From contig NZ_CP013747.1 in the NCBI RefSeq assembly GCF_001484605.1, positions 4,712,001 through 4,776,000 on the forward strand: a stretch of DNA of 64,000 bases, given 5' to 3'. The notes beneath the pieces are model-generated. The model did no database searches, had not been told where the DNA came from, and was given only the letters and a program-made list of their open reading frames with translations. The position numbers and the translations under genes are program-made. The DNA comes from Pseudarthrobacter sulfonivorans (lineage in GTDB: Bacteria > Actinomycetota > Actinomycetes > Actinomycetales > Micrococcaceae). Of the stretch, positions 1-64,000 are shown one piece after another. Each line of letters begins with the position of its first letter. Positions within the stretch are counted from its first letter, which is position 1.

Positions 1-759
1 AACATTTCCACCATGTCCGCCCTCGTTGCTGCGGGCGCCGGAGCGAAGGTCGTAAAGCACGGCAACCGAGCAGCGTCATCGTCCTCCGGATCGGCTGACG
101 TGCTTGAAGCGCTAGGGGTCAGGCTCGATCTCCCGGTGGCCCAGGTGGCACGCAACGCGGGGGAGGCTGGAATCACTTTCTGCTTCGCACAGGTATTCCA
201 CCCGTCCTTCCGTCACACCGCCGTACCCCGCCGGGAGCTCGCCATCCCCACCGCGTTTAATTTCCTGGGCCCGCTGACCAACCCGGCCCTTGTTCAGGCC
301 TCCGCCGTGGGAGTGGCGAATGCCCGGATGGCTCCGCTGGTGGCGGGCGTCCTGGCGAAGCGCGGCAGCCGTGGCCTGGTTTTCCGTGGCAATGACGGAC
401 TGGATGAACTGACCACCACGGGCCCCTCAACCGTCTGGGAAATCCGTGACGGCGCTGTCACTGAGCTGAATTTTGAGCCGGCCGAGCTGGGCATCCGTCC
501 TGCGACGGTGGAGGAACTCCGTGGCGGCGACGCCCAGGCGAACGCCGCCGTCGTCCGTGATGTCCTGGCCGGTAAGAGCGGTGCAGCGCGGGATGCCGTG
601 CTGCTTAATGCGGCCGCCGGGCTGGTGGCTTTTGATGAGTTGTCCGACGGCCCGTTCCTGGAGCGCATGCGTTCGGCGCTTGCCCGGGCCGCGGAGTCGA
701 TTGATACCGGTGCTGCCGCTGCGGTCCTCGATAAGTGGGTTTCCCTGACGCGGCCTTGA
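1..759 (+). CDS. trpD: Anthranilate phosphoribosyltransferase TrpD, 5'-truncated by the window edge
   Basis: TrpD joins anthranilate to phosphoribosyl pyrophosphate in the second step of tryptophan synthesis in the cytoplasm. The reading frame is open from base 1, so the ATG at 13 is internal. The visible part begins with the family hallmark NIST then [10 protein letters not shown], followed by [21 protein letters not shown], which forms the PRPP/anthranilate site. FHPSFRH and the NFLGPLTNP motif follow. About 252 codons remain of a usual 340-350, so roughly the first 90 residues lie outside the window. It stands alone here, not inside a visible trp operon, and runs into a strong convergent terminator. 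The family assignment is secure. Confidence 0.96.
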
Positions 760-774
760 CATAGGTACAGGAAA

Positions 775-815
775 GGATGCGGGCCCGGCTTTACAGCCGG
801 GCCCGCATCCTTTTT
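775..815. terminator. Strong intrinsic terminator between convergent trpD and the Lrp-type gene
   Basis: A perfect 15-bp GC-rich stem (775-789 paired with 796-810) with a 6-nt loop TTTACA is followed by TTTTT at 811-815. It ends trpD on the plus strand. The short A run before the stem (772-774) gives a few U on the other strand, so it may also serve the convergent gene at 828-1109. Confidence 0.93.
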
Positions 816-827
816 AGGGAAGTGTTC

Positions 828-1109
828 CTACTGTTCGAAGCCGAGAGAGAATGCCGCGTCGAGATCGTGTTGCGAGTAGGCACGGAACGCAATGTGTGTG
901 GTGGTGTGAACCACCGCTGGTACCTTCGACAGCTTGTCGGCAATGACGTCGGCCAGGTCCTCGTGCCGGGCGACGCGGGCAACGGCGATGAGGTCCCATT
1001 CGCCCGTTACGGAATAGACCTCGCTGATGCCTGGGATCGCGGAAATTTCCTCGGCGGTTTCCGGGATGCGCGCGGCGTCGGTCTTGATCAGAACGAATGC
1101 GGTGATCAC
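828..1109 (-). CDS. Stand-alone Lrp/AsnC ligand-binding (RAM) domain protein
   Basis: This 93-residue protein is the C-terminal effector-binding half of Lrp/AsnC regulators without the DNA-binding helix-turn-helix. It begins MITAFVLIKTDAARI and carries the typical SVTGEWDLIAVARV segment and a late HTTTHIAF strand, as in the AsnC_trans_reg fold. Such single-domain proteins form oligomers that bind amino acids or partner regulators. The start is GTG at 1109, with AAGGA about 9 nt upstream on the minus strand. It is convergent with trpD and shares the terminator at 775-815. The fold is clear; the ligand and partner are unknown. Confidence 0.9.
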   Translation of the reverse strand: MITAFVLIKTDAARIPETAEEISAIPGISEVYSVTGEWDLIAVARVARHEDLADVIADKLSKVPAVVHTTTHIAFRAYSQHDLDAAFSLGFEQ

Positions 1110-1229
1110 TGTTCAATCCTTCCGGATCTGTTGGCCGTAGCTGTGCCCGGCAAGACTCTGTGGTGATGCCAGCCTATTACATGCGCCGTGTCCAACAGGC
1201 GTGGACCGGACGCGTGGCCGGCGGTGCCT

Positions 1230-1625
1230 TCACCTCTTTCTATGCCTGCGTACCAGCGCAAGAAGTGCCCGGTAGCCCACCAGGAACAGCCCCAGGCTCA
1301 AGAGCGCAACAACCACGAACGCCACCACCACACTCTGTCCCGTCACTGCCCTCAGGATCATGCCGCCGGCAACGGCGCCAAGCCAGATCACGACGCCGGT
1401 TGCCATGGACAGCGGACGCTGCCAGGCCCGCCCCGCCAACCAGGCGATGGCGGCCCCGGCCAGGAACGGCCATGCGGTGAGGAACACGCCGGTGACGACG
1501 TCGCCGCGCTGGTGGGCATCCCTGCCGATGGCCGCGAAAACGAGGATGAGGACGACGTCGGACAGTGCCGCCACGGTGATGGCGCGCCTGCCGCCGGTCA
1601 AGGATTGGTGCTGGGTCCAGGTCAT
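1230..1625 (-). CDS. DUF3054-type small integral membrane protein
   Basis: A 131-residue protein with about four hydrophobic helices: around residues 15-35, 46-65, 72-92 and 98-120. The loops are short and the C-terminus is basic (RRHRKR). This size, spacing and the opening RRAITVAALSDVVLILVFAAIGR match the actinobacterial DUF3054 family, whose function is unknown. On the minus strand TAGGCT lies 7 nt before the ATG, so the mRNA is probably leaderless. It lies upstream of, and divergent from, the VOC gene at 1739. Confidence 0.86.
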   Translation of the reverse strand: MTWTQHQSLTGGRRAITVAALSDVVLILVFAAIGRDAHQRGDVVTGVFLTAWPFLAGAAIAWLAGRAWQRPLSMATGVVIWLGAVAGGMILRAVTGQSVVVAFVVVALLSLGLFLVGYRALLALVRRHRKR

Positions 1626-1738
1626 GGCTTCGAGCCTAACCCGGCGACGGCAGCGGCCTGGTCCTGATGCTTGCCCGGCTACGGGGGATTACGGAAGATG
1701 GGTGGGACAACAGCGGTGTTTATCAAGCGGGAGGCACA

Positions 1739-2134
1739 GTGCGCCTGATCCAGGTGGCCCAGCAGGCACATGACCTCCAGCGGGCCGCAGAGTTCTATTC
1801 ACAACTGCTCGGGGTGCAGCCAGCGGCGGTCTACGACCCGCCGGGACTGCTGTTCTTCGATCTCGACGGCGTCCGGCTCCTGCTGGAGCGCGGCGCACCG
1901 TCGTCGGTCCTGTATCTGGAGGTGGAGGACGTCCGGACTAGCATCAGCGTCCTGCAGGGCAGGGGAGTGGAAGTAGTTGCGCGGCCGCAGGTGATCTTCC
2001 ACCATGGAGACGCCACCCTGGGTCCGGCGGGAACCGATGAGTGGATGGCCTTCATCCGTGACTCGGAAGGGAACACGGTGGGGCTGGTCAGCCGGCATCC
2101 ACCGGCCGTTGTGCCGGATGCGGCCCCGGACTAG
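1739..2134 (+). CDS. VOC (glyoxalase/bleomycin-resistance fold) protein
   Basis: This small vicinal-oxygen-chelate protein of about 131 residues begins VRLIQVAQQAHDLQRAAEFYSQLLG, the usual first beta-alpha unit of a VOC module. Later it has LLFFDLDGVRLLLE and ends FIRDSEGNTVGLV, the usual metal-ligand-bearing last strand. I chose GTG at 1739 because GGGAGG (1729-1734) lies just upstream. An in-frame ATG at 1667 would add residues unlike the family and has no ribosome-binding site. A second VOC gene follows 23 bp later, so the two are probably co-transcribed. The substrate cannot be read from the sequence. Confidence 0.87.
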   Translation: MRLIQVAQQAHDLQRAAEFYSQLLGVQPAAVYDPPGLLFFDLDGVRLLLERGAPSSVLYLEVEDVRTSISVLQGRGVEVVARPQVIFHHGDATLGPAGTDEWMAFIRDSEGNTVGLVSRHPPAVVPDAAPD

Positions 2135-2157
2135 GCTCTAGCCGGAAGGGAGCAACC

Positions 2158-2628
2158 ATGCAGAAGATTTCCACATGCCTGTGGTTCGAGAACCAGGCCG
2201 AAGAGGCCGCCAAGTTCTATGTGTCAGTCTTCGGCGACTCCAGGATTCTGGACGTCTCGCGGTTCGGCGAGGGCGGTCCCGGTCAGGCCGGGCAAGTCAT
2301 CACAGTGGAGTTTGAGATCGAAGGCCGAAAGTTCATGGCGCTCAACGGGGGAGCGCCGGCCAACTTCACGGAAGCCGTCTCATTTGTGGTCGACTGTTCC
2401 GACCAGGCGGAAGTGGACCGCTACTGGTCGGCGCTGACGGACGGCGGGGCGGAGAGCATGTGCGGCTGGCTGAAGGACCGCTACGGCGTGTCCTGGCAGA
2501 TCGTGCCGTCGGTCCTGGGCTCACTGATTGGCGGTCCGGATCCGGAGGGTGCCCAGCGGGCAATGCAGGCCATGCTCGGGATGCAGAAGCTTGATATCGC
2601 CGCACTTCAGACGGCTTATGACGGTTAG
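2158..2628 (+). CDS. PhnB-like VOC family protein (3-dmu-9_3-mt fold)
   Basis: The 156-residue product starts MQKISTCLWFENQAEEAAKFYVSVF and has EFEIEGRKFMALNGG, VDCSDQAEVDRYW and CGWLKDRYGVSWQIVPSVL. This ordered motif set marks the PhnB/DUF1338-like VOC subfamily, often misnamed 3-demethylubiquinone methyltransferase. No methyltransferase motif is present. AAGGGAG lies at a good distance before the ATG. The gene follows another VOC gene by 23 bp and probably shares its transcript. These proteins bind small hydrophobic or metal-chelating molecules; the real substrate is unknown. Confidence 0.9.
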   Translation: MQKISTCLWFENQAEEAAKFYVSVFGDSRILDVSRFGEGGPGQAGQVITVEFEIEGRKFMALNGGAPANFTEAVSFVVDCSDQAEVDRYWSALTDGGAESMCGWLKDRYGVSWQIVPSVLGSLIGGPDPEGAQRAMQAMLGMQKLDIAALQTAYDG

Positions 2629-3071
2629 GAAGCTCGGGGCAGTCCGGGCCTCCCCGGCAACGGGTCGTTGCCGTAGCCTGAAACACATTTGCCGTCGTGG
2701 ATCACCCCGGCCCCGGCGGCCTGACGTAGAAAGCCGGGGGAATGCTGAGAGAAGTCGGAGTGGCGGAAACACCGCGGCTCTAAGGTTTCTTGATTTAGCA
2801 GCGTCCGGCCGTCCGGTGGTCTTTATCCTCGGCTTCGGCGCCATGGGCCTCCGATACTAGTTTGCCGCCAGCGCCATGATCGAGGTGTCGGTCGTTCCGC
2901 CACCACCGTGCGCCGGGCGCTCTACAAAAGGCTCGTTGCAAGGTCGAGATCCCTGAATGTGCGTCACGGCACTATTTGCCGGCGTGGACAGTGCACCAAA
3001 GCTGCTATGTACCGCTCCCCCCGAAAGGAATAGGATCGGCCCGTAATCGATCCTAGGAAAGGGAAACTGTC
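2629..3071. other. Gene-free stretch between the VOC pair and the accessory island
   Basis: No frame here has a convincing start and protein-like composition. The only structure seen is a perfect 8-bp hairpin CGGCAACG/CGTTGCCG (2655-2673) just after the VOC gene. It has no T tract, so it is at best a weak or factor-assisted terminator. The last bases hold the ribosome-binding site for the next gene. Confidence 0.6.
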
Positions 3072-3425
3072 ATGGAGTGCATTACTTGGTTCGCCCCGAT
3101 TCTGCCCGGCAAACTGGAGGCCTGGAAGGCGTTCGATGATGAAGCCAAGGGGCCAAGGTGGGAAGAGCACGACCGGTCCCGAAAGCGCATGGGAGTGGTT
3201 CGCGAAGTCGCATCGCTCATGCAGACTCCGGAGGGGGACTTCGTCTGCCTCTTTCAAGAGGCCAAGGATCTCGCCAAGGCCTTCCAAGGGCTCGCGCAGT
3301 CGGACGATCCCTACGACGTGTGGTTCCGGGAACGCATCATGGACGTCCACGGATTGACGCAGGAAATGTTGGAGGGACCCCCACCGGCAACGGTCACCTT
3401 CGATTATCACAACGACGAGGGCTAA
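3072..3425 (+). CDS. Unrecognised small protein (117 residues)
   Basis: AGGAAAGGG lies 8-10 nt before the ATG, which supports this start. The protein opens MECITWFAPILPGKLEAWKAF, a strand-helix unit like those of small ferredoxin-like (dimeric alpha/beta barrel) proteins. It has a Gly-Pro-Arg-Trp patch and a second strand-helix unit near residues 58-80 (GDFVCLFQEAKDLAKAFQGL). There is no signal peptide or membrane helix. The two-fold strand-helix pattern suggests an ABM/EthD-like or DUF6176-like fold, but I cannot name the family with confidence. It is the first gene of the accessory island. Confidence 0.65.
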   Translation: MECITWFAPILPGKLEAWKAFDDEAKGPRWEEHDRSRKRMGVVREVASLMQTPEGDFVCLFQEAKDLAKAFQGLAQSDDPYDVWFRERIMDVHGLTQEMLEGPPPATVTFDYHNDEG

Positions 3426-3535
3426 GCCGAATCCCGTTCAGTTAACATTTCCGGATTGTGCATTCGGGGGCGTGGTCCGGATGGGACCACTGGGCTTGCC
3501 ATAGCCCGGATTCTAGCCATCCCGGCGGCCAGGAT

Positions 3536-3675
3536 GCGTCATCTAAAGTGAGACGCGCCAGCCAATGGTTCAACTTGAGACGTACCAGGCCAATGCTTCA
3601 TCTATCTTGAGATCGCGTCACCTTAGGTGAGACAGGACAACGGCTGCGGGTGTCCTGTCTCATCTAAAGTGACCC
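3536..3675. repeat. Array of five TGAGAC-type dyads, including a 17-bp hairpin
   Basis: Five related sites lie in one orientation: 3536-3556, 3569-3581, 3597-3613, 3615-3633 and 3657-3675. The first and last share an exact 13-mer TCATCTAAAGTGA (3539-3551 and 3660-3672). The ideal site is a dyad of GTCTCA and TGAGAC around a short A/T-rich centre. The fourth and fifth sites also pair with each other as 17-nt arms (3623-3639 with 3651-3667, 16 of 17 matching). This looks like a res-type recombination site or a multi-site transposon end. Similar GTCTC/GAGAC elements precede the serine recombinase at 11658. Confidence 0.75.
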
Positions 3676-3699
3676 AACGAGCGCCCAAAGCGTGCGGGT

Positions 3700-3752
3700 G
3701 GGCCGACTGTGGCGAGACAGATATGCCGGTGCTGTCTCACCACAGTTGGCCC
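3700..3752. repeat. 21-bp-arm inverted repeat containing GAGACAG/CTGTCTC
   Basis: Arms 3700-3720 and 3732-3752 match at 19 of 21 positions around an 11-nt centre. The inner half is the same GAGACAG element found in the neighbouring dyad array. A direct repeat GCCCAAAGCGT occurs at 3683-3693 and again at 3749-3759, overlapping the right arm. It has no T tract, and the gene that ends just downstream at 3778 is on the other strand. A recombinase or transposase binding site is therefore more likely than a terminator. Confidence 0.72.
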
Positions 3753-3777
3753 AAAGCGTAGAACCCGATCTTTGCGA

Positions 3778-4353
3778 TCATCCGCGAAGTATGCACTTGT
3801 TCCTAGTGCAATCTGCCGTTAGGGGACCCTGGACGGCCAGCTCCAAGACTTCCCGTGCCACCACTTCTGCTGACTTGTCCGAAGAATCCACCACGAAGTC
3901 ATCCAGTGACTGATTCACTAGGATGTTCTCTAGCTCGACAGCCCGGTTCAAGTGCCAGAGAAGCCCGTCGGGGTCATTCTGGTGGCGGGCGTTCAGGCGG
4001 GTCCGGAGGACCGATTCATCGGCGGTAATCCGACAGATTTCAAGTGGCCTGCCTCCCAACGCCTTTCGATAGCGCGGAATTTCGGTGGCATCCTCAATGA
4101 CGCCAGCAAGTACGAATGCCTCGACGCCGGCGTCAGCATAATTTCCGACCAGCGATGCGAGATTGACCATCTCGAGCTCATGGTTGAATCTATCGCTCGG
4201 TGGTGCTGGCCAGGCCTGGCGTATCGAATCCAGATCGATGATGGCGTGGGCAACGGCTTTCTGTCGCAAGATCCTCCCGATACAACCAGCTACCGTCGTC
4301 TTGCCGGCGCCGACTGTTCCATTCAGGAAGATACTTCCGACAAAATTGTCCAT
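3778..4353 (-). CDS. Small P-loop kinase-like ATPase (island kinase A)
   Basis: A 191-residue P-loop protein with Walker A GTVGAGKTT (residues 12-20) right after the first strand. A nucleoside/acceptor-binding region IIDLDSIRQAW follows, then a lid-like arginine stretch (RTRLNARH) near residue 118, the layout of adenylylsulfate kinase and shikimate kinase relatives. It shares the pattern acidic-D-x-(I/L)...NLA...W/L-x-GNY with the divergent gene at 4545, so the two look like paralogues. The C-terminus (LTADCTRNKCILRG) is unusual and Cys-rich. The substrate is unknown; aminoglycoside or nucleoside phosphorylation and RNA-end modification are all open. Confidence 0.8.
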   Translation of the reverse strand: MDNFVGSIFLNGTVGAGKTTVAGCIGRILRQKAVAHAIIDLDSIRQAWPAPPSDRFNHELEMVNLASLVGNYADAGVEAFVLAGVIEDATEIPRYRKALGGRPLEICRITADESVLRTRLNARHQNDPDGLLWHLNRAVELENILVNQSLDDFVVDSSDKSAEVVAREVLELAVQGPLTADCTRNKCILRG

Positions 4354-4544
4354 TTCCGAAGCCTAGATCAACCGACAGCGGAAGGTCATCCGTATCGGAT
4401 TATGAGTCGGCTGTGACACGAAGCTTCGATTTGCGGAATCCGTCCGAGGAACCTGAAAGCCGTTGGTAGGGAGTTCGCCGCTGCAGCGGCCCGGGGGTAA
4501 TTCCTTACTGATTTCAGGGGCGTCCCATTTTGGACGATACTCGG

Positions 4545-5081
4545 ATGGTGAACATGCGCAGTGAGGTTCTTTTCATTGGTGGCCGCGCCGGCGTGGGTAA
4601 GAGTTCGCTGGCCTTTGAGCTCCATGCCGAGCTCGCTCAAGCTGAAATCAAACATTGCGTGATTGAAGGCGACAACCTGGACCTGGCGTTCCCGCCTCCG
4701 TGGGAATATCAACTGGCCGAACGGAATCTGGCTGCTGTTTGGGGAAATTATCGGGATCTTGGTTACCTGCGGATGATCTACACCAATACTGTGAGTGTCC
4801 GATTCACGGAGGAGTTGGCCGCCGCCATGGGTGACGATCCCAAGGTGACAGCGGTGCTTCTGACTTCCAGCGACGAGGCAGCCGCAGCCCGGTTGCGAGG
4901 ACGCATCCAGGGAAGCGACTTCCAAGACCATCTCGAGCGAAGTATTGCCGCAGCCCGCGAACTCGACTTCTCGACGCCGGCATGGGTGCACCGGATATCT
5001 ACGGACGACCGCGGCGTGAAAGATGTCGCTTCAGAGGTAATCTCCCTTTTGGGATGGACTGGTGTCGGCTCCGAAGACTGA
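4545..5081 (+). CDS. Small P-loop kinase-like ATPase (island kinase B)
   Basis: The protein begins with a strand and Walker A GGRAGVGKSS, then HCVIEGDNLDLAFPPPW and ERNLAAVWGNYRDLGY, which parallel the gene at 3778-4353. A base-specific lid segment AAAARLRGRIQGSDF follows near residue 125. I chose the ATG at 4545; ATG 4554 and TTG 4530 are in frame, and none has a clear ribosome-binding site. It is divergent from kinase A across about 190 bp, which would allow shared regulation. Like its neighbour, it is a predicted small-molecule or nucleic-acid kinase without a known substrate. Confidence 0.8.
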   Translation: MVNMRSEVLFIGGRAGVGKSSLAFELHAELAQAEIKHCVIEGDNLDLAFPPPWEYQLAERNLAAVWGNYRDLGYLRMIYTNTVSVRFTEELAAAMGDDPKVTAVLLTSSDEAAAARLRGRIQGSDFQDHLERSIAAARELDFSTPAWVHRISTDDRGVKDVASEVISLLGWTGVGSED

Positions 5082-5125
5082 GATCGCTCGTGTTCTGTCC
5101 CTGCTCGGCGATGGGAATTGTCTGG

Positions 5126-5689
5126 CTAAGTTCCAGGCACAATGATGTCAGCTCGACTGCGAGTCTCGTCCCAGTCAAAGAACTTGCGCTCTGTCTCCAT
5201 CCATTTATCCCACAGTCCTCGGTGGTCTTCTCCGTCTCGTTCTATGCCGCGTCGGAGACGCTCCTCTTTCGGCGCCTCCACCCAAATGGTGACCGCGATT
5301 TTTCCTACGCTCGATTGGCGAGTACACGTGACTCCTTCGATGATTACCACCGGACTCCAGTCCACCGTGGCCCACATCCCAAGAGAATCGCCGAATTCGT
5401 CGCTCTCCCAGTCCCGTTGCTGGTAGACGGCAGGCCGCCTGCGCAGTAGCGGGTCCAGAACCTGGGCCTCGAGTCTGGGCCACCACCCGGAAAAGTCGTT
5501 CCAGGAAACGAAGTCATCGATTTGAATGACCGGTGCTTTCAGCAAGAAAGCCAATTTGCCCGCGAGGGTGCTCTTGCCAGACCCCGAGGGCCCGTCGATT
5601 CCGACTATCTTGATGCCGCTGATGGAGGGCGCATGCGCCACGGCATTTTGGATGCGCGATAAATTGTTGTCCACGTGACAATTATTCAT
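5126..5689 (-). CDS. Uridine-kinase-like P-loop protein (island kinase C)
   Basis: This is a phosphoribulokinase/uridine-kinase-type NTPase: IVGIDGPSGSGKSTLAGKLA (Walker A near residue 35), then VIQIDDFVSWNDF, the acidic acceptor site typical of uridine kinase relatives. VVIIEGVTC (Walker-B-like strand) and the arginine lid KEERLRRGIERDG follow. I start it at ATG 5689 because the upstream extension reads as low-complexity Arg/Pro sequence. The result is about 187 residues, normal for the family. It is the third small P-loop kinase in 2 kb and is convergent with kinase B. Its true substrate is not evident. Confidence 0.84.
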   Translation of the reverse strand: MNNCHVDNNLSRIQNAVAHAPSISGIKIVGIDGPSGSGKSTLAGKLAFLLKAPVIQIDDFVSWNDFSGWWPRLEAQVLDPLLRRRPAVYQQRDWESDEFGDSLGMWATVDWSPVVIIEGVTCTRQSSVGKIAVTIWVEAPKEERLRRGIERDGEDHRGLWDKWMETERKFFDWDETRSRADIIVPGT

Positions 5690-5851
5690 GGATAGAAGGC
5701 CGAGGCTGGGTGGCATGGCAGTTCTGAAAGCCGAACAGCAAGGCCGTGGTGCTCCATGGCGATTGAGTCTACTGGCACCCCTGCGTATCAGGTTTGTGCG
5801 CATTCGCTGGTCGAATTCTCAGCAACGGCATGCGTCATCGACGTCGGCGCA

Positions 5852-6391
5852 TTATGTGGAACGGGCTCGGGAGATCAGCCTGCCGCTGGAGTTGAAGGTC
5901 TCAGCCCATCCACTCTGCGTCACGGCGCTGTATCCCGAATCCACGTGGTTAAAGGAGACCCAGTAGTCGTTGGCATCGCCTGGCCTCACTTGGGCGCCAG
6001 TGGGCAGGAGCGCAGAGGTCAGGTTGTGATCGGAGTCGGAAAGTAGCACCACGGAGCTGTCCATCGGCGGCCACTCGGCGATCGCATCGTCGTAGTACAC
6101 GCATTCGAGGTTCCCGATGTATCCATTGTCATCAAGGAAACAAATCACTGTGCGCTCGATACCGGAGGGCCGCCCAAACTCCTGAAGTTCGACTGGCAGG
6201 AGGCGGGACCCGGATGCCGGCGGCGCCTGTGAACGATCCACAAATGGTGTGAAAGAGGGGCAACCGCATGTGCAATTCGGTTCGACTCCCTGAATATGCA
6301 TCGCTTGCTTGCGGAGTTCCCGGGCGCCTTCGAAATCCAGTGCCAGAAGCCGGTCGAGGATTTGCTGCTCGGAGTTTGTGATTGGCCGCAT
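5852..6391 (-). CDS. Conserved hypothetical protein with CTCGCPS motif
   Basis: The protein of about 179 residues opens MRPITNSEQQILDRLLALDFEGARELRKQA, then NCTCGCPSF near residue 43, and ends with a beta-rich half (ICFLDDNGYIGNLECVYYDD). The Cys triad could bind a metal. GAGG lies 8 nt before this ATG; a GTG at 6406 is an alternative. I recognise the pattern as recurring in actinobacterial genomes without a function, sometimes near toxin/immunity genes, so an immunity-like role is only a guess. It sits between the kinases and the recombinase operon. Confidence 0.72.
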   Translation of the reverse strand: MRPITNSEQQILDRLLALDFEGARELRKQAMHIQGVEPNCTCGCPSFTPFVDRSQAPPASGSRLLPVELQEFGRPSGIERTVICFLDDNGYIGNLECVYYDDAIAEWPPMDSSVVLLSDSDHNLTSALLPTGAQVRPGDANDYWVSFNHVDSGYSAVTQSGWAETFNSSGRLISRARST

Positions 6392-6433
6392 ATTCCAGCC
6401 TCGCACAGAAACGCCATCTAGTTTGGAGCTTCT

Positions 6434-7951
6434 CTATTTGGGCCTCGTTTGCCCGACGTAGCGGGACCATGCGTCACCTGCTGCGTCGGCGTGGAGGAAG
6501 GTGACCTGGTAGCTGTAGCCGAGTGCGTCGGCGACCAAGGGTGGCGGTGTGACGGAGAGGTGCTCGTCCAGTGCCGTGTTGCGTGATCCGAGCAGTTCAA
6601 TTCCGAGGCCACGGAGCCTGAGCATGATCGTGTTCGGGTGGAGGTGCTGGCCTGCCCGGCTTCCGGGGAAGAGCCAGTGGCTTTCTGTACCTGATGCTGT
6701 TCGGAGGTTGGGGCGGTTCCGGAGGTGATGGCTGAGGAGTTCCGCGAAAGGCTGCGGGACAGGCACTGGATGCGTGCCTAGGGAGATCGTGATCGTGCCG
6801 GTGGTGTCATTGATGTTGACCGCGTCGGTGCGGAGCGCGGCCACCCGGACCAGGGGTTGGGCATAGAGGAGGAGCAATGTCCCGGCGACTCTGTAGGGCA
6901 GGGACTCGCTGGTGCCGGTGAGCAGTTCCTTTAGCCAGGCAAGGCGTTGTTCCTGCGGGATGGCAGGCCGGCCTTTAGCGGCGTAGTGCCCGATTTCGAC
7001 TCGCAAGTTCGTGCCGGTCTTTTTCGCGAAGATGAAGAAAGTCCGGATGGCTTTCCTCGTGGTCGGCCCGGTCGTGAGCCAGGTGTCCACGTCCTGCTGG
7101 GTGCAGGTGGCGGCTGTGCGGTGATGGGTCTGCCAGAGCCAGTCGAGGAACTTGATGGTTTCGGTGATTTCCTGTTTGGCGGAGTGCACCGGCCCCTGGG
7201 CCGTTTTGCCCGGGGTTGCCATGGCACGGATGCGTCGGAGGTGGTGCCATTTGGCGAAATGCTCGACGGGTTTGGCAACTTCGGCCGGCATGGGGCGCAG
7301 CTTGACGTCGATCCAGGCTTCGAAGCGGCTCAGATAGGGGTCCTGGTGGGGGAGGAGCCCGTGATGCACGAGTAGGGCCCGGAGATGGTCGGCTGCCCGT
7401 CCCGCCGTATCGCGGTGACTGTCGAGGCCTTCGTGGCTCAGGGGAGTCTGTCCGCTCGAGACGGCCGTCAGGAGCGCCTGGACCTTGGCGGAGCGTTTCC
7501 AGGTGATGATGCTTTCCGGTCGATCAGCTTGGCAGAGGACATCGACCAGGCGGTTTGCGGGTGTCCGATCCGCCGGATTCGTGAGCAGCAAGGCGGTGAG
7601 GTCGTCCCTGAGTGCGCAGCGGGCGCAGATGCCGCGGCGGTAGAACTCACCTTCGTGGTTGCAGCGGGCGCAGTGGAAGTTGTGGAGGATACCGGCGCAG
7701 GGGGCGCACCGTGGTCCTCCATCCTGTGCGGGTGGGCCGGGGAGTAGCCTGTGGTGGCCGCAGTCGGGGCAGGTGCCGTGGGTGCGGGTCGCCACGGTGA
7801 AGCAGGGACCGCAGATCTTGCCTTCCGGCCAGCTCGCCCGGGTCTTGCCGGCGTTGCGGCCGCAGCGGGCGCACTGGACGGTTCCGCTTGTGCGAGGCCG
7901 TCCGCGGACGGTTTTGCGCGGGATGAGTCCTTCCGGGAGTTCAGTGGTCAT
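6434..7951 (-). CDS. Zinc-ribbon protein with tyrosine-recombinase-like C-terminus
   Basis: The 505-residue protein has six CxxC pairs near the N-terminus (C27/C30, C47/C50, C61/C64, C82/C85, C94/C97, C109/C112), enough for three zinc ribbons. The rest follows a phage-integrase plan: a helical core-binding part, LVRVAALR (possible Arg I), LLGSRNTAL in place of the usual HxxR, ADALGYSY in place of LGH, and a terminal WSRYVG with a candidate nucleophile Tyr. The catalytic set is degenerate, so it may be an accessory subunit. Its start overlaps the Xre gene by 11 bp, making the last gene of a three-gene operon. Confidence 0.82.
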   Translation of the reverse strand: MTTELPEGLIPRKTVRGRPRTSGTVQCARCGRNAGKTRASWPEGKICGPCFTVATRTHGTCPDCGHHRLLPGPPAQDGGPRCAPCAGILHNFHCARCNHEGEFYRRGICARCALRDDLTALLLTNPADRTPANRLVDVLCQADRPESIITWKRSAKVQALLTAVSSGQTPLSHEGLDSHRDTAGRAADHLRALLVHHGLLPHQDPYLSRFEAWIDVKLRPMPAEVAKPVEHFAKWHHLRRIRAMATPGKTAQGPVHSAKQEITETIKFLDWLWQTHHRTAATCTQQDVDTWLTTGPTTRKAIRTFFIFAKKTGTNLRVEIGHYAAKGRPAIPQEQRLAWLKELLTGTSESLPYRVAGTLLLLYAQPLVRVAALRTDAVNINDTTGTITISLGTHPVPVPQPFAELLSHHLRNRPNLRTASGTESHWLFPGSRAGQHLHPNTIMLRLRGLGIELLGSRNTALDEHLSVTPPPLVADALGYSYQVTFLHADAAGDAWSRYVGQTRPK

Positions 7952-8279
7952 CGTCGATGATGCGGGCCCGGCGCGGGCGGACGGTGCGGTTCAGGTCGAC
8001 GACGTTGGGGGAGTTGCCGGTTCCGGTCTTGCGTGCCCGGACGTCGGCGGCGGTGACGGTGATGAGGTCCTCGGGGCCGCAGGAGAAGATGTCGCATATC
8101 GCAGCGATGACCTGCAGAGCGACCCGCTCGGGCTTCTGGTTGACGATGCGGTAGACCTGGGGCCGGGACAGGATGATTCCGCGCTCGGCGAGCAGGGGGA
8201 TGAGATCGGTGGTGTTGTGAAGACCGCGTGCTGCCATCAGCTCGGACAGCCGCCACGTGTATTCGACCTCGCGCTTCAT
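7941..8279 (-). CDS. Xre/Cro-type helix-turn-helix regulator
   Basis: This 112-residue protein has the Cro/C1 fold: WRLSELMAARG, then LAERGIILSRPQVYRIVNQKP (helices 2-3, recognition helix around SRPQVYRI) and ALQVIAAICDIFSCGPEDLI, the usual HTH_26-type helix 4-5 pattern. A basic tail (LNRTVRPRRARIIDDDH) follows. Its ATG overlaps the stop of the upstream tyrosine recombinase by 4 bp (ATGA) and its end overlaps the downstream gene by 11 bp, so the three are translationally coupled. It probably regulates the operon or acts as a DNA-bending recombination partner (inference). Confidence 0.88.
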   Translation of the reverse strand: MKREVEYTWRLSELMAARGLHNTTDLIPLLAERGIILSRPQVYRIVNQKPERVALQVIAAICDIFSCGPEDLITVTAADVRARKTGTGNSPNVVDLNRTVRPRRARIIDDDH

Positions 8280-9382
8280 CGCTGACCTCCCGATTTGTTG
8301 CCGAGTGCCTGGTCCATCGTGCGGTCCAGGGACGCCCGCAGCGTGGTGCTGCGGAAGTCGTCGCTGACAAATTGGTAGATGCCTGTGGTCGAGGCGTACT
8401 CGTGGCCCATTTGATATTGCACGAATCTAGGATCCCATCCGGCCTCCAACAGGTGCGTGGCATAAGAGCGCCGCAGGGAATGCAGATCCAACCCGTCCGC
8501 AGGCATCCCCAGCTCGTCCAGATACCGCCGGAGCCGCCGCAGCAGGGTGGACTCGACGATCAGGCCGCCGCGTTCGCTGGGGAAGAGATCGAGGGTGTGA
8601 AGGGTCCCTCGGCCGTTGGCTAGCCAATCCTCAAGGACGCCGGCGGTCCAGTCGAAGACCGTCAGGACGCTGCGGGGCTTGGGCGGTGATGCCTTGCGGG
8701 ACTTGCCGAACCGGACCTTGCAAACACCGAATTTCCCGAACTTGCGCGCGTGCGGGTTGGTTGCGAAATCGACGGTCTGCAGGTGCCGCAGCTCATTGAA
8801 CCGAAGGCCGTAGGAGTAAGCCATTTTGAGCATCACAGCGTCGCGGTAGGCCGCCTGCCAACCCTTCTTGCCCGAGGCCTCAATGACTTGAACCTCGTCA
8901 TCGGCGTGGTCAAAAAGCCTCTGGAGTTCCTCTTTCGTGTAGGCACGCTTGGAGGGTCGGCCTTCGAATTCCTGCACATGGGTGGCCGTGTTCCACTCAT
9001 AGAAGACCTGGGCCGGATGGGTACCAAAGCGCTCTTCGCAGACCCGGTCCCAGCCATAATCGGGATTGGCGATGTACGACGTGAAGTGACGCAGCGCGGA
9101 CTGGTGGGCCCGAAGCGTCGAGTGGCTCAAGTGCCGGATCGAGCGCAGGTCCCCGAAATACTCCTCGACATGGGCCGGCGTCCAATGCCACGGAAATTCA
9201 TTCACATGATCCACGAACCTGCGAACATACCGGATGCGCTGGTCAATGGTGTCGAACTTCAGGTTCCGAGACAGCTGCTGGTTCCGCCAGCCATCGAGCA
9301 TCTGATCGAAGGACTGCTGTTCAGGATGAAGCAGCTGGACGGAGCCCAGAAGGTGCACCCGTCCGGATCCATCGACTGCCAT
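8276..9382 (-). CDS. Tyrosine recombinase/integrase with complete catalytic set
   Basis: The 368-residue integrase has an N-terminal SAM-like core-binding domain (residues 22-135) and a catalytic domain. It shows Arg194 (SYGLRFNE), Lys227 (FGKSRK), His301 and Arg304 (HSLRRSYATH), His327 (QMGHEYA) and the nucleophile Tyr336 (STTGIY). AGGAGG lies 5 nt before the ATG, fixing the start. It is the first gene of the recombinase-Xre-zinc-ribbon operon. No adjacent tRNA or obvious attachment duplication was found. It is likely a site-specific recombinase of a mobile element rather than XerC/XerD, which have different neighbours and shorter N-termini. Confidence 0.93.
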   Translation of the reverse strand: MAVDGSGRVHLLGSVQLLHPEQQSFDQMLDGWRNQQLSRNLKFDTIDQRIRYVRRFVDHVNEFPWHWTPAHVEEYFGDLRSIRHLSHSTLRAHQSALRHFTSYIANPDYGWDRVCEERFGTHPAQVFYEWNTATHVQEFEGRPSKRAYTKEELQRLFDHADDEVQVIEASGKKGWQAAYRDAVMLKMAYSYGLRFNELRHLQTVDFATNPHARKFGKFGVCKVRFGKSRKASPPKPRSVLTVFDWTAGVLEDWLANGRGTLHTLDLFPSERGGLIVESTLLRRLRRYLDELGMPADGLDLHSLRRSYATHLLEAGWDPRFVQYQMGHEYASTTGIYQFVSDDFRSTTLRASLDRTMDQALGNKSGGQR

Positions 9383-9862
9383 TCCGCCTCCTAAACCTGC
9401 TCCAAAATCTGAATCAATGTTTCATTAAATGCATCATCTCAGCAAATCCGCAGGTCAGAGGCGTTTTTTCTGTCATTCGGCGCACTGACCCGGCCCGCCC
9501 AGTCATGACTGGGAACATCGATTGGAGTCGGATACAACCCCTGAACGCCGCGGCGCAAGGCGGGTCCAACGCGCGGCGCGGAATTCCGCGGGAGAGGGCC
9601 TGAATGATTCATCCGATGAGATACGCAGAGTACAACTTTACATAATGTAGATTATCGGCGTTATCGGAGAGCGGAGAGTGGCCTGCATTAAGCCGACGTT
9701 TAGCGGGTGACTCCGGGGCTTCCGTTGGATGTTGCCGCACGTCAGGTCCGATGGCGCCATAACCGGCGTCCCGAACTCATCCGCTCAGTAATCGGGGCTG
9801 GCCAACGCCGGCGTTGAAGCCAGCTCTAGCACCCAGCCCGACAAGCTGGCGGACAATTCGCC
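9383..9862. other. Gene-free region upstream of the recombinase operon
   Basis: No supported gene. It contains an A/T-rich patch (9411-9437), probably the promoter area of the minus-strand operon. At 9639-9649 is the 11-bp palindrome TACATAATGTA, followed by two tandem 9-bp copies, TTATCGGCG and TTATCGGAG (9652-9669). These could be regulator or recombinase sites. The last eight bases (9855-9862) are the left target duplication of the adjoining transposon. Confidence 0.6.
9855..9862. repeat. Left target-site duplication AATTCGCC
   Basis: The eight bases AATTCGCC abut the left transposon tip TGTGAATC. The identical octamer starts at 12986, right after the other tip TCACA. Nothing beyond these eight bases is duplicated, as expected of a staggered-cut insertion. 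Confidence 0.9.
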
Positions 9863-9912
9863 TGTGAATCGCAGCGGTAAATGGCGTTATTTTCGCAGCG
9901 CTAAAAGGCACG
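9863..9912 (+). repeat. Left terminal inverted repeat with two transposase-binding-like sites
   Basis: The tip is TGTGAATCGC. Two related 17-mers, 9870-9886 (CGCAGCGGTAAATGGCG) and 9894-9910 (CGCAGCGCTAAAAGGCA), lie 24 bp apart, about two helical turns, so both would face the same side of the DNA. Confidence 0.88.
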
Positions 9913-10208
9913 TTTGGTGCCGTTCAGCTGCTGCAGAACGGCATCCCCGCACTGTCAGAAGGTCGGGCGGTCTGCTCCGTCGACTGTCTTGTAATGCCAG
10001 GGATTCGAGACGCAACCGCGAAACACCCTGCGCCTCGTATGGCCCTCAATATCTGGCGATTCGTGCTGCCTCCAGTGGTGTTTTGACCTGCATCTCCTTG
10101 GCATCCAAGCGGGATGCTGCGCAAGGGCCCGGGCACTCTGCCCAGGCCCTTGGGCATGCATGGCTGCCTGACGTCAACGCTTTTGGGAGGGATGGTTAGC
10201 CCGGTCTC

Positions 10209-11282
10209 TTAGTTGAGTGGAAGTCCGAAGTGGTAGGTGTAGCCCGTCGTGTTCATGGACTTGAATGGTCCCTCGCATTTTCCCGATACCGCCGAGCAAA
10301 CCGAGATACCTGGACCGATCAGGGCCAACTCTTCAGGCCCGGCCCAGCCGTAGCGCTGCTGGAAACCGCGCCCGATCTTGACTGCTGCCCCGGTCGCAGT
10401 CTCGACAATCAGGTCATAGGCCGGGGCGTACCAAAAGTGGCCACCAGGGCTGAGGCCACTGCCGAAAGCCGTTCGGTCTCCATAGGAAGAGTGGACCGAT
10501 GACAAGACGGTTCCGTCAGCGTTCTCGAAATCGATGCGATCCTCCCTCTCCACCGCCCAAATGTCTCCACTGACATCGGCAACGGGCCGGTCGCTCAGTT
10601 GAGGAGCTTCGCCGGCGGCCCACCGCCAAACCCACACATCCCCCGTGGCCCCTCCACCGGGCGAGGTTGCGTAGTAGACAGCGGCATCATCGATTGATCC
10701 GTAAACCACACTTTTTTCGGCGGCTAGAGACGGGATCGCTGCCTGGGCGAGCACCTTCCCGGTGCTTGGACGCACGACGACGATGTCCCCGCTGTATTCG
10801 CCCCTTTGGACCCAAGAGACCAGGTCATGGCTGGGGTTACCGACTATGTCCCGAATGTCCCGAAACTCACCCCATTGACGGCCCGCGCGGGTTTCTTTGG
10901 GTTCCAGCCAGCCGAGCCTCCTGATGCTGTTTTCCCAGTCTGCCCAAACAAGCCTCGATGTCTCGGCATCCACATAGACCACACCAGTGGAAGTCGTTGT
11001 GAATGACGCCACGCGAGCCGGTGGCCATCTGTTTTCCCCGACATATAGGTTTCCCGCATCGGTGTAGAACAGGGCATCAGGGCCCCAGCCTTCGCGTGGG
11101 GCAACAGATAATTCAGATTCCGAAGTCGAAGGCACCGGAAAGGCCGAACCGGGAAGCGGATGCTCCCCATCCGGCTCCTCATAGGTGCAGCCGCCGACCC
11201 AAAACGCCAATCCCAGGCTGACAATGAGCGCCGCTACCCGCTGACGCCCTGATTTACGACACACCCCGCTGCTCACTTCCAC
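10209..11282 (-). CDS. Predicted lipoprotein with repeated beta-strand (propeller-like) body; transposon passenger
   Basis: The 357-residue product has a basic N-terminus, a hydrophobic stretch (residues 17-30) and a lipobox WVGGC with Cys32, so it should be exported and anchored to the membrane outer face. The mature part shows repeated short strands with DxxG/WxW patterns (VVYVDAETSRLVWADWENSIRRLGWL, DVWVWRWAAGEAPQL, GDIWAVEREDRIDF), consistent with a beta-propeller of unknown ligand. The start is GTG 11282 (GTG 11276 also possible). It lies wholly inside the transposon, opposite in direction to the recombination genes, so it is a cargo gene. I do not recognise a named family. Confidence 0.82.
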   Translation of the reverse strand: MEVSSGVCRKSGRQRVAALIVSLGLAFWVGGCTYEEPDGEHPLPGSAFPVPSTSESELSVAPREGWGPDALFYTDAGNLYVGENRWPPARVASFTTTSTGVVYVDAETSRLVWADWENSIRRLGWLEPKETRAGRQWGEFRDIRDIVGNPSHDLVSWVQRGEYSGDIVVVRPSTGKVLAQAAIPSLAAEKSVVYGSIDDAAVYYATSPGGGATGDVWVWRWAAGEAPQLSDRPVADVSGDIWAVEREDRIDFENADGTVLSSVHSSYGDRTAFGSGLSPGGHFWYAPAYDLIVETATGAAVKIGRGFQQRYGWAGPEELALIGPGISVCSAVSGKCEGPFKSMNTTGYTYHFGLPLN

Positions 11283-11507
11283 ACCTTCTGCTCACCTTCG
11301 AGGGGTGTCATGGAGCTCATCGATCCACCAAGCCGCTACAGGGTACTGTGAGGCCCCGCAGCCGGGTGGCCCCGAGGTGGGATGCCGTCGCCTCAAGTCT
11401 CCTCCGGCACAGAACCCGTGACAATGAAGAGTTGTACGGCGCCAAATTTGGGGCAGCTTTTCACCGCCCGCGTCTAACTCGCCCGAGAGATCTTGGCGGT
11501 AGCCTCC

Positions 11508-11673
11508 GTCTCGTAACCTAAAGCTTTTCGAGACACCGGCGTCTCACTTCGAGAGGGTCACAGGAATCTGCGCCATGCCGGGCCGTCCAGCGTCTTGTAA
11601 AGGTGTCTCACCGTGAATCGTCTCAGGAGGGTGCCGCTCGGGGGTTTCTGAGGCACAATGGCCGGGGTGAGAC
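11508..11673. promoter_or_regulatory. res-like region upstream of the serine resolvase
   Basis: GTCTC/GAGAC half sites recur as dyads: GTCTCG (11508-11513) with CGAGAC (11529-11534), GTCTCACTTCGAGAG (11541-11555), GTGTCTCACC (11603-11612), CGTCTCAGG (11619-11627) and GGTGAGAC at the start of the resolvase gene (11666-11673). Resolvase genes of this kind usually lie next to their own recombination site, which also contains the promoter. The half sites match those of the orphan array at 3536-3752. Confidence 0.72.
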
Positions 11674-12248
11674 ATCTCGGGTATACGCGCGTCAGTACCT
11701 CGGGCCAGGATGCGAAGTTGCAACTCGATGCACTGGTCGATGCCGGGGTGCAGAAGCGTGACGTGTTCGCCGACGTCACCTCCGGAAGTAAGGCCGCTAT
11801 TGAGCGGCCCGGGATGAAGAAGCTCCTTGCATATGTGGAGCCGGGCGATACCGTCGTGGTTTGGCGGGTGGATAGGCTCGGGCGATCCTTGATTGATGTT
11901 TTGAACACGGTGAACCTGCTGCGGGATCGCGGCGTGTACCTGAGGTCTGTCTCGGACGGAATTGATCCCACAACAACGTCGGGCCGCCTGATGCTGAATA
12001 TGCTCGCGACGCTGGCTGAGTACGAACGGGAGCTGATCGTCGAACGCGTGAACGCTGGCATCGCCGCGGCGCGCCAGGGCGGCACCCGCTTTGGCCGGCC
12101 CATGTCCGATCCGCTGGTCGTCGCCGACAAGCTCAAGATCGCCCAGGACGCTCGCGCGAAGGGACGCACCGCTGAGGACGCGGCTCGTTTGGTGGGCTGG
12201 AGCCGCGCAACGCTTTACCGCCATCAACAGGCGGCTTCCCGGTTATGA
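11658..12248 (+). CDS. tnpR: Serine recombinase, Tn3-resolvase/invertase type
   Basis: The 196-residue resolvase begins MAGVRHLGYTRVSTSGQDAKLQ with catalytic Ser13 in the YTRVS motif. DVTSGSKAAIERPGMKKLL, VVWRVDRLGRS (conserved Arg-Asp-Arg) and the long helix around MLATLAEYERELIVERVNAG follow. It ends in a small helix-turn-helix (GRTAEDAARLVGWSRATLYRHQ). The normal length suggests it is functional. It would resolve cointegrates at the adjacent res-like region. The GTG at 11667 is an alternative start that gives the shorter form typical of relatives. Its TGA overlaps the transposase ATG (ATGA), so the two are coupled. Confidence 0.94.
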   Translation: MAGVRHLGYTRVSTSGQDAKLQLDALVDAGVQKRDVFADVTSGSKAAIERPGMKKLLAYVEPGDTVVVWRVDRLGRSLIDVLNTVNLLRDRGVYLRSVSDGIDPTTTSGRLMLNMLATLAEYERELIVERVNAGIAAARQGGTRFGRPMSDPLVVADKLKIAQDARAKGRTAEDAARLVGWSRATLYRHQQAASRL

Positions 12249-12934
12249 AGCATGGGCTGTCGGCCGAAGACCGCGCGTCGCTGCTCCGGCAGCACCTCGA
12301 CGACGGAGTTCCCCTTGCCAGGATCTCCAGTCAGGCCGGCGTCCCCCTCCGCACGCTACAGCGGTGGACGGCTGTGCTCCGCGCCGACGGCTCGGTTAGG
12401 GCACTGGGCCGCCGGCCACGCTCGGACCGAGGCAGCCATTCGGTCCCGCCTGAGATCGTTGGCGCGATCGAAGGCCTCGCGCTTCGCCGCCCGGCACCAA
12501 CCATCGCGTTCATCCATCGACGGATTAGTGCCGTCGCGCTCGACCGCGGCATGCCTGCCCCCGGCTACTCGACGGTCCGGGCGGTCGTTGCCGCCATCGA
12601 TCCTGGGCTGCGAACCCTGGCGCTCGAAGGCGACGCCGCGTACCGGGACAGATTCGAGCTGGTCTATCGGCGCACCGCCAGGCGCGCGAACGAGCAGTGG
12701 CAATGCGACCACACCGAGCTGGACATCGAGATCGTCGACACCGCCGGCGCCTCCGCCCGCCCATGGCTGACCGTCGTACTCGATGACTACTCCCGCGCCA
12801 TAGCCGGCTACACCGTCTTCACCGGGGCGCCGACCGCGCTGCAGACAGCCTTGGCCCTTCATCAGGCCGTGCAGCGCAAAAATCACCCGGCTTGGCCCGT
12901 CATGGGTCTGCCCGATGTTCTCTACAGCGACTGA
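12245..12934 (+). pseudogene. Mu/TniA-type DDE transposase, truncated after the second catalytic Asp
   Basis: The N-terminus has helix-turn-helix units (LARISSQAGVPLRTLQRWTAVLRADG) for end binding. The RNase-H-fold core opens at RANEQWQCDHTELDIEIVD, with the first catalytic Asp near residue 155, then PWLTVVLDDYSRAIAGY. The frame stops right after DVLYSD, so Asp229, the second catalytic residue, is the last amino acid. The catalytic Glu and all C-terminal domains, about half of a usual 450-500 residue protein, are missing. The right transposon sites begin four bases after the stop, so an internal deletion joined the gene to the right end. It should be inactive as a transposase but may still bind ends. 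Confidence 0.88.
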
Positions 12935-12935
12935 C

Positions 12936-12985
12936 CGCGCCAAATATCGCCGCGAAAAACACGCCAAATAGCGCAGAGAATCACA
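12936..12985 (-). repeat. Right terminal inverted repeat with two transposase-binding-like sites
   Basis: Read from the outside on the minus strand it begins TGTGATTCTC. The two 17-bp sites (12938-12954 and 12962-12978) share the plus-strand core CGCCAAATAnCGC and are 24 bp apart, mirroring the left end exactly in spacing. Confidence 0.88.
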
Positions 12986-12993
12986 AATTCGCC
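12986..12993. repeat. Right target-site duplication AATTCGCC
   Basis: Identical to 9855-9862. The pre-insertion sequence can be rebuilt by joining 9862 to 12994. The next gene, the type III polyketide synthase, starts only 83 bp further on. Confidence 0.9.
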
Positions 12994-13075
12994 GGCCCCC
13001 GCTTTTGTGTCCGGAACACCGGCCGGCGGCACAGGAAACGGCTCCCCGGCCAGCCCGGCCATTGTCTAATCCGGT

Positions 13076-14278
13076 GTGCTCGCCAAGAATGAACCAATGA
13101 CGGTCTACGTGCGTTCACTCGAAACTGCTGTTCCGCCCACCGTGCTGGTTCAGACCGAAGCCCGGGACGTTTTTGCAGCTCAGCCTGGCCTGACCAGGCT
13201 GGGCTCGCGACTGGTGAGTACTTGCTTCGATTCAGCCGCCATCGATACGCGCCATACCGCCGTCCAAGAAATGACCATGGCGTTCCGTTCGGACGATCCG
13301 CAGTTCTTTGATCCATCTACGGGCCTGCTCCTGAACCCCACCACCAAGGTGCGCAACGAGTTCTTCGCACGGGAGGTCACCAAACTTTTCATCGAGTCCG
13401 CCCGGGCTGCCGTGAACGCCTGCCCGGATCTGTCCTTGCTTGACATAACCCACGTCATTACCGTCTCCTGCACAGGATTCTTCAACCCCGGTCCTGACTA
13501 TAAGATCGTCCGTGCGTTGGGGTTGGACCCTGCCGTCCAGCGTTATCACCTCGGATTCATGGGCTGCTATGCCGCCTTTCCGGCGCTGCGGGCCGCCAAG
13601 TCGTTCTGCGAAGCAGATCCGCAGGCCGTTGTCCTGGTGGTCTGTGCCGAGCTGTGCTCCCTGCACGTGCGGACTTCGAACGATCCCGACACCATCATGG
13701 GTTCGGCGCTGTTCGCCGACGGCGCGGCGGCAGCCATCATTACGGCCCGGAACGATCCGGACGCGCCTGCGCTGATGCAACTGGACCACTTCGAAACCGT
13801 CCTTACGCCGGTGGGCGAGGAATCCATGGCCTGGAACATCGGCGACCATGGCTTCGAAATGGTGCTGGGCAACTACGTCCCCCACATCATCGACGATCAC
13901 ATCATCGGCGCCCTCGCGCCGCTGCTGGCCCGGGATCCCTCGCTGCGCGGACTCCCCTACCGGGACATCCGCCATTGGGCCATCCATCCCGGCGGCCGGA
14001 GCATCCTTGACAAGGTCCAGACGCGCCTTGAACTCACCGACGAGCAACTCGTTCCGGCACGGGATACGTTGCGGGACTACGGCAACATGAGCAGTGCCAC
14101 CGTGCTGTTTGTCCTCAGGCACATCCTGGAGCAGCCGCCGGTGGAGGGTGAGGAACGCATCTGCTCCATGGCGTTCGGCCCCGGACTCACGGTGGAGACC
14201 GGGCTCTTCACGAAACTCCGCCAGGCAGCCACCGGGAAACGGGCGGTGCAGCCAGAGGCGGCCTCGTCGCTGGTCTGA
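13076..14278 (+). CDS. Type III polyketide synthase (chalcone/stilbene synthase family)
   Basis: This homodimeric ketosynthase extends an acyl-CoA starter with malonyl-CoA and cyclises it to a resorcinol, pyrone or similar ring. The full catalytic triad is present: Cys164 (GFMGCYAAFPAL), His304 (HWAIHPGG) and Asn337 (YGNMSSATVLFVL). The signature GPGLTVETGL is near the C-terminus. The length is normal for the family. GTG 13076 lies 5 nt after TCTAAT, which fits a leaderless start; ATG 13097 is the alternative. It heads a tight three-gene operon with a methyltransferase and an FAD monooxygenase. An alkylresorcinol-type product is the best guess; the starter unit cannot be read from sequence. 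Confidence 0.93.
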   Translation: MLAKNEPMTVYVRSLETAVPPTVLVQTEARDVFAAQPGLTRLGSRLVSTCFDSAAIDTRHTAVQEMTMAFRSDDPQFFDPSTGLLLNPTTKVRNEFFAREVTKLFIESARAAVNACPDLSLLDITHVITVSCTGFFNPGPDYKIVRALGLDPAVQRYHLGFMGCYAAFPALRAAKSFCEADPQAVVLVVCAELCSLHVRTSNDPDTIMGSALFADGAAAAIITARNDPDAPALMQLDHFETVLTPVGEESMAWNIGDHGFEMVLGNYVPHIIDDHIIGALAPLLARDPSLRGLPYRDIRHWAIHPGGRSILDKVQTRLELTDEQLVPARDTLRDYGNMSSATVLFVLRHILEQPPVEGEERICSMAFGPGLTVETGLFTKLRQAATGKRAVQPEAASSLV

Positions 14279-14281
14279 CCT

Positions 14282-14983
14282 GTGTCCCTGATGCGGCAAA
14301 GGGCTGCGGACGCAGTGGAAATGATGGACCTGCCGGACTGTGATCCCACCAAACTGGAGCTCACGTACCGGCAATTCGGACTGGTGAACCGGCTCTTCTC
14401 CGGCTGGCGGCAGCTGTACTGCCGCGAGCTTCGCCCTCTGCTCTCCCACGACTCTGAAACCACGCTCCTCGACATAGGATGCGGCGGCGGGGACCTGGCA
14501 CGCCAGCTCGCCCTCTGGTCCGCCCGGGACAAACTGCTGCTCGAGGTCACCGGCATTGACCCGGACGCCAGGGCATACAGCTACTCGTTACGCCGCCCCC
14601 ACCACGCCTCAGTCCGGTTCCGCCAGGCGGACAGTGCCGACATGGTCCGCGAAGGTCGCCGGTTCGACGTCGTCATCTCGAACCACGTCATCCACCACCT
14701 CCAACCAGCGGACCTGGCTCAGCTCCTGGCAGATTCGCAAGCCCTGGCGCGCCGGATTTCCCTGCACAACGACCTCCGCCGGAACATCGCAGCCTACGCA
14801 CTTTTCTCCCTGGCGGCCCTCCCCTTCCGCGGCTCGTTCATCCGTGCGGACGGCCTGACCTCGATCAGGCGCAGCTACACCCCGGCGGAACTCACCGCCG
14901 CCGCTCCCCCCGGCTGGCAGGTGGCGCGCCACTCCCCTTTCCATCAGGTCCTCATGCACGGTCCGGACCATCCCGATGGCTGA
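14282..14983 (+). CDS. Class I SAM-dependent methyltransferase of the type III PKS operon
   Basis: The 233-residue protein has motif I TTLLDIGCGGGDLARQLA, the acidic end of strand 2 (TGIDPDARAY), motif II-like RFDVVISNHVIHHLQP and a methyltransferase fold of the Methyltransf_25 kind. The N-terminal LELTYRQFGLVNRLFSGWRQLY is characteristic of methyltransferases paired with actinobacterial type III PKSs. It starts 3 nt after the PKS stop (GTG 14282; ATG 14291 possible) and overlaps the next gene by 8 bp, so it is translationally coupled. The likely role is O- or C-methylation of the phenolic product (inference from context). Confidence 0.9.
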   Translation: MSLMRQRAADAVEMMDLPDCDPTKLELTYRQFGLVNRLFSGWRQLYCRELRPLLSHDSETTLLDIGCGGGDLARQLALWSARDKLLLEVTGIDPDARAYSYSLRRPHHASVRFRQADSADMVREGRRFDVVISNHVIHHLQPADLAQLLADSQALARRISLHNDLRRNIAAYALFSLAALPFRGSFIRADGLTSIRRSYTPAELTAAAPPGWQVARHSPFHQVLMHGPDHPDG

Positions 14984-16118
14984 CGTGGTGATCGTCGGCG
15001 GCGGACCCGTGGGTCTGTATCTCGCCGCCCTGCTGCTTCAGGAAGGCGTCGCGGTCCAGGTCCTTGAACAGCGGCTCCACCGGGAACACCACTCGCGAGC
15101 CATCGGCATCCATCCCCCCGCCCTCGCGGCGCTGAACAGGGCATCGGTGGCCAGCGCCATGGTTGATGCCGGCGTGCAGATCCGCGGCGGCATTGCAGTC
15201 AGCGGCGCGAAGACCGTAGGGTCAATGTCTTTCGCGTCGGTCTCGGAGCGCTTCCCGTTTGTCCTGTCGCTCGCCCAGGTCACAACGGAATCCCTGCTGG
15301 AGCGGCGTGTAGACGAACTCGACGGTGCGGCGCTCGTCAGGGGCGCCAGGGTGACGGAAATAGCGGACGACGGCGGACTGGTCACCGTCCGTGCTGCCGC
15401 CACCAAGACAGGGGGTGCCGGCACCCGGATCACCTCACGGTTTTTGGTCGCCGCCGACGGCTCTCGGTCCCTGATGCGCAGCCTGCTGGGCATCCCGGCC
15501 ACGTCCCGAACCTATCCCGACCATTATGTGATGGGTGATTTCGAAGGTACCGGCAAAAACCTGAACGAAGCCGTCCTGTACCTCGAAGCCGAAGGGATAG
15601 TGGAATCCTTTCCGCTGCCGGGCGGTCTCCGCCGCTGGGTAGTGAGGGTTCCCCGGCCCGAACCGGTCCCGGACGCCGTCGAACTGGCACGGTTGGTCCA
15701 CCACCGCACGGGGATCCGGCCGGACCCGGCCACCAACACCATGCTCAGTAGCTTCAGCCCGCGCTCCACGGTGGCGTGCCGATCAGTCTCGGGGCGGGCC
15801 GTCCTGATCGGTGATGCTGCCCATGAAATAAGCCCCATCGGCGGCCAAGGCATGAACCTTGGCTGGCTGGACGCGGCGGAACTCGCGCCGATCATCTGTG
15901 ATGCCCTGGCGGGGAAACCGGTTGGCCAGCGCCTGCACGCCTATTCCGCCCGGCGTCGTAAGGCCGCGTCGGTGGCACGATGGCAGTCCGAAGTGAATAT
16001 GACGCTGGGGCGCCCGCTGGGGCGGCCGCTCGTGGCCTTGAGGAACCGGGCAGTCAGCGCCGTGTCCGGCTTTCCGGCGGCCAACAGGCTGGTGGCCCGC
16101 CGGTTTACCATGCAGTAA
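14976..16118 (+). CDS. FAD-dependent aromatic monooxygenase (PHBH fold)
   Basis: A group A flavoprotein hydroxylase of 380 residues. It has VVIVGGGPVGLYLAALL (dinucleotide fold, residues 5-21), FLVAADGSRSLMR (DG motif) and GRAVLIGDAAHEISPIGGQGMNLG (GD motif contacting the FAD ribityl chain). There is no membrane helix. Such enzymes use NAD(P)H and O2 to hydroxylate activated rings. With the upstream PKS and methyltransferase, the parsimonious pathway is polyketide phenol, then methyl ether, then hydroxylated ring that autoxidises to a quinone. Its ATG overlaps the methyltransferase stop by 8 bp. Confidence 0.92.
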   Translation: MADVVIVGGGPVGLYLAALLLQEGVAVQVLEQRLHREHHSRAIGIHPPALAALNRASVASAMVDAGVQIRGGIAVSGAKTVGSMSFASVSERFPFVLSLAQVTTESLLERRVDELDGAALVRGARVTEIADDGGLVTVRAAATKTGGAGTRITSRFLVAADGSRSLMRSLLGIPATSRTYPDHYVMGDFEGTGKNLNEAVLYLEAEGIVESFPLPGGLRRWVVRVPRPEPVPDAVELARLVHHRTGIRPDPATNTMLSSFSPRSTVACRSVSGRAVLIGDAAHEISPIGGQGMNLGWLDAAELAPIICDALAGKPVGQRLHAYSARRRKAASVARWQSEVNMTLGRPLGRPLVALRNRAVSAVSGFPAANRLVARRFTMQ

Positions 16119-16141
16119 CCCCCGCGCCGAAGGGCTCCGGG

Positions 16142-16561
16142 TCAGGAATTCACGAAGTAGCAGTCGTAACTGTCCTGGCTGATGATCAGGCCGTCCCGGA
16201 CTTCAAAGACCGACGACGTCCGGGCGCGGATGGTCTCCCCGGCATCCCAGTACCGCAGGTCCATCAGCGTCCGCGCCGACCAGTCGGCCTCCACCACAAC
16301 CCGACCGCCTTCGCAGGTAGTGCGGCGGATCTCGAACTTCTGGTCCGCCACTACTTCGCCGCTTTGATCGAGGCCAGCCATCGCCTGGTCCCGCGTCCGC
16401 ATGGAGCCTTCAGCCGCGAGTAGATGCGGCGCCTCGACCAACACGAAGTCCGCAGCGAGGAAACGGCCGATGGCCCCGCCGTCACCGCCGGCTTCCAGGG
16501 TCCGGATAAAGTCCAGGACAAGTTCCAGTGCGTTGGGTTCGGACGCAATCAGTTCAGCCAT
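16142..16561 (-). CDS. NTF2-like/SnoaL-fold protein
   Basis: This protein of about 139 residues has the cone-shaped NTF2 plan: two N-terminal helices (ALELVLDFIRTLEAGGDGGAIGRFLAADFVLVEAP), then curved strands with FEIRRTTCEGGRVVVEADWSA and a terminal RTSSVFEVRDGLIISQDSYDCY, the usual catalytic-pocket strand. I start at ATG 16561, where TAATGT lies 7 nt upstream (leaderless). A longer frame would run into the def start. It is divergent from def and convergent with the PKS operon 23 bp away. The substrate is unknown; an isomerase or cyclase role for the PKS product is possible but unproven. Confidence 0.85.
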   Translation of the reverse strand: MAELIASEPNALELVLDFIRTLEAGGDGGAIGRFLAADFVLVEAPHLLAAEGSMRTRDQAMAGLDQSGEVVADQKFEIRRTTCEGGRVVVEADWSARTLMDLRYWDAGETIRARTSSVFEVRDGLIISQDSYDCYFVNS

Positions 16562-16620
16562 GGCATCGACATTAGCCGACGCGGCCGACGCCCTGCGGCG
16601 TCCGCCGCTAGGCTTTCCGC

Positions 16621-17286
16621 ATGACCGCTGTATCACCGCCCACTTCATTCACTCCTGCGCACCTGAGGGAACGGGTGCAGGAAATCCTGTCTGCGGGATC
16701 GCTGCCGCCCATCGTCCAGGCCGGGAATCCCGTACTCCGCCAGCGGGCCGCGTCCTTCGACGGCCAGATCAGCGCCGCCGAGCTGGACCAGTTGATTGCC
16801 CTCATGCGCGACGTGATGCACGAAGCCCCTGGTGTGGGGCTGGCCGCCCCGCAACTCGGAATCCCGCTGCAGCTGGCAGTCCTTGAGGACCAGTACGACG
16901 TCGACCCCGAGGCCGCTGCACTGCGGCACCGTAGCCCGCTGGAGTTCCTCACCATCATCAACCCGCACTACACGGCCGTCGGAACGGAAAGCGCCGCGTT
17001 CTTCGAGGGGTGCCTCTCCCTGACCGGCCTGCAGGCAGTGGTAGTACGGCCAGAACGGGTGCTGCTCCGGTTCGACACCCCCGGAGGCCGGGCGTCGGAA
17101 CGGGAATTCGAGGGCTGGCAGGCGAGAATTGTGCAGCACGAAACCGATCACCTCCATGGCACCCTCTACGTTGACCGCGCCGAGTTGAGGTCCTTGAGCT
17201 CCAACGCCGAGTACGCCGCCAACTGGGCCGAGCCGGGGATCGGAAAGGCGCGTGCAGCCCTGGGCTTCCTGCCCGAGAACCCCTGA
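16621..17286 (+). CDS. def: Peptide deformylase
   Basis: The enzyme removes the N-formyl group from nascent proteins and is a metalloenzyme acting at the ribosome exit. All three motifs are present: GVGLAAPQ (71-78), EGCLS (129-133, metal ligand Cys131) and QHETDHLHG (172-180, ligands His173 and His177, catalytic Glu174). At 221 residues it is longer than bacterial type I enzymes because of an N-terminal extension of about 30 residues. That extension is common in actinobacterial second-copy deformylases. TAGGCT lies 6 nt before the ATG, so the mRNA is leaderless. It is divergent from the SnoaL-like gene. Confidence 0.96.
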   Translation: MTAVSPPTSFTPAHLRERVQEILSAGSLPPIVQAGNPVLRQRAASFDGQISAAELDQLIALMRDVMHEAPGVGLAAPQLGIPLQLAVLEDQYDVDPEAAALRHRSPLEFLTIINPHYTAVGTESAAFFEGCLSLTGLQAVVVRPERVLLRFDTPGGRASEREFEGWQARIVQHETDHLHGTLYVDRAELRSLSSNAEYAANWAEPGIGKARAALGFLPENP

Positions 17287-17314
17287 CGCGCCTGCACTCC
17301 AGCACGCCTCCTCG

Positions 17315-19312
17315 TCACTCCGGCGGTGCGTCTGCCGGATTTGCGTCGGTCGGGAGGAACCGAGCCCACCAGCGCAGGATGTGCTCGAATCTCTGACGCC
17401 GGTGCTGCGGCCTGCCTGACCGGGAAAGTTCATGGTCCTCGCCCGGGAACACCAGCAGCTGGGCTTCCACACCCCGCCGCTTCAGGGCCGTGAAATACCG
17501 CTGGCCCTGCTCCAGCGGACACCTGAGATCGTTTTCGCTGTGGATGACCAGCGTCGGGGTCTGCACGATGCCCACGTGCTCGAACGGGCTTTGCGCGGCG
17601 ACCCCCACCGTTGAGCTGCCGAGATATTCGCTGCCGAAGTACCAGCCAATGTCGGCCGAGCCCTCGAAACTGACCGGGTCCAGGAATCCACGCTCCACAA
17701 TGGCACCCTGGAACCTGTGGTGGTGCGCGATGGTCCAGGCGGTCAGGTATCCGCCGTACGAGCCGCCCATGATGCCCAGCCGGCCCGCGTCCAGCGCCGG
17801 AAATTTGGCCAGCGCCCCGTCCAGGAACGCGAGGACATCCTCCATGTCGTCGGTGCCAAAGCGGCCCTTGATGGCCAGCCCGTGTTCCCGGCCGTAGCCG
17901 GCAGAGCCGCGCGGATTGCACATCAGCACGGCATAGCCCGCAGCCGCGTACACCTGGGCTTCGTCGAACAGGGCAACGGTGAACTGGGCAAACGGCCCGC
18001 CATGGATGTTCAACAGGACCGGGTGCGGACCCTTACCCGCAGGCCTGACGAGCCAGCCATGGACGGGATAGCCATCGGGTGCCTCAAACGTCAGCTCCTG
18101 TGGAACCACAATGTCCGTCTGTGTCCGCAGAACGGCCGAAAAGTCTGTCAGCAGCCGCAGCTGCCCGTCGTCGAGCACTCCGACGTCCCCGTGAGTAGAC
18201 GGATCGCCGAATACGACGAGCAGCGAACCACCCGCCCAGGCAGCCCCCGTCACCACCTTGTCACCGTGCACCAGCAGGGCATGCCCGCCCGTCGCCCCCA
18301 GCTCGAGGAGCTCAACTGAGCCTTGCGCGTTGTTCAGGACCAGGGCGTGGTCCGGGCCGCGGAGCTCAATCCGGGCACCCGGGGCGGCAACGTCCATCAG
18401 CTCAGGGTCGGTCAGCGCGACCGGCACGCCGCCGTCGGCCGTAACGCAGTACAGCACGGCGTTACGTGCCACGAAGTCCCGGCCGGAGCCGCCCAGGTCC
18501 CGGGCAATGTAGAACAGCCATCTGCCGTCCCGGGACTGCCGGACCTCCGATACGGTTTGAGGTGCGGCTACTCCCTTATCCACAGGGAGGGGGTCGCCGC
18601 CGGTGACCGGCACCCTGTAGACCAAGGTGGCCAAATCGTCATCGTTCTCCGGCGGTGCTGCCACAAAGTAGACGGCTGATCCGTCTGCGCTGAAAACTCC
18701 GGAGCTGGCGTCCGTGGCGAGCGACGTGAGCTGCCGGGCTTCCGGCAGCGACGGAGCCGCAGGCGGTGCCAGCGGTTCGCCGCCGAGTTCCGGGACGTCC
18801 ACGATGAACAGCTGCTGCGGCTTGTCGCGCGTGTAGCCAACGCTGTTCAGCCTGTACTGGTAGGAGGAGATCAGCCGTGGGGCCTCCGCCTCCGCGGTGA
18901 TGGCTTCGCTGCTGCCGTACCGTCCGGCCTCGGGCTCGCGGGAGCTGAAGACTATCCGGTGCGAATCAGGAGACCAGGCGAAGGATTCCACTCCGAGCAG
19001 CCTGTCGGTAATGACCTGGGGTTCACCGCCGCCGGCCTCCACCACGACGAGCTGCGCTTTCGATGATGGTCCGCCTGTCCGGAGGAAGGCGAGGACCAGT
19101 CCATCAGGAGAGAAGGCAGGGCCGGTGTCCCGGAAGCCCCTGGTTATTCGCCGCGGCAGCTGCTCCTGGTTCAACGGGATGTTCCACAGCTGGCCCACGT
19201 AGGAATCAGCAGTGAAATCCGGCCTGGTCACCGACACAACAGCACGGCTGCCGTCCGGGTGAACCGCCGGCGCGGAGACGGAATTGAGCAGCGGGAGGTG
19301 TTCTGGCTTCAC
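17315..19312 (-). CDS. S9-family prolyl oligopeptidase-type serine peptidase
   Basis: The 665-residue cytosolic-type peptidase has an N-terminal beta-propeller (WD40-like PD40 repeats such as FSPDGLVLAFLRTG and WSPDSHRIVFSSREP) that gates substrate. A C-terminal alpha/beta hydrolase follows. The triad is visible: Ser near 517 in GGSYGGYLTAW, Asp near 594 in HSENDLRCPLEQG and His near 626 in GEDHELSRSGRP. Family members cleave short peptides as acylaminoacyl- or dipeptidyl peptidases. No signal peptide is seen. On the minus strand TAGGCT lies 7 nt before the GTG start, a leaderless arrangement. It is divergent from the RlmA-like gene. Confidence 0.94.
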   Translation of the reverse strand: MKPEHLPLLNSVSAPAVHPDGSRAVVSVTRPDFTADSYVGQLWNIPLNQEQLPRRITRGFRDTGPAFSPDGLVLAFLRTGGPSSKAQLVVVEAGGGEPQVITDRLLGVESFAWSPDSHRIVFSSREPEAGRYGSSEAITAEAEAPRLISSYQYRLNSVGYTRDKPQQLFIVDVPELGGEPLAPPAAPSLPEARQLTSLATDASSGVFSADGSAVYFVAAPPENDDDLATLVYRVPVTGGDPLPVDKGVAAPQTVSEVRQSRDGRWLFYIARDLGGSGRDFVARNAVLYCVTADGGVPVALTDPELMDVAAPGARIELRGPDHALVLNNAQGSVELLELGATGGHALLVHGDKVVTGAAWAGGSLLVVFGDPSTHGDVGVLDDGQLRLLTDFSAVLRTQTDIVVPQELTFEAPDGYPVHGWLVRPAGKGPHPVLLNIHGGPFAQFTVALFDEAQVYAAAGYAVLMCNPRGSAGYGREHGLAIKGRFGTDDMEDVLAFLDGALAKFPALDAGRLGIMGGSYGGYLTAWTIAHHHRFQGAIVERGFLDPVSFEGSADIGWYFGSEYLGSSTVGVAAQSPFEHVGIVQTPTLVIHSENDLRCPLEQGQRYFTALKRRGVEAQLLVFPGEDHELSRSGRPQHRRQRFEHILRWWARFLPTDANPADAPPE

Positions 19313-19414
19313 CCACGTGAGCCTAACGTGCGGCTTTCCCCCAAGCGAACATGCGGCCGGAACACTCCCGCGCGGGCTCCGCGCCGGCCCGCTCCCCGCC
19401 CTAAGATGGTCCGT

Positions 19415-20302
19415 ATGCCATCAAGCCCTCTCCCTCCGCTGCGCTGCCCCGTGTGCGGCGCCGCACTGAATGTCCGGGGCGGGCCGGGTGACGCGGCCCG
19501 CAAGGCCTTGGTCTGCGGATCCGGGCACGGCTTCGACGCGGCGAAGCAGGGCTACTTCAACCTGCTGGTGGGCAAGGGGACAGTCTTTGAAGCCGACACC
19601 GCAGGGATGGTGGCGGCCCGGTTCGCTTTCCTCGACGGCGGACATTACCGCCCCCTGGCAGACGCCGTCGCGGCCGCCGTCGCGCCCGGGATAAGCCCGG
19701 GCGAACCATTCACAGTCCTCGATTCGGGTACGGGGACCGGCCACTATCTCAGGGTGGTGCTGGATGAGGTGCAGCGGCGCACGGCCAGCTACGCCGCCGT
19801 CGCGCTCGACATCTCCAAGTTCGCGCTCCGCCGCGCCGCGCGCCTCAACCCCGAGGCGATCAGCCTTGCCTGCGATGTGTGGCAGCCGCTCCCGGTGGCC
19901 GACGCCGCCGTCGACGCCATCACGGTGATCTTCGCCCCCCGCAACGCCGCCGAATTCGCCCGGGTCCTCCGCCCCGGCGGAAGGCTGGTGGTGGTGACGC
20001 CGCGCGCCGGACACCTTGCCGCCGTTGCCGCCCAGGCAGGGATGCTGTCCATCGAGGACGACAAGGACGCGCGGCTGGCAGAATCCCTCTCGCCGCACTT
20101 CGCCGCCGAGTCCACCCGGGACCTGGATATCCTGATGATGCTAACGCCCGGCGAGCTGGCTGACCTGGCCTTCATGGGTCCGGCCGGGCACCACCTGGAC
20201 CGCACGGCCATTGCAGCCAAAATCGGGAGTGGTGGGGTGTCGACCCAGGTGGAGGCACGATTCCGGATCACGGTCTTCCGTCCGGCACGGTCCGCACCGT
20301 AA
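19415..20302 (+). CDS. RlmA-like 23S rRNA (guanine-N1)-methyltransferase
   Basis: The product opens with a zinc site (LRCPVCGAAL, then LVCGSGHGFD, giving three Cys and one His) and the family signature KQGYFNLLVG. A SAM-binding domain follows: TVLDSGTGTGHYL (motif I), ALDISKFALRRAA and ITVIFAPRNAAEFARVLRPGGRLVVVTP. This is the RlmA layout, whose members methylate N1 of a guanine in 23S rRNA helix 35. Which G (745 or 748) cannot be told. I chose ATG 19415 because TAAGAT ends 7 nt upstream (leaderless); ATG 19406 is also in frame. Confidence 0.9.
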   Translation: MPSSPLPPLRCPVCGAALNVRGGPGDAARKALVCGSGHGFDAAKQGYFNLLVGKGTVFEADTAGMVAARFAFLDGGHYRPLADAVAAAVAPGISPGEPFTVLDSGTGTGHYLRVVLDEVQRRTASYAAVALDISKFALRRAARLNPEAISLACDVWQPLPVADAAVDAITVIFAPRNAAEFARVLRPGGRLVVVTPRAGHLAAVAAQAGMLSIEDDKDARLAESLSPHFAAESTRDLDILMMLTPGELADLAFMGPAGHHLDRTAIAAKIGSGGVSTQVEARFRITVFRPARSAP

Positions 20303-20404
20303 CGACTTGGCCACGTTCAACCGCTGCCCTTCACGCAACCTGCCGTCCTGCTTTCCGGCGGACTAGGATAAATAGACAGCTACCGAATGGTCAAGGGGGA
20401 CGGA

Positions 20405-20869
20405 ATGTTTGAATGGCTCGGCGAAAACTGGTGGGCCCTGTGGCTCACCGCCTTCCTCGCGTTCGCAGTGATCGAAATGATCACCCTTGACCTGTTCTTC
20501 ATCATGCTCGGCGGCGGAACAGTTGCCGCGCTCGTCGCAGATTTTGCCGGCGCTGACCTGTGGCTGCAGATTGTGGTGTTCTGCGTGGTCTCCCTGCTGA
20601 TGATCGCCTTTGTCCGCCCGGTGGCACTAAGCCATCTGAAAAAGGGACCCGCCGACCAGCGCACCAACATTGACCGGCTCATCGGCGAGCAGGCCCTGGT
20701 GATGGAAGCAGTCAGCTCCACCGGCGGCCTCGTCAAGATCGGGGGCGATGTCTGGAGCGCCCGGTCCTCCGGTGGCGTCCTGCCTGCCGGCCAGAAGGCG
20801 GTGGTCTCCGCCATCGACGGGGCCACGGCTGTGGTTTCCGCCCAGCCGGAGCAGGCCACTCAGTCCTAA
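20405..20869 (+). CDS. NfeD-family membrane protein
   Basis: The 154-residue short-form NfeD protein has three hydrophobic helices (about residues 8-28, 30-52 and 58-78; for example WWALWLTAFLAFAVIEMITLD), then a soluble OB-fold tail (LIGEQALVMEAVSSTGGLVKIGGDVWSAR...VLPAGQKAVVSAIDG). AAGGGGG lies 5-10 nt before this ATG, favouring it over the upstream GTG at 20387. NfeD proteins pair with SPFH/stomatin proteins in membrane microdomains, and an SPFH gene follows 32 bp later in the same direction. Confidence 0.93.
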   Translation: MFEWLGENWWALWLTAFLAFAVIEMITLDLFFIMLGGGTVAALVADFAGADLWLQIVVFCVVSLLMIAFVRPVALSHLKKGPADQRTNIDRLIGEQALVMEAVSSTGGLVKIGGDVWSARSSGGVLPAGQKAVVSAIDGATAVVSAQPEQATQS

Positions 20870-20901
20870 GTACAGCCTAACAATTGGGGAATAGGAGTCG
20901 T

Positions 20902-21852
20902 ATGGATAACGCAGGAGGAGCCGCCCTGGCCATTGTGCTGGTGGTCCTGATCGTGTTCGTGATCATTGTCTTGGTCCGCTCGGTGCGGATTATCCCGCAG
21001 GCGAGGGCCGGCGTCGTTGAACGGCTCGGCAAGTACCAGCGGACCCTTAACCCGGGACTCACCATCCTGATCCCGTTTGTGGACCGGCTCCTGCCGCTCC
21101 TGGACCTGAGGGAGCAGGTGGTGTCCTTTCCACCGCAACCGGTCATCACCGAAGACAACCTGGTGGTGTCCATCGACACTGTGGTGTACTTCCAGGTCAC
21201 TGACCCGCGCGCCGCCACCTATGAGATTGCCAATTACATCCAGGCCGTGGAGCAGCTCACCACTACCACCCTGCGTAATGTTGTGGGCGGCCTGAACCTG
21301 GAAGAGGCGCTCACATCCCGCGACCAGATCAACGGCCAGCTGCGCGGTGTCTTGGACGAGGCAACCGGCCGCTGGGGCATCCGGGTCTCGCGCGTGGAGC
21401 TCAAGGCCATTGACCCGCCCCACTCGATCCAGGACTCGATGGAGAAGCAGATGCGGGCCGAGCGAGACCGCCGCGCTGCGATCCTCACGGCCGAAGGCAC
21501 CAAGCAGTCCGCCATCCTGACGGCCGAGGGCCAGCGGCAAGCATCGATCCTTGCGGCTGAGGGCGACGCCAAGGCGGCCATCCTCCGCGCAGACGGTGAG
21601 GCACAGGCCATCCAGAAGGTCTTTGACGCCATCCACAAGGGCAACCCCGACCAGAAGCTCCTGGCCTACCAGTACCTTCAGACGCTTCCGAAAATCGCAG
21701 AGGGATCATCAAACAAGCTGTGGATCGTTCCCAGCGAAATTGGCGAGGCACTCAAGGGCATCGGCCAGGCGCTCGGGGGTACTAATCCTGGTCCGACCGC
21801 GGGCGGCGGCGGGCTGTTCGACGAGGAACCCGCTAAACAGCCTGGGTCCTGA
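20902..21852 (+). CDS. SPFH/stomatin-type membrane scaffold protein (QmcA-like)
   Basis: One N-terminal membrane helix (AALAIVLVVLIVFVIIVLV) is followed by the SPFH/band-7 domain (VRIIPQARAGVVERLGKYQRTLNPGL, then VVSIDTVVYFQVTDPR). A long Ala/Glu-rich coiled coil contains the repeat ILTAEG(T/Q)(K/R)Q (residues about 190-235). The tail is Gly-rich and disordered. AGGAG lies 6 nt before ATG 20902. Together with NfeD it forms a two-gene operon thought to organise membrane proteins or proteases; direct substrates are unknown. A terminator follows at 21875. Confidence 0.94.
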   Translation: MDNAGGAALAIVLVVLIVFVIIVLVRSVRIIPQARAGVVERLGKYQRTLNPGLTILIPFVDRLLPLLDLREQVVSFPPQPVITEDNLVVSIDTVVYFQVTDPRAATYEIANYIQAVEQLTTTTLRNVVGGLNLEEALTSRDQINGQLRGVLDEATGRWGIRVSRVELKAIDPPHSIQDSMEKQMRAERDRRAAILTAEGTKQSAILTAEGQRQASILAAEGDAKAAILRADGEAQAIQKVFDAIHKGNPDQKLLAYQYLQTLPKIAEGSSNKLWIVPSEIGEALKGIGQALGGTNPGPTAGGGGLFDEEPAKQPGS

Positions 21853-21874
21853 CACGGATTTGCCTCATACGGGG

Positions 21875-21916
21875 CGGGAGGGGATTCGCGCTTGGTCGCG
21901 GGTCCCCTCCCGTTTT
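21875..21916 (+). terminator. Intrinsic terminator of the nfeD-SPFH operon
   Basis: Ten-bp GC-rich stem CGGGAGGGGA (21875-21884) pairs with TCCCCTCCCG (21903-21912). An 18-nt centre can pair further (TTCGCGC with GTCGCGG), and TTTT follows at 21913-21916. Confidence 0.88.
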
Positions 21917-21973
21917 GCGGCTAGGCCCCAGGCCGGTATAGTTGAGTATTTGTCCGGTCGGACCAGATCCGCT

Positions 21974-21999
21974 GGAACAAGAAAGCTTCGCAATGCGTT
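21974..21999 (+). promoter_or_regulatory. SigR/SigH-type ECF sigma promoter of rbpA
   Basis: GGAAC (21974-21978), a spacer of exactly 18 nt, then GTT (21997-21999). This fits the GGAA(T/C)-N18/19-GTT promoter of the thiol-oxidative-stress sigma factors SigR (Streptomyces) and SigH (Mycobacterium). rbpA is a known SigR target in Streptomyces. The predicted transcript would have a leader of about 95 nt. Confidence 0.78.
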
Positions 22000-22100
22000 G
22001 AATCTTATGATGCAGCACAGTGCACACAGTAGTCCGGGGCGGTTATGCCGTTCCGGCTTGCGTGGAGTCCTGCTCCGCGAACCGACCAGAGGGAGAAAAC

Positions 22101-22448
22101 ATGAGCGATCGCAGCCTGCGGGGTATGCGCCTTGGCGCGCAGAGCATGGAGACCGAGTCCGGCGTTGAGCCGGCTCCGCGCCAGCGCGTCGAATACCGGT
22201 GCGAGGACGGCGAGCAGGTCTTCGTGACGTTCTCTTCAGAGGCTGAAATTCCTCCTGTGTGGGTTTCCAAGACCGGCAAGGAAGCGCTCCTCGTCGATGG
22301 CGAACGTCCGGACACCAGCAACGAAAAGGCTGTCCGTACGCACTGGGACATGCTCCTGGAGCGCCGTTCCCTTCCGGAGCTGGAGCAGATCCTCGAGGAC
22401 CGGCTGACCATCCTGCGCGAACGCCGTGGCGAACGGCGCAGCGCCTGA
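22101..22448 (+). CDS. rbpA: RNA polymerase-binding protein RbpA
   Basis: RbpA is an actinobacterial transcription activator that joins core RNA polymerase to group I/II sigma factors and stabilises the open complex. The 115-residue product has the N-terminal tail SLRGMRLGAQSMETESGVE, the core RVEYRCEDGEQVFVTFSSEAEIPPVW, the basic linker and the sigma-interaction helices (RTHWDMLLERRSLPELEQILEDRLTILRERRG). Only one Cys is seen in the core where some homologues have a zinc pair, so it may be zinc-free. GAGGGA precedes ATG 22101. A SigR/SigH-type promoter lies upstream. Confidence 0.97.
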   Translation: MSDRSLRGMRLGAQSMETESGVEPAPRQRVEYRCEDGEQVFVTFSSEAEIPPVWVSKTGKEALLVDGERPDTSNEKAVRTHWDMLLERRSLPELEQILEDRLTILRERRGERRSA

Positions 22449-22519
22449 CCCCAGCGGCGGTCACGGCCTCCCGCCGAGGTCATAGCGTCATCGATTGACG
22501 CGATCTGAACGATTAAGAA

Positions 22520-22560
22520 GGGCCGGGCCGGCAACGTGATCACGTTTGCCGGCCCGGCCC
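22520..22560. terminator. Perfect bidirectional-type hairpin between rbpA and the convergent ppm-like gene
   Basis: Arms 22520-22534 and 22546-22560 are perfectly complementary (15 bp), and the 11-nt centre contains CGTGATCACG, itself a palindrome. CTTATCTTT follows. The T run is interrupted but the stem is very strong, and its position between convergent genes supports termination. Confidence 0.85.
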
Positions 22561-22588
22561 CTTATCTTTGTCCTAACGGCGTTGCAGG

Positions 22589-23332
22589 TCAGCCCTGGGC
22601 CGGATCCTTCTTGCCTGTGAGCTTGTTCCAGCGTGCCTGCAGGCCCCACCTGGTGACGTTGACCATGGCCTCAACAACAATGTTGCCGCTCATCTTTGAC
22701 GCTCCGAGCTCGCGCTCCACGAACGTAATGGGGCGTTCCTCGATCCTGAGGCCCAGCTTGGCTACACGCCACGCCAAGTCAACCTGGAAGCCGTAGCCCA
22801 CTGAATCGACAAGGTCGAGGTTCAGTTTTTCCAGCGTGGTCCGCCGGAAGGCGCGGTAGCCGCCGGTGACGTCCTTGATCTTCAGGCCCAGCATCAGCCG
22901 GGCGTACGTGCTGCCAGTGCGTGAAATCGCCTGCCGGTACAGCGGCCAGTTGACCACGCTGCCACCGGGTACCCAGCGGGATCCCATGGCAAGGTCCGCG
23001 CCCTGATCAACGGCTTCCAGCAGTTGGGGAAGCTGTTCGGGCTGGTGTGAGCCGTCCGCATCCATTTCCACCAGGACGTCGTAGCCTGCCTCGAGTCCCC
23101 ATTTGAACCCGGCAATGTAGGCGGCTCCCAGGCCTGCCTTGCCTTTGCGGTGCAGGACGTGAACCTGTGCATCCTCGGCGGCAAAGCCGTCCGCAAGCTG
23201 ACCGGTGCCGTCCGGGCTGTTGTCGTCCACCACCAGTACGTCCGAGGCCGGTACGGCTGCGCGGAGGCGTTGAAGAGTCTTGGGCAGCGATTCCAGCTCG
23301 TTGTAAGTAGGAATGATGGTGAGGACGCGCAC
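22589..23332 (-). CDS. Polyprenol monophosphomannose synthase (GT2)
   Basis: The 247-residue family 2 glycosyltransferase matches dolichol/polyprenol-phosphate mannose synthase. It has [49 protein letters not shown] (DxD metal site) and [10 protein letters not shown]. Then come [16 protein letters not shown] and [11 protein letters not shown]. It transfers mannose from GDP-mannose to polyprenyl phosphate, feeding cell-wall mannolipids or protein mannosylation on the outer face. No C-terminal membrane helices are seen, unlike fused Ppm1. The GTG start at 23332 is preceded by AGGAAGG. Confidence 0.93.
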
Positions 23333-23449
23333 AAAGGGCCTTCCTGGACGGGAGCGGTCGGAGCGGCTGAACCGTAGCGGAGTAGCTGGCGGTCAGGCGC
23401 AACTACCTATTATAGGGCGCTTTATGGGAGCGTTGGCCGGTGTGTCCGG

Positions 23450-25105
23450 TCAAGAGCGCAGTGCCGGACTCGAATGCAGCTCCACGCCGTCCTTCACGGT
23501 CTGCAGGCACACCGGGTCCACGCCGGTATCAAGTGCCGGGAGAAGGGGCGTGCGGGCACGCGGATCCGTGCTCCAGGACTGGACGCGGCCGTCCGCCACC
23601 TGGACCATGAGCTCCTCAGCATCCCAAACAGCGAAACTGGCTGGTGCGCCGGGAACCAGTTGCCCGGCCATCGGGTTGTGGTGCTTTGCTGCCCGCCACC
23701 CCGCGCGGGTGTGGCCGAGGAACGCTGCGCGGGCCGAGATCCGTTCAGCGTGGTTGTGGTGTTCCAGGCAGGCACGCACGCTGGACCACGGGCGCAGTGG
23801 TGTCACCGGGCTGTCGCTGCCGAAGCAGATAGGAACACCGGCAGCATAGAACGAGGCAAACGGGTTCATGGAGCGGCTCCGGCTCCCCAGGCGCTGCTCA
23901 TACATGCCGCCTTCGTTCCCCCAGTCAGCGTCGAACCGTGGCTGGGCGCTGACTGTGACGGAGTAGCGGGCCAGCTGTTGCACTGATTTGGGGTCTGCGA
24001 CTTCCACATGTTCGAAGCGGTGGCCGGCGGCACGGATCCGTTGTTCGCCCACTTCGGCGGCCGCGAGTTCCAGTGCCTCCAGCGCGGCATCAAGTCCCGC
24101 GTCGCCGATGACGTGGAAGCCGCCCTGGATGCCCAGCAGCGAGCAGGCCGCCAGGTGGGCGCCGGCCTGCTCTGCCGAGAGGTAGAGGCTGCCCCGCTCC
24201 CCCGCCGCGTCGCTGTAGCCGGCCCTCAGTGCCGCTGTCCTGGAGCCGAGGGAACCGTCAATGTTCAGGTCGCCTGCCAGGCCGCGCACGGATACGCCCA
24301 GTTCGTCCAGCAGCGCCCGGGCCTGCTCCTCGGAGGTGGCCAGTTCGCCCCAGTACGGCAGGATTTCCGGCATGGCCTCTCCGGCCGCCGTGTTCCACGC
24401 GGCGGCAAGGCGAAGGTCGGAAACTCCGCCTATATGCGGCGCGGCCATCTCCGCCAGTGCCACATAACCGTTTTCGGCCGCTTCGGTCAGGGCGCGCCGC
24501 TGGTAGGTCAGGAGGCTGGCCTCCGGGAGCCGCCGTGCTTCCTGGCGGGCCGCTGTATGGGCGGCCCGCTTCACTTGTGAACCCGCACTGTAGCCGTCCA
24601 GTCCGCCAAGCCCGGCGGCGGCAGCCAAGGAGGAAGAGACCAACGCCGAATGCGCATCCACCCTGGCCAGGAACACCGGCCTGCCGCCGGCCGCCTGCTC
24701 AAGCTCCTCGGCCGCCGGCAGGGCCGGGTCCTCCCACGTGGATTCATCCCAGCCATGACCCAGCAGGGGGCCGTCGCCTTTGGCTGCGGCCACGGCATCG
24801 AGTAATTGCCGGGCGGAACGGATCCCGCCCAGCTGGAGGGAACCCAGTGCGATGCCGGTTTCCGTGAGGTGGACGTGGGAGTCAACAAACCCCGGCGCTA
24901 CGAGGGCGCCATGGAGGTCGATGATCTCCATGGAGCTGTCAGCGATGGAGGATGCCGCCTGCTCGGAGCCGACCCAGGCCACGGTGTCGCCGTCAACCAG
25001 CATGGCGGTGGCAAAGGGGTCTGCTGCTGTGTAGACCGAGCCGTTGCGGTACAGGACCACCTTCCGCTCGTGCGGCGCGGGCGTGGTGGAACGTTCAGTG
25101 GTCAT
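23450..25105 (-). CDS. YtcJ-like metal-dependent amidohydrolase
   Basis: The 551-residue amidohydrolase-fold protein has a small N-terminal beta-sandwich (NGSVYTAADPFATAMLVDGDTVAWVG), the metal-site motif VAPGFVDSHVHLTETG (HxH), central His residues in LGIQGGFHVIGDAGLDAALEALE, and RAAGHRFEHVEVADP. A late Asp ligand is in ICFGSDSPVTPLRP. This is the DUF1446/YtcJ-like (N-substituted formamide deformylase) branch. AGGAG precedes ATG 25105 by about 10 nt. It is the last gene of the long minus-strand block after helY. The substrate is unknown. Confidence 0.9.
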   Translation of the reverse strand: MTTERSTTPAPHERKVVLYRNGSVYTAADPFATAMLVDGDTVAWVGSEQAASSIADSSMEIIDLHGALVAPGFVDSHVHLTETGIALGSLQLGGIRSARQLLDAVAAAKGDGPLLGHGWDESTWEDPALPAAEELEQAAGGRPVFLARVDAHSALVSSSLAAAAGLGGLDGYSAGSQVKRAAHTAARQEARRLPEASLLTYQRRALTEAAENGYVALAEMAAPHIGGVSDLRLAAAWNTAAGEAMPEILPYWGELATSEEQARALLDELGVSVRGLAGDLNIDGSLGSRTAALRAGYSDAAGERGSLYLSAEQAGAHLAACSLLGIQGGFHVIGDAGLDAALEALELAAAEVGEQRIRAAGHRFEHVEVADPKSVQQLARYSVTVSAQPRFDADWGNEGGMYEQRLGSRSRSMNPFASFYAAGVPICFGSDSPVTPLRPWSSVRACLEHHNHAERISARAAFLGHTRAGWRAAKHHNPMAGQLVPGAPASFAVWDAEELMVQVADGRVQSWSTDPRARTPLLPALDTGVDPVCLQTVKDGVELHSSPALRS

Positions 25106-25168
25106 GCGGGCGAAGCTCCTGGGGCTAGGGGGAAGAAGGCAGGCTGTCGGTGCATCAGAGCCGGGACA

Positions 25169-28078
25169 TCAAAGTACGGAAGAGTAGGCCACGACGCCGC
25201 GGCGGATGAGTGATATTGCTTCTGCGCAAAGCCTGGAGACGCGCGGATCCAGGCCGGGAATCTTGGCGAGCTGGTCCAGGAGGTCGATGACCTGTTTGAC
25301 CCAGCGGACGAAGTCGCCTGCCGCCAGGTCCGTGCCGTTGAGGACTTCCTGGAGGTGCCGTCCCTTGGCCCATTTGTACATCGGCCAGACAAGACCGAGT
25401 TCGGGTTCGGCAGTCAGCGGAAGTTTGTTCGACTCTTCCACGTCCTCCAGGGCCGACCATTCCCGGATCACCACATCCACGGACGATTCAAGCGAGACGC
25501 TGGGCATCCGGGGGCGGAGGCCCCTGTCCTCGCGTTTGGCCTGGTAGACCAGGACGCTGGCCAGGGCCGCTACTTCGACGGCGTCCAGGTCGTTGAGTGC
25601 GCCCAGCCGCAGTGCTTGCGAAATCAGCAGGTCCTTCTCGCCGTAGATCCGGCGGAGCCGCTGGCCATCCGGGCTGATGGCCAGGCGCCCGTCAGCTCCT
25701 GCTTCCAGGTAGCCGTAGGCGGAGAGGACATCACAGACGCGATCGAAGGTCTTGGCAATGGTGTTGGTCCGGCCCTGGATCTGCCGGACCAGGGCATCCG
25801 TCTCCCGGCGCAGCTTCCACCAGCGCTCAGACCAGCGGGCGTGGTCTTCACGCTCGCTGCAGCCGTGGCAGGGGTGGGCCCGGAGCGCCCGGCGAAGCGC
25901 CGTGATGCGTTTCTCCTGATGGGGCAAAACGGACCCCAGGCCAAAATCGGTGCTGCGGCCGGGGGCAGGCGGGCGGTTCTCGCGCAGTGCATTCCTGGCC
26001 GACGATGCGAGGTCACGCCGGGATTTCGGGACCTTTGCGTTGAACGACTTCGGAATCCGGATCCGTGTCAGGGGCGCGATGGGGCCCTCAAGGTCCTCGG
26101 AGCCGATTCGCCTGAGCTGGTTGTCGAGCGTCAGGATGGCAGGCCGGGGCTCCCTGCCGCTGTGGTCCGAGCTGAGCACAATCGCCGGTCCGGGCGCCCG
26201 CCCGCCCGGGACGTCCACCACGTCGCCGGGCATCAGCCGCGCCAGGGAGTCTTCATTCAGCGACTTATGAGCCCGGGACTTGCTGCGGGAGGTGACATTC
26301 TCGGCGTCGGACAGTTCACGGCGCAACCGGGCATACTCGGTGAAGTCTCCGAGGTGGCAGGTCATGGATTTTGCGTATCCCGCGAGGGACTCTTCGCGGC
26401 TGCGCACCTGCTTGGCAAGTCCGACAACGGACCGGTCAGCCTGGAACTGCGCGAAGGAGGATTCAAGGATTTCCCGCGCACGGGCGCGGCCAAACTGCGC
26501 CAACAGGTTGATGCTCATGTTGTACGTCGGCCGGAAGCTTGAGTTCAGCGGATACGTACGCCGCGAGGCGAGGCCGGCAACAGCGGCAGGGTCCGTGCCC
26601 GGCTGCCACAGGACAACGGCATGTCCTTCGATGTCGATGCCGCGGCGGCCCGCGCGGCCGGTCAGCTGCGTGTACTCCCCCGCGGTGATGTCCACATGGG
26701 CTTCGCCATTGAACTTGTCGAGCTTTTCCAGGACCACGGATCGGGCCGGCATGTTGACGCCCAGGGCCAGCGTTTCGGTGGCGAACACAGCCTTGACTAG
26801 GCCCTCGACGAATAGCTTCTCCACTACTTCCTTGAACGTGGGAAGCATGCCGGCATGGTGGGCCGCGAAACCACGCAGCAGGCCATCCCGCCACGTCCAG
26901 AAGCCGAGGACGTCCAGATCCTCTGACGGGATGTCCTGCCCGGCCTCATCAACGCGCTGCGCAATGATCTGCTGCTCCTTCTCCGTGGTCAGCCAGAGTC
27001 CGGACGAGACACATTGGGCAACGGCGGCATCGCAGCCTGCCCGCGAGAAGATAAACGTGATGGCGGGCAGCAGGTCCTGCCGGTCCAGGCTGGCAATTAC
27101 TTGGGGCCGGCTGGCCTTCCGGACGGCGCCGGGCTGGGCTCCCTGCCGGGGGCGGTCCTCTGTCCGCTGCCGGTGCTGCCGGCGCTGGCTTCGTCCGCCG
27201 TGGCCGAAGCGTCCGGCGAAACTTTGCTGGCCTTCGCTGCGGGCCATCTTGAGCAGGTCCGGATTGACCTCGAACCCCGGCCCGTCCGCGTCTTTCGTGG
27301 CCGAGGTGAGCCGCTCCTGGACCGGTAGTGGAGCTCCGGTCTCCGCATCCGCGGGCGGGGCGATTTCGTCGAAGGTGGTTTCTCCGGCGAACAGGTCCAC
27401 GATGTCCCGGCCCACCATGACGTGCTGCCACAGGGGAACCGGGCGGTGCTCGGAGACAATGATGTCGGTGTCGCCGCGCACGGTATCCAGCCAGGCGCCG
27501 AATTCTTCTGCGTTGGAAACTGTGGCGCTGAGGGAAGCTACCTGGACTTCGCTGGGGAGGTGGATGATGACTTCCTCCCAGACGGCACCACGGAAGCGGT
27601 CCGCGAGGTAGTGGACTTCGTCCATGACCACAAAGCCGAGGTCATCCAGGGTGTCCGAGTCCGCGTAGAGCATGTTCCGGAGGACTTCCGTGGTCATGAC
27701 CACCACGGGGGCGTCGCCATTGATGCTGGTGTCCCCCGTCAGGAGACCGACGTTTTCCGCCCCGTACTTTTCGGAGAGTTCCGTGAATTTTTGGTTGCTC
27801 AGTGCCTTGATCGGGGTGGTGTAGAAGGCCTTGAGGTTTCGTTCCAACGCGAGATAGATGGCAAATTCGCCCACGATGGTTTTGCCGGCACCTGTGGGGG
27901 CAGCCACCAGCACTCCCTTGCCGTCCTGGAGGGACCGGCAGGCGAGGCGCTGGAATTCGTCAAGTTCAAAATCAAGGGTGCGGACAAACCCGCCGAGGTA
28001 GGTGCCCGCTTCGGCCGTGCGTTCCGCGCTGGCCCGGTAGCTTTCAGAGGGCGAGAGTGGCCCGGAAATAGAGGACAT
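25169..28078 (-). CDS. helY: HelY-type Ski2/Mtr4-family DEAD/DEAH-box RNA helicase
   Basis: The 969-residue superfamily 2 helicase has APTGAGKT (Walker A, about residue 60), TTPIKALSNQK (Ia), MDEVHYLADRFRG (Walker B, DEVH) and SLSATVSNAEEF (III). FATETLALGVNMPARSVV (V) and QLTGRAGRRGID (VI) follow, then a DSHCT-like C-terminal domain. A basic Gln/Arg-rich insert sits near residues 290-330 between the two RecA lobes. TAGGCT lies 6 nt before the ATG, so it has its own leaderless promoter as well as being downstream of tatAC, the usual actinobacterial order. Confidence 0.95.
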   Translation of the reverse strand: MSSISGPLSPSESYRASAERTAEAGTYLGGFVRTLDFELDEFQRLACRSLQDGKGVLVAAPTGAGKTIVGEFAIYLALERNLKAFYTTPIKALSNQKFTELSEKYGAENVGLLTGDTSINGDAPVVVMTTEVLRNMLYADSDTLDDLGFVVMDEVHYLADRFRGAVWEEVIIHLPSEVQVASLSATVSNAEEFGAWLDTVRGDTDIIVSEHRPVPLWQHVMVGRDIVDLFAGETTFDEIAPPADAETGAPLPVQERLTSATKDADGPGFEVNPDLLKMARSEGQQSFAGRFGHGGRSQRRQHRQRTEDRPRQGAQPGAVRKASRPQVIASLDRQDLLPAITFIFSRAGCDAAVAQCVSSGLWLTTEKEQQIIAQRVDEAGQDIPSEDLDVLGFWTWRDGLLRGFAAHHAGMLPTFKEVVEKLFVEGLVKAVFATETLALGVNMPARSVVLEKLDKFNGEAHVDITAGEYTQLTGRAGRRGIDIEGHAVVLWQPGTDPAAVAGLASRRTYPLNSSFRPTYNMSINLLAQFGRARAREILESSFAQFQADRSVVGLAKQVRSREESLAGYAKSMTCHLGDFTEYARLRRELSDAENVTSRSKSRAHKSLNEDSLARLMPGDVVDVPGGRAPGPAIVLSSDHSGREPRPAILTLDNQLRRIGSEDLEGPIAPLTRIRIPKSFNAKVPKSRRDLASSARNALRENRPPAPGRSTDFGLGSVLPHQEKRITALRRALRAHPCHGCSEREDHARWSERWWKLRRETDALVRQIQGRTNTIAKTFDRVCDVLSAYGYLEAGADGRLAISPDGQRLRRIYGEKDLLISQALRLGALNDLDAVEVAALASVLVYQAKREDRGLRPRMPSVSLESSVDVVIREWSALEDVEESNKLPLTAEPELGLVWPMYKWAKGRHLQEVLNGTDLAAGDFVRWVKQVIDLLDQLAKIPGLDPRVSRLCAEAISLIRRGVVAYSSVL

Positions 28079-28102
28079 GCCTCAAGCCTAGTGCGCCGCG
28101 CG

Positions 28103-28939
28103 CTACAGGTTATTCAGTTCGCTGCCGGGCGTCGCGATGTCGGCTGTCGCGTCCGTCTCAGCAGCCTGTTTCGCCACGCGCTTCTCGCGGCGCTTGTCGT
28201 TGAAGATGCAGAGCCCGATGGCCGCGAAGAACAGAATCAGCAGCGGCGCAGCCAACAGGAACATGGACAAGGCGTCCGTGCCTGGTGCAGCCAGCGCGGC
28301 CAGGACAAAGACCAGGAAAACGATAATCCGCCAGGCTTTGAGAATGGTCCGGCCCCTGACGACGCCGGCCATGTTGACGCCGACCAGGATCACGGGGACC
28401 AGGAAAGAGATCCCGAGGATGAGCAACATCTGGGTAGCGAACGTCAGATAGTCGGTGGCCGAGATGTTGTTGGCGCCGGTGGCGGGTGTGAACTGTAGCA
28501 GCGCCCTGACTACGGTGGGGAACACCAGCCAGGCCACAAACACGCCGGCCAGGAACAGCGGCACAGCGGCCGCCATAAAGCCGAGCGTGTAGCCGCGTTC
28601 CTTCTTGGTCAGACCCGGGGTGATAAAAGCCCACACTTGATAGATCCAGACAGGGCTGGAGATAACCAGCCCTATCTGGATGGCAATCTGGATCTTGAAG
28701 GCAAAAGGATCTGCGATGGTCGCGAAGTTCAGGACCGCAGTGCGCCCAGTATCCCGGGCAATGGAAATCAGCGGGTCCGACAGGCTGGCCACAACTGGAT
28801 CGTAAAGAAACCAGCCACCCACGCCGGCAAGCAGCACAGCAATCGCCGATTTGATCAGCCGGTTCTTTAGCTCTTTGAGGTGGTCCCAAAGAGCCATCCG
28901 CCCCTCAGGGTTGGACTTACGGCCCCGCGTCAGTGCCAC
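28103..28939 (-). CDS. tatC: Twin-arginine translocase subunit TatC
   Basis: TatC is the polytopic receptor that recognises twin-arginine signal peptides of folded exported proteins. The 278-residue product has the N-terminal MALWDHLKELKNRLIKSA (with the HLxELRxR-type motif), six hydrophobic helices, the FxxPGLTxxER loop (AFITPGLTKKERGYTLGF) and a charged C-terminal tail. The ATG-TatA spacing is 6 bp, so it is co-transcribed with tatA. helY follows 24 bp later. Confidence 0.96.
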   Translation of the reverse strand: MALTRGRKSNPEGRMALWDHLKELKNRLIKSAIAVLLAGVGGWFLYDPVVASLSDPLISIARDTGRTAVLNFATIADPFAFKIQIAIQIGLVISSPVWIYQVWAFITPGLTKKERGYTLGFMAAAVPLFLAGVFVAWLVFPTVVRALLQFTPATGANNISATDYLTFATQMLLILGISFLVPVILVGVNMAGVVRGRTILKAWRIIVFLVFVLAALAAPGTDALSMFLLAAPLLILFFAAIGLCIFNDKRREKRVAKQAAETDATADIATPGSELNNL

Positions 28940-28945
28940 CTCGGG

Positions 28946-29221
28946 TTAGGCGCGGGTCGACGGCGGAACGTCAGTGCCGTCCGTCGGCTCACCGGGCTTC
29001 GCCGGCGGGTGGTTAACGATCTTGCCTTCCACCGGGCCGGAAGCTGTGTCGGTGGAGTCGGTTTTGCCGTCGTTCTTCATTTCCTTGACCTCGGACTTGA
29101 TGATCCGCATGGACTGGCCAAGGCTGCGGGCCATGGCAGGGAGTTTGGGCGCGGCGAAAAGCAGCAGCGCAACGACGATGATAATGACAATTGGCCACGG
29201 GCCATCAAAGAGTCTTCCCAC
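28946..29221 (-). CDS. tatA: Sec-independent translocase pore protein TatA
   Basis: The 91-residue protein has one short N-terminal membrane helix (WPIVIIIVVALLLFAAPKLP, with the FAxPKLP hinge), an amphipathic helix (AMARSLGQSMRIIKSEVKEMK) and a disordered acidic tail. It forms the size-variable export channel with TatC. A GTG start follows AGGAAAGG at a normal distance. It precedes tatC by 6 bp and follows the small membrane protein gene at 29254-29607. Confidence 0.95.
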   Translation of the reverse strand: MGRLFDGPWPIVIIIVVALLLFAAPKLPAMARSLGQSMRIIKSEVKEMKNDGKTDSTDTASGPVEGKIVNHPPAKPGEPTDGTDVPPSTRA

Positions 29222-29253
29222 GGGAAATCCTTTCCTCTAACAACATCCTACGT

Positions 29254-29607
29254 CTAACTGAGATTGAGATCGCGAAGCGACTGGGGCTGGCCCCGGTCGT
29301 GCTTACGCTGGACGCGCCTCTGGCGGCGGCCCTCCCGGCGGGATGACTTGGATGCGTCGTAATCATGACGCATCTGGGCCGGTGAGGCAAAAACAGCCGC
29401 ACCGGGCTGAGCCGACCCTAGCGGCTGGGAGCCGTCATCGACGGTGGCCGCTGCCGGCGCCAAGTGCGCCACTTTGGCTCCGGCGGCGCCCAGGTCCTTC
29501 ATTACCGCCATGAACTGGCGGTACAGCCGGATGCCCAGGAGGACATAGAAGAGCAGGGAGAGCGCAATAAGCGCAATCCAGATCAGGATCCAGGACCACC
29601 AAGGCAT
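29254..29607 (-). CDS. Small single-pass membrane protein between pafBC and tatA
   Basis: Read from ATG 29607 the product has about 117 residues. It has one strong membrane helix right after MPWWSWILIWIALIALSLL, then a short amphipathic segment (GIRLYRQFMAVMKDLGAAGAK) and a long, basic, probably disordered tail (SSRREGRRQRRVQRKHDRGQ). TAGACT lies 7 nt before the ATG, a leaderless signature. A longer frame upstream reads antisense-like and overlaps pafBC, so I reject it. The family is unnamed to me. The position suggests a role near Tat or the membrane, but this is only context. Confidence 0.78.
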   Translation of the reverse strand: MPWWSWILIWIALIALSLLFYVLLGIRLYRQFMAVMKDLGAAGAKVAHLAPAAATVDDGSQPLGSAQPGAAVFASPAQMRHDYDASKSSRREGRRQRRVQRKHDRGQPQSLRDLNLS

Positions 29608-29617
29608 GCTGACGAGT

Positions 29618-31603
29618 CTAGCCGCCGTACCGGGCCAGGGCCGCCTCGATCCAGTCCAGCGCCGCCGCTCCAAGCTCGGAAGGTTCGAGGATCCTGGCGG
29701 CCCCGCCGTGCTGGGCCACGAACATGGGCAGCCAGGCAGTGCTGCCAAACCGGATCTCGGCCACGAGGCCGCCGTCGGGAAGGGGCGCCACACGTTCGGC
29801 GTAATAGTCGTCTGCCAAGCCGGCGCCCTGCCTGGTGAGCTGTACGAGGACCGTGGTGTCGTCGTCGTTGGGGGTGAACAGCTTGGCCGGGAAGCCTTCG
29901 CCGGGCCGGACCTGCGTGGATGAGGGATTTCCGTTCGGGTGGACCTCCTGGACCCGGTCCAGCCTGAAGTTCCGCAGCCCCTGGGCCGAATGGCAGTAGG
30001 CCTCGAAGTACCAGGTGTTGTCCAGGGAATACAGGCGGAGCGGATCCACGTCCCGTTCGGAGACCTGGTCGCGCTGGGCGGAAACGTACACGAGCCGCAG
30101 CTGCGACCGCTCCTGGATTGCACCACGGACAACGTCAAGGACGGCCGAATCCGCGGGTCCCACCTCCGGACCGGCAAGCGAACCGGCCCGCAGCCCTTCT
30201 TCGCCGGCCGCTGCCATCAGCTTGAGGGTCACCGACTCCAATGCACCGCCCTCAGCAAGTTCGGGAAGCCCATTGAGCGTCTCGAGCCCGGTCAGCAGCG
30301 CGCAGGCCTCGTCCACAGTGAACCGGACCGGCCTCTTGAGATCCAGGTCCTGGGTGATGTAAACGTGGCCTTCCTCCCAATGGATGTCGAGGAGGTCGTC
30401 AGGGTATCCCTCGGGAAGGCCGGAGCAGATGAGGATCCGCAGGTCGCTTTCCAGCTCCCCTGCCGTGACACCGAAGCGGGCGGCGACGTCCTGGATGTGC
30501 AGTCCCTGGTTGTGGACCAGGAACGGAACCAGCTGCAGCATGCGTTTGAGCTGGTCCTCAGAGGTGCGTTTGCGGACGGCGCGGCCCCGCGGTGCGTCCG
30601 CAAACAGATAGGCAGGGGTGGGAGCAGCGCAGAAGGCGGCCGCGTTGCGCAGCCGGTGCCGCACGGCTGCGACCAGCTCGTCGGGAGCATGTGCCACAGC
30701 GTCCGGGCCATAGGATGCGAGCTCCTCGGCCAGCACCTCAGCGTCCCTGAAGTTGACCTGCAGCCGTTCGTAGCCGGCGTCGGGCGTTCCCGCACTCCCG
30801 TCGGCAACCGGCGTGGCGCGCCGGCGCAGGCCAAGGAGGCGGCCCTCCCGGACGTCCACGACGGCGGTCCGGAGCGGGAGCTCCGGAAGCCGGTCCAGTT
30901 CTGCGCGGACATTGAAGTTCGGCGGCGCCGGGTAGGTTTCCTTCTCCAGCACCGTGACGGGGCCCGTGAACCGGGAGAGCCGGAAGTGGCGCGGTGCCTT
31001 GCGCGAGCGGTCGTAGCCGGTCAGATACCACTGGCCGAAGCGGCTGCCGAGGCCCCACGGCTCCACCGTCCGTTGCTCTTCCTTGCCGGTGGTGCCTGCC
31101 AGGTAGGCAAAGCTGACGGGGTGCTGGGCGTGCATGGCAGCCACCACATCATCAAAGGCCTGGCCCGCCGGCCGGATCCGCGGCTGAACACCAACCGGAA
31201 GTTCGACGTCGGACACGGTACCGGAGGCCTGGAGCTTGCGGAGGGCGCTGGCAGCGGCGGTTCCCAGGGCGGCACGCTCCCACAACTGGGACGCCAGGAG
31301 GAGGACGGTCCACTCCCCCGGGTTGAGCTGGACATCAGGCAGGCGGTTCGATTCCTTGCCGATGCGGTAGCGGGTGGTGGCCGGATCATCTTCGCTCCAG
31401 CCGAGGTCCGTGACGGTTTCCACATCGAAGCCGAACTGCCGGAGGTCATTCTTGTCCCGCTCAAACATCCTGCCGAAGGCCACGTCGTTGCCGGACGTGT
31501 CATGGTAGACCTTCGCCCGCAACTCTGCCCGGCGCAGGCCGTATTTGGTGTTCAGCAGGGCTATCAGGAGGTTCAGCAGGCGTTCAGTACGGGAGACGGA
31601 CAC
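29618..31603 (-). CDS. pafBC: PafBC: fused PafB-PafC WYL-domain DNA-damage-response activator
   Basis: The product of about 661 residues contains two tandem copies of the winged helix-turn-helix plus WYL layout. Copy one starts VSVSRTERLLNLLIALLNTKYGLRRAELR, with its WYL part around LGSRFGQWYLTGYDRSRKAPRHFRLSR. Copy two starts KRMLQLVPFLVHNQGLHIQDVAARFGV, with its WYL part around SLDNTWYFEAYCHSAQGLRNFRLDRV. In mycobacteria these are two proteins forming a heterodimer that activates the LexA-independent DNA-damage regulon. The fused form is known from Arthrobacter. GTG 31603 lies 7 nt after TAACGT (leaderless). It is close to, but not essential for, the Pup system. Confidence 0.94.
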   Translation of the reverse strand: MSVSRTERLLNLLIALLNTKYGLRRAELRAKVYHDTSGNDVAFGRMFERDKNDLRQFGFDVETVTDLGWSEDDPATTRYRIGKESNRLPDVQLNPGEWTVLLLASQLWERAALGTAAASALRKLQASGTVSDVELPVGVQPRIRPAGQAFDDVVAAMHAQHPVSFAYLAGTTGKEEQRTVEPWGLGSRFGQWYLTGYDRSRKAPRHFRLSRFTGPVTVLEKETYPAPPNFNVRAELDRLPELPLRTAVVDVREGRLLGLRRRATPVADGSAGTPDAGYERLQVNFRDAEVLAEELASYGPDAVAHAPDELVAAVRHRLRNAAAFCAAPTPAYLFADAPRGRAVRKRTSEDQLKRMLQLVPFLVHNQGLHIQDVAARFGVTAGELESDLRILICSGLPEGYPDDLLDIHWEEGHVYITQDLDLKRPVRFTVDEACALLTGLETLNGLPELAEGGALESVTLKLMAAAGEEGLRAGSLAGPEVGPADSAVLDVVRGAIQERSQLRLVYVSAQRDQVSERDVDPLRLYSLDNTWYFEAYCHSAQGLRNFRLDRVQEVHPNGNPSSTQVRPGEGFPAKLFTPNDDDTTVLVQLTRQGAGLADDYYAERVAPLPDGGLVAEIRFGSTAWLPMFVAQHGGAARILEPSELGAAALDWIEAALARYGG

Positions 31604-31709
31604 GCTGGCTACGTTACTAAACTCCTCCGCGGAAAGCAGAAAGCGCGGCAACCAACAGGAAAACAAAACCCTGATTGTTACCGCGCCTTCCGGCGTTACG
31701 ATGCTTCGG

Positions 31710-32105
31710 TCAGCGGACGCCCACGAGGTCCACCACGAAGATCAGCGCTTCGTTGGGGCCAATGGCTCCGCCGGCCCCGCGGGAGCCGTACGCCAGTTCG
31801 GAAGGAATCTCCAGGCGGCGGCGGCCGCCCACCTTCATGCCCAGCAAGCCCTGGTCCCAGCCCTGGATGACCTGGCCCACGCCCACACGGAAGTCCAGCG
31901 GGGCGCCGCGGCCCCAGGAAGCGTCGAACTCTTCGCCGGTGGACCAGGCCACACCGACGTAGTGGGTGGAGACAGTGTCGCCCTTTTTGGCCTCGGCACC
32001 GTCACCCTCGATGAGGTCGGTGATAACCAGTTCGGTGGGGACATCGCCTTGCGGGAAGTCAATTTCCGGCTTCTGGCGGTCGAAATCGCGCTGACCAAAT
32101 GACAT
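31710..32105 (-). CDS. Cytosolic FKBP-type peptidyl-prolyl isomerase
   Basis: This 131-residue single-domain FKBP has LVITDLIEGDGAEAKKGDTVSTHYVGVAWSTGEEFDASWGRGAPLDFRVGVGQVIQGWDQGLLGMKVGGRRRLEIPSELAYG, with the pocket residues Tyr, Asp, Phe, Val-Ile and Trp visible in order. It ends LIFVVDLVGVR. There is no signal peptide. It catalyses cis-trans isomerisation of prolyl bonds in cytosolic proteins. It lies 41 bp downstream of the lipoprotein FKBP, its probable paralogue and operon partner. Confidence 0.95.
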   Translation of the reverse strand: MSFGQRDFDRQKPEIDFPQGDVPTELVITDLIEGDGAEAKKGDTVSTHYVGVAWSTGEEFDASWGRGAPLDFRVGVGQVIQGWDQGLLGMKVGGRRRLEIPSELAYGSRGAGGAIGPNEALIFVVDLVGVR

Positions 32106-32146
32106 GGTTGCTCCTTTGATTATTTGGGTGGGTGATGTGTTGCTGT

Positions 32147-33088
32147 TTACTTGACGCCGAGGATGTCCACAACGAAGACAAGGTCACCCTTGGCTTCGCC
32201 CTGGCCGGCATCACCGTACGCGAGGTCCTTGGGGACCACCAGGAGGACCCGGGAGCCCACCGTCTTTCCCGCCAGTCCCTGGGTCCAGCCCGGAATGACG
32301 CCGGTCAACGGGAAGCTGGCCGGCTCGCCGCGGTCAAAGCTTGAATCAAATTTAGTGCCGCCCACGAGGTTCACGCCAACATAGTTGACGGTCAACGTGT
32401 CGGTTTCCTTAACTTCCGCGCCGGTGCCCTTGATCAGGTCCTGGGACACGAGTGCTGTGGGCGCGGCGATTCCGTCAACGGAGATCTCCGGCACGCCCTG
32501 GTCATTGTCCTTCACGGTCGGCAGGCCGGCCGGCGGGGTGACAGTCTCGCCTTCGGGCTTTGCGAGCGGAGCGACGGTCTGCGGTGCGTCCTTGGTGGAG
32601 AGCACCTTGATCAGGAGAAGCTGCGTTGGCTGGGCGGGGGCGCCTTCAGCGGTTGCGGCCTGGCCCGGGATGGCCAGGGCAAGGCTCGAGCCGACCTTGG
32701 AGCCAACAAACGCGCTGTAGATAACCGGGCTTCCGGTCTTCAGGTCCTCGTTCAGCTGCAGGGGTTCGGGCTCGCCGGGGAAGGTGTCCTCCAGCGTGGA
32801 TCCGTCCGCACCGCTGAGCGCGAGGATGGAGATGTTTGCGATCTGGTTCTCTTTGACCCGGTCACCGTCACCTTCGGCGACCACCTTGATGGTGGGTTCG
32901 GTGACTTCGAGGGGCTTGGAGAACTCGACACCGGGAGCCTTCTTGTCCCCGTTGTCCGTCAGTTTCAGGGAGTCGAACTTGGCAGTGTCACCGGCAGACT
33001 GGCTGGTGGGTTCCGGTGCTGCGGGCGAACCGCCACAAGCGGTAAGCAGCAGCAGGCCGGGGATCAGGATTGCTAGGAGTCGGCGCAC
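32147..33088 (-). CDS. Lipoprotein FKBP-type peptidyl-prolyl isomerase
   Basis: From GTG 33088 the protein has a basic N-terminus, a hydrophobic segment and a lipobox LLTACGG, so it is an exported lipoprotein. Two FKBP-like domains follow. The first (about residues 50-180) is degenerate and lacks the pocket aromatic residues. The second (LVSQDLIKGTGAEVKETDTLTVNYVGVNLVGGTKFDSSFDRG ... VIPGWTQGLAGKTVGSRVLLVVP) is a canonical active domain. It assists folding of secreted proteins on the outer face. It follows pafA in the same direction and precedes the cytosolic FKBP. Confidence 0.94.
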   Translation of the reverse strand: MRRLLAILIPGLLLLTACGGSPAAPEPTSQSAGDTAKFDSLKLTDNGDKKAPGVEFSKPLEVTEPTIKVVAEGDGDRVKENQIANISILALSGADGSTLEDTFPGEPEPLQLNEDLKTGSPVIYSAFVGSKVGSSLALAIPGQAATAEGAPAQPTQLLLIKVLSTKDAPQTVAPLAKPEGETVTPPAGLPTVKDNDQGVPEISVDGIAAPTALVSQDLIKGTGAEVKETDTLTVNYVGVNLVGGTKFDSSFDRGEPASFPLTGVIPGWTQGLAGKTVGSRVLLVVPKDLAYGDAGQGEAKGDLVFVVDILGVK

Positions 33089-33198
33089 GTAAGAGAACTT
33101 TCGTCGGGGCAGGGTGGACGCGGAACCGGAATCAGGCGCCCGGCACCGCTGCAAGGCCAAGGAACGGCCCCATCAAGGATAGCCCGTGAACCTGAACG

Positions 33199-34563
33199 TC
33201 AGCCCATAGAGCCCAGCAGGGCATCCACCCTCTCATCGACGCTTCGGAAGGGATCCTTGCACAGGATGGTCTGGTGCGCGCGGTCGTTCAGCTTCAGGTG
33301 CACCCAATCAACCGTGTAATCCCTGCCCAGTTCCTGGGCGCGCCGGACGAAATCGCCCCTCAGCTTGGCCCGCGTGGATTGCGGCGGCACGTCCACGGCG
33401 TCTTTGATCACGGTATCGTCCACAACCCGCCGAACCGCACCCCGGGACTGCAGGATGTAGTACAGCCCGCGGCTCCGCGAAATGTCATGGTACGTAAGAT
33501 CCAGCTGGGCAATCCTGGGCGCGTCCAGGCCCAGGCCGTGCCGCTGCCGGTAGTTGTCCATCAGTTTTTTCTTGATGGCCCAGTCGATTTCCGTGTCGAT
33601 GGTGCTGGTGTCACCGCTCTCGATGGCGTTCAGGGTCCGTTGCCAAAGATCAAGGATGAACGGTACGTGGGGATTGTGGGCCCCTTGCTCCTGAACAAAG
33701 GCCGTGACCTTGGTGAGGTACTCCTGCTGGATCTCCAGGGCCGTGAGCTGGCGGCCGTTGGCCAGACGGACCAGCGCCCTTCCACTGAGGTCGTGGGAAA
33801 TCTCGCGGATGCTGCGGATGGGGTTTTCCATCCTCATGTCGCGCATGATCACTCCCGCCTCAATCATGCGCAGGATGAGGTCCACGGTGCCGACCTTGAG
33901 CAGGGCTGTGGTTTCGGACATGTTGGAGTCGCCCACAATGACATGGAGCCGGCGGAAGAATTCGGCGTCGGCGTGCGGTTCATCGCGGGTGTTGATGATG
34001 GGCCGTGACCGGGTGGTTGCCGAGGAGACACCCTCCCAGATGTGGTCTGCCCGCTGGGAAAACGCGTACGTGGCCCCGTGCGGAGTCTTCAGGATTTTCC
34101 CTGCGCCGGCGATCAGCTGGCGGGTCACTAGGAAGGGAATCAGGATCTCCGCGAGCCGGGAAAATTCGCCGCGGCGCGGGATGAGGTAATTTTCATGGCT
34201 GCCGTAGGAGTTGCCGGCCGAATCGGTGTTGTTCTTGAACAGGTAGACCGTGCCGTTGAATCCTTCCGCGGCCAGCCTTGCCTGTGCCTCGTCAACGAGG
34301 TCGTCGAGAATCAGCTCACCCGCGCGGTCGTGCGCAATGAGCTGGGCCAGGTCATCACATTCGGCCGTGGCGTACTCAGGGTGTGAGCCGACGTCGAGGT
34401 ACAACCGGGAGCCGTTGGTCAGGAACACGTTGGATGACCGTCCCCAGCTGACCACCTTGCGGAACAGGTACCGGGCCACTTCTTCCGGGGCCAACGGCCT
34501 CGAATCGGGGCTCGAATACGAGATTCCGAACTCGGTCTCGATACCGAAGATTCTCTTGTCCAT
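33199..34563 (-). CDS. pafA: Pup--protein ligase PafA
   Basis: PafA uses ATP to join the C-terminal glutamate of deamidated Pup to lysines of target proteins. The 454-residue product has the glutamine-synthetase-like N-terminal strand [10 protein letters not shown] with the catalytic Glu, [23 protein letters not shown] (family signature), [12 protein letters not shown] and [11 protein letters not shown]. The small C-terminal domain ends near [28 protein letters not shown] lies before ATG 34563. The stop of prcA and this ATG are one base apart, so the genes are translationally coupled. Confidence 0.97.
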
Positions 34564-34564
34564 C

Positions 34565-35296
34565 TCAGTCCTCCTCAGCAAGCAGCGCCGTGATATCAGA
34601 ATCGTTGAGCCGCCGGAAGGCTCTGCGGAAACCCCTGGAGGTCTCCGACTGCCGGTCCAGCACGGCAACCTCCACGGCCTTGGCGGGAAGGGTTCCTCCC
34701 GCTTCGCCCTGTTCAGCGGCCGGGTCTGGGCCGCTGGTCAGGCCGCGGGTAGCCAGGCGGACAGCGCCTGCGAAACGCAGCGACGGTCGCCAGCCCTCGG
34801 CGATGACCGCCGAGACACGCTCCGCCTGGCCGCCCATCACGATGAAGCCGTGCTCGTCGGCGATGGACCCGTCGAAGGTGAGCCGGTAGAGGTGGTCCAG
34901 TTCCGGCGTGGGGCCAACCTCGGCGACGGCCAGTTCCACTTCGAAGGGTTTCTGTTCCGCGGTGAAGACGGCACCGAGGCTCTGCGCGTAGACACTCGCG
35001 AGCCCGCGTGCAGTGACGTCCTCGCGGTCGTAGGAGTAACCACGGACATCCGCATACCGCACTCCGGCCTGGCGCAGGCTTTCGAATTCGTTGTACTTGC
35101 CGACGGCAGCAAACGCGATTTTGTCGTAGATTTCGCCGATCTTATGCAGTGAGGGTGAGGGGTTCTCAGCGACCAGGGCAATACCGTCCTGGCAGCTGAT
35201 GACCACCACGGACCTGCCGCGGGCGATGCCCTTCCGTGCGAAGTCCGCACGGTCCTTCATCAGTTGTTCAGGCGAGACATAGAACTGCTGCGTCAT
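34565..35296 (-). CDS. prcA: 20S proteasome subunit alpha PrcA
   Basis: The alpha subunit forms the gated outer rings of the proteasome. The 243-residue product begins [29 protein letters not shown], the alpha-type N-terminal gate and H0 helix, and then has [18 protein letters not shown]. No N-terminal threonine is exposed, as expected for alpha. GGGAGG precedes the ATG. It follows the prcB stop with a single base between (TAA-G-ATG) and is followed by pafA in the same way, a compact three-gene arrangement. Confidence 0.97.
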
Positions 35297-35297
35297 C

Positions 35298-36119
35298 TTA
35301 GGCCTCCCGCCGTTCGGCGGACCTGGCTTCGATAATCCTGCCCGCCACAGCGGCGAGCTCGGATTCGGGGATCCGCCGCGCGCCATCCCTGTTCACGGTG
35401 TACACCACCGGCCACAATTGGCGGACGGGATCCGGCCCACCTGTGGCGGAGTCGTCGTCGGCCGCGTCGTAAAGGGACTCGACCGCCACGGAGACGGCCT
35501 CGGCTTCGGCCAGGTTGGGCCGCCAGAGCTTCTTCAGCGCGCCGCGGGCAAAAACGGAACCGGAGCCGACCGTATGGTGCTCGCGTTCCTCGTACCTGCC
35601 GCCGGTGACGTCGTAGGAGAAGAGCCGGCCCACGCCGGCAGTCGTGTCGAAGCCGGCGAACAGCGGCACGACCGCGAGTCCCTGCAGGGCCATCGGCAGG
35701 TTCCCGCGGATCATGGCCCCCAGCCGGTTGGCTTTGCCGTCGAGGCTCAGCAGCGTGCCCTCGATCTTTTCGTAGTGCTCCAGCTCCACCTGGAAGAGCC
35801 GCGTCAGGTCAATCGCAATGCCGGCCGTGCCGGCGATTCCCAACACCGAATACCTGTCGGCCGGAAACACCTTTTCGATGTGCCGGCTGGCAATGACGTT
35901 GCCCATGGTGGCCCGCCGGTCACCGGCCATCAGGACACCGCCGCCATAACTCATCGCCACGATCGTGGTGGCATGGGGTACCTGCAGCGGAGTCGCCGCC
36001 GCCGCAGCAGCAGGCATGGCACGGTGGTACGGAAGCAGGTCCGGCCGGTCGCGCTGCAGATGCTCGGTGAATGAGGATGTCGCGTTGCCGGCTACCTGGT
36101 TGGCGGTTGTTTCCTGCAC
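35298..36119 (-). CDS. prcB: 20S proteasome subunit beta PrcB
   Basis: PrcB is the catalytic beta subunit. GTG 36119 is preceded by AAGGAG. A 50-residue propeptide ends VPHA, and autoprocessing exposes Thr51 ([23 protein letters not shown]), the N-terminal nucleophile. A Lys in the [20 protein letters not shown] stretch and an Asp complete the active site. The product has 273 residues. It lies 82 bp after pup and is coupled to prcA. The proteasome degrades pupylated proteins fed by Arc. Confidence 0.97.
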
Positions 36120-36201
36120 TGATGCACTCCTTGTACGTGGTCCTTCAACGTCGGTACAGATTCCGGCCGGACGCGGCTTCCGCCACCCATCCGGATCCGG
36201 G

Positions 36202-36405
36202 TTACTGGCCGCCCTTTTGGACGAAGGCGCGGACGAACTCCTCTGCGTTGGACTCCAGGACGCCGTCGATTTCATCAAGGAGGTCGTCGACGCCCTGGGT
36301 GGCAGCCGATGCCTGGGCTTCCGGGGCTGCCGGCGGTGCCTCCGGGATCTCGTCCTCGACCTGGCTGTCGTGTGATTGTGGCTTCTGCTGCTCCTGGCCT
36401 GCCAT
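36202..36405 (-). CDS. pup: Prokaryotic ubiquitin-like protein Pup
   Basis: Pup is the disordered tag that marks proteins for the proteasome. The 67-residue product has a disordered acidic N-terminus, the helix-forming Arc-binding part [23 protein letters not shown], and ends VQKGGQ. The C-terminal Gln must be deamidated to Glu by Dop before ligation. GAGGAG lies 8 nt before ATG 36405; a GTG 9 nt upstream is unlikely. It lies between dop and prcB, in the standard order. Confidence 0.97.
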
Positions 36406-36491
36406 GGTGATCACTCCTCTAAAAAATCCTCGGATCCGGACGGATCTGCTGATACGCCAATATTGCCACGCTGTCCGCCCGACGGCGCGGT

Positions 36492-38165
36492 TTACGCCGC
36501 AGGCGGAGCGGTGTTATGCCCCAAAAGTTCGGCGAGGAACGGACCTGCCGTCCGGTGGCGGGCAAAGAGCCCTCCCGTGAGGGCCTTGGTACCGCGCAGG
36601 GGCTCCCGGGTCGGCACGCGCTGAAGCCGGCCGTAGCCCGGCACATCGAAGATGACCGAGTCCCAGCTGGCCCCCACGACGTCCTTGCCGAAGCTGCTGA
36701 TGCAGCGTCCGCGGAAGAAGGCACGCGTGTCCGACGGCGGTTCGGTCATCGCTGCGGCGATGGCTCCGTCGTCGACGATCCGCTGCATGCGGTTCCGTGC
36801 CAGGAACCGGTAGTACAGTCCCTTCTCCGGCCTGATGTCTGCCCACTGCAGGTCCACGAGGCCGAGCCTCGCGTCACCCCAGGCAAGGTTGTCGCGGTTC
36901 CGGTAACCCTCGAGGAGGGAGAGCTTGGCCAACCACTCCACGGAGGTGGCCGCCGCGTTCCTGTCGGAATCGAGCTGGGTCAGCGTGGCAGCCCAGCGCT
37001 CCAGCACCTGATGCGTATGGCCGTCCCCGTCCACGGCATCGGCAACGCCGGTGTCTTGCGCCAGCTTGGCCGCCGCCTCGTGGTAGATCCATTGCAGGTC
37101 CAGGGCCGTCACGCGGCGCCCGTCCAGCAGCCTGAGTTTGGCTGTCAGCGACGTATCGTGGCTGACTGCCTGGAGGGCTGCGACGGGTTCGTGGACCTCC
37201 ACCCTGGGCGCCAGCCCGGCCTCGATCAGGCTCAGGACCATGGCGGTGGTGCCGAACTTGAGGTAGTTCGAGGATTGGCTCAGGTTGGCGTCCCCGATGA
37301 TCACATGCAGGCGCCGGTATTTGTCGGCGGTGGCGTGCGGCTCATCCCGGGTGTTGATGATGGGACGCCGGATGGTGGTTTCCAGGCCCACCTCCGCCTC
37401 GAAGAAGTCTGCGCGCTGGCTGATCTGGTACCCAGGCGTGGAGCTGTCCTGCCCCAGGCCCACCCGCCCGGCGCCGCAGATGATCTGCCGGGTGACGAAG
37501 AACGGCGTCAGCCCCCGCACGATGTCCCCGAAGGGTACCGAGCGTGGCATGAGGTAGTTCTCATGGGAGCCGTAGGAGACGGATTTGTTGTCCGTATTGT
37601 TTTTGTACAGGTTGACCGGAGGGAGCTCGGGATCCGCGGCCAGGCGGCGGACAGCCGCCAGCGCGACGAGGTCCCCGGCTGCATCCCAGATCACCGCATC
37701 GCGGGGGTTGGTCACCTCGGCACTGGAGTACTCCGGGTGGGCATGATCAACGTACAGGCGGGCTCCGTTGCCCAGGACCATGTTCATCAGGAGGCTGCCG
37801 GACTCGTCCTCGCCGTCCAGTTCCAATTCCTCGCGGCCGTAGGCAAGCGCCACCGCTTCGGCGTCGAGTACCGGCGGCTGGTCTGTCAGCTGGCTGGGGT
37901 GGGCCGAGGCCCTTTCCAGGGTCCAGCCACGGGCGTCGTGGAGGGGCTCCTCGTCCGTGTAATCCCACCGGGTCTCTGCCCCTCCTGCCGCCCTTTGCCG
38001 GGTCACCTGGGCATAAGCCTGGACAACGCGGGCGGACATCATGGTGGCGTTTGCTCCAGGCGCGGACGGGGCGTGGATGCCGTATTCCGTTTCCGCCCCC
38101 ATGACGCGCATGGCCCCGCCGGCCGGGAGCCCTCCCCCGCCGGCGCGTTCCGGGGCTGCCGTCAC
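36492..38165 (-). CDS. dop: Pup deamidase/depupylase Dop
   Basis: Dop deamidates the Gln of Pup and also removes Pup from substrates. It is a PafA paralogue: [23 protein letters not shown] (catalytic Glu plus the Dop-specific loop after strand 1), [54 protein letters not shown]. It has 557 residues from GTG 38165, which overlaps the arc stop as GTGA, so the two are coupled. The first 18 residues are Ala/Gly-rich and could be dispensable; the Met at residue 19 is an alternative start. Confidence 0.96.
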
Positions 38166-39913
38166 AGGTACTGTCCTGTGTTCGGCATCGTTTCGATGGA
38201 CTTGCCGGGCTCCTGACCTGCCTTACCCTGCACGATGGTGCGGATGTAGGTGATCCGTTCGCCCTTCTTACCTGAGATCCGGGCCCAGTCGTCCGGGTTG
38301 GTGGTGTTGGGCATGTCCTCGTGCTCGCGGAATTCATCCACTACGGCACGCAGCAGGTGCTCGATCCGAAGACCTTTTTGGTGCAGTGTCAGGAGATCCT
38401 TGATGGCGTACTTCTTGGCCCGGTCCACAACGTTCTGGACTACGGCGCCTGAATTGAAGTCCTTGAAGTAGAGCATTTCCGTATCGCCGTTGGCGTAGGT
38501 GACTTCCAGGTACTCGTTGGACTTCTCCGTGGAGTACATGGCTTCAACCGTCCGCTGGACCATGGCGTCCACTGTCGCCTGGACGTCGCCGTTGTGTTCG
38601 GCGAGGTCGGACTCGTGGAACGGCAGGTCCGTGGTGATGTATTTGTTGAAGATATCGGCCGCGGCCTCTGCGTCGGGGCGCTGGATTTTGACTTTCACGT
38701 CCAGGCGGCCGGGGCGGAGGATCGCGGGGTCGATCATGTCCTCGCGGTTGGATGCACCGATAACAATGACGTTGTCCAGCCGCTCCACGCCGTCGATCTC
38801 ACTCAGCAGCTGCGGGACGATGGTGGTCTCGACGTCGGAGGAGATCCCGGTTCCACGCGTCCGGAACAGCGAATCCATTTCGTCAAAGAAAACCACTACG
38901 GGGCTGCCGTCAGAGGCCTTCTCGCGGGCTCGGGAGAAAATCAGGCGGATGTGGCGCTCTGTCTCGCCCACGTACTTGTCCAGAAGCTCCGGACCCTTGA
39001 TGTTGAGGAAATAGCTCTTCAGGTCCACATTGCCGGACCGTTCCGCGGCGCGGGCGGCGAGGGAGTTGGCAACAGCCTTCGCAATCAGGGTCTTGCCGCA
39101 CCCTGGCGGACCGTACAACAGAATGCCCTTCGGGGCTTTCAGCCCATGCTCGCGGTAGAGGTCCGGGTGCAGGAACGGCAGTTCCACTGCGTCCCGGATC
39201 TGCTCGATCTGCGGACCAAGGCCGCCGATGTCCTCGTACGTGATGTCGGGGACTTCTTCGAGGACCAGGTTCTCCACTTCGGAGCGGGGCACTTTTTCGA
39301 GGGCGTAACCGGTGCGCGAGTCGATGGACAGTGCGTCCCCCACCCTGAGCTTTTCGGTGAGCAGGGCTCCGGAGAGCCTGATGACACGCTCCTCATCCGC
39401 CCGCCCCACCACCAGTGCGCGGTCCGTTCCGAGCATTTCCTTGAGGGTGGCGAGTTCACCGGCGCGTTCATAGCCGAGGCCGGCAACAACCAGCAGTGCC
39501 TCATTGAGGAGGACCTCCTGGCCGACCGCCAGCTGGCTGATGTTGACCAGGGGGCTGATGCCCACCCGCATCTTCCGGCCGGCGTTGAAAATGTCCACCG
39601 ATTCCTCGGTGGCAGCCTGGCCGCTGTTGCCCGCTGACGGCAGCCGCCTGGGATTGAGCTGCAGGACGGTGCCGAAGCTGTACGGGGGCTGGCCCTCCTG
39701 GTCCAGGGCATTTTTCAGCCGCAGAATCTCGGCCTTGGCCGCTTCCAGCATGCTGACCAGCTTCGTGTTGTTCTGCGTGGCGGCCGCAAGCTGGCGGTCA
39801 ATGTGCCTGAGCTTGTCGCGGAGGACATTGGCCTGCCGCTCCGCAGCCGTCAGTTCGTTGGCGGCCGACTGCTCCGCCGGTGTACGTCCGGAGTCCTGAT
39901 TCGGTGTCTCCAT
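38162..39913 (-). CDS. arc: Proteasome-activating AAA ATPase Arc/Mpa
   Basis: The hexameric unfoldase binds Pup and threads tagged proteins into the proteasome. The 583-residue product has an N-terminal coiled coil (residues about 20-75) that binds Pup, a double OB domain, then a AAA module: [19 protein letters not shown] (Walker A), [16 protein letters not shown] (Walker B) and [17 protein letters not shown] (arginine finger region). The last residues are GQYL, the penultimate-Tyr motif that docks into PrcA pockets. It starts at ATG 39913, 83 bp after trmI, and is coupled to dop. Confidence 0.97.
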
Positions 39914-39996
39914 GGTGCATCAGCCCCTTCCTGCTCTTCTTCTTAAGACCTTAGCCCCAAGTTGGCAGGTACTGCTGGAGACTCCCGAAATGTGGA

Positions 39997-41055
39997 CTAG
40001 TTCGTGATCTCCGGTTCGTCCTTGACGTTGGTGCCGGCAATGGCATCGCGCGCGGCCCGGCGCAGCTTCTTGTCTGAGACGAGGCGTTCGCCGACGGCAC
40101 CGGGTGTCCAGGCGTTGACGTCTTCTTCGTTGAAGCCGGTCTTGGAGGGACGGCGCTTGACGGAGATACCGGTGACGCCGTCGGCAAGCCGGCGGGTCAC
40201 CAGCAGGAAGCCGGTGTGGGCCACCATCCGGTGGTCCGGACGGACAGCCAGGCCCTCAAGGTGCCACCCGCGGACCATGGACTCCCAGGCATCGGGTTCG
40301 GTGAAGCGGCCATCGGCCCTGATGGCCTCCGCGGTCCGGGAGAGCTGGGTGACCGTGGCAACGTAGTTGATCCAGACGCCGCCGGGTGCGAGGACAGTGG
40401 CGACGGCATCAAGGCACTCCCAGGGTGCCAGCATGTCCAGCACGACACGGTCCACGGATCCGGGTGCCTCGCTGCGGACTACTTCCTCCTGGAAGTCGCC
40501 GAGGGAGATCTTCCACGCCGGGTGCGGGCCGCCAAAGATGGTTTCCACATTCCCGCGGGCGATGTCCGCAAATTCCTCACGGCGCTCGAAGGAGTGGAGG
40601 TAGCCGTTGTCGCCAACGGCCCGGAGCAGCGAGATGGACAGCGCTCCGGAGCCAACGCCGGCTTCAACAACCCTGGCGCCGGGGAAGATATCGGCCATGG
40701 TGACGATCTGGCCGGCGTCCTTCGGGTAGACCACTGCGGCGCCACGCGGCATGGAGAGGACAAAGTCCGAGAGGAGGGGGCGCAGCGTCTGGTACTGCTG
40801 GCCGACGTTGTTCACGACGACTGAGCCATCTGCTTTTCCGATGATCTCGTCGTGGTTCAGGAAGCCGCGGTGCGTGTGGAAGGCGCCGCCGCTTTCGAGA
40901 GAGATCGTGTTCATGCGGCCGCGCTCGTCGGTCAGCTGGACCCGTTCGCCTTCACGGAAAGGCCCGCGGCGGCGGGCAGCTCCCACCGGCTGGGTGCCAT
41001 TGGCGGCAACACCGGTGGTTGGTGCTGCGGCTTCGGCGGCAGTTTCGCTGCTCAT
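39997..41055 (-). CDS. trmI: tRNA (adenine58-N1)-methyltransferase TrmI
   Basis: The tetrameric enzyme makes m1A58 in the tRNA T loop. The product of about 352 residues has an Ala-rich N-terminal extension, a small domain GPFREGERVQLTDERGRMNTISLESGG, the family motif AVVYPKDAGQIVTM, and the SAM site GARVVEAGVGSGALSISLLRAVG. YLHSFERREEFADIARGN and the catalytic-region VVLDMLAPWECLDAV follow. AGGAGCGAGGAAAA lies before ATG 41055. It sits directly upstream of arc, as in mycobacteria and streptomycetes. Confidence 0.95.
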   Translation of the reverse strand: MSSETAAEAAAPTTGVAANGTQPVGAARRRGPFREGERVQLTDERGRMNTISLESGGAFHTHRGFLNHDEIIGKADGSVVVNNVGQQYQTLRPLLSDFVLSMPRGAAVVYPKDAGQIVTMADIFPGARVVEAGVGSGALSISLLRAVGDNGYLHSFERREEFADIARGNVETIFGGPHPAWKISLGDFQEEVVRSEAPGSVDRVVLDMLAPWECLDAVATVLAPGGVWINYVATVTQLSRTAEAIRADGRFTEPDAWESMVRGWHLEGLAVRPDHRMVAHTGFLLVTRRLADGVTGISVKRRPSKTGFNEEDVNAWTPGAVGERLVSDKKLRRAARDAIAGTNVKDEPEITN

Positions 41056-41168
41056 GGATTTTCCTCGCTCCTGTAAAACTGTGGGGCCACGCATCGAAAT
41101 AGGTCCGCCGGGTGTGGCGCAGGCCTCCGGGCGGCCACGCGGCGGCAATGCACGGCCGGCACGTAACT

Positions 41169-42335
41169 CTACCGGCTTTGACCCTGAGGATGCCTATTTG
41201 ACGGGTCAGCCTTGCCGGTGATGGCGGCCACCACCACGTTCTGCGCCAGAAGGCCGGTGACCGTTCCGTGATGGTCCACCACGGCATATTCGTGACCGTC
41301 CAGCTGGGAAAGGTACTGGATCAGTTCCTGCCCCTGGGACGACTCAGGTACGTAGGCTCCCGCCGCGAGGGCATAGGACACTGCCGTGGCAGGCGTGGAG
41401 GCGGCGGCGTAGTCAGGAACCGCGGCGAGGGCACCGGGATCCACAACACCCTGCGGGCGTCCATCCGGCCCGCAGACGACAACGGCGCGTGAGCCGTCCG
41501 GTGACAGCCTGCGGATGTCCGCCACCACTGCGGTGGCTGGAATTCCGACGGCGGGAGCCGCCAGGGCAGCGGCGCTGACCAGATGCATCCTTCCGCGCAG
41601 GGTGCCCTGCTGGATTGCGGCGCTGGCACCCATCCAGAGGAAGCCGCCGACGAGGACGGTGATCATCAGGAGGCTGAAATCGGGTGTCTCACCGGCCAGC
41701 AGCGGCCGCGCAATGAACCAGAAGCCCAAGGCCACCACGATGACGCGCCCAGCCCAGCCGGCGGCGACGGTGCCTTTGGCCTGGCTCCCGGTTGCTTTCC
41801 AGACGGCCGACTCAACGATCCTGCCGCCGTCCAGCGGGAGTCCGGGCAGGACGTTGAAGATGCCGATGACGAAGTTGGCCCACATAAAGATGTTCGTGAG
41901 GATCTCGGCCACGGTGCCCATGTTGGTGGTGGAAAGGACCACCCAGGCACCGCCGGCGAGGACCAGGTTGGCTGCCGGCCCTGCCAAGGCCACGATGACC
42001 GAGCGCGCCGGCGTCGCCGTGAAATTCTCAAACTGGGTGTGACCACCCCAGAGATTCAGCACGATCTTCTGCGTGGGCCAGCCGTAGATCTTGGCCGTGA
42101 GGGCGTGCGCCAGTTCGTGGACCAGGACGGAGATCAGAAGCAGCAGGGCGTACGCGAACGCCATGTAGTAGGCGGAGATGCCCAGTGCCGGATTCTGCTC
42201 CAACAGCAGGGGCCCGTAGACAATGACGGTAAAGGCGGCGATCACAAACCACGAGTAGGCCAGAATGACCGGGATTCCGGCGATCCGGCCGAGCGGTATT
42301 CCTTCGCGGCGGGCGGGGGCGGGCTGGGAGCTCAT
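41169..42335 (-). CDS. Site-2-protease-like M50 metalloprotease with CBS domains
   Basis: The 388-residue polytopic protein has VHELAHALTAKIYGWP (HExxH zinc site in a membrane helix), a second ligand region NVLPGLPLDGGRIVESAVW (LDG motif) and about six membrane helices. Two CBS modules at the C-terminus (about residues 255-385, for example VADIRRLSPDGSRAVVVCGPDGRPQGVVDP and LSQLDGHEYAVVDHHGTVTGLLAQ) probably sense adenosine nucleotides. Its ATG overlaps the HAD gene stop (ATGA). Such Rip-family proteases cut membrane proteins; the substrate here is unknown. Confidence 0.93.
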   Translation of the reverse strand: MSSQPAPARREGIPLGRIAGIPVILAYSWFVIAAFTVIVYGPLLLEQNPALGISAYYMAFAYALLLLISVLVHELAHALTAKIYGWPTQKIVLNLWGGHTQFENFTATPARSVIVALAGPAANLVLAGGAWVVLSTTNMGTVAEILTNIFMWANFVIGIFNVLPGLPLDGGRIVESAVWKATGSQAKGTVAAGWAGRVIVVALGFWFIARPLLAGETPDFSLLMITVLVGGFLWMGASAAIQQGTLRGRMHLVSAAALAAPAVGIPATAVVADIRRLSPDGSRAVVVCGPDGRPQGVVDPGALAAVPDYAAASTPATAVSYALAAGAYVPESSQGQELIQYLSQLDGHEYAVVDHHGTVTGLLAQNVVVAAITGKADPSNRHPQGQSR

Positions 42336-43069
42336 GACGGGGTCCCCGTCACGAGCACTGCAGATCCAGCCGCCGCGGCGGCCAGGCTGCCCGCGGCGAT
42401 GGCCTCCAGCTCGGAAACGGTGCGGCCGGCCAAGGATTCCCAGATGGTGTGCCTGGGATCGTCGGGGATCGGGACAATGTGCGGAATGGCGACGGTGGCG
42501 ACGCCCGAGGCCACAGCAGCAGCCACTCCCGGCGCGGAGTCCTCCAGGGCGACGCAGTGATCCACGGTCAGGTCCGGGTCCGCTTCCTGAAGCAGCTCCA
42601 CTGCCTTCAAGTATGCTTCCGGGTGCGGTTTGCCCTGGGTGACGGTGTCCCCCGTGACCAGGAATTCGAAGTAGGGCTTGGGCAGGCTCGCGACAATTTC
42701 GCGGGCCAACGGCTCCTCCGACATGGTCACCAGCGCGCATCGTACTCCGGCGACGTGCAGGTCATCCAGCAGTTCCCGCGCTCCGGGACGCCAGGGAACA
42801 GAGTGCCGGACGCTCCTGATGACCTCAGAGGTCAGGGTGTCGATGATCTCCCGGCGCTCCAGCCGGACACCGGCTGCCTGCAGGATTCCGGCCGAATACG
42901 TCAGCGACTGACCCACGAGCTGCATGGCCTGCCCGTGCGACCAAGTGCCGCCATGCGCTTCAACGAGGGCGTGCTCGGCGGCAATCCAGTAGCGTTCAGT
43001 GTCCACAATGGTGCCGTCCATATCCCAAAGAACGGCTCGGAGCGGGGAAACGGAGGGTAGGGATCGCAT
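42332..43069 (-). CDS. HAD-superfamily phosphatase (beta-phosphoglucomutase-like branch)
   Basis: The 245-residue enzyme has LWDMDGTIVDTE (motif I, nucleophile Asp in DMDGT), a helical cap after it, VTMSEEPLA (motif II Ser/Thr region), GKPHPEAYLKAV (motif III Lys) and VALEDSAPGVAAAVASG (motif IV acid pair). It dephosphorylates small phosphometabolites; the substrate is not evident. TAGACT lies 6 nt before the ATG, a leaderless promoter that would start the block continuing into the site-2 protease and trmI. Confidence 0.93.
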   Translation of the reverse strand: MRSLPSVSPLRAVLWDMDGTIVDTERYWIAAEHALVEAHGGTWSHGQAMQLVGQSLTYSAGILQAAGVRLERREIIDTLTSEVIRSVRHSVPWRPGARELLDDLHVAGVRCALVTMSEEPLAREIVASLPKPYFEFLVTGDTVTQGKPHPEAYLKAVELLQEADPDLTVDHCVALEDSAPGVAAAVASGVATVAIPHIVPIPDDPRHTIWESLAGRTVSELEAIAAGSLAAAAAGSAVLVTGTPS

Positions 43070-43219
43070 GGTCCCAGTCTACGGGGCGCACCTGAGCGCC
43101 AGCCGGTGGATACGCCCTCGGCGAATATCAGCATTGCCTTCGGGCCCGCAAGCGCCCTGGCGCACTTTTTGGCTCTTCATTCAATGCGTCGCGCCGGTTC
43201 TTGGACGTAGGGTGATGAG

Positions 43220-44125
43220 ATGAATAGCTTCGACGGAGACACCGCGGAACCGGGTGCCGCACCTGAACCGGAGCAGTTCCTGCTGCCAGTGGCGGACGGG
43301 GAGCGCATTACTGTGATGCTGGCCGCATTTGAAGGCTGGAACGATGCCGGCGAAGCCGCCAGTGATTCCTTGCGCTACCTGAACAGGGTTTGGGGCGGCA
43401 AGAAGGTCGCGTCCATTGACGCCGACGAATACTACGATTTCCAGTTCACGCGTCCTACGGTCCGCAGGAACGCCTCGGGGGAACGCAAGATCAAGTGGCC
43501 ATCCACACGGATCTACAAGGCCAGTGCGCCGGATTCGAACGTGGACGTCATTTTCGTCCAGGGCATTGAGCCGTCCTACAAGTGGCGGGCCTATACGGCG
43601 GAACTGCTGGTCCACGCTGAAGCGCTGAAGGTGGACTACGTGGTCCTGGTGGGGGCCCTTCTGGCAGACGTTCCGCACAGCAGGCCCATTCCGGTCAGCA
43701 CCTCCTCTGACGACGCTGTGTTGCGGGAACGCCTCAACCTTGAAGCATCCCAATATGAAGGTCCCGTCGGCATAGTCGGAGTACTGTCCGAAGTGTCCCT
43801 CCTGGCGGGCCTTCCTACTGTTTCCCTCTGGGCAGCCGTCCCGCATTATGTGGCCCAGGCCCCGTCACCCAAGGCGCAGCTGGCTCTCCTGCACCGGGTC
43901 GAGGAATTGATCCAGGTCCCGCTGGACACGCACGAACTGGCGGAAGAGGCAGCTGCGTGGGAGCGCGGCGTCGATGAGTTGGCTACCGAGGATCCGGAGA
44001 TCGCCGCGTACGTCCGCCAGCTGGAAGAGGCAAAAGATACGGCCGATCTTCCGGAGGCGAGCGGTGAATCCATCGCGCGGGAGTTTGAGCGCTATCTCAA
44101 GCGTCGGGGCCGGGACAAGCCCTAA
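43220..44125 (+). CDS. PAC2-family protein (proteasome-assembly-chaperone-like)
   Basis: The 301-residue PAC2 fold protein has [74 protein letters not shown] and [28 protein letters not shown]. Eukaryotic relatives assemble the proteasome alpha ring, and actinobacterial ones are often near, but not shown to act on, PrcAB. TAGGGT lies 6 nt before the ATG (leaderless). It is divergent from the HAD-trmI-arc block, and its stop overlaps the convergent mshC stop within CTAA. Confidence 0.94.
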
Positions 44126-45399
44126 AGTACGACGCCGAGCAAGGCGTCCAGGGCGTCCCTGACCAGGGCCTGATCGTGCTGGCTGCCCGCTGCCGCGGCG
44201 GAGTCCGCCGAGGCAGCCCAGCGGTCAACAGCTTCCAGGGCGGCCGGTGCGTTCAGGTCAGCTGCAAGGGCGGACCGCATTTCTGCGATCAGGCCGGACG
44301 CCGATCCTTCCGTGGCAGTGGCGAGGGCGCTGCGCCACGCCGCCAGCCGGTCCTTCGAAGCCTCAAAGCCGTCAGCGGTCCAGGACCAGTCTGAACGGTA
44401 ATGGTGGGCCAGGATGGCCAGGCGGATGGCTGCCGGATCTTCTCCCTCGGCCCGAAGTTTGGACACCAGGACCAGGTTGCCCTTGGACTTGCTCATCTTT
44501 TCGCCGTCCAGGCCCACCATGCCGGCGTGGGCATAATGGTGGGCCAGCGGCACTTCGGCGAGCGAATAGGCGTGACCGGCGCCCATCTCGTGGTGCGGGA
44601 AGATGAGGTCAGAGCCGCCGCCCTGGACAGTGAAGGGAGCCGGCAGGTACCGCTGGGCGATGACCGTGCATTCGATGTGCCAGCCAGGCCGGCCCTGGCC
44701 CAACTCGCCGCCCGGCCAGCTGGGCTCGCCGTCACGGGCAACCCGCCAGAGCAGGGGGTCCAGGGCCTGCCGCTTGCCGGCCCGGCCCGGGTCGCCGCCG
44801 CGTTCGGCGAACAGTTCCAGCATTTCGGCCTCACCGAGGCGGGAGATGGAGCCCAGGGTCCAGGCATCCGGGGCGACCGACTGCTTGCCGGCAGCTTCGA
44901 CGTCGTAGTAGACGTCGCCGTCGGGCTCCCCTGCCGAACCAGGGACGCGGTAGGCCAGCCCCAGCCGGACCAGCCGTTCGATGGCCGGAACAATGATGTC
45001 AACTGATTCGACGGCACCCACGTAGTGGTCCGGCGAGAGGACGTTCAGGGCCTCCATGTCGGTCTGGAAGAGTTCAATCTGGCTCGCGGCCAGGTCCCGC
45101 CAGTCCACCCCGGTGGCAGTCGCGCGCTCCAGCAGGGGGTCGTCGACGTCGGTGACGTTCTGGACGTAGGAAACCTGCTGGCCGGCGTCACGCCAGGCCC
45201 TGTTCAGCAGATCGAAGGCCACGTAGCTGGCCGCATGGCCCATGTGGGTTGCGTCGTAGGGAGTGATCCCGCAGACGTACATGGATTGCTCTCCCCCGGC
45301 CCGGAGCGTGACCTCACTCCCCTTTGCGGTGTCGAACAGCCGGATGGCAGGCATGGCGCCGGGCAGCGCAGGGACAGGGCGGGAGGTCCAGGATTTCAC
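44122..45399 (-). CDS. mshC: Mycothiol synthesis ligase MshC
   Basis: MshC joins cysteine to glucosaminyl-inositol using ATP, the third step of mycothiol synthesis. It is a cysteinyl-tRNA-synthetase relative of 425 residues that starts MKSW and has [20 protein letters not shown] (HIGH-type site and zinc Cys), [26 protein letters not shown] (zinc/His cluster) and [14 protein letters not shown] (KMSKS). It lacks the tRNA anticodon-binding tail. TAGGCT sits 6 nt before GTG 45399, inside the end of uppP, giving a leaderless promoter of its own. Confidence 0.97.
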
Positions 45400-45414
45400 A
45401 GCCTAAGCCTACGG

Positions 45415-46248
45415 CTAGGGGCTGATGACATTGAAACCGAGCAAAAGATACAGGGCCAGGCCCAGGAAGATCCGGTACCAGACGAAGAGCCGGTAGCTTC
45501 GGGTGGAAATGAACTTGAGGAACCAGCCGATGATCACGTAGCCCACTACCAAGGCGATGACGGTGGCCAGCGCCGTCTCCGGAAGGCCGTAGGGGCCGGT
45601 AATGCCTTCCTTGGAGACCACTTTGTACAGCTGGTAAAGGCCGCTGCCGAACACCGCCGGGATAGCCAGGAGGAACGAATACCGCGCGGCGGCTTCGCGT
45701 GTGTAGCCCATCAGGAGACCTGCGGTGATGGTGCCGCCGGATCGCGACACGCCGGGAATAAGAGCCAGGGCCTGGGCGAAGCCGTACAAAATGCCGTGTT
45801 TGTAGGTGAGCTGGGTGAGGTCCCGGTCCTGCTTTCCGATCGCGTCGGCCACGGCCAGAAAGAGCCCGAAGACGATCAGCATGGTGGCTACGAGCCACAG
45901 GCTCCTCAGCACCGACTCGATCTGGTCCTGGAACAGCAGACCCAGCACGATGATGGGGAGGCTGCCCAGGATCACCAGCCAGCCCATGCGGGCATCCGGG
46001 TCCTGCCGGGAGACTTTTCCGGTCAGCGATCCCGCCCAAGCCTTGACGATCCGCACGATGTCGCGCCAGAAGTAGATCACCACGGCCGTTTCGGTACCAA
46101 GCTGCGTGATGGCGGTAAACGCGGCTCCGGGATCGGATGCGTTGGGCAGGAACTGCCCCACAATCCGCAGGTGCGCGCTCGATGAAATCGGTAGAAATTC
46201 GGTCAGTCCCTGCACTAGGCCCAGCAGGGCCGCCTCAAACCAGTTCAC
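45415..46248 (-). CDS. uppP: Undecaprenyl-diphosphatase UppP/BacA
   Basis: This integral membrane phosphatase recycles the cell-wall carrier lipid undecaprenyl diphosphate and confers bacitracin tolerance. The 277-residue product has [18 protein letters not shown] (motif with catalytic Glu and Ser/His) near the N-terminus, and [20 protein letters not shown] (catalytic Arg-containing motif) near residue 165. About eight membrane helices are seen. TAGGGT lies 6 nt before GTG 46248 (leaderless). It is divergent from the aldo/keto reductase and upstream of mshC. Confidence 0.97.
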
Positions 46249-46298
46249 GCTAAGACCCTACGTCATGGACACTGTTGATTCCCCGTAAGCTTGCAGCT

Positions 46299-47234
46299 AT
46301 GCAGCAGCGTTACGTCGGCAACAGTGGATTGCGAGTCTCCGCCCTTTCCCTCGGCACCATGTCCTGGTCCGGCGATACCGACGAACAGGACGCCTCGGAG
46401 ATATTGCGGACATTTGTCGATGGTGGCGGAAAACTCATAGATACCGCGGCGTCTTACTCCGACGGCCGCGCCGAGGCGATGATCGGCACTCTCCTGGGTG
46501 ACGTCGTCTCCCGCACCGAAGTCTGCATTTCCACCAAGGCGGGGATGTCGACGTCGGACGGCCGGCGCACGGTGGACACGTCGCGCAACGCGATGCTCAC
46601 CGGACTGGACGCCAGCCTGGCAAGGCTGGGGACTGACTACGTGGATATCTGGTTTGCCCAGGCGTGGGACGGCAACGTCCCGCTGGACGAGACCCTGTCC
46701 GCACTTGAATTCGCGCTCCGGAGCGGCCGCGCCCGCTATGCGGGCATCTCCAACTTCAACGGGTGGCAAAGCGCCAAGGCCGCGGCGGTGGCCGGATTTC
46801 CGCTCGTAGCCGCGCAGGCTGAATATTCACTCCTGCAGCGAAAGGCGGAAGCGGAACTGGTTCCCGCCGTCGAAGATGCCGGCCTGGGGCTGATGGCCTG
46901 GGCTCCGCTGGGACGCGGCGTCCTGACCGGCAAGTACCGCGGCGCCATTCCCGCCGATTCCCGGGCGGCAAGGACAGACTCCGCACCCTACGTAGAGCCG
47001 TATCTGGAGGCGCAGCCGTCCAGCGTGGTGGAAGCCGTGGCCATGGCGGCCAAGGGCCTGGGCCGGACACCGCTGGATGTCTCGCTGAGCTGGCTGTTGT
47101 CCCAGCATGGCGTGGCCACGGCCATCGTCGGGCCCAGGACTCCCGTGCAGGCGAAAGAAATCATGGCCGCCCAACTGACGAGGCTGCCGCCCGAAATTGC
47201 CCGCGCGCTCGAGGACGTTTCCCTGCCCGGCTGA
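46299..47234 (+). CDS. Aldo/keto reductase
   Basis: A 311-residue TIM-barrel NADPH oxidoreductase of the AKR family (Kvbeta/Tas-like branch): MQQRYVGNSGLRVSALSLGTMSW, GGKLIDTAASYSDGRAEAMIG (catalytic Asp and Tyr), CISTKAG (catalytic Lys), DIWFAQAWD in place of the usual LYQxHxxD, YAGISNFNGWQ, and IVGPRTPVQAKE near the C-terminus. The canonical active-site His appears replaced by Ala/Trp, which would alter activity. TAAGCT ends 7 nt before ATG 46299 (leaderless). Confidence 0.91.
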   Translation: MQQRYVGNSGLRVSALSLGTMSWSGDTDEQDASEILRTFVDGGGKLIDTAASYSDGRAEAMIGTLLGDVVSRTEVCISTKAGMSTSDGRRTVDTSRNAMLTGLDASLARLGTDYVDIWFAQAWDGNVPLDETLSALEFALRSGRARYAGISNFNGWQSAKAAAVAGFPLVAAQAEYSLLQRKAEAELVPAVEDAGLGLMAWAPLGRGVLTGKYRGAIPADSRAARTDSAPYVEPYLEAQPSSVVEAVAMAAKGLGRTPLDVSLSWLLSQHGVATAIVGPRTPVQAKEIMAAQLTRLPPEIARALEDVSLPG

Positions 47235-47308
47235 GTTTCCGTGCCCGGCGGATGCGCCGTTCAGGGCCGCAGAGTTAGGGCATTGCCCGCGATGGCGGCG
47301 TGGAGTCC

Positions 47309-47575
47309 TCAGTCCTCGAGAATTTCCAGGTCCTCGTCGTCGTCGATGCGGGCTTTATCGTCCTCGTCTTCTTCATCATCGAAGACCTGAAGGGGTGTAA
47401 CTTCGTTGTAAGCCTCGTAGAGTGCGTCTTCATAAACCTCGAACGCATCCGAGACCGCAAAAAAAGCCGCTTCCACCGCGGGATCGCCATCGCCACGCCG
47501 GTTGGATGCTGCTATAAGGTGTTCTTCCAATGCGGTTGTCAAGGACTGAAGCGCGACACGCGGATCGATGCTCAT
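47309..47575 (-). CDS. Small acidic conserved actinobacterial protein
   Basis: The 88-residue protein begins MSIDPRVALQSLTTALEEHLIAASNRRGDGDPAVEAAFFAVSDAFEVYEDALYEAYNEVTPL and ends in a poly-acidic tail (DDEEDEDDK...DDDEDLEILED). It is two helices plus a disordered acidic end. I recognise the N-terminal pattern as conserved across Actinobacteria, sometimes labelled a primosomal protein without evidence. TAACGT lies 6 nt before the ATG (leaderless). It is divergent from the DUF5703 gene 39 bp away. Confidence 0.82.
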   Translation of the reverse strand: MSIDPRVALQSLTTALEEHLIAASNRRGDGDPAVEAAFFAVSDAFEVYEDALYEAYNEVTPLQVFDDEEDEDDKARIDDDEDLEILED

Positions 47576-47614
47576 GACTTCACGTTAGCCGGAAAAGGAC
47601 GAAAATGGAGAGCA

Positions 47615-47848
47615 ATGAAGGAACATTTTCTCACCAGCTCGGTCCAGCGGGAACGGGACATTCTGAGGCAGTACGAGTACCTCGTTCTGACGGTCAGCCC
47701 TGATGATTCGCTGCCTGACGCCAGGCGCCGGCTCGTGGAGCATTCCGAGTACGGCAAGTGGGAGCTGGAACGCAGCAAGCTGTATTTGGGCGGCGGCAGG
47801 CGCTTCTGGCTCCGCCGCCGGGTGATGCAGGTCCAGCGGACCGTATAG
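47615..47848 (+). CDS. DUF5703-type small protein
   Basis: The 77-residue protein starts MKEHFLTSSVQRERDILRQYEYLVLTVSPDDSLPDARRRLVEHSEYGKWELERSKLYLGGGRRFWLRRRVMQVQRTV. The Tyr-Gly-Lys-Trp-Glu-Leu core and basic end match the actinobacterial DUF5703 family of unknown function. GGAG lies 7 nt before the ATG at 47615. The long in-frame extension upstream is antisense to the acidic gene and is rejected. Its last codons lie inside a 27-bp tandem duplication. Confidence 0.85.
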   Translation: MKEHFLTSSVQRERDILRQYEYLVLTVSPDDSLPDARRRLVEHSEYGKWELERSKLYLGGGRRFWLRRRVMQVQRTV

Positions 47849-47890
47849 ACATTATCCGGCCAACGGACCGTATAGGGATTATCCGGCCAG
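47837..47890. repeat. 27-bp tandem duplication over the DUF5703 stop codon
   Basis: Copy one is 47837-47863 and copy two 47864-47890. Both begin CGGACCGTATAG and end ATTATCCGGCCA(A/G), with only three differences in 27 bases. Copy one contains the last codons and TAG of the gene; copy two follows immediately. Confidence 0.93.
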
Positions 47891-47898
47891 CGGCCTGT

Positions 47899-49059
47899 TC
47901 AGTCCTCCAACGGACCCAGCCACGCGTTCGCCACGGTGTTGTGCGCCGACTCATTATCTGATGGGTGGAACATCCCCGCCAGTACGTCCCGGTACAGGCG
48001 TTCAAGCTCCGACCCACGAAAGTAGCTGGAGCCGCCACTCACCCTGATGGCCATGTCCACAACGCGGCGGGCCGTTTCTGTTGCATTGACCTTCAGCCCC
48101 ACAAGTTTGGGAAACCATTGCGGCCCGTGCTCAACGAGCGCATCCACATCGCGGCTGACGGTCAGCAGCTGGGGGTAGAGGTTATCCATGGCCATGGCGG
48201 CCTCCGCGATCTTCCAGCGGATATCCGGATCCTGCGCATAGCTGCGGCCGGCGTTCTTGAAGGACGTGCGGCGCTTGACCGCCTCAACACCCAGGTTCAG
48301 GGCACGTTCGCCAATGCCGGTGTACACGGCAGCCAGCAATGTCTCGAAGCACGCGAAGATGGCGAAAATCAGCGGATCGGCGTTAGGTCCCACCGGAAGT
48401 TTGCGGAAGATCCTCTCCGCCGGGACCTCGGCGCCGTCCAGAACGGTGGTGTTTGACTGGCTGGCCCGCATGCCCAGGGTGTTCCAGTCATCCAGGATGG
48501 CGTAGCCCGCGGCCTCCCGGGTGATGAACCCGTGCACCAGCTCCCCTTCGCCTTCCCTGGCCTGTCCGTCCTTGCCGAAGATTCCCAGCCGGGTCCAGGC
48601 GGGCGAAAGACTCGTGAAGATCTTGGTACCCGTGAAGCTGTATGCTCCGCCCGGCAGGGGAACAGCTGCCGTTTTTGAATCAAAAAGTACCGAATCATTG
48701 CCGGCTTCGGAATTGCCGAAGGCGAAGATCTCGCCGTGGGCGGCCTCCTGCAGGACGAAGCCAAGGGAATAGTCGCCCCTTGCGGCCAGGACGTGGGCGA
48801 CGCCGGTCCAAACCAGATGCATGTTGATGGCCAAGGCGGTGGCCGGGGCCGCCGTTGCCAGCCGCCGCTGGCACTGCGCTGCCGCCTCGAGCCCAAGCCC
48901 CAGGCCGCCGTCGGACGCCGGCACAAAGAGGTTGAGGTAGCCGGCGGCGGTCAGCTCCTCAAGGTCTTCAAAGAAGAAGGTGTTGTCCCGGTCATAGCCC
49001 GCAGCCCGGCCACGGATTGCCTCGAGCAGCGGCTCCGGGAGGATTTCCTCGGGCGTCAC
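47899..49059 (-). CDS. Acyl-CoA dehydrogenase family flavoprotein
   Basis: The 386-residue protein has the acyl-CoA dehydrogenase fold: an N-terminal helical domain (YDRDNTFFFEDLEELTAAGYLNLFVPASDGGLGLGL), a middle beta domain (FAFGNSEAGNDSVLF ... YSFTGTKIFTSLSPAWTRLGIFG) and a C-terminal four-helix domain (FKNAGRSYAQDPDIRWKIAEAAMAMD ... VDMAIRVSGGSSYFRGSELERLYRD). No Glu is seen in the usual catalytic positions, and the RVSGGSSYFRGSELERLYRD end resembles flavin-dependent monooxygenases of the DszC/HpaH type. Either a dehydrogenase or an oxygenase is possible. It closely follows the M20 peptidase gene (12 bp). Confidence 0.88.
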   Translation of the reverse strand: MTPEEILPEPLLEAIRGRAAGYDRDNTFFFEDLEELTAAGYLNLFVPASDGGLGLGLEAAAQCQRRLATAAPATALAINMHLVWTGVAHVLAARGDYSLGFVLQEAAHGEIFAFGNSEAGNDSVLFDSKTAAVPLPGGAYSFTGTKIFTSLSPAWTRLGIFGKDGQAREGEGELVHGFITREAAGYAILDDWNTLGMRASQSNTTVLDGAEVPAERIFRKLPVGPNADPLIFAIFACFETLLAAVYTGIGERALNLGVEAVKRRTSFKNAGRSYAQDPDIRWKIAEAAMAMDNLYPQLLTVSRDVDALVEHGPQWFPKLVGLKVNATETARRVVDMAIRVSGGSSYFRGSELERLYRDVLAGMFHPSDNESAHNTVANAWLGPLED

Positions 49060-49071
49060 GTCCGGGCCGGC

Positions 49072-50376
49072 TCAGTAGTTGGTGAGGAGCGTGTTGAGCA
49101 CCCGGGCACCGAACTTCAGCGAATCTACCGGGACGCGCTCGTCCACGCCATGGAACATGCCGGTGAAATCGAGATCGTCGGGCAGCTGGAGGGGAGCGAA
49201 GCCGTAGCCGGTGATACCGAGCCGGCTCAATGACTTGTTGTCCGTGCCGCCGGAGAGCGTATAGGGAAGCACTTTCGCCCCCGGATCCTCGGTGTGCAGG
49301 GCGTCGATCATGGAATCCACCAGGTTTCCGGCGAACGGGACCTCAAGCGAGACGTCGCTGTGAACGTAGCTGACCTCGACACCGGAACCGGCAAGCTCCC
49401 GCACGACCTCCAGCACGTGGTCCTGCTGGCCCGGGAGCGTCCGGCAGTCCACCAGGGCCTCAGCCGATTCGGGGATGACGTTGTGCTTGTAGCCGCCCTT
49501 GAGCAGCGTGGGATTGGTGGTGTTCTGCAGGGTTGCCCCCACAAAGCGCGCCACGGTGCCGAGCTGGTCGAGCAGGCGGTCCGGATTGTCCGGATCGAAT
49601 TCCACACCCGTGAGTTCAGTCACGCCGTCCAGGAACTGCCGCGTAGTGGGCGTCAGCTCAATCGGCCACTTGTATTCGCCGATCCGGGTTACCGCCGCAG
49701 CCAGCCGGGTGACGGCGTTGTCGATATTGATCTGGGAGCCGTGACCAGCCCGGCCGTGCGCCACCAGCCGGAGCCAGGAGATGCCCTTCTCCGCCGTCTG
49801 CAGGAGGTAGGTGCGCTGCCCGCCGATGGTTGCCGAGAAGCCGCCTACCTCCGAGATGGCTTCGGTTGCGCCTTCGAAGAGCTCGGGCCGCTTGTCGACT
49901 GCGTAGCGGGCGCCGTACTCACCGCCGGCCTCCTCGTCGGCGAAGAAGGCAAAGATAATGTCGCGCCTGGGTTTGCGCCCGGATCTGGCCAAATCCCGCA
50001 TCACAGCAAGGATCATGGCGTCCATGTCCTTCATGTCCACGGCTCCGCGGCCCCAGATGAGTCCGTCTTTGAGCTCCGCGCCAAAGGGATCCACCGACCA
50101 CTGTTCACGCAGGGCGGGCACTACATCGAGGTGCCCGTGCACCACTAACGCGCTGGCGGACGGATCTTCACCGGCCATCCGGGTCACAACACTTGCGCGG
50201 CCGGGCGCCGACTCGAAGATCTCGGCTGCGAGTCCTACTTCCTCGATGAGCCCGGCTGTGTATTCCGCGGCCACCCGCTCCCCCGGACCCGAGCCGTCAC
50301 CGTAGTTCGAGGTATCTATCCGGATGAGTTCCTGGCAGATCCGGACAACTTCATCCTCGGCACGGATGTCAGACAT
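49072..50376 (-). CDS. M20/ArgE-DapE-family metallopeptidase
   Basis: The 434-residue di-zinc hydrolase has ALVVHGHLDVVP (metal ligand His-x-Asp), GLIWGRGAVDMKDMDAM (bridging Asp), FAFFADEEAGGEYGARY (catalytic Glu pair) and a lid domain around VAHGRAGHGSQI. Near the C-terminus is LPYTLSGGTDNKSLSRLGITGYGF with a late His ligand following in MFHGVDERVPV. It cleaves dipeptides or acyl-amino acids. AAGGAG precedes ATG 50376. It is followed by the acyl-CoA-dehydrogenase-like gene in one operon and is divergent from the tRNA gene. Confidence 0.94.
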   Translation of the reverse strand: MSDIRAEDEVVRICQELIRIDTSNYGDGSGPGERVAAEYTAGLIEEVGLAAEIFESAPGRASVVTRMAGEDPSASALVVHGHLDVVPALREQWSVDPFGAELKDGLIWGRGAVDMKDMDAMILAVMRDLARSGRKPRRDIIFAFFADEEAGGEYGARYAVDKRPELFEGATEAISEVGGFSATIGGQRTYLLQTAEKGISWLRLVAHGRAGHGSQINIDNAVTRLAAAVTRIGEYKWPIELTPTTRQFLDGVTELTGVEFDPDNPDRLLDQLGTVARFVGATLQNTTNPTLLKGGYKHNVIPESAEALVDCRTLPGQQDHVLEVVRELAGSGVEVSYVHSDVSLEVPFAGNLVDSMIDALHTEDPGAKVLPYTLSGGTDNKSLSRLGITGYGFAPLQLPDDLDFTGMFHGVDERVPVDSLKFGARVLNTLLTNY

Positions 50377-50548
50377 AGAAACTCCTTGGGCAGTGGGAAG
50401 GCTGCAAACAACCTGCGTTCTCGTGTGCCCTCAGCCTACCCATCAGCCCCGATTCCATGTTTTCGGAAAGTTCGTGTTAGAGTTTTTCTCGCTGCTTCGG
50501 AGAAAAGCGAAACGCCGAAAGGCGGAAACGATCTCCGAATTACCACCT

Positions 50549-50631
50549 GCGCGGGTGGCGGAATGGCAGACGCGCTAGCTTGAGGTGCTAGTCCTCGAAA
50601 GGGGGTGGGGGTTCAAGTCCCCCTCCGCGCA
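50549..50631 (+). tRNA. tRNA-Leu (anticodon GAG)
   Basis: The acceptor stem GCGCGGG (50549-50555) pairs with TCCGCGC (50624-50630), with one G-T pair and discriminator A at 50631. The anticodon stem CTAGC/GCTAG encloses the loop TTGAGGT, giving anticodon GAG. A long variable arm (TCCTCGAAAGGGGGT region) and the T arm GGGGG-TTCAAGT-CCCCC confirm a class II leucine tRNA. CCA is not encoded. A terminator follows ten bases later. Confidence 0.97.
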
Positions 50632-50640
50632 CAAATGGGA

Positions 50641-50677
50641 AAACCCCTGAAATCCACGGATTTCAGGGGTTTTTTTC
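50641..50677 (+). terminator. Intrinsic terminator of tRNA-Leu
   Basis: AAACCCCTGAAATCC (50641-50655) pairs perfectly with the segment 50658-50672 around a minimal loop, followed by a run of T to 50676. Confidence 0.93.
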
Positions 50678-50733
50678 TGTTTCCACGCACGCGAGGCCCG
50701 CTTCCGGGGGAAGCAAAGCACTACGGTACAAAC

Positions 50734-51630
50734 ATGACTACGGAAAACGCCAAGGCACCCGTCCGCCAGCTCCGCCTCGTTGTCGAAGCCGAGGACTACG
50801 AGGCGGCACTCACGTTCTACCGTGATGTCCTGGGACTCCCCGAGCAAGAGGCCTATGAAGGAGAGGGGGACGCGCGCGTGACAATACTTGGTGCCGGGCG
50901 GGCGACGCTTGAGCTGTCCAACCCCGCCCAGGTTAACCTCATCGACAGCGTGGAATCGGACGGGCAGCCCAGCGCCAGACTCCGGGTAGCCTTCGAAGTG
51001 GAGGACACGGCGGCCGTAACGGCAGACCTTGTGAACGCAGGAGCAGAACTGATCGCGACTCCGCGGATAACTCCCTGGCAGTCCTTGAACTCCCGGCTTG
51101 CAGCGCCGGCAGGCCTTCAAGTGACGCTGTTCCAGGAACTCGAACCGATAGCGGATCGGCAAACAAGCCAGACCTCAAAAAACCCTGAGCCCCTATGGGC
51201 TGTCCCGAACGCTGAGGAGATCAGGTCTGCCCATCACTTCAGCCCTAACCTTCATCAGTCGCCTGCCCCGTTTTCGCATCTCGTACGCCACGGAGACACC
51301 GCCTACACAGCCGGGATCATTGGCCAGAGCGCCGACGACGGTATACTTGTCGGCCCGGGGATTGAAGAGCAGTGCGAGTCCATGCTCAGCAACCTGGAGA
51401 CGCTGCTGACTGATGTGCATCTTTCTCTGGCCCACGTCCTGCGCACCACCATTTACCTGACCGACTACGACGACTTCCATATCATCAACGCTGCCTATGC
51501 CCGTCACTTTCCCAAGCCATTCCCTGCGCGTACAACCCTCCACGTGGCCGGACTTCCACTCGGAGCGCGCGTGCAGATCGACGCCATCGTGGCTGCGGGC
51601 AAATGCTTCAGGCCTCCGTCGACGGCCTAA
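50734..51630 (+). CDS. VOC domain-RidA domain fusion protein
   Basis: From ATG 50734 the 298-residue protein has two domains. Residues about 10-130 are a VOC/glyoxalase module (LRLVVEAEDYEAALTFYRDVLGLPEQEAYE ... APAGLQVTLFQEL). After a 25-residue linker comes a RidA/YjgF-YER057c-UK114 domain (about 165-296): GDTAYTAGIIGQS, IEEQCESMLSNLETLLTDVHLSLAHVLRTTIYLTDYDDFHIINAAYARHF, FPARTTLHVAGLPLGARVQIDAIV. The RidA catalytic Arg is kept in PAR-TT, while the usual EIEA acids read QIDA. TACGGT lies 6 nt before the ATG (leaderless). The substrate is unknown; a reactive enamine or imine is suggested by RidA chemistry. Confidence 0.9.
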   Translation: MTTENAKAPVRQLRLVVEAEDYEAALTFYRDVLGLPEQEAYEGEGDARVTILGAGRATLELSNPAQVNLIDSVESDGQPSARLRVAFEVEDTAAVTADLVNAGAELIATPRITPWQSLNSRLAAPAGLQVTLFQELEPIADRQTSQTSKNPEPLWAVPNAEEIRSAHHFSPNLHQSPAPFSHLVRHGDTAYTAGIIGQSADDGILVGPGIEEQCESMLSNLETLLTDVHLSLAHVLRTTIYLTDYDDFHIINAAYARHFPKPFPARTTLHVAGLPLGARVQIDAIVAAGKCFRPPSTA

Positions 51631-51639
51631 GCTGGAGCC

Positions 51640-52254
51640 GTGAATCCAACCCCGCCGCCTGGCCCGCTTGAAGTCGTTGTCCATTCCGGGCCGGCCGACT
51701 GGTGGGTGATCCTTGCCGGGCTTGGACCGTTGGCTGTCCTGATTGCGGCACTCTTGGCCTTCTACATCAACTCGCGCACGCTGGCCCAGCGAACTTCGGC
51801 CGATAAGACAGCGTTGGATCAGAAGCGCGAAGCCGACGAGCAGGCACTGCGGCAAAAGACAGAGGCGGACAGCCGGGCGGAATGGTGGCGACGCACCCAG
51901 TGGGCCCTGGACCGGGCCTTGGACGAAGATAAAGGAACCAGCGCCCTGGGGCTTGCGACTTTGAACGTCCTGGCGCGCAGTGAGCTGGCCCGTACCGAAG
52001 AGCTCAAACTGTTCGACACGGCTTGGGAGAACGTGGCTGGAGGGGACAATGGTGGCCGGACGGTGGGCGCAGGTGCCTCCGAACACAGGAACGTCCAACC
52101 GCCCCGGAACGCCGCCTCGACACCAGCCAAGAAGGACGCCCCTGCCGAGCACCGGGTTCAGGTGGCTGCCGCCAGGCTGCGCGTGACGCTCGACGAGCGC
52201 CTTGGGCGGCTTACCCCGCCTCAGACCAAAGCCTTGGCCAAGGAACCCACCTAA
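51640..52254 (+). CDS. Single-pass membrane protein with coiled-coil stalk
   Basis: The 204-residue product has a short outer N-terminus, one membrane helix (WWVILAGLGPLAVLIAALLAFYI, about residues 21-43), then a charged heptad-rich helix (TSADKTALDQKREADEQALRQKTEADSRAEWWRRTQWALDRALDED). A disordered region and a final helix follow. No known domain is recognised. GTG 51640 is 6 nt after TAAGCT, so the start is leaderless. It begins 9 bp after the VOC-RidA gene but has its own promoter signature. Confidence 0.76.
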   Translation: MNPTPPPGPLEVVVHSGPADWWVILAGLGPLAVLIAALLAFYINSRTLAQRTSADKTALDQKREADEQALRQKTEADSRAEWWRRTQWALDRALDEDKGTSALGLATLNVLARSELARTEELKLFDTAWENVAGGDNGGRTVGAGASEHRNVQPPRNAASTPAKKDAPAEHRVQVAAARLRVTLDERLGRLTPPQTKALAKEPT

Positions 52255-52390
52255 GCCTTGCCTGACGGCGGCCGTGCGCTGACTTTCATTCCTGGACACC
52301 ATGGTGCCCAATGTCACCCGACGCCGATCCCGGCTGGTGTTTGCACGGAAATATAGGCTCCACAGAGAAATTTTCTTGCCAGGCTATTGG

Positions 52391-52416
52391 GGAATACCCG
52401 CCGGATGCTGTACGTT
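52391..52416 (+). promoter_or_regulatory. SigR/SigH-type ECF sigma promoter of the DUF4193 gene
   Basis: GGAAT (52391-52395), exactly 18 nt, then GTT (52414-52416), about 40 bp before the GTG start. Element and spacing match the promoter found upstream of rbpA at 21974, which supports both being recognised by the same thiol-stress sigma factor. Confidence 0.76.
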
Positions 52417-52457
52417 GCATACGCGACAGACGAACCAAAGAAAAGAGATACACCTAA

Positions 52458-52760
52458 GTGGCAACCGATTACGACGAACTTCGCTCCGACGTCAAGGAGT
52501 CGCAGGACAACTCACTCGAGGCACTGCAGTCCGCCAATGCTCCGGACGCCCGCAGCGTCGTCCTCGAGCTCGATGAGGCCGACGGGCTGGATGGCGCCGG
52601 CGTTCCGGGCGGCGAATTCGTGGCCGAGGAACTGGTCGTGCAGGTTATCCCGCAGGCTGAGGACGAGTTCACGTGCTACTCCTGCTTCCTGGTCCGGCAC
52701 CGCTCCCAGATTGCGCGGCAGAAAGACGGACACAGCTACTGCACTGACTGCGAAGGCTGA
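52458..52760 (+). CDS. DUF4193-type small zinc-binding-like protein
   Basis: The 100-residue protein begins MATDYDELRSDVKESQDNSLEALQ, has an acidic middle, then FVAEELVVQVIPQAEDEFTCYSCFLVRHRSQIARQKDGHSYCTDCEG with two CxxC pairs (TCYSC and YCTDC) that should bind zinc. The order and sequence match DUF4193, a conserved actinobacterial family often under stress-sigma control. The GTG start follows a short leader from the upstream GGAAT-N18-GTT promoter. A terminator lies at 52815. Confidence 0.92.
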   Translation: MATDYDELRSDVKESQDNSLEALQSANAPDARSVVLELDEADGLDGAGVPGGEFVAEELVVQVIPQAEDEFTCYSCFLVRHRSQIARQKDGHSYCTDCEG

Positions 52761-52814
52761 TTCAAGAAACCCGGATATTCTTCCGTGGCGGCCGAGTTCC
52801 GCCAACAGGAAGTT

Positions 52815-52850
52815 AAGGCACGCCCACGTTTAGTAGGCGTGCCTTTCCTG
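52815..52850. terminator. Terminator between the DUF4193 gene and the convergent YqeY gene
   Basis: Ten-bp perfect stem AAGGCACGCC (52815-52824) and GGCGTGCCTT (52836-52845), extended by CAGGAA and TTCCTG outside. A-rich left and T-rich right flanks suit both directions. Confidence 0.85.
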
Positions 52851-52872
52851 TTAACAGGCTCGAGCTGACGGC

Positions 52873-53337
52873 TCAGGCGAGACGGCTGCGGACGATCTCG
52901 CTGACCGCCTTGCCGTCGAAGCGTCCGGCGACTTTGGCCGTGACAGGCTTCATCACGGCGCCCAGCTGACGCATTCCGGGCTCCACGCCTTCGCTCCTCA
53001 GCCCGGCGATTGTCTCGTCAACGATCGCCTCGACTTCCGCGGCTGTCAGCGGCTGAGGCAAATATGCCTCGATGATCCCGGCCTCGGCGATCTCGGCCGC
53101 GGCCCGCTCGGATTCTCCGGCTTCCATATAGATCCTTGCGGTGTCACGTCGCTTTGCAGCCTCTTTCTGCAACAACGAGGTCACCTGGGCGTCGTCCAGG
53201 ACAATGGGCGTCTTTCCCGACTTCTCCCGTGTTTCGATCTCGCCCAGGACATTGCGCACCGTTGTCAGGGCGGTTTTGTTCCGCTCCTTCATGTGCACCA
53301 CAACATCAGCGTGCAGGCGTTCCTTCAAAGTGGTCAC
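52873..53337 (-). CDS. GatB/YqeY-domain protein
   Basis: The 154-residue YqeY protein has MTTLKERLHADVVVHMKERNKTALTTVRNVLGEIETREKSG and a C-terminal YqeY/GatB helical module (IAEAGIIEAYLPQPLTAAEVEAIVDETI ... MRQLGAVMKPVTAKVAGRFDGKAVSEIVRSRL). That module resembles the tRNA-binding tail of GatB and also binds other proteins. Its exact role is unknown. Convergent with the DUF4193 gene and divergent from the M50 gene. Confidence 0.94.
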   Translation of the reverse strand: MTTLKERLHADVVVHMKERNKTALTTVRNVLGEIETREKSGKTPIVLDDAQVTSLLQKEAAKRRDTARIYMEAGESERAAAEIAEAGIIEAYLPQPLTAAEVEAIVDETIAGLRSEGVEPGMRQLGAVMKPVTAKVAGRFDGKAVSEIVRSRLA

Positions 53338-53461
53338 GGCATTCCTCGATTCGTTGAGCGCCCCATGGCGGCAGGGCGGAAGGACAGTGGTGAACCATCC
53401 CTCTAGTACCGTAGAGGGCTATGGCTGACAATCACTACTCCCGGCCCGGCGGGAAACGACC

Positions 53462-54199
53462 TTGATTCCCGAGCAATTGTGGCAACGGATCGTCGAAGCC
53501 TTCAGCCGTGCCGCCATCCCCCAAGTCACGGTGGCCGAACTGGCTGTGGTGCTGGCGCTGGCAACTGCATTGTCCATCCCCCGTGCCACCTGGAAGTACT
53601 TTGGGCTCCTGGCCACCGCCACGCACGAACTCGGCCATGCTTTCGCCGCCGTCATGAGCGGCCAAAGACTGAGCGGGATCCGGCTCCGGTTGGACCACTC
53701 AGGCACAACCACCAGTTACAGCCGGGGCAAGGCCGCCGCCGTCTGGTCCGGATTCTGGGGCTATCCTGTACCTGCCCTGACCGGCGCCGCCCTGGTCACC
53801 TCCGGTTTTGCCGGCTGGGGTCCGGCCGCCTTGGCCACAGGCACCCTTATCCTCCTGGTTTCGCTCGTGTTCATCAGGAACTTCGCGGGGCTGCTAATCA
53901 CAGGCCTTGCCGTCGCAGGCGGCGGGGTGCTGGTCCTTGTTGTGCCCAGCAGCTTCACCGGCCATGTTGCAGTCGTGCTTGGCGTGGCGCTGCTTGTGGC
54001 CGCCGTCCGGGATCTCGCGAAGCTCACCAACGTGCACCTGCGGCGCCGTGACAGGCTGGCCAGTTCCGACGCCTACCTGCTGTACCGCGCAACGTCCATA
54101 CCCTCCGGCATCTGGATCGCGCTCTTTGTCGCCGTTATTGCCGGCTCCTGGCTGGTCGCCTGGCAGCCCATCTCAGCAATCCTGGCCGCCGGAGCCTAG
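53462..54199 (+). CDS. M50-type membrane metalloprotease
   Basis: The 245-residue polytopic protein has ATATHELGHAFAAVMSG (HExxH) in an early membrane helix, SGTTTSYSRGKAAAVWSGFWGYPVPALTGAAL, and about five further helices. It matches small actinobacterial M50B-like proteins. The second DG-type ligand motif is less clear than in the gene at 41169. A TTG start at 53462 follows GCGGGAAAC. The stop lies 11 bp before the hydroquinone-reductase-like gene, which has its own TAGGCT signal. Confidence 0.86.
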   Translation: MIPEQLWQRIVEAFSRAAIPQVTVAELAVVLALATALSIPRATWKYFGLLATATHELGHAFAAVMSGQRLSGIRLRLDHSGTTTSYSRGKAAAVWSGFWGYPVPALTGAALVTSGFAGWGPAALATGTLILLVSLVFIRNFAGLLITGLAVAGGGVLVLVVPSSFTGHVAVVLGVALLVAAVRDLAKLTNVHLRRRDRLASSDAYLLYRATSIPSGIWIALFVAVIAGSWLVAWQPISAILAAGA

Positions 54200-54209
54200 G
54201 CTGGTCCGC

Positions 54210-55319
54210 ATGAGCCAGGAATCTCCGAGCGGGCCGCAGGCCACGAACGCCACCGCTTCCGACAGCACGGACACCAGCAACGAACACAGCACCCTGGGCG
54301 CATATGTGACCGGCGGTGCCGAGTTCAACCGGGACACGAATTACATTGAGGACCGGATCACCCACGACGGCCGCCCCGGCATCAACGGCGAGCCGGGGTG
54401 GCCAGTGGAACCTGGCCGGTACCGGCTGATTGCGGCGCGGGCATGCCCGTGGGCGAACCGGGCCGTGATTGTGCGGAGGCTCCTCGGCCTGGAGGACTCC
54501 ATCTCCCTTGGCCAGCCCGGCCCTACCCACGATGCCCGGTCGTGGACTTTTGACCTCGATCCGGGCGGGGTGGACCCTGTGCTTGGCATCGAGCGCATCC
54601 AGAGCGCCTATTTCAGGCGCTTCCCGGATTACCCGCGCGGCATCACGGTGCCAGCGATCGTTGATATTGCCAGCGGCGCGGTGGTCACCAACAGCTTCCC
54701 TCAGATCACCCTGGACTTTGCCACCGAATGGACCCGTTTCCACCGGGTCGGAGCGCCTGACCTTTACCCGGAACACCTCCGCGCCGAAATTGACTCCGTC
54801 AGCAAGCGCGTCTTCACCGAGGTCAACAACGGCGTCTACCGCTGCGGCTTTGCGGGCTCCCAGGAGGCCTACGGCTCGGCCTACACCAGGCTGTGGACCG
54901 CGCTCGACTGGCTCGAGGAACGCCTCACCGGACAGCGGTACCTCGTGGGTGACACCATCACGGAAGCGGATGTCCGCCTGTTCACCACCTTGGCCAGGTT
55001 CGATGCCGTTTACCACGGGCATTTCAAGTGCAACCGGCAGAAGCTGACCGAACTGCCGGCCCTGTGGGGCTACGCGCGGGATCTTTTCCAGACTCCCGGT
55101 TTCGGAGACACGATCGATTTTGTCCAGATCAAGCAGCACTATTACATCGTCCATGAGGACATCAATCCCACCCGGATGGTGCCGCAGGGTCCTGATCCGG
55201 CGGGCTGGCTGGAGCCCCATGGCAGGGAATCACTGGGCGGCCGGCCGTTCGGTGACGGCACTCCCCCGGGGCCGGTGCGCCTAGGGGAAGAAGTTTCCCC
55301 CGGCCATGGAGCGGCTTAG
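54210..55319 (+). CDS. Xi-class GST / glutathionyl-hydroquinone reductase homologue
   Basis: The 369-residue protein has the Xi-class order: RYRLIAARACPWANRAVIVRRLLGLE with catalytic Cys79 in the CPWA motif, YFRRFPDYPRGITVPAIVD, SFPQITLDFATEW, and the long C-terminal helical domain (RVFTEVNNGVYRCGFAGSQEAYGSAYTRLW). It ends FVQIKQHYYIVHEDINPTRMVPQGPDPAGW, a family signature. The enzyme reduces thiol-conjugated hydroquinones. Since mshC shows this organism uses mycothiol, the thiol here is probably mycothiol rather than glutathione (inference). TAGGCT lies 7 nt before the ATG (leaderless). Confidence 0.93.
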   Translation: MSQESPSGPQATNATASDSTDTSNEHSTLGAYVTGGAEFNRDTNYIEDRITHDGRPGINGEPGWPVEPGRYRLIAARACPWANRAVIVRRLLGLEDSISLGQPGPTHDARSWTFDLDPGGVDPVLGIERIQSAYFRRFPDYPRGITVPAIVDIASGAVVTNSFPQITLDFATEWTRFHRVGAPDLYPEHLRAEIDSVSKRVFTEVNNGVYRCGFAGSQEAYGSAYTRLWTALDWLEERLTGQRYLVGDTITEADVRLFTTLARFDAVYHGHFKCNRQKLTELPALWGYARDLFQTPGFGDTIDFVQIKQHYYIVHEDINPTRMVPQGPDPAGWLEPHGRESLGGRPFGDGTPPGPVRLGEEVSPGHGAA

Positions 55320-55325
55320 GATCGG

Positions 55326-55351
55326 GAAAGCGCTTTCTAACCGGTTAGGCT
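55326..55351 (+). promoter_or_regulatory. Tandem palindromes overlapping the promoter: LacI-type operator
   Basis: GAAAGCGCTTTC (55326-55337) is a perfect 12-bp palindrome of the LacI/GalR (cre-like) type. TAACCGGTTA (55338-55347) is a perfect 10-bp palindrome directly next to it. The -10 box TAGGCT (55346-55351) overlaps the second palindrome and lies 6 nt before the ATG of the hydrolase, so repressor binding would block a leaderless transcript. Confidence 0.75.
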
Positions 55352-55357
55352 AGCCCC

Positions 55358-56467
55358 ATGCAGAAATCTTTTGGCTTTGCAGCACCCGGTTATGAAGGCG
55401 TTTTGGATCTGTTTGAGGCCCTTCTCGCCGCGGATCCGCAGTACAGCGCCCAACTGGCGGCCTACCGGGACGGCGTGAAGATCGTGGACCTGTCCGGCGG
55501 GCCCCACATCACCGCGGATTCCGTCACGGGGGCGTATTCAGTTTCCAAGGGCGTGGCGGCGCTGGTGATTTCGCTGCTCGTCCAGGACGGGCTGCTGGAC
55601 CTTGACCGGACAGTGGCGCACTACTGGCCCGAGTTCGGTTGCCATGGCAAGGACCGCTTGCTGGTGCGTGAAGCCCTGTCCCATCAGGCCGGCCTGATGG
55701 GAGTCGAGGGAGGCATCGCCCTGGACGAATTCACCACCTCCCTGGCCGCGGGAAGGTTGGCAGCAACGAGCCCCGCATGGCGTCCCGGCAGTTGCTTCGG
55801 ATACCACGCCCTCACCATCGGGATCATTATGGAGGAACTCTGCCGGCGGGTCACGGGAACCAGCCTGCAGAGCCTCTATGACCAGCGCATCCGCACGGCC
55901 TACGGCATCGACTTCTTCCTGGGACTGCCCGAAGAGCTGGAACCGCGCTACCGTGACGTCCTCTACGACGTCGATCCCCTTCAACCATGGCTGGATCCAC
56001 TGAGCCTGGATGGGCTTAACAGCAACGCGGCAGTCAGCACAATCATGGAACTTCCCAATCAACGGCCCGTCCGCGCCGCGGGGATGAGTGCCGCCGGCGG
56101 TGTGGGTACGGCGGAGGGCCTGGCCAGGCTCTACGCCGCGGCCATCACCGGTGTGGACGGCCGGGACCCCTTGTTGACCCCTGAGACCGTCAGCGCCATG
56201 TCCCAGGAGCAGGTGTGGGGCCTGGACCGCCTGTCCGGACTGGACAACGCCTTTGCCGTGGTCTTTATGAAGCCACACGTGTCGCGGAATTTCGGCAGCC
56301 ACCGTGCCTTCGGCCACGAGGGTGCGAACGCTGCCCTGGGGTTTGCCGATCCCGCATACGGGCTCGCCTTCGGATACATCCCGCAGCGGGCGGAGGACGG
56401 ACGCACCCAGGGCAAAGCTCATAGGCTGGCTGCGGAGATCCGGCGGGCGGCGTCGGCCTTGTCCTAG
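55358..56467 (+). CDS. Beta-lactamase-fold serine hydrolase (EstB-like esterase/DD-peptidase)
   Basis: The 369-residue protein has the class C/EstB fold: SVSK (Ser61-x-x-Lys64), a Tyr in GYHALTIGIIMEELC (YxN-equivalent) and FGHEGANAALGFADPAYGLAFGYIP (the HxG motif replacing KTG). There is no signal peptide, so it is cytosolic and more likely an esterase than a cell-wall peptidase. A LacI-type palindrome overlaps its leaderless promoter, suggesting control by a sugar or other carbon source. Confidence 0.92.
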   Translation: MQKSFGFAAPGYEGVLDLFEALLAADPQYSAQLAAYRDGVKIVDLSGGPHITADSVTGAYSVSKGVAALVISLLVQDGLLDLDRTVAHYWPEFGCHGKDRLLVREALSHQAGLMGVEGGIALDEFTTSLAAGRLAATSPAWRPGSCFGYHALTIGIIMEELCRRVTGTSLQSLYDQRIRTAYGIDFFLGLPEELEPRYRDVLYDVDPLQPWLDPLSLDGLNSNAAVSTIMELPNQRPVRAAGMSAAGGVGTAEGLARLYAAAITGVDGRDPLLTPETVSAMSQEQVWGLDRLSGLDNAFAVVFMKPHVSRNFGSHRAFGHEGANAALGFADPAYGLAFGYIPQRAEDGRTQGKAHRLAAEIRRAASALS

Positions 56468-56494
56468 TACACGGGTGCACCTAGTGTGGGGCTG

Positions 56495-57613
56495 ATGGGT
56501 GACACTCAAACGCAGCCGCAGGGCCGGCCCTCCGCTGGAACCCGAATCATGCGGAATTCGGTGGCCGGTCTCTCGTCGGCATTCACAGTACAGCGCCTGC
56601 AGCTGGCGGCGAAGGCAGCGCTGGCCGCCGGCCTCGCTTTCGCCATTGCTCCCCTGATGCCGGGATCCGCTGCCGAGTACCCGTACTACGCGCCGCTCGG
56701 CGCCCTGGTGTCGATGTACCGCAACGTGGCCGGATCCTTCCGGCAGGGTCTCCAGGCGCTCGTCGGACTCGCCCTGGGTATTGGGCTCGCCTTTGCGCTG
56801 GTCAGTGTCGGTGATCCGTCACCGCTGTCTGTTGCGGTCGTTATGGGACTCGGCGTGCTGCTCGGCGGTCTCCCCCGCATCGGCTCGGGCAGCGATTGGA
56901 TTCCGACGGCGGCGCTGCTGGTCCTGCTGGTGGGGGGAAGCAACAAGGACGACTTTTCCTTCGGCTACCTCATCCAGATGGGCGTCGGCGTCGCCGTGGG
57001 CATTGCCGTCAACTTCCTGGTCTTTCCTCCCCTGCACTTCACCGCGGCGGCCACCAGCCTGGGCAAACTCCGGCTGGCCCTCGGGCGGCAACTGACTGAC
57101 ATGGGAACGGCCCTGACTGAAAAGTGGCCTCCCGAGCACGAGGACTGGTCCCGCCGGTCGACCGAGCTGGCCGAAGCAGCCAGCACGGTCCGCCATCTCG
57201 TGCAGGAGGCTGATGCGAGCCGGCGCGCCAATCCGCGCCGGCGGCTCCATCCCCGCGATGTGGATCTCGACTACCGCAACCTTCGTGACCTGGAGCGGGT
57301 GACGTTCCACATCCAGGACATGACAGAAGTCCTGTCCGATGTCATCTGGACAGACGACGCACCTTATACGGTGCCTTTCAACGACAGTGCGCCCCTGGCC
57401 GCGGCCATGACCGCCACCGGTGAACTCCTGGCCTCGTTCGACGGTGAGGATGAAGCAGACCAGCGGCGGCTGTTCGCTGCCGCAAAGTCGGCGGTGGAGG
57501 CCGGTATGGCAACGGTTGCGGAGCGGGCCCAGGAGGATTCGGCCGTGACAGCGTCCGAGTCCATCCTCCTGAGCCTGCACCGTATCCTCAGGGCTGTGCG
57601 GCCGGCGTCCTAG
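56495..57613 (+). CDS. FUSC-family inner-membrane protein (aromatic-acid-exporter-like)
   Basis: The 372-residue protein has about six hydrophobic helices in residues 30-180 (LAAKAALAAGLAFAIAPLMPG, ALVGLALGIGLAFALVSVG, VAVVMGLGVLLGGLP, GVGVAVGIAVNFLVFPPL). A cytoplasmic helical tail follows with DYRNLRDLERVTFHIQDMTEVLSD. The pattern matches FUSC/ArAE proteins that export aromatic acids. TAGTGT lies 7 nt before ATG 56495. Its stop shares CTAG with the convergent MaoC gene stop, leaving no intergenic space. Confidence 0.9.
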   Translation: MGDTQTQPQGRPSAGTRIMRNSVAGLSSAFTVQRLQLAAKAALAAGLAFAIAPLMPGSAAEYPYYAPLGALVSMYRNVAGSFRQGLQALVGLALGIGLAFALVSVGDPSPLSVAVVMGLGVLLGGLPRIGSGSDWIPTAALLVLLVGGSNKDDFSFGYLIQMGVGVAVGIAVNFLVFPPLHFTAAATSLGKLRLALGRQLTDMGTALTEKWPPEHEDWSRRSTELAEAASTVRHLVQEADASRRANPRRRLHPRDVDLDYRNLRDLERVTFHIQDMTEVLSDVIWTDDAPYTVPFNDSAPLAAAMTATGELLASFDGEDEADQRRLFAAAKSAVEAGMATVAERAQEDSAVTASESILLSLHRILRAVRPAS

Positions 57614-58536
57614 AGCGGTGCCACGGAGCCGCTGAAGTGGCGGCGGCCGGAGCGGGGGTTCCACGCCACAAATTCGGCCCGCTGCCAGCCTTCGCCAGGC
57701 GTCTGTGCCGTGGTGATATCCAGGGCGGTGATAGCCAAGGCAACGCGGGCAGGAAGGAACACTGGAGCCTCGAACGTGACATCCCACGTGAACGTTTCGC
57801 CCTTGGCCGGCCCGACATCCGCGAGGGCCCTCGAGGCAAGGTACATCCCGTGTGCGATGGAGCGGCGCATGCCTAGGGCCTTGGCAGAAAGCACGCTCAG
57901 GTGGATGGGGTTGAAGTCTCCTGAAACGGCGGCATACGCCCTTCCCGTGTCGACCCCCAAATGCCAAATCGCGGTGGGGTCCGGAGGCGTGAAATCGGCC
58001 TGGCCGTTGTGGGTCGTTGGCTTGTCGATGCCGGGGAGGAACACACCCTTGGCCAGGTAGGAGGAGCGCCCGGTCCACTTGATGTCCGGCGTATCCGCGG
58101 CACGGATCTCTGCCACAACGTCAAGTTGCGTGCCGGACCGGTGGCCCCGGAGGTTCTCAACCCTGGCCTGGATGTCCAGGGATTCCGTGAAGAGCACCGG
58201 CGACCTCTGCTCCACATGGTTGCTGAGATGGACCATGCCCAGGAGTGGCAGCGGGAAATCGTCGCGGTTCATCACACTCATGGCCAGCGGGAATGCCAGT
58301 GCGTGGAGGTATCCGGCCGGCAGGGTGTCCCTGGCAGTCAGCCCGATGAGGTGCTGGTAGACGGTGAGGTTGCCGACGTCGGCCCTTACCCCGCGCACTT
58401 CGTGGCTAGTGACCGGAAGGTTTGATCCGTTGTGCGCGCCCAAGACGCGCCGCCGCGCGGTCTGCGCGGCGGCATTGACGTAGAGCTTGGACAGGGACGG
58501 CATCTCCCCCAGGATGACCGGCTGGACAGTACTCAT
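57610..58536 (-). CDS. MaoC-like (R)-3-hydroxyacyl dehydratase, HtdX-like
   Basis: The 308-residue double-hotdog protein has the hydratase 2 motif in its C-terminal half (YAAVSGDFNPIHLSVLSAKALGMRRSIAHGMYLASRALA, with catalytic Asp and His). Its N-terminal hotdog is inactive. It dehydrates (R)-3-hydroxyacyl thioesters. It directly follows a FabG4-type reductase (ATGA overlap) and a thiolase, the same set as htdX-fabG4-fadA2 in Mycobacterium tuberculosis, so it is named by analogy. Confidence 0.92.
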   Translation of the reverse strand: MSTVQPVILGEMPSLSKLYVNAAAQTARRRVLGAHNGSNLPVTSHEVRGVRADVGNLTVYQHLIGLTARDTLPAGYLHALAFPLAMSVMNRDDFPLPLLGMVHLSNHVEQRSPVLFTESLDIQARVENLRGHRSGTQLDVVAEIRAADTPDIKWTGRSSYLAKGVFLPGIDKPTTHNGQADFTPPDPTAIWHLGVDTGRAYAAVSGDFNPIHLSVLSAKALGMRRSIAHGMYLASRALADVGPAKGETFTWDVTFEAPVFLPARVALAITALDITTAQTPGEGWQRAEFVAWNPRSGRRHFSGSVAPL

Positions 58537-59873
58537 GCCCCCACCAGGTTCTGTCCGCAGATCCGCAGCACGTCGCCGTTAATGCCCCCGGCGGCGTCGC
58601 TCGCCAGGAAGGCAATGGCCTCCGCTACGTCGGAGGGTTGGCCACCTTGCTGCAGCGAGTTCAGCCGCCGTCCCACTTCGCGGACGGCAAATGGGATCCG
58701 TGCTGTCATGTCTGTTTCGATGAATCCGGGCGCCACCGCGTTAATGGTCCCGCCGTTCACCGCCAGAAGGGGCGCAGAAGCGCGCACCATACCCATCACA
58801 CCGCCCTTGGAGGCCGCGTAGTTGGTCTGGCCGCGGTTGCCCGCGATGCCGCTGGTGGATGCCACCGAGACAATCCGTGGTGAATTGCGGAAGTGTTCGG
58901 AAGCAAGGAGCGCTTCGTTGATTCTGAGCTGGGCGGCGATGTTGATGTTCAGGACGGAGGTCCAGCGGCCGTGGTCCATATTGGCGAGCAGCTTGTCCCG
59001 GGTAATTCCTGCGTTGTGGATGACGATGTCCAGACGGCCGTGACGCTGCACGGCGTGGTCGATGATCCGCTGGCCGGCATCTGAGCTGCTGATATCCAGT
59101 TGAAGCGCCGTGCCGCGGACTTCGTTGGCGACGGCGGCCAAATGGTCCCCGGCTGCCGGGATGTCTACGAGGACCAGGGTGGCCCCGTCCCGGTGGAGGG
59201 TACGGGCAATAGCTGCCCCGATGCCGCGGGCGGCGCCGGTGACCACGGCAACCTTGCCGGCGAGCGGCTTCTCGAAGTCTGGGGGCAGGTGGCCCTGCTC
59301 GGTTGAGACAGTCAGGAACTGGCCATCCACGAACGCCGACCGGCCGGACAGAAAGAACCGCAGGGCTGCCAGAGCGCTGGGGCTGGTGCTCTGGACACCT
59401 CCTGCCAGGACGATGCCGTTCGCTGTTGCGCCGGCCCGGAGTTCCTTGGCAAGCGACCGCAGGAAGCCATCCACGCCTTGCCGGGCAGCCGACTGTGCAG
59501 GGGACGCGGTTTCGGCGGCCGGCCGGGAGATAGTGATGACGCGGGCGCTGGGGCCGAGATCACGCAGTGAGGCCGCGGCGGACAGCACAGGCTTTTCAAG
59601 ATCCTCGGGCCGGGTCAGCTCATCCAGGACCAGAATGATCGCGCCAAGTTTTTCGCGGGGCACCCCGTGGCGCCGGACGTCCAGGTCCCAGGAGAGCAGC
59701 TTGGCGGCCAGTTCGTCGGCACCGGCGGTGTTGCCCTGGACGAGGACGGGGCCGGTGACCAGGGGCTGGCCCGGCTTGAAGCGGCGCAGCACGGCAGGCT
59801 GGGGCAGGCCCAGCCGTTTGGCGATGTTCTTGCCTACGCCCTGGTTGACGAGCGTGGTGTATTTATCCGTCAT
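58533..59873 (-). CDS. High-molecular-weight 3-oxoacyl reductase, FabG4-like
   Basis: The 446-residue protein has an N-terminal flavodoxin-like domain without catalytic residues (about 1-200). A C-terminal SDR domain follows: KVAVVTGAARGIGAAIARTLH (TGxxxGIG), NAGITRDKLLANMD, IVSVASTSGIAGNRGQTNYAASKGGVMG (Ser-Tyr-Lys triad) and VAPGFIETDMTARIP. It reduces 3-oxoacyl-CoA/ACP, with NADH preference known for FabG4. Its stop overlaps the MaoC gene start (ATGA). The thiolase gene is upstream by 9 bp. Confidence 0.95.
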   Translation of the reverse strand: MTDKYTTLVNQGVGKNIAKRLGLPQPAVLRRFKPGQPLVTGPVLVQGNTAGADELAAKLLSWDLDVRRHGVPREKLGAIILVLDELTRPEDLEKPVLSAAASLRDLGPSARVITISRPAAETASPAQSAARQGVDGFLRSLAKELRAGATANGIVLAGGVQSTSPSALAALRFFLSGRSAFVDGQFLTVSTEQGHLPPDFEKPLAGKVAVVTGAARGIGAAIARTLHRDGATLVLVDIPAAGDHLAAVANEVRGTALQLDISSSDAGQRIIDHAVQRHGRLDIVIHNAGITRDKLLANMDHGRWTSVLNINIAAQLRINEALLASEHFRNSPRIVSVASTSGIAGNRGQTNYAASKGGVMGMVRASAPLLAVNGGTINAVAPGFIETDMTARIPFAVREVGRRLNSLQQGGQPSDVAEAIAFLASDAAGGINGDVLRICGQNLVGA

Positions 59874-59882
59874 CCGGTGCGC

Positions 59883-61250
59883 CTAGAGTGCTTCGAGTAT
59901 TGCGACGACGCCCTGGCCGCCGGCGGCGCAGATGGAAATAAGTCCGCGCGCAGGCCTTCCCTCGACGGTGCCTTTGGCCTGCAGCATCTTGGCCAGCGAG
60001 GCCACGATGCGTCCGCCGGTGGCTGCGAACGGGTGGCCCGCGGCCAGGGAGGAGCCGTTGACGTTCAGCTTGGTGCGTTCGATGCTGCCGAAGGCACCCT
60101 TAAGTCCCAGCCGGGTGCGGCCGAACTCATCATCTTCCCAGGCGGCCAGGGTGCTCAGGACAGTCCCGGCGAAGGCTTCGTGGATCTCAAAGAAGTCGAA
60201 GTCATCCAGCGTCAGTCCGTTGCGGGCCAGCAGCCTGGGGACCGCAAACGCGGGAGCCATAAGCAGTCCGTCCTTTCCGTGGACGAAGTCCACCGCGGCG
60301 GCTTCACCATCCACGACGGTGGCGAGCTTCGGCAGGTCATGGGCATCAGCCCAGTCTTCGGATGCGAGCAGGACCGTGGAGGCCCCGTCGGTCAACGGTG
60401 TGGAGTTTCCCGCCGTCATGGTGGCCTCGGCGCCGAGGCTCTTCCCGAAGACGGGCTTGAGTGTAGCCAGCTTCTCCAATGTGGTGTCCGCCCTCAGGTT
60501 GGAGTCCTTGGCGAGGCCTCGGTATGGCGTCAGGAGGTCATCGAAGAATCCTGCGTCATACGCGGCGGAAAGGTTGCGGTGGCTGTTGAAAGCCAGCTCA
60601 TCCTGGGCCTCGCGCGAAATGTTCCATTGCGCGGTGGTCAGCGCCTGGTGCTCGCCCATGGACAGGCCGGTGCGTGGCTCCCCCGTACTCGGAGCATCGG
60701 GGGCCAGGTCCCTGGGCCGCAGGCGGCTGAGTACCTGCAGGCGCTGGGGCAGTGTCTTGGCGCGGTTGAGGTCCAGGAGTATCTCGCGGAGGCCTTCACT
60801 GACAGCAATGGGGGCATCCGACGCCGAGTCGACACCACCGGCGATGGCGGAATCGATCTGGCCCAGTTTGATCTTGTTGGCCAGGCCCAGAACCGTTTCG
60901 AGGCCGGTGGCGCACGCCTGCTGCAGGTCGTAGGCGGGGGTTTCCGCCGACAACGCCGAACCAAGGACTGCCTCGCGGGTGAGGTTGAAGTCGCGGGAGT
61001 GCTTGAGTACGGCCCCCGCCGCAACCTCGCCGATCCGCTCATCCTGGAGGCCAAACCTGGCGATAAGACCGTCCAGTGCGGCAGTGAGCATGTCCTGGTT
61101 GGATGACTTCGTGTAGGCCCCGCCGGACCGGGCAAACGGGATCCGGTTACCACCCACAATTACGGCCCGGCGGCCTGGACGCGCCGCGCCGGAAGTCGTG
61201 GGGCTGACGAATTCGTGGGGTTCGGTGCCGGACTGTCCATTGACGGGCAT
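59883..61250 (-). CDS. Acetyl-CoA acetyltransferase/thiolase, FadA2/FadI-like
   Basis: The 455-residue thiolase has VIVGGNRIPFARSGGAY, AYDLQQACATGLETV (nucleophile Cys113), FFEIHEAFAGTVL, NVNGSSLAAGHPFAATGGR (His) and ISICAAGGQGVVAILEAL (second Cys). It carries out thiolytic cleavage in beta-oxidation or condensation in the reverse direction. GAGGAG lies before ATG 61250. It heads the thiolase-fabG4-htdX operon and is divergent from the TetR gene across an inverted-repeat operator. Confidence 0.95.
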   Translation of the reverse strand: MPVNGQSGTEPHEFVSPTTSGAARPGRRAVIVGGNRIPFARSGGAYTKSSNQDMLTAALDGLIARFGLQDERIGEVAAGAVLKHSRDFNLTREAVLGSALSAETPAYDLQQACATGLETVLGLANKIKLGQIDSAIAGGVDSASDAPIAVSEGLREILLDLNRAKTLPQRLQVLSRLRPRDLAPDAPSTGEPRTGLSMGEHQALTTAQWNISREAQDELAFNSHRNLSAAYDAGFFDDLLTPYRGLAKDSNLRADTTLEKLATLKPVFGKSLGAEATMTAGNSTPLTDGASTVLLASEDWADAHDLPKLATVVDGEAAAVDFVHGKDGLLMAPAFAVPRLLARNGLTLDDFDFFEIHEAFAGTVLSTLAAWEDDEFGRTRLGLKGAFGSIERTKLNVNGSSLAAGHPFAATGGRIVASLAKMLQAKGTVEGRPARGLISICAAGGQGVVAILEAL

Positions 61251-61279
61251 GGGTGACTCCTCTGATCTGCGACGGTTAC

Positions 61280-61312
61280 CGATACCCAGCGTACCTGATA
61301 CGCTGAGTATCG
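61280..61312. promoter_or_regulatory. 33-bp inverted-repeat operator between the thiolase operon and tetR
   Basis: The 16-nt arms CGATACCCAGCGTACC (61280-61295) and its inverted partner (61297-61312) agree at 14 of 16 positions around one central base. A promoter for tetR overlaps it: TTACCG (61276-61281), 17 nt, TACGCT (61299-61304), then 7 nt to GTG. Binding of TetR would cover the spacer, -10 and start of its own gene and lie upstream of the thiolase operon. Confidence 0.85.
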
Positions 61313-62004
61313 TGAACAACCTCCACGCAGAAGTCCCGACGCCGGCTGCCGGCGCAATTGCCGACGGCCGTTCGGCCCGCTGGCAGCCCCACCGGGAGGA
61401 ACGACGCCGGGAGCTCATCAGGTCCGCACGCCGCGCGGTCCACGCGCTGGGCAGCGACGCCTCCATGGAGGAGATTGCAGCGGCCGCCGGCACCTCAAAG
61501 TCGGTCTTCTACCGCTATTTCGGCGATAAGGCAGGACTTCAGCACGCCGTCGGGGAAGTGGTCCTGAGCCAGATGCAGCGCAAGATCCGCGAAGCGGCAC
61601 AGGGTGCCCAGACTCCTCGGGAAGGGCTGCTGGCCATGATTTCTGCCTATCTCCAGATGGCGGAAACCAGCCCCAATGTCTACAGTTTCGTCACCCGCTA
61701 TGCGCCGGTGGATGCGGACAGCCACCAGGGATCGGCGGCCATTTCGGGAGCCCTTGGCCACTTCTTCGATTCCATCGCGGAGATGATCGCCGTGCCAATG
61801 CGGACCCACCTCGGCGAAGGCAAAGAAGCGGTGATCGGCTACTGGCCCACGGCGGCCATCGGCCTGGTCCGAAATGCCGGTGAGCAATGGCTCAGCACGC
61901 CGGCTTCGGCGGCGAAGCCGGACCAGGAAGCCATGGCGCGCCAGATCACGGCCTGGTTATGCGTGGGGATCGCCCCCGAGCTTAGCCCCGCCAGCGCGGC
62001 ATGA
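61312..62004 (+). CDS. TetR-family transcriptional regulator
   Basis: The 230-residue regulator has the N-terminal HTH (REERRRELIRSARRAVHALGSDASMEEIAAAAGTSKSVFYRYFGDKAGLQHAV) and a helical ligand domain. GTG 61312 lies at the edge of the operator and is 7 nt after TACGCT, so the mRNA is leaderless and autoregulation is likely. It lies between the divergent thiolase operon and the co-oriented acyl-CoA oxidase gene 53 bp downstream. A fatty-acyl-CoA effector is the natural guess. Confidence 0.93.
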   Translation: MNNLHAEVPTPAAGAIADGRSARWQPHREERRRELIRSARRAVHALGSDASMEEIAAAAGTSKSVFYRYFGDKAGLQHAVGEVVLSQMQRKIREAAQGAQTPREGLLAMISAYLQMAETSPNVYSFVTRYAPVDADSHQGSAAISGALGHFFDSIAEMIAVPMRTHLGEGKEAVIGYWPTAAIGLVRNAGEQWLSTPASAAKPDQEAMARQITAWLCVGIAPELSPASAA

Positions 62005-62057
62005 TTCCGCCCCAAGAACCTCACACCCTCCTGTCAGAACCAACGAAGGACATTGAC

Positions 62058-64000
62058 ATGACCGAAGTAGTGGACCGCCCCACCGGCCCGGACGCCGCCG
62101 TAACGAATACAGCCGTAACGAATACAGCCGCTGCGGGCCCAGCGGTCACCAGCCCCAGCGCCAACTACGGCTCGGCTGTGCAGCCCGCCGTCGACGTTGC
62201 CGCCCTCGGCGAGCAACTCCTGGGCAAATGGGCGGACTCCCGTCGCCAATCCCGCGTGCTGGCCAGTGACCCTGCACTGCACAAAATTGAAGGACTGACG
62301 CACACCGAACACCGGACGCGAGCCTTCGGCCAGTTGAAGTACCTCGTGGACAACAGCGCCGTGCACCGGGCCTTCCCGTCGGCACTGGGCGGTTCCGATG
62401 ACCACGGCGGCAACATCGCGGCGTTCGAGGAACTGGTCACCGCCGACCCGTCCCTGCAGATCAAGGCTGGTGTCCAGTGGGGCCTCTTCGGCTCGGCCGT
62501 GATGCACCTGGGCACGCAGCAGCACCACACCAAATGGCTGCCAGGCATCATGAGCCTGGAGATCCCCGGCTGCTTCGCCATGACGGAGACCGGCCACGGT
62601 TCCGATGTGGCCAGCATCGCCACCACCGCGACCTACGACGCCGAAACCCAGGAATTTGTGGTCCACACACCGTTCCGCGCTGCGTGGAAGGACTACATCG
62701 GCAATGCAGCCATCGACGGCCTCGGCGCCGTCGTTTTCGCCCAGCTCGTGACAAATGGCGTCAACCATGGCGTGCATGCCTTCTACGTTGACCTCCGGGA
62801 CCCCCAGACCAAGGAGTTCATGCCCGGGATCGGTGGCGAGGACGACGGAGTCAAGGGCGGCCTCAACGGGATCGACAACGGCCGGCTGCATTTCGACAAC
62901 GTCCGCATCCCCCGCACGAACCTGCTGAACCGCTACGGCGATGTGGCACCTGACGGGACCTACACGTCGTCCATTGCCAGCCCCGGCCGCCGCTTTTTCA
63001 CCATGCTGGGAACCCTCGTCCAGGGCCGCGTGTCACTGGACGGCGCGGCCGTGGCGGCGTCGAAGGTCGCTCTGACAGCAGCCATCCGCTACGCCACCGA
63101 ACGGCGCCAGTTCAACGCGTCGTCGCACACTGACGAAGAGGTCCTTCTGGACTACCAGCGCCACCAGCGGCGCCTGTTTACCCGGCTGGCCACGACGTAT
63201 GCCGCGGGCTTCGCGCACGAGCAGCTCCTCCAGAAATTCGACGACGTCTTTTCCGGCGCCCACGATACTGACGAGGACCGGCAGGATTTGGAAACCCTCG
63301 CCGCAGCCCTGAAGCCGCTGAGCACCTGGCATGCCCTTGACACCCTGCAGGAATGCCGCGAGGCGTGCGGCGGCGCCGGCTTCCTGATCGAAAACCGCTT
63401 CGCCTCCCTCCGGGCGGACCTGGACGTCTATGTCACGTTTGAGGGCGACAACACCGTCCTGCTCCAGCTTGTGGCCAAGCGCCTCCTGGCCGACTACGCC
63501 AAGGAGTTCAGGAACGTCGATTTCGGGGTCCTGGCCCGCTACGTGGTGGCCCAGGCAACGGGCGTGGCGATCCATCGCACCGGCCTGCGGCAGGTGGCAC
63601 AGTTTGTCGCTGATACGGGATCAGTCCAGAAGGCCGCCATTGCGCTCCGGGACGAGGAAGGCCAGCGCGCCCTCCTGACCGACCGGGTCCAGACCATGGT
63701 GGCCGACGTCGGGTCGGCCCTGAAAGGCGCCAACAGACTGCCCGTCGAAAAGGGGGCGGCCCTCTTCAACCAGCACCAAAACGAGCTGATCGATGCCGCC
63801 CAGGCCCACGCGGAGCTCCTGCAATGGGAGGCGTTCACGGCGGCCCTGGAAGACGTCACGGACCCCGGCACCAAGCGGGTCCTGACCTGGCTGCGCGACC
63901 TGTTCGGCCTGTCGCTGATCGAAAAGAACCTGTCCTGGTACCTGATGAACGGCAGGCTCTCCATGCAGCGGGCACGCACCGTGGGTGATTACATCAACCG
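62058..64000 (+). CDS. Acyl-CoA oxidase/dehydrogenase (FadE5-position), cut by the window end
   Basis: At least 647 codons are open to the last base. The N-terminus has a disordered tail with two tandem copies of VTNTA. Then come LASDPALHKIEGLTHTEHR, LFGSAVMHLGTQQHHTKWLPGIMSLEIPGCFAMTETGHGSDVASI (FAD/acyl binding), QGRVSLDGAAVAASKVALTAAIRYATERRQF and REACGGAGFLIENR. DVYVTFEGDNTVLLQLVAKRLL carries the catalytic Glu in FEGDN. The features and length match acyl-CoA oxidase-type enzymes rather than short dehydrogenases. AAGGA precedes ATG 62058. It follows the tetR gene by 53 bp and is probably co-regulated with the thiolase operon. Confidence 0.94.
   Translation, partial: MTEVVDRPTGPDAAVTNTAVTNTAAAGPAVTSPSANYGSAVQPAVDVAALGEQLLGKWADSRRQSRVLASDPALHKIEGLTHTEHRTRAFGQLKYLVDNSAVHRAFPSALGGSDDHGGNIAAFEELVTADPSLQIKAGVQWGLFGSAVMHLGTQQHHTKWLPGIMSLEIPGCFAMTETGHGSDVASIATTATYDAETQEFVVHTPFRAAWKDYIGNAAIDGLGAVVFAQLVTNGVNHGVHAFYVDLRDPQTKEFMPGIGGEDDGVKGGLNGIDNGRLHFDNVRIPRTNLLNRYGDVAPDGTYTSSIASPGRRFFTMLGTLVQGRVSLDGAAVAASKVALTAAIRYATERRQFNASSHTDEEVLLDYQRHQRRLFTRLATTYAAGFAHEQLLQKFDDVFSGAHDTDEDRQDLETLAAALKPLSTWHALDTLQECREACGGAGFLIENRFASLRADLDVYVTFEGDNTVLLQLVAKRLLADYAKEFRNVDFGVLARYVVAQATGVAIHRTGLRQVAQFVADTGSVQKAAIALRDEEGQRALLTDRVQTMVADVGSALKGANRLPVEKGAALFNQHQNELIDAAQAHAELLQWEAFTAALEDVTDPGTKRVLTWLRDLFGLSLIEKNLSWYLMNGRLSMQRARTVGDYIN

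Follow-up and report, generated by a model that had tools for sequence, protein, structure and literature searches.

A 3123-bp element of Pseudarthrobacter sulfonivorans read as an internally deleted, Tn552-like transposon

The window, a stretch of 64,000 nucleotides, contains a 3123-bp element that we regard, with a probability of roughly 0.93, as a Tn552-like transposon that has lost an internal segment and is no longer autonomous. The sequence itself shows the tips, the insertion at a site that remains unoccupied in a congener, the internal deletion, relatives that are more complete and the 8-9-bp duplications of the lineage. In its intact form, this type of transposon would comprise a DDE transposase of the TnsB/TniA type, an AAA ATPase and a serine resolvase with its res, located between ends made of paired units. 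The transposase and the ATPase would cut the target 8 bp apart and then join the ends; the copies would form a cointegrate, which the resolvase would separate at res. After the deletion, the copy would move only if a related element supplied the transposase and the ATPase. The copy in the window is itself ordinary, a dead-end deletion derivative. The useful part is the lineage, which is common in the host's family, has exact ends and often adjoins other resolvases.

Ends, insertion site and genes of the element

The features of the element are listed in Table 1. The element occupies positions 9863-12985, between the two copies of the 8-bp repeat AATTCGCC, and direct reading gives the tips TGTGAATC on the left and GAATCACA on the right. 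When the left end is compared with the reverse complement of the right end, 18 of 24 and 36 of 50 bases are equal. The chance level was estimated from 3,000,000 random pairs of 50-mers drawn from the window, 11 of which reached 30 equal bases, with a maximum of 33 and none at 36. Each end exhibits two 17-bp sites (9870-9886 and 9894-9910 on the left, 12978-12962 and 12954-12938 on the right), each preceded by 7 bp, which gives a period of 24 bp. These paired 24-bp units are probably transposase-binding sites. TGT...ACA tips with repeated sites, which characterize Tn552-like transposons, are thus present in the window. A 24-bp motif built from the element ends gave 10 matches with at most three mismatches in the host genome, three of these matches being in this element, and the reversed motif, used as a control, gave none. 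Four further sequences in the host resemble such ends, and no partner tip was found within about 20 kb of any of them.

Table 1 Features of the element, with positions in the window
Feature	Position	Strand	Basis
Left target-duplication copy, AATTCGCC	9855..9862	.	direct reading; single copy in the L108 empty site
Left end with two 17-bp sites; tip TGTGAATC	9863..9912	+	direct reading; start of the L168 match
Passenger gene, 357 aa	10209..11282	-	no Pfam or NCBIfam match
Module upstream of the passenger (promoter/leader?)	11297..11518	-	more copies in the genus
Probable res region of the resolvase	11520..11657	+	repeated GAGAC/GTCTC motifs; inferred
Serine resolvase, 196 aa	11658..12248	+	PF00239, E 3.5e-43
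Truncated DDE transposase, 229 aa	12245..12934	+	first half only
Deletion junction between transposase codon 229 and the ATPase stop codon	12931..12932	+	comparison with relatives
Right end with two 17-bp sites; tip TGTGATTC on the reverse strand	12938..12985	-	site comparison
Right target-duplication copy, 8 bp	12986..12993	.	direct reading; L108 empty site

The empty site is found in the congener L108, which has a single AATTCGCC and is identical at 225 of 239 positions across the joint. In L168 (genome G455), a 93% match starts exactly at 9863. The earlier note had described a 3123-bp transposon with base-exact ends, two 17-bp sites per end at a 24-bp offset, an exact 8-bp duplication and a resolvase, and had suggested looking for the empty site in a related strain; on all of these points, the present observations agree with it.

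On visual inspection of its first residues, the passenger protein has the look of a secreted lipoprotein; homologues were found in five of the 120 congeners searched (host excluded), three of them at 88-90%. The module upstream has a second copy, at 90-92%, elsewhere in the host and is matched in 27 of 121 genomes, the host being counted. The segment between this module and the resolvase gene, which is conserved in an alignment of four relatives, is probably the res of the window's resolvase. No inverted repeat of at least 10 bp was found wholly within 11500-11665; an inverted pair at 11601-11612 and 11666-11677 extends into the resolvase gene. The truncated transposase still has its helix-turn-helix part and two acidic motifs, the first and the second; the third (E) motif is missing, as is the Mu C-terminal domain, and rve stays below the cut-off. 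The acidic residues of these motifs are taken to be the catalytic ones.

Fuller relatives, the internal deletion and alternative readings

Four relatives, L022-L025, are 86-88% identical to the window over the resolvase and the transposase, and 80-91% at the right end. They exhibit a longer transposase region and an AAA ATPase, and roughly 1.7 kb of this sequence is absent from the window. L022 has a single open transposase frame of 483 aa (Mu-transpos_C, E 3.1e-18; rve, E 2.5e-10) and an ATPase (AAA_22, E 1.2e-17), and L023-L025 have the same gene order with interrupted transposase frames. The truncated transposase is equal to that of L022 at 207 of 229 residues. The best solved relatives of the L022 transposase are TnsB (E 1.4e-46). 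Transposases on Staphylococcus aureus and Enterococcus faecium plasmids show about 41-42% identity over 90-92%; we take these to be of the Tn552 type, their records naming only a Mu transposase C-terminal domain protein. A transposase next to a TniB gene on an Escherichia coli plasmid shows 29% identity over 65%. The earlier note was right to recall TniA/Tn552 relatives, and the relative with a complete transposase and an ATPase that it proposed to seek exists in L022; with such a relative, its "apparently unnamed architecture" turns out to be of a known kind.

Because the fuller relatives (L022, and likewise L023-L025) carry an ATPase gene, its absence from the window is considered a deletion, and the element is therefore filed as a deletion derivative rather than as a complete member. 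On comparison with these relatives, it is best read as a copy in which an internal deletion took away the ATPase gene together with half of the transposase. The claim that the element has no ATPase gene holds for the window and fails as a description of its design, since the absence stems from the deletion. The junction shares 0-1 bp by comparison with L022-L025 and is present in one of the 206 genomes of the genus, that of the host. In the host genome, no other transposase was matched at E 0.001, and the ATPase gave only a 27-residue match at this threshold. Deletion by the resolvase, as proposed for dTn552, was rejected, the junction being located at codon 229 and the ATPase stop, not at res.

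If the element were a new compact autonomous transposon, its 229-aa transposase and resolvase would suffice and no ATPase would be needed. The 229-aa frame does close at a stop, and the ends and the duplication are intact. However, the frame goes no further than the second acidic motif and lacks the part that comes next in L022, its stop is the ATPase's own stop, the junction occurs in a single one of the 206 genomes, and matches to the ATPase, as well as to the resolvase, lie inside all 28 relatives with duplicated tips. Such a compact type is hardly credible and already almost refuted. An element of the Tn5053/Tn402 (tniABQR) kind is very improbable, even though the protein superfamily is shared, a resolvase is present and the relatives seem to target res: the identity is 29-31%, over part of the protein only. 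Moreover, no tniQ fits in L022, where its position was checked, because about 50 bp separate the ATPase stop (8359-8361) from the right tip (8412). None of the 58 tip pairs surveyed below has a 4- or 5-bp repeat, as against the 5-bp duplication given for a Tn402-type integron in the available part of PMC8373256. There remains the idea of an IS481/IS3-like element with an accidental resolvase neighbour, to which the NCBIfam IS481 match of the truncated protein (E 8.4e-10) could be attributed; with a score of 38.6 bits where 224 is needed, and with Mu-transpos_C and an adjoining ATPase in the full-length relative, its probability is practically negligible.

Target duplications and target choice in the lineage

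Within the family of bacteria to which the host belongs, a protein match was obtained in 113 of 395 genomes, a count that takes in distant matches. Our survey comprised 15 loci, 74 genome stretches (20 + 20 + 20 + 14, from part of the genomes with this family-wide match), one plasmid stretch and the window, amounting to 91 loci with a transposase match. These represent 89 places, given that L075/L129 and L076/L124 overlap, all four being in the group without duplication. Tip pairs were selected without looking at the flanks and were obtained for 58 of the 91 loci; the thresholds for tip-likeness had been fixed after earlier runs in which repeats had been viewed, which weighs against our main reading.

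A repeat at the tips was observed in 29 of the 58 pairs, including the window: 9 bp in 14, 8 bp in 12, 7 bp in two and 6 bp in one, a 12-bp repeat at the poorly matching L119 pair being excluded. These cases are not all independent, since L092, L097 and L099 are copies of one element and L066, L067 and L080 have one target. The stretches of L022 and L024 do not contain both tips; for L022, the A. oryzae element, the left tip was not found in the 6 kb upstream. L022, the closest relative with an open frame, therefore adds no duplication length, which also weighs against the main reading. Among permuted flank pairs, used as a control, 2 of 3306 had a repeat of at least 6 bp; both were 8 bp and, by our reading, come from L066/L067, which have a common target sequence. 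As 26 of the 29 duplicated pairs are at 8 or 9 bp, 8 bp is normal for the lineage. The other 29 pairs have no duplication of at least 6 bp (28 with none and one with 3 bp), and the non-actinobacterial pairs L026, L027 and L029 show no duplication; both observations weigh against the main reading. In the pairs without duplication, the data do not discriminate between a wrongly chosen partner tip, nested ends and rearrangement.

Near-identical copies differ in duplication length: L092, L097 and L099 (sizes 5754-5760, tree branches 0-0.01) exhibit 8, 8 and 9 bp, and L100 and L101, whose transposases are identical, exhibit 8 and 7 bp. A single enzyme thus seems to yield more than one length. For the transposase comparison, 10 loci with a reading of less than 350 aa were dropped and 84 rows were kept, 42 of them in the tree, where the lengths shown for L075, L100, L101 and L131 belong to pairs that had been identified with knowledge of the repeat. 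We consider it likely that this actinobacterial lineage of the Mu/Tn7/TniA superfamily has a loose target stagger, with 8-9 bp preferred and 6-9 bp overall, that is longer than the 5 bp (Mu, a Tn402 type) or 6 bp (phage B3, Tn552) reported for better-studied members. This loose 8-9-bp stagger is the point of interest left over. It provides a natural stagger series, from 6 to 9 bp, inside one transposase lineage, with which stagger-length control in TnsB-type strand-transfer complexes becomes directly comparable.

With regard to target choice, 13 of the 29 duplicated elements are located within 200 bp of the start of a foreign resolvase (query: the window's resolvase, E 1e-6), the match being partial in L097, where it starts at residue 49, and 81 residues long in L122. 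Beyond 400 bp, no foreign resolvase was found in the flanks (294 kb). These locations point to res targeting in the relatives, as in Tn552/Tn5053. The element in the window is not one of the 13, and the fact that it does not adjoin another resolvase weighs against the main reading.

Comparison with known transposons

The genes p480, p271 and bin of Tn552, which we take to encode the transposase, the ATPase and the resolvase, respectively, correspond to the gene set of the relatives, whose transposase is about 41% identical. The lineage also resembles Tn552 in its multi-site ends and, apparently, in insertion at the res of another resolvase, Tn552 having inserted in the sin res site (PMC3276174). 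In the available part of that paper, a 6-bp duplication is stated for Tn552, with 10-bp repeats at some insertions, whereas the window has 8 bp and its relatives mostly 8-9 bp; 6 bp occurs in 1 of the 29 duplicated pairs. Since 10-bp repeats at Tn552 are also in print, 6 bp may not define the Tn552-like group. Together with the 8-9-bp duplications of the lineage, these lengths speak against the view of the earlier note that an 8-bp duplication does not fit the TniA/Tn552 groups. The element is nevertheless not classed as Tn552 proper, with its 8 bp against the stated 6 bp. The available parts of PMC9769919, PMC6496109 and PMC10763498 give no duplication length for Tn552. Copies of Tn552 without transposition genes are in print, and dTn552 of pI258 is attributed to a Bin-mediated deletion (PMC3276174, available part); in contrast, the window has its joint between the transposase and the ATPase stop, and its passenger also differs from that of Tn552.

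In the tree, the Tn552-type rows are outside the actinobacterial clade and adjoin Dyadobacter, a placement that carries a warning of long-branch joining and weighs against the main reading. "Tn552-II" was not used as a comparison because its tnpABC genes look, in our judgement, like those of Tn554. A 7-bp site is given for it in the available part of PMC12486829. Among titles and abstract openings, we recognised no description of the present lineage and none joining Tn552 with Arthrobacter.

The relatives resemble Tn5053/Tn402 in their TniA/TnsB-type transposase, ATPase and resolvase and, apparently, in res hunting; the lineage differs from it with respect to the 5-bp duplication, tniQ and an identity of about 29%. 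The genes of Tn5053/Tn402 are tniA, tniB, tniQ and tniR, and a 1999 paper, by its title, reportedly deals with their res hunting. Tn7 and CAST transposons generate a 5-bp duplication. For Mu and phage B3, 5 and 6 bp, respectively, are given in the available part of PMC8705779. The likeness of Tn7/CAST (TnsB, TnsC) to the present lineage lies in the TnsB chains, the best solved relatives of the L022 transposase, and in the arrays of end sites, which in Tn7/CAST are of about 20 bp each (PMC8649781, available part).

Ends and empty site of the window element

With regard to the ends of the element, the 8-bp sequence AATTCGCC is read directly at two positions of the window (9855-9862 and 12986-12993), and the 3123 bp between the copies start with TGTGAATC and end with GAATCACA. 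When the right end is reverse-complemented, it shares 18/24 and 36/50 positions with the left end; the best of 3,000,000 random window pairs reached 33/50. Each end exhibits two 17-bp sites with a period of 24 bp. A 24-bp motif derived from the ends has ten matches with at most three mismatches in the whole host genome, three of them inside the element; its reversed control has none at the same tolerance. The left tip is fixed independently by L168, a locus of genome G455 that matches the left part of the element at 93% and starts exactly at 9863, with neither a transposase nor a partner right end seen within 19.9 kb. The earlier note had described a transposon with ends exact to the base and, with tips, terminal repeats, paired sites and duplication re-read, this is confirmed.

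The empty site sought by that note was also found. The right flank, including the DNA of the type III polyketide synthase, has matches in 118 of the 121 genus genomes, a set that contains the host, and 11 of these loci were compared with the joined flanks. L108, a congener locus, is continuous across the joint (225/239 identical) and carries a single AATTCGCC. In L110 the match to the joined flanks starts no earlier than the duplication and extends to the right; in the remaining compared loci it starts further right than the duplication.

Coordinates of the element, its surroundings and related sequences
Feature	Coordinates	Strand	Remarks
Tyrosine recombinase, Cro/C1-type HTH protein, 505-aa protein	window 6434-9382	-	Left of insertion; three overlapping or adjoining genes; 505-aa protein without Pfam match
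Passenger gene	window 10209-11282	-	No match in Pfam or NCBIfam
Upstream module of passenger, about 220 bp	window 11297-11518		Matches in 27/121 genus genomes
229-aa frame	window 12245-12934		Front part of DDE transposase
Type III polyketide synthase (chalcone/stilbene synthase family), then methyltransferase- and monooxygenase-like frames (by eye)	window 13076-16118
Resolvase neighbour and inverted copy of putative res region in L025	L025:2480-2574 and 3455
27-residue ATPase match, possibly a remnant	host C1:4673780-4673860		67%, E 1.4e-4 to L022 ATPase; about 48 kb from window element
Second host element with the same tip, 1793 bp	L015:8619-10411 = host C1:3113618-3115410
Four further end-like sequences	host C1:3231002, 1464752, 3514272, 389996	- for the last two

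Kinship and loss of the ATPase

Among proteins of solved structure, the transposase is closest to TnsB (E 1.4e-46). It also exhibits about 41-42% identity over 90-92% to plasmid transposases of Staphylococcus aureus and Enterococcus faecium, which we take to be of the Tn552 type, the records not carrying that name; a transposase located beside a TniB gene shares about 29% identity over 65% with that of the lineage. In a tree of 42 rows built by a quick method, the window element is grouped at full support with L025 (Hiyo4) and L022 (Arthrobacter oryzae), and this group sits in a 16-row clade whose members come from the host's family, for which Arthrobacter and Pseudarthrobacter give the nearest records, and from a Rhodococcus plasmid. 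Outside this clade, on long branches, are the Tn552-type rows, and their placement is unsure.

The 229-aa frame of the window is identical to the L022 transposase at 207 of its residues. The L022 protein comprises 483 aa, continues past the equivalent part into another motif and a Mu C-terminal domain, and is followed by an AAA ATPase and then by a right end resembling that of the window. The same gene order is present in the close relatives L023, L024 and L025, the transposase frames of which are interrupted. The window element lacks about 1.7 kb, so that transposase codon 229 is fused to the ATPase stop codon, and this junction occurs in one of 206 genus genomes, the host itself. As the host genome, searched at E 0.001, holds no transposase match besides that of the window, and the sole match of the ATPase search was 27 residues long, the window copy looks stranded. 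Our verdict is that the element derives by deletion from a transposon of a known kind.

Target duplications and resolvase neighbours in the lineage

The survey comprised 91 loci matching the transposase; the window is one of them, and two places are represented twice. For each locus, the best TGTG...[CT]ACA tip pair was chosen by end likeness alone (at least 15/24 and at least 29/50, thresholds set after earlier looks at the data), and 58 loci gave a pair. Repeats exactly at the tips measured 9 bp in 14 pairs, 8 bp in 12, 7 bp in two, and 6 and 3 bp in one each; 28 of the 58 had no repeat at the tips, and none had one of 4 or 5 bp. When left flanks were paired with foreign right flanks as a control, only 2 of 3306 combinations showed at least 6 bp, both 8 bp and both, by our reading, stemming from L066 and L067, which have an identical target sequence. 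Since the duplications are mostly of 8-9 bp, the 8-bp duplication is typical of the lineage. The closely related L092, L097 and L099 have 8, 8 and 9 bp. The transposases of L100 and L101 are identical, yet these two have 8 and 7 bp, their tip pairs having been picked with the repeat already known. This longer, loose stagger is what deserves to be followed in the lineage. Published duplications are of 6 bp for Tn552, with 10-bp repeats where it had inserted into the sin res site (PMC3276174). A Tn402-type integron has one of 5 bp (PMC8373256), and Mu and phage B3 have 5 and 6 bp, respectively (PMC8705779).

Resolvase and ATPase matches are present inside all 28 duplicated relatives, neither having been a selection criterion. 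A foreign serine resolvase starts at most 200 bp from one end in 13 of the 29 elements with a duplication of 6-9 bp (partial matches in L097 and L122), cases that are not all independent, L066, L067 and L080 sharing one target; a 14th starts at 314 bp. All of these neighbours read away from the element. Flanks more than 400 bp from the elements, 294 kb in total, gave no resolvase match at E 1e-6, and the window element has no adjoining foreign resolvase. Res-seeking is known for Tn552 and Tn5053, and the resolvase adjacency of the relatives is probably res-seeking of this kind. Judging from the TnsB family, the ATPase would pick or prepare the target, the transposase would join its own 3' ends to target phosphates in staggered positions, and the cointegrate would be separated at res by the resolvase. 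The L025 element adjoins another resolvase; about 900 bp beyond the left end of this element there is an inverted copy (85%) of 96 bp from the putative res region of the window.

Passenger gene and other end-like sequences of the host

Homologues of the passenger gene are present in 5 of 120 other congeners, three at 88-90% and two at 61-77%. A second host copy of its upstream module adjoins a different lipoprotein-like gene. At nine places, namely those with both module pieces listed side by side, the module has about 65-71 bp between the equivalents of window positions 11439 and 11440; it is continuous there in the window, G353 and G439 copies.

The second host element carries an arginase-like gene (named by eye), with no transposase frame seen. 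Its 8-bp repeat is CTCACTTT, and the element was picked out with that repeat already known. Its right end is a near-palindrome, TGTGAATCGCAGCG...CAGCGATTCACA, and the element is located within a palindromic repeat of the host. The four further end-like sequences have no partner end within about 20 kb; those at 3231002, 1464752 and 3514272 are mutually alike over about 65 bp, up to YCCGYTAGCCGA.
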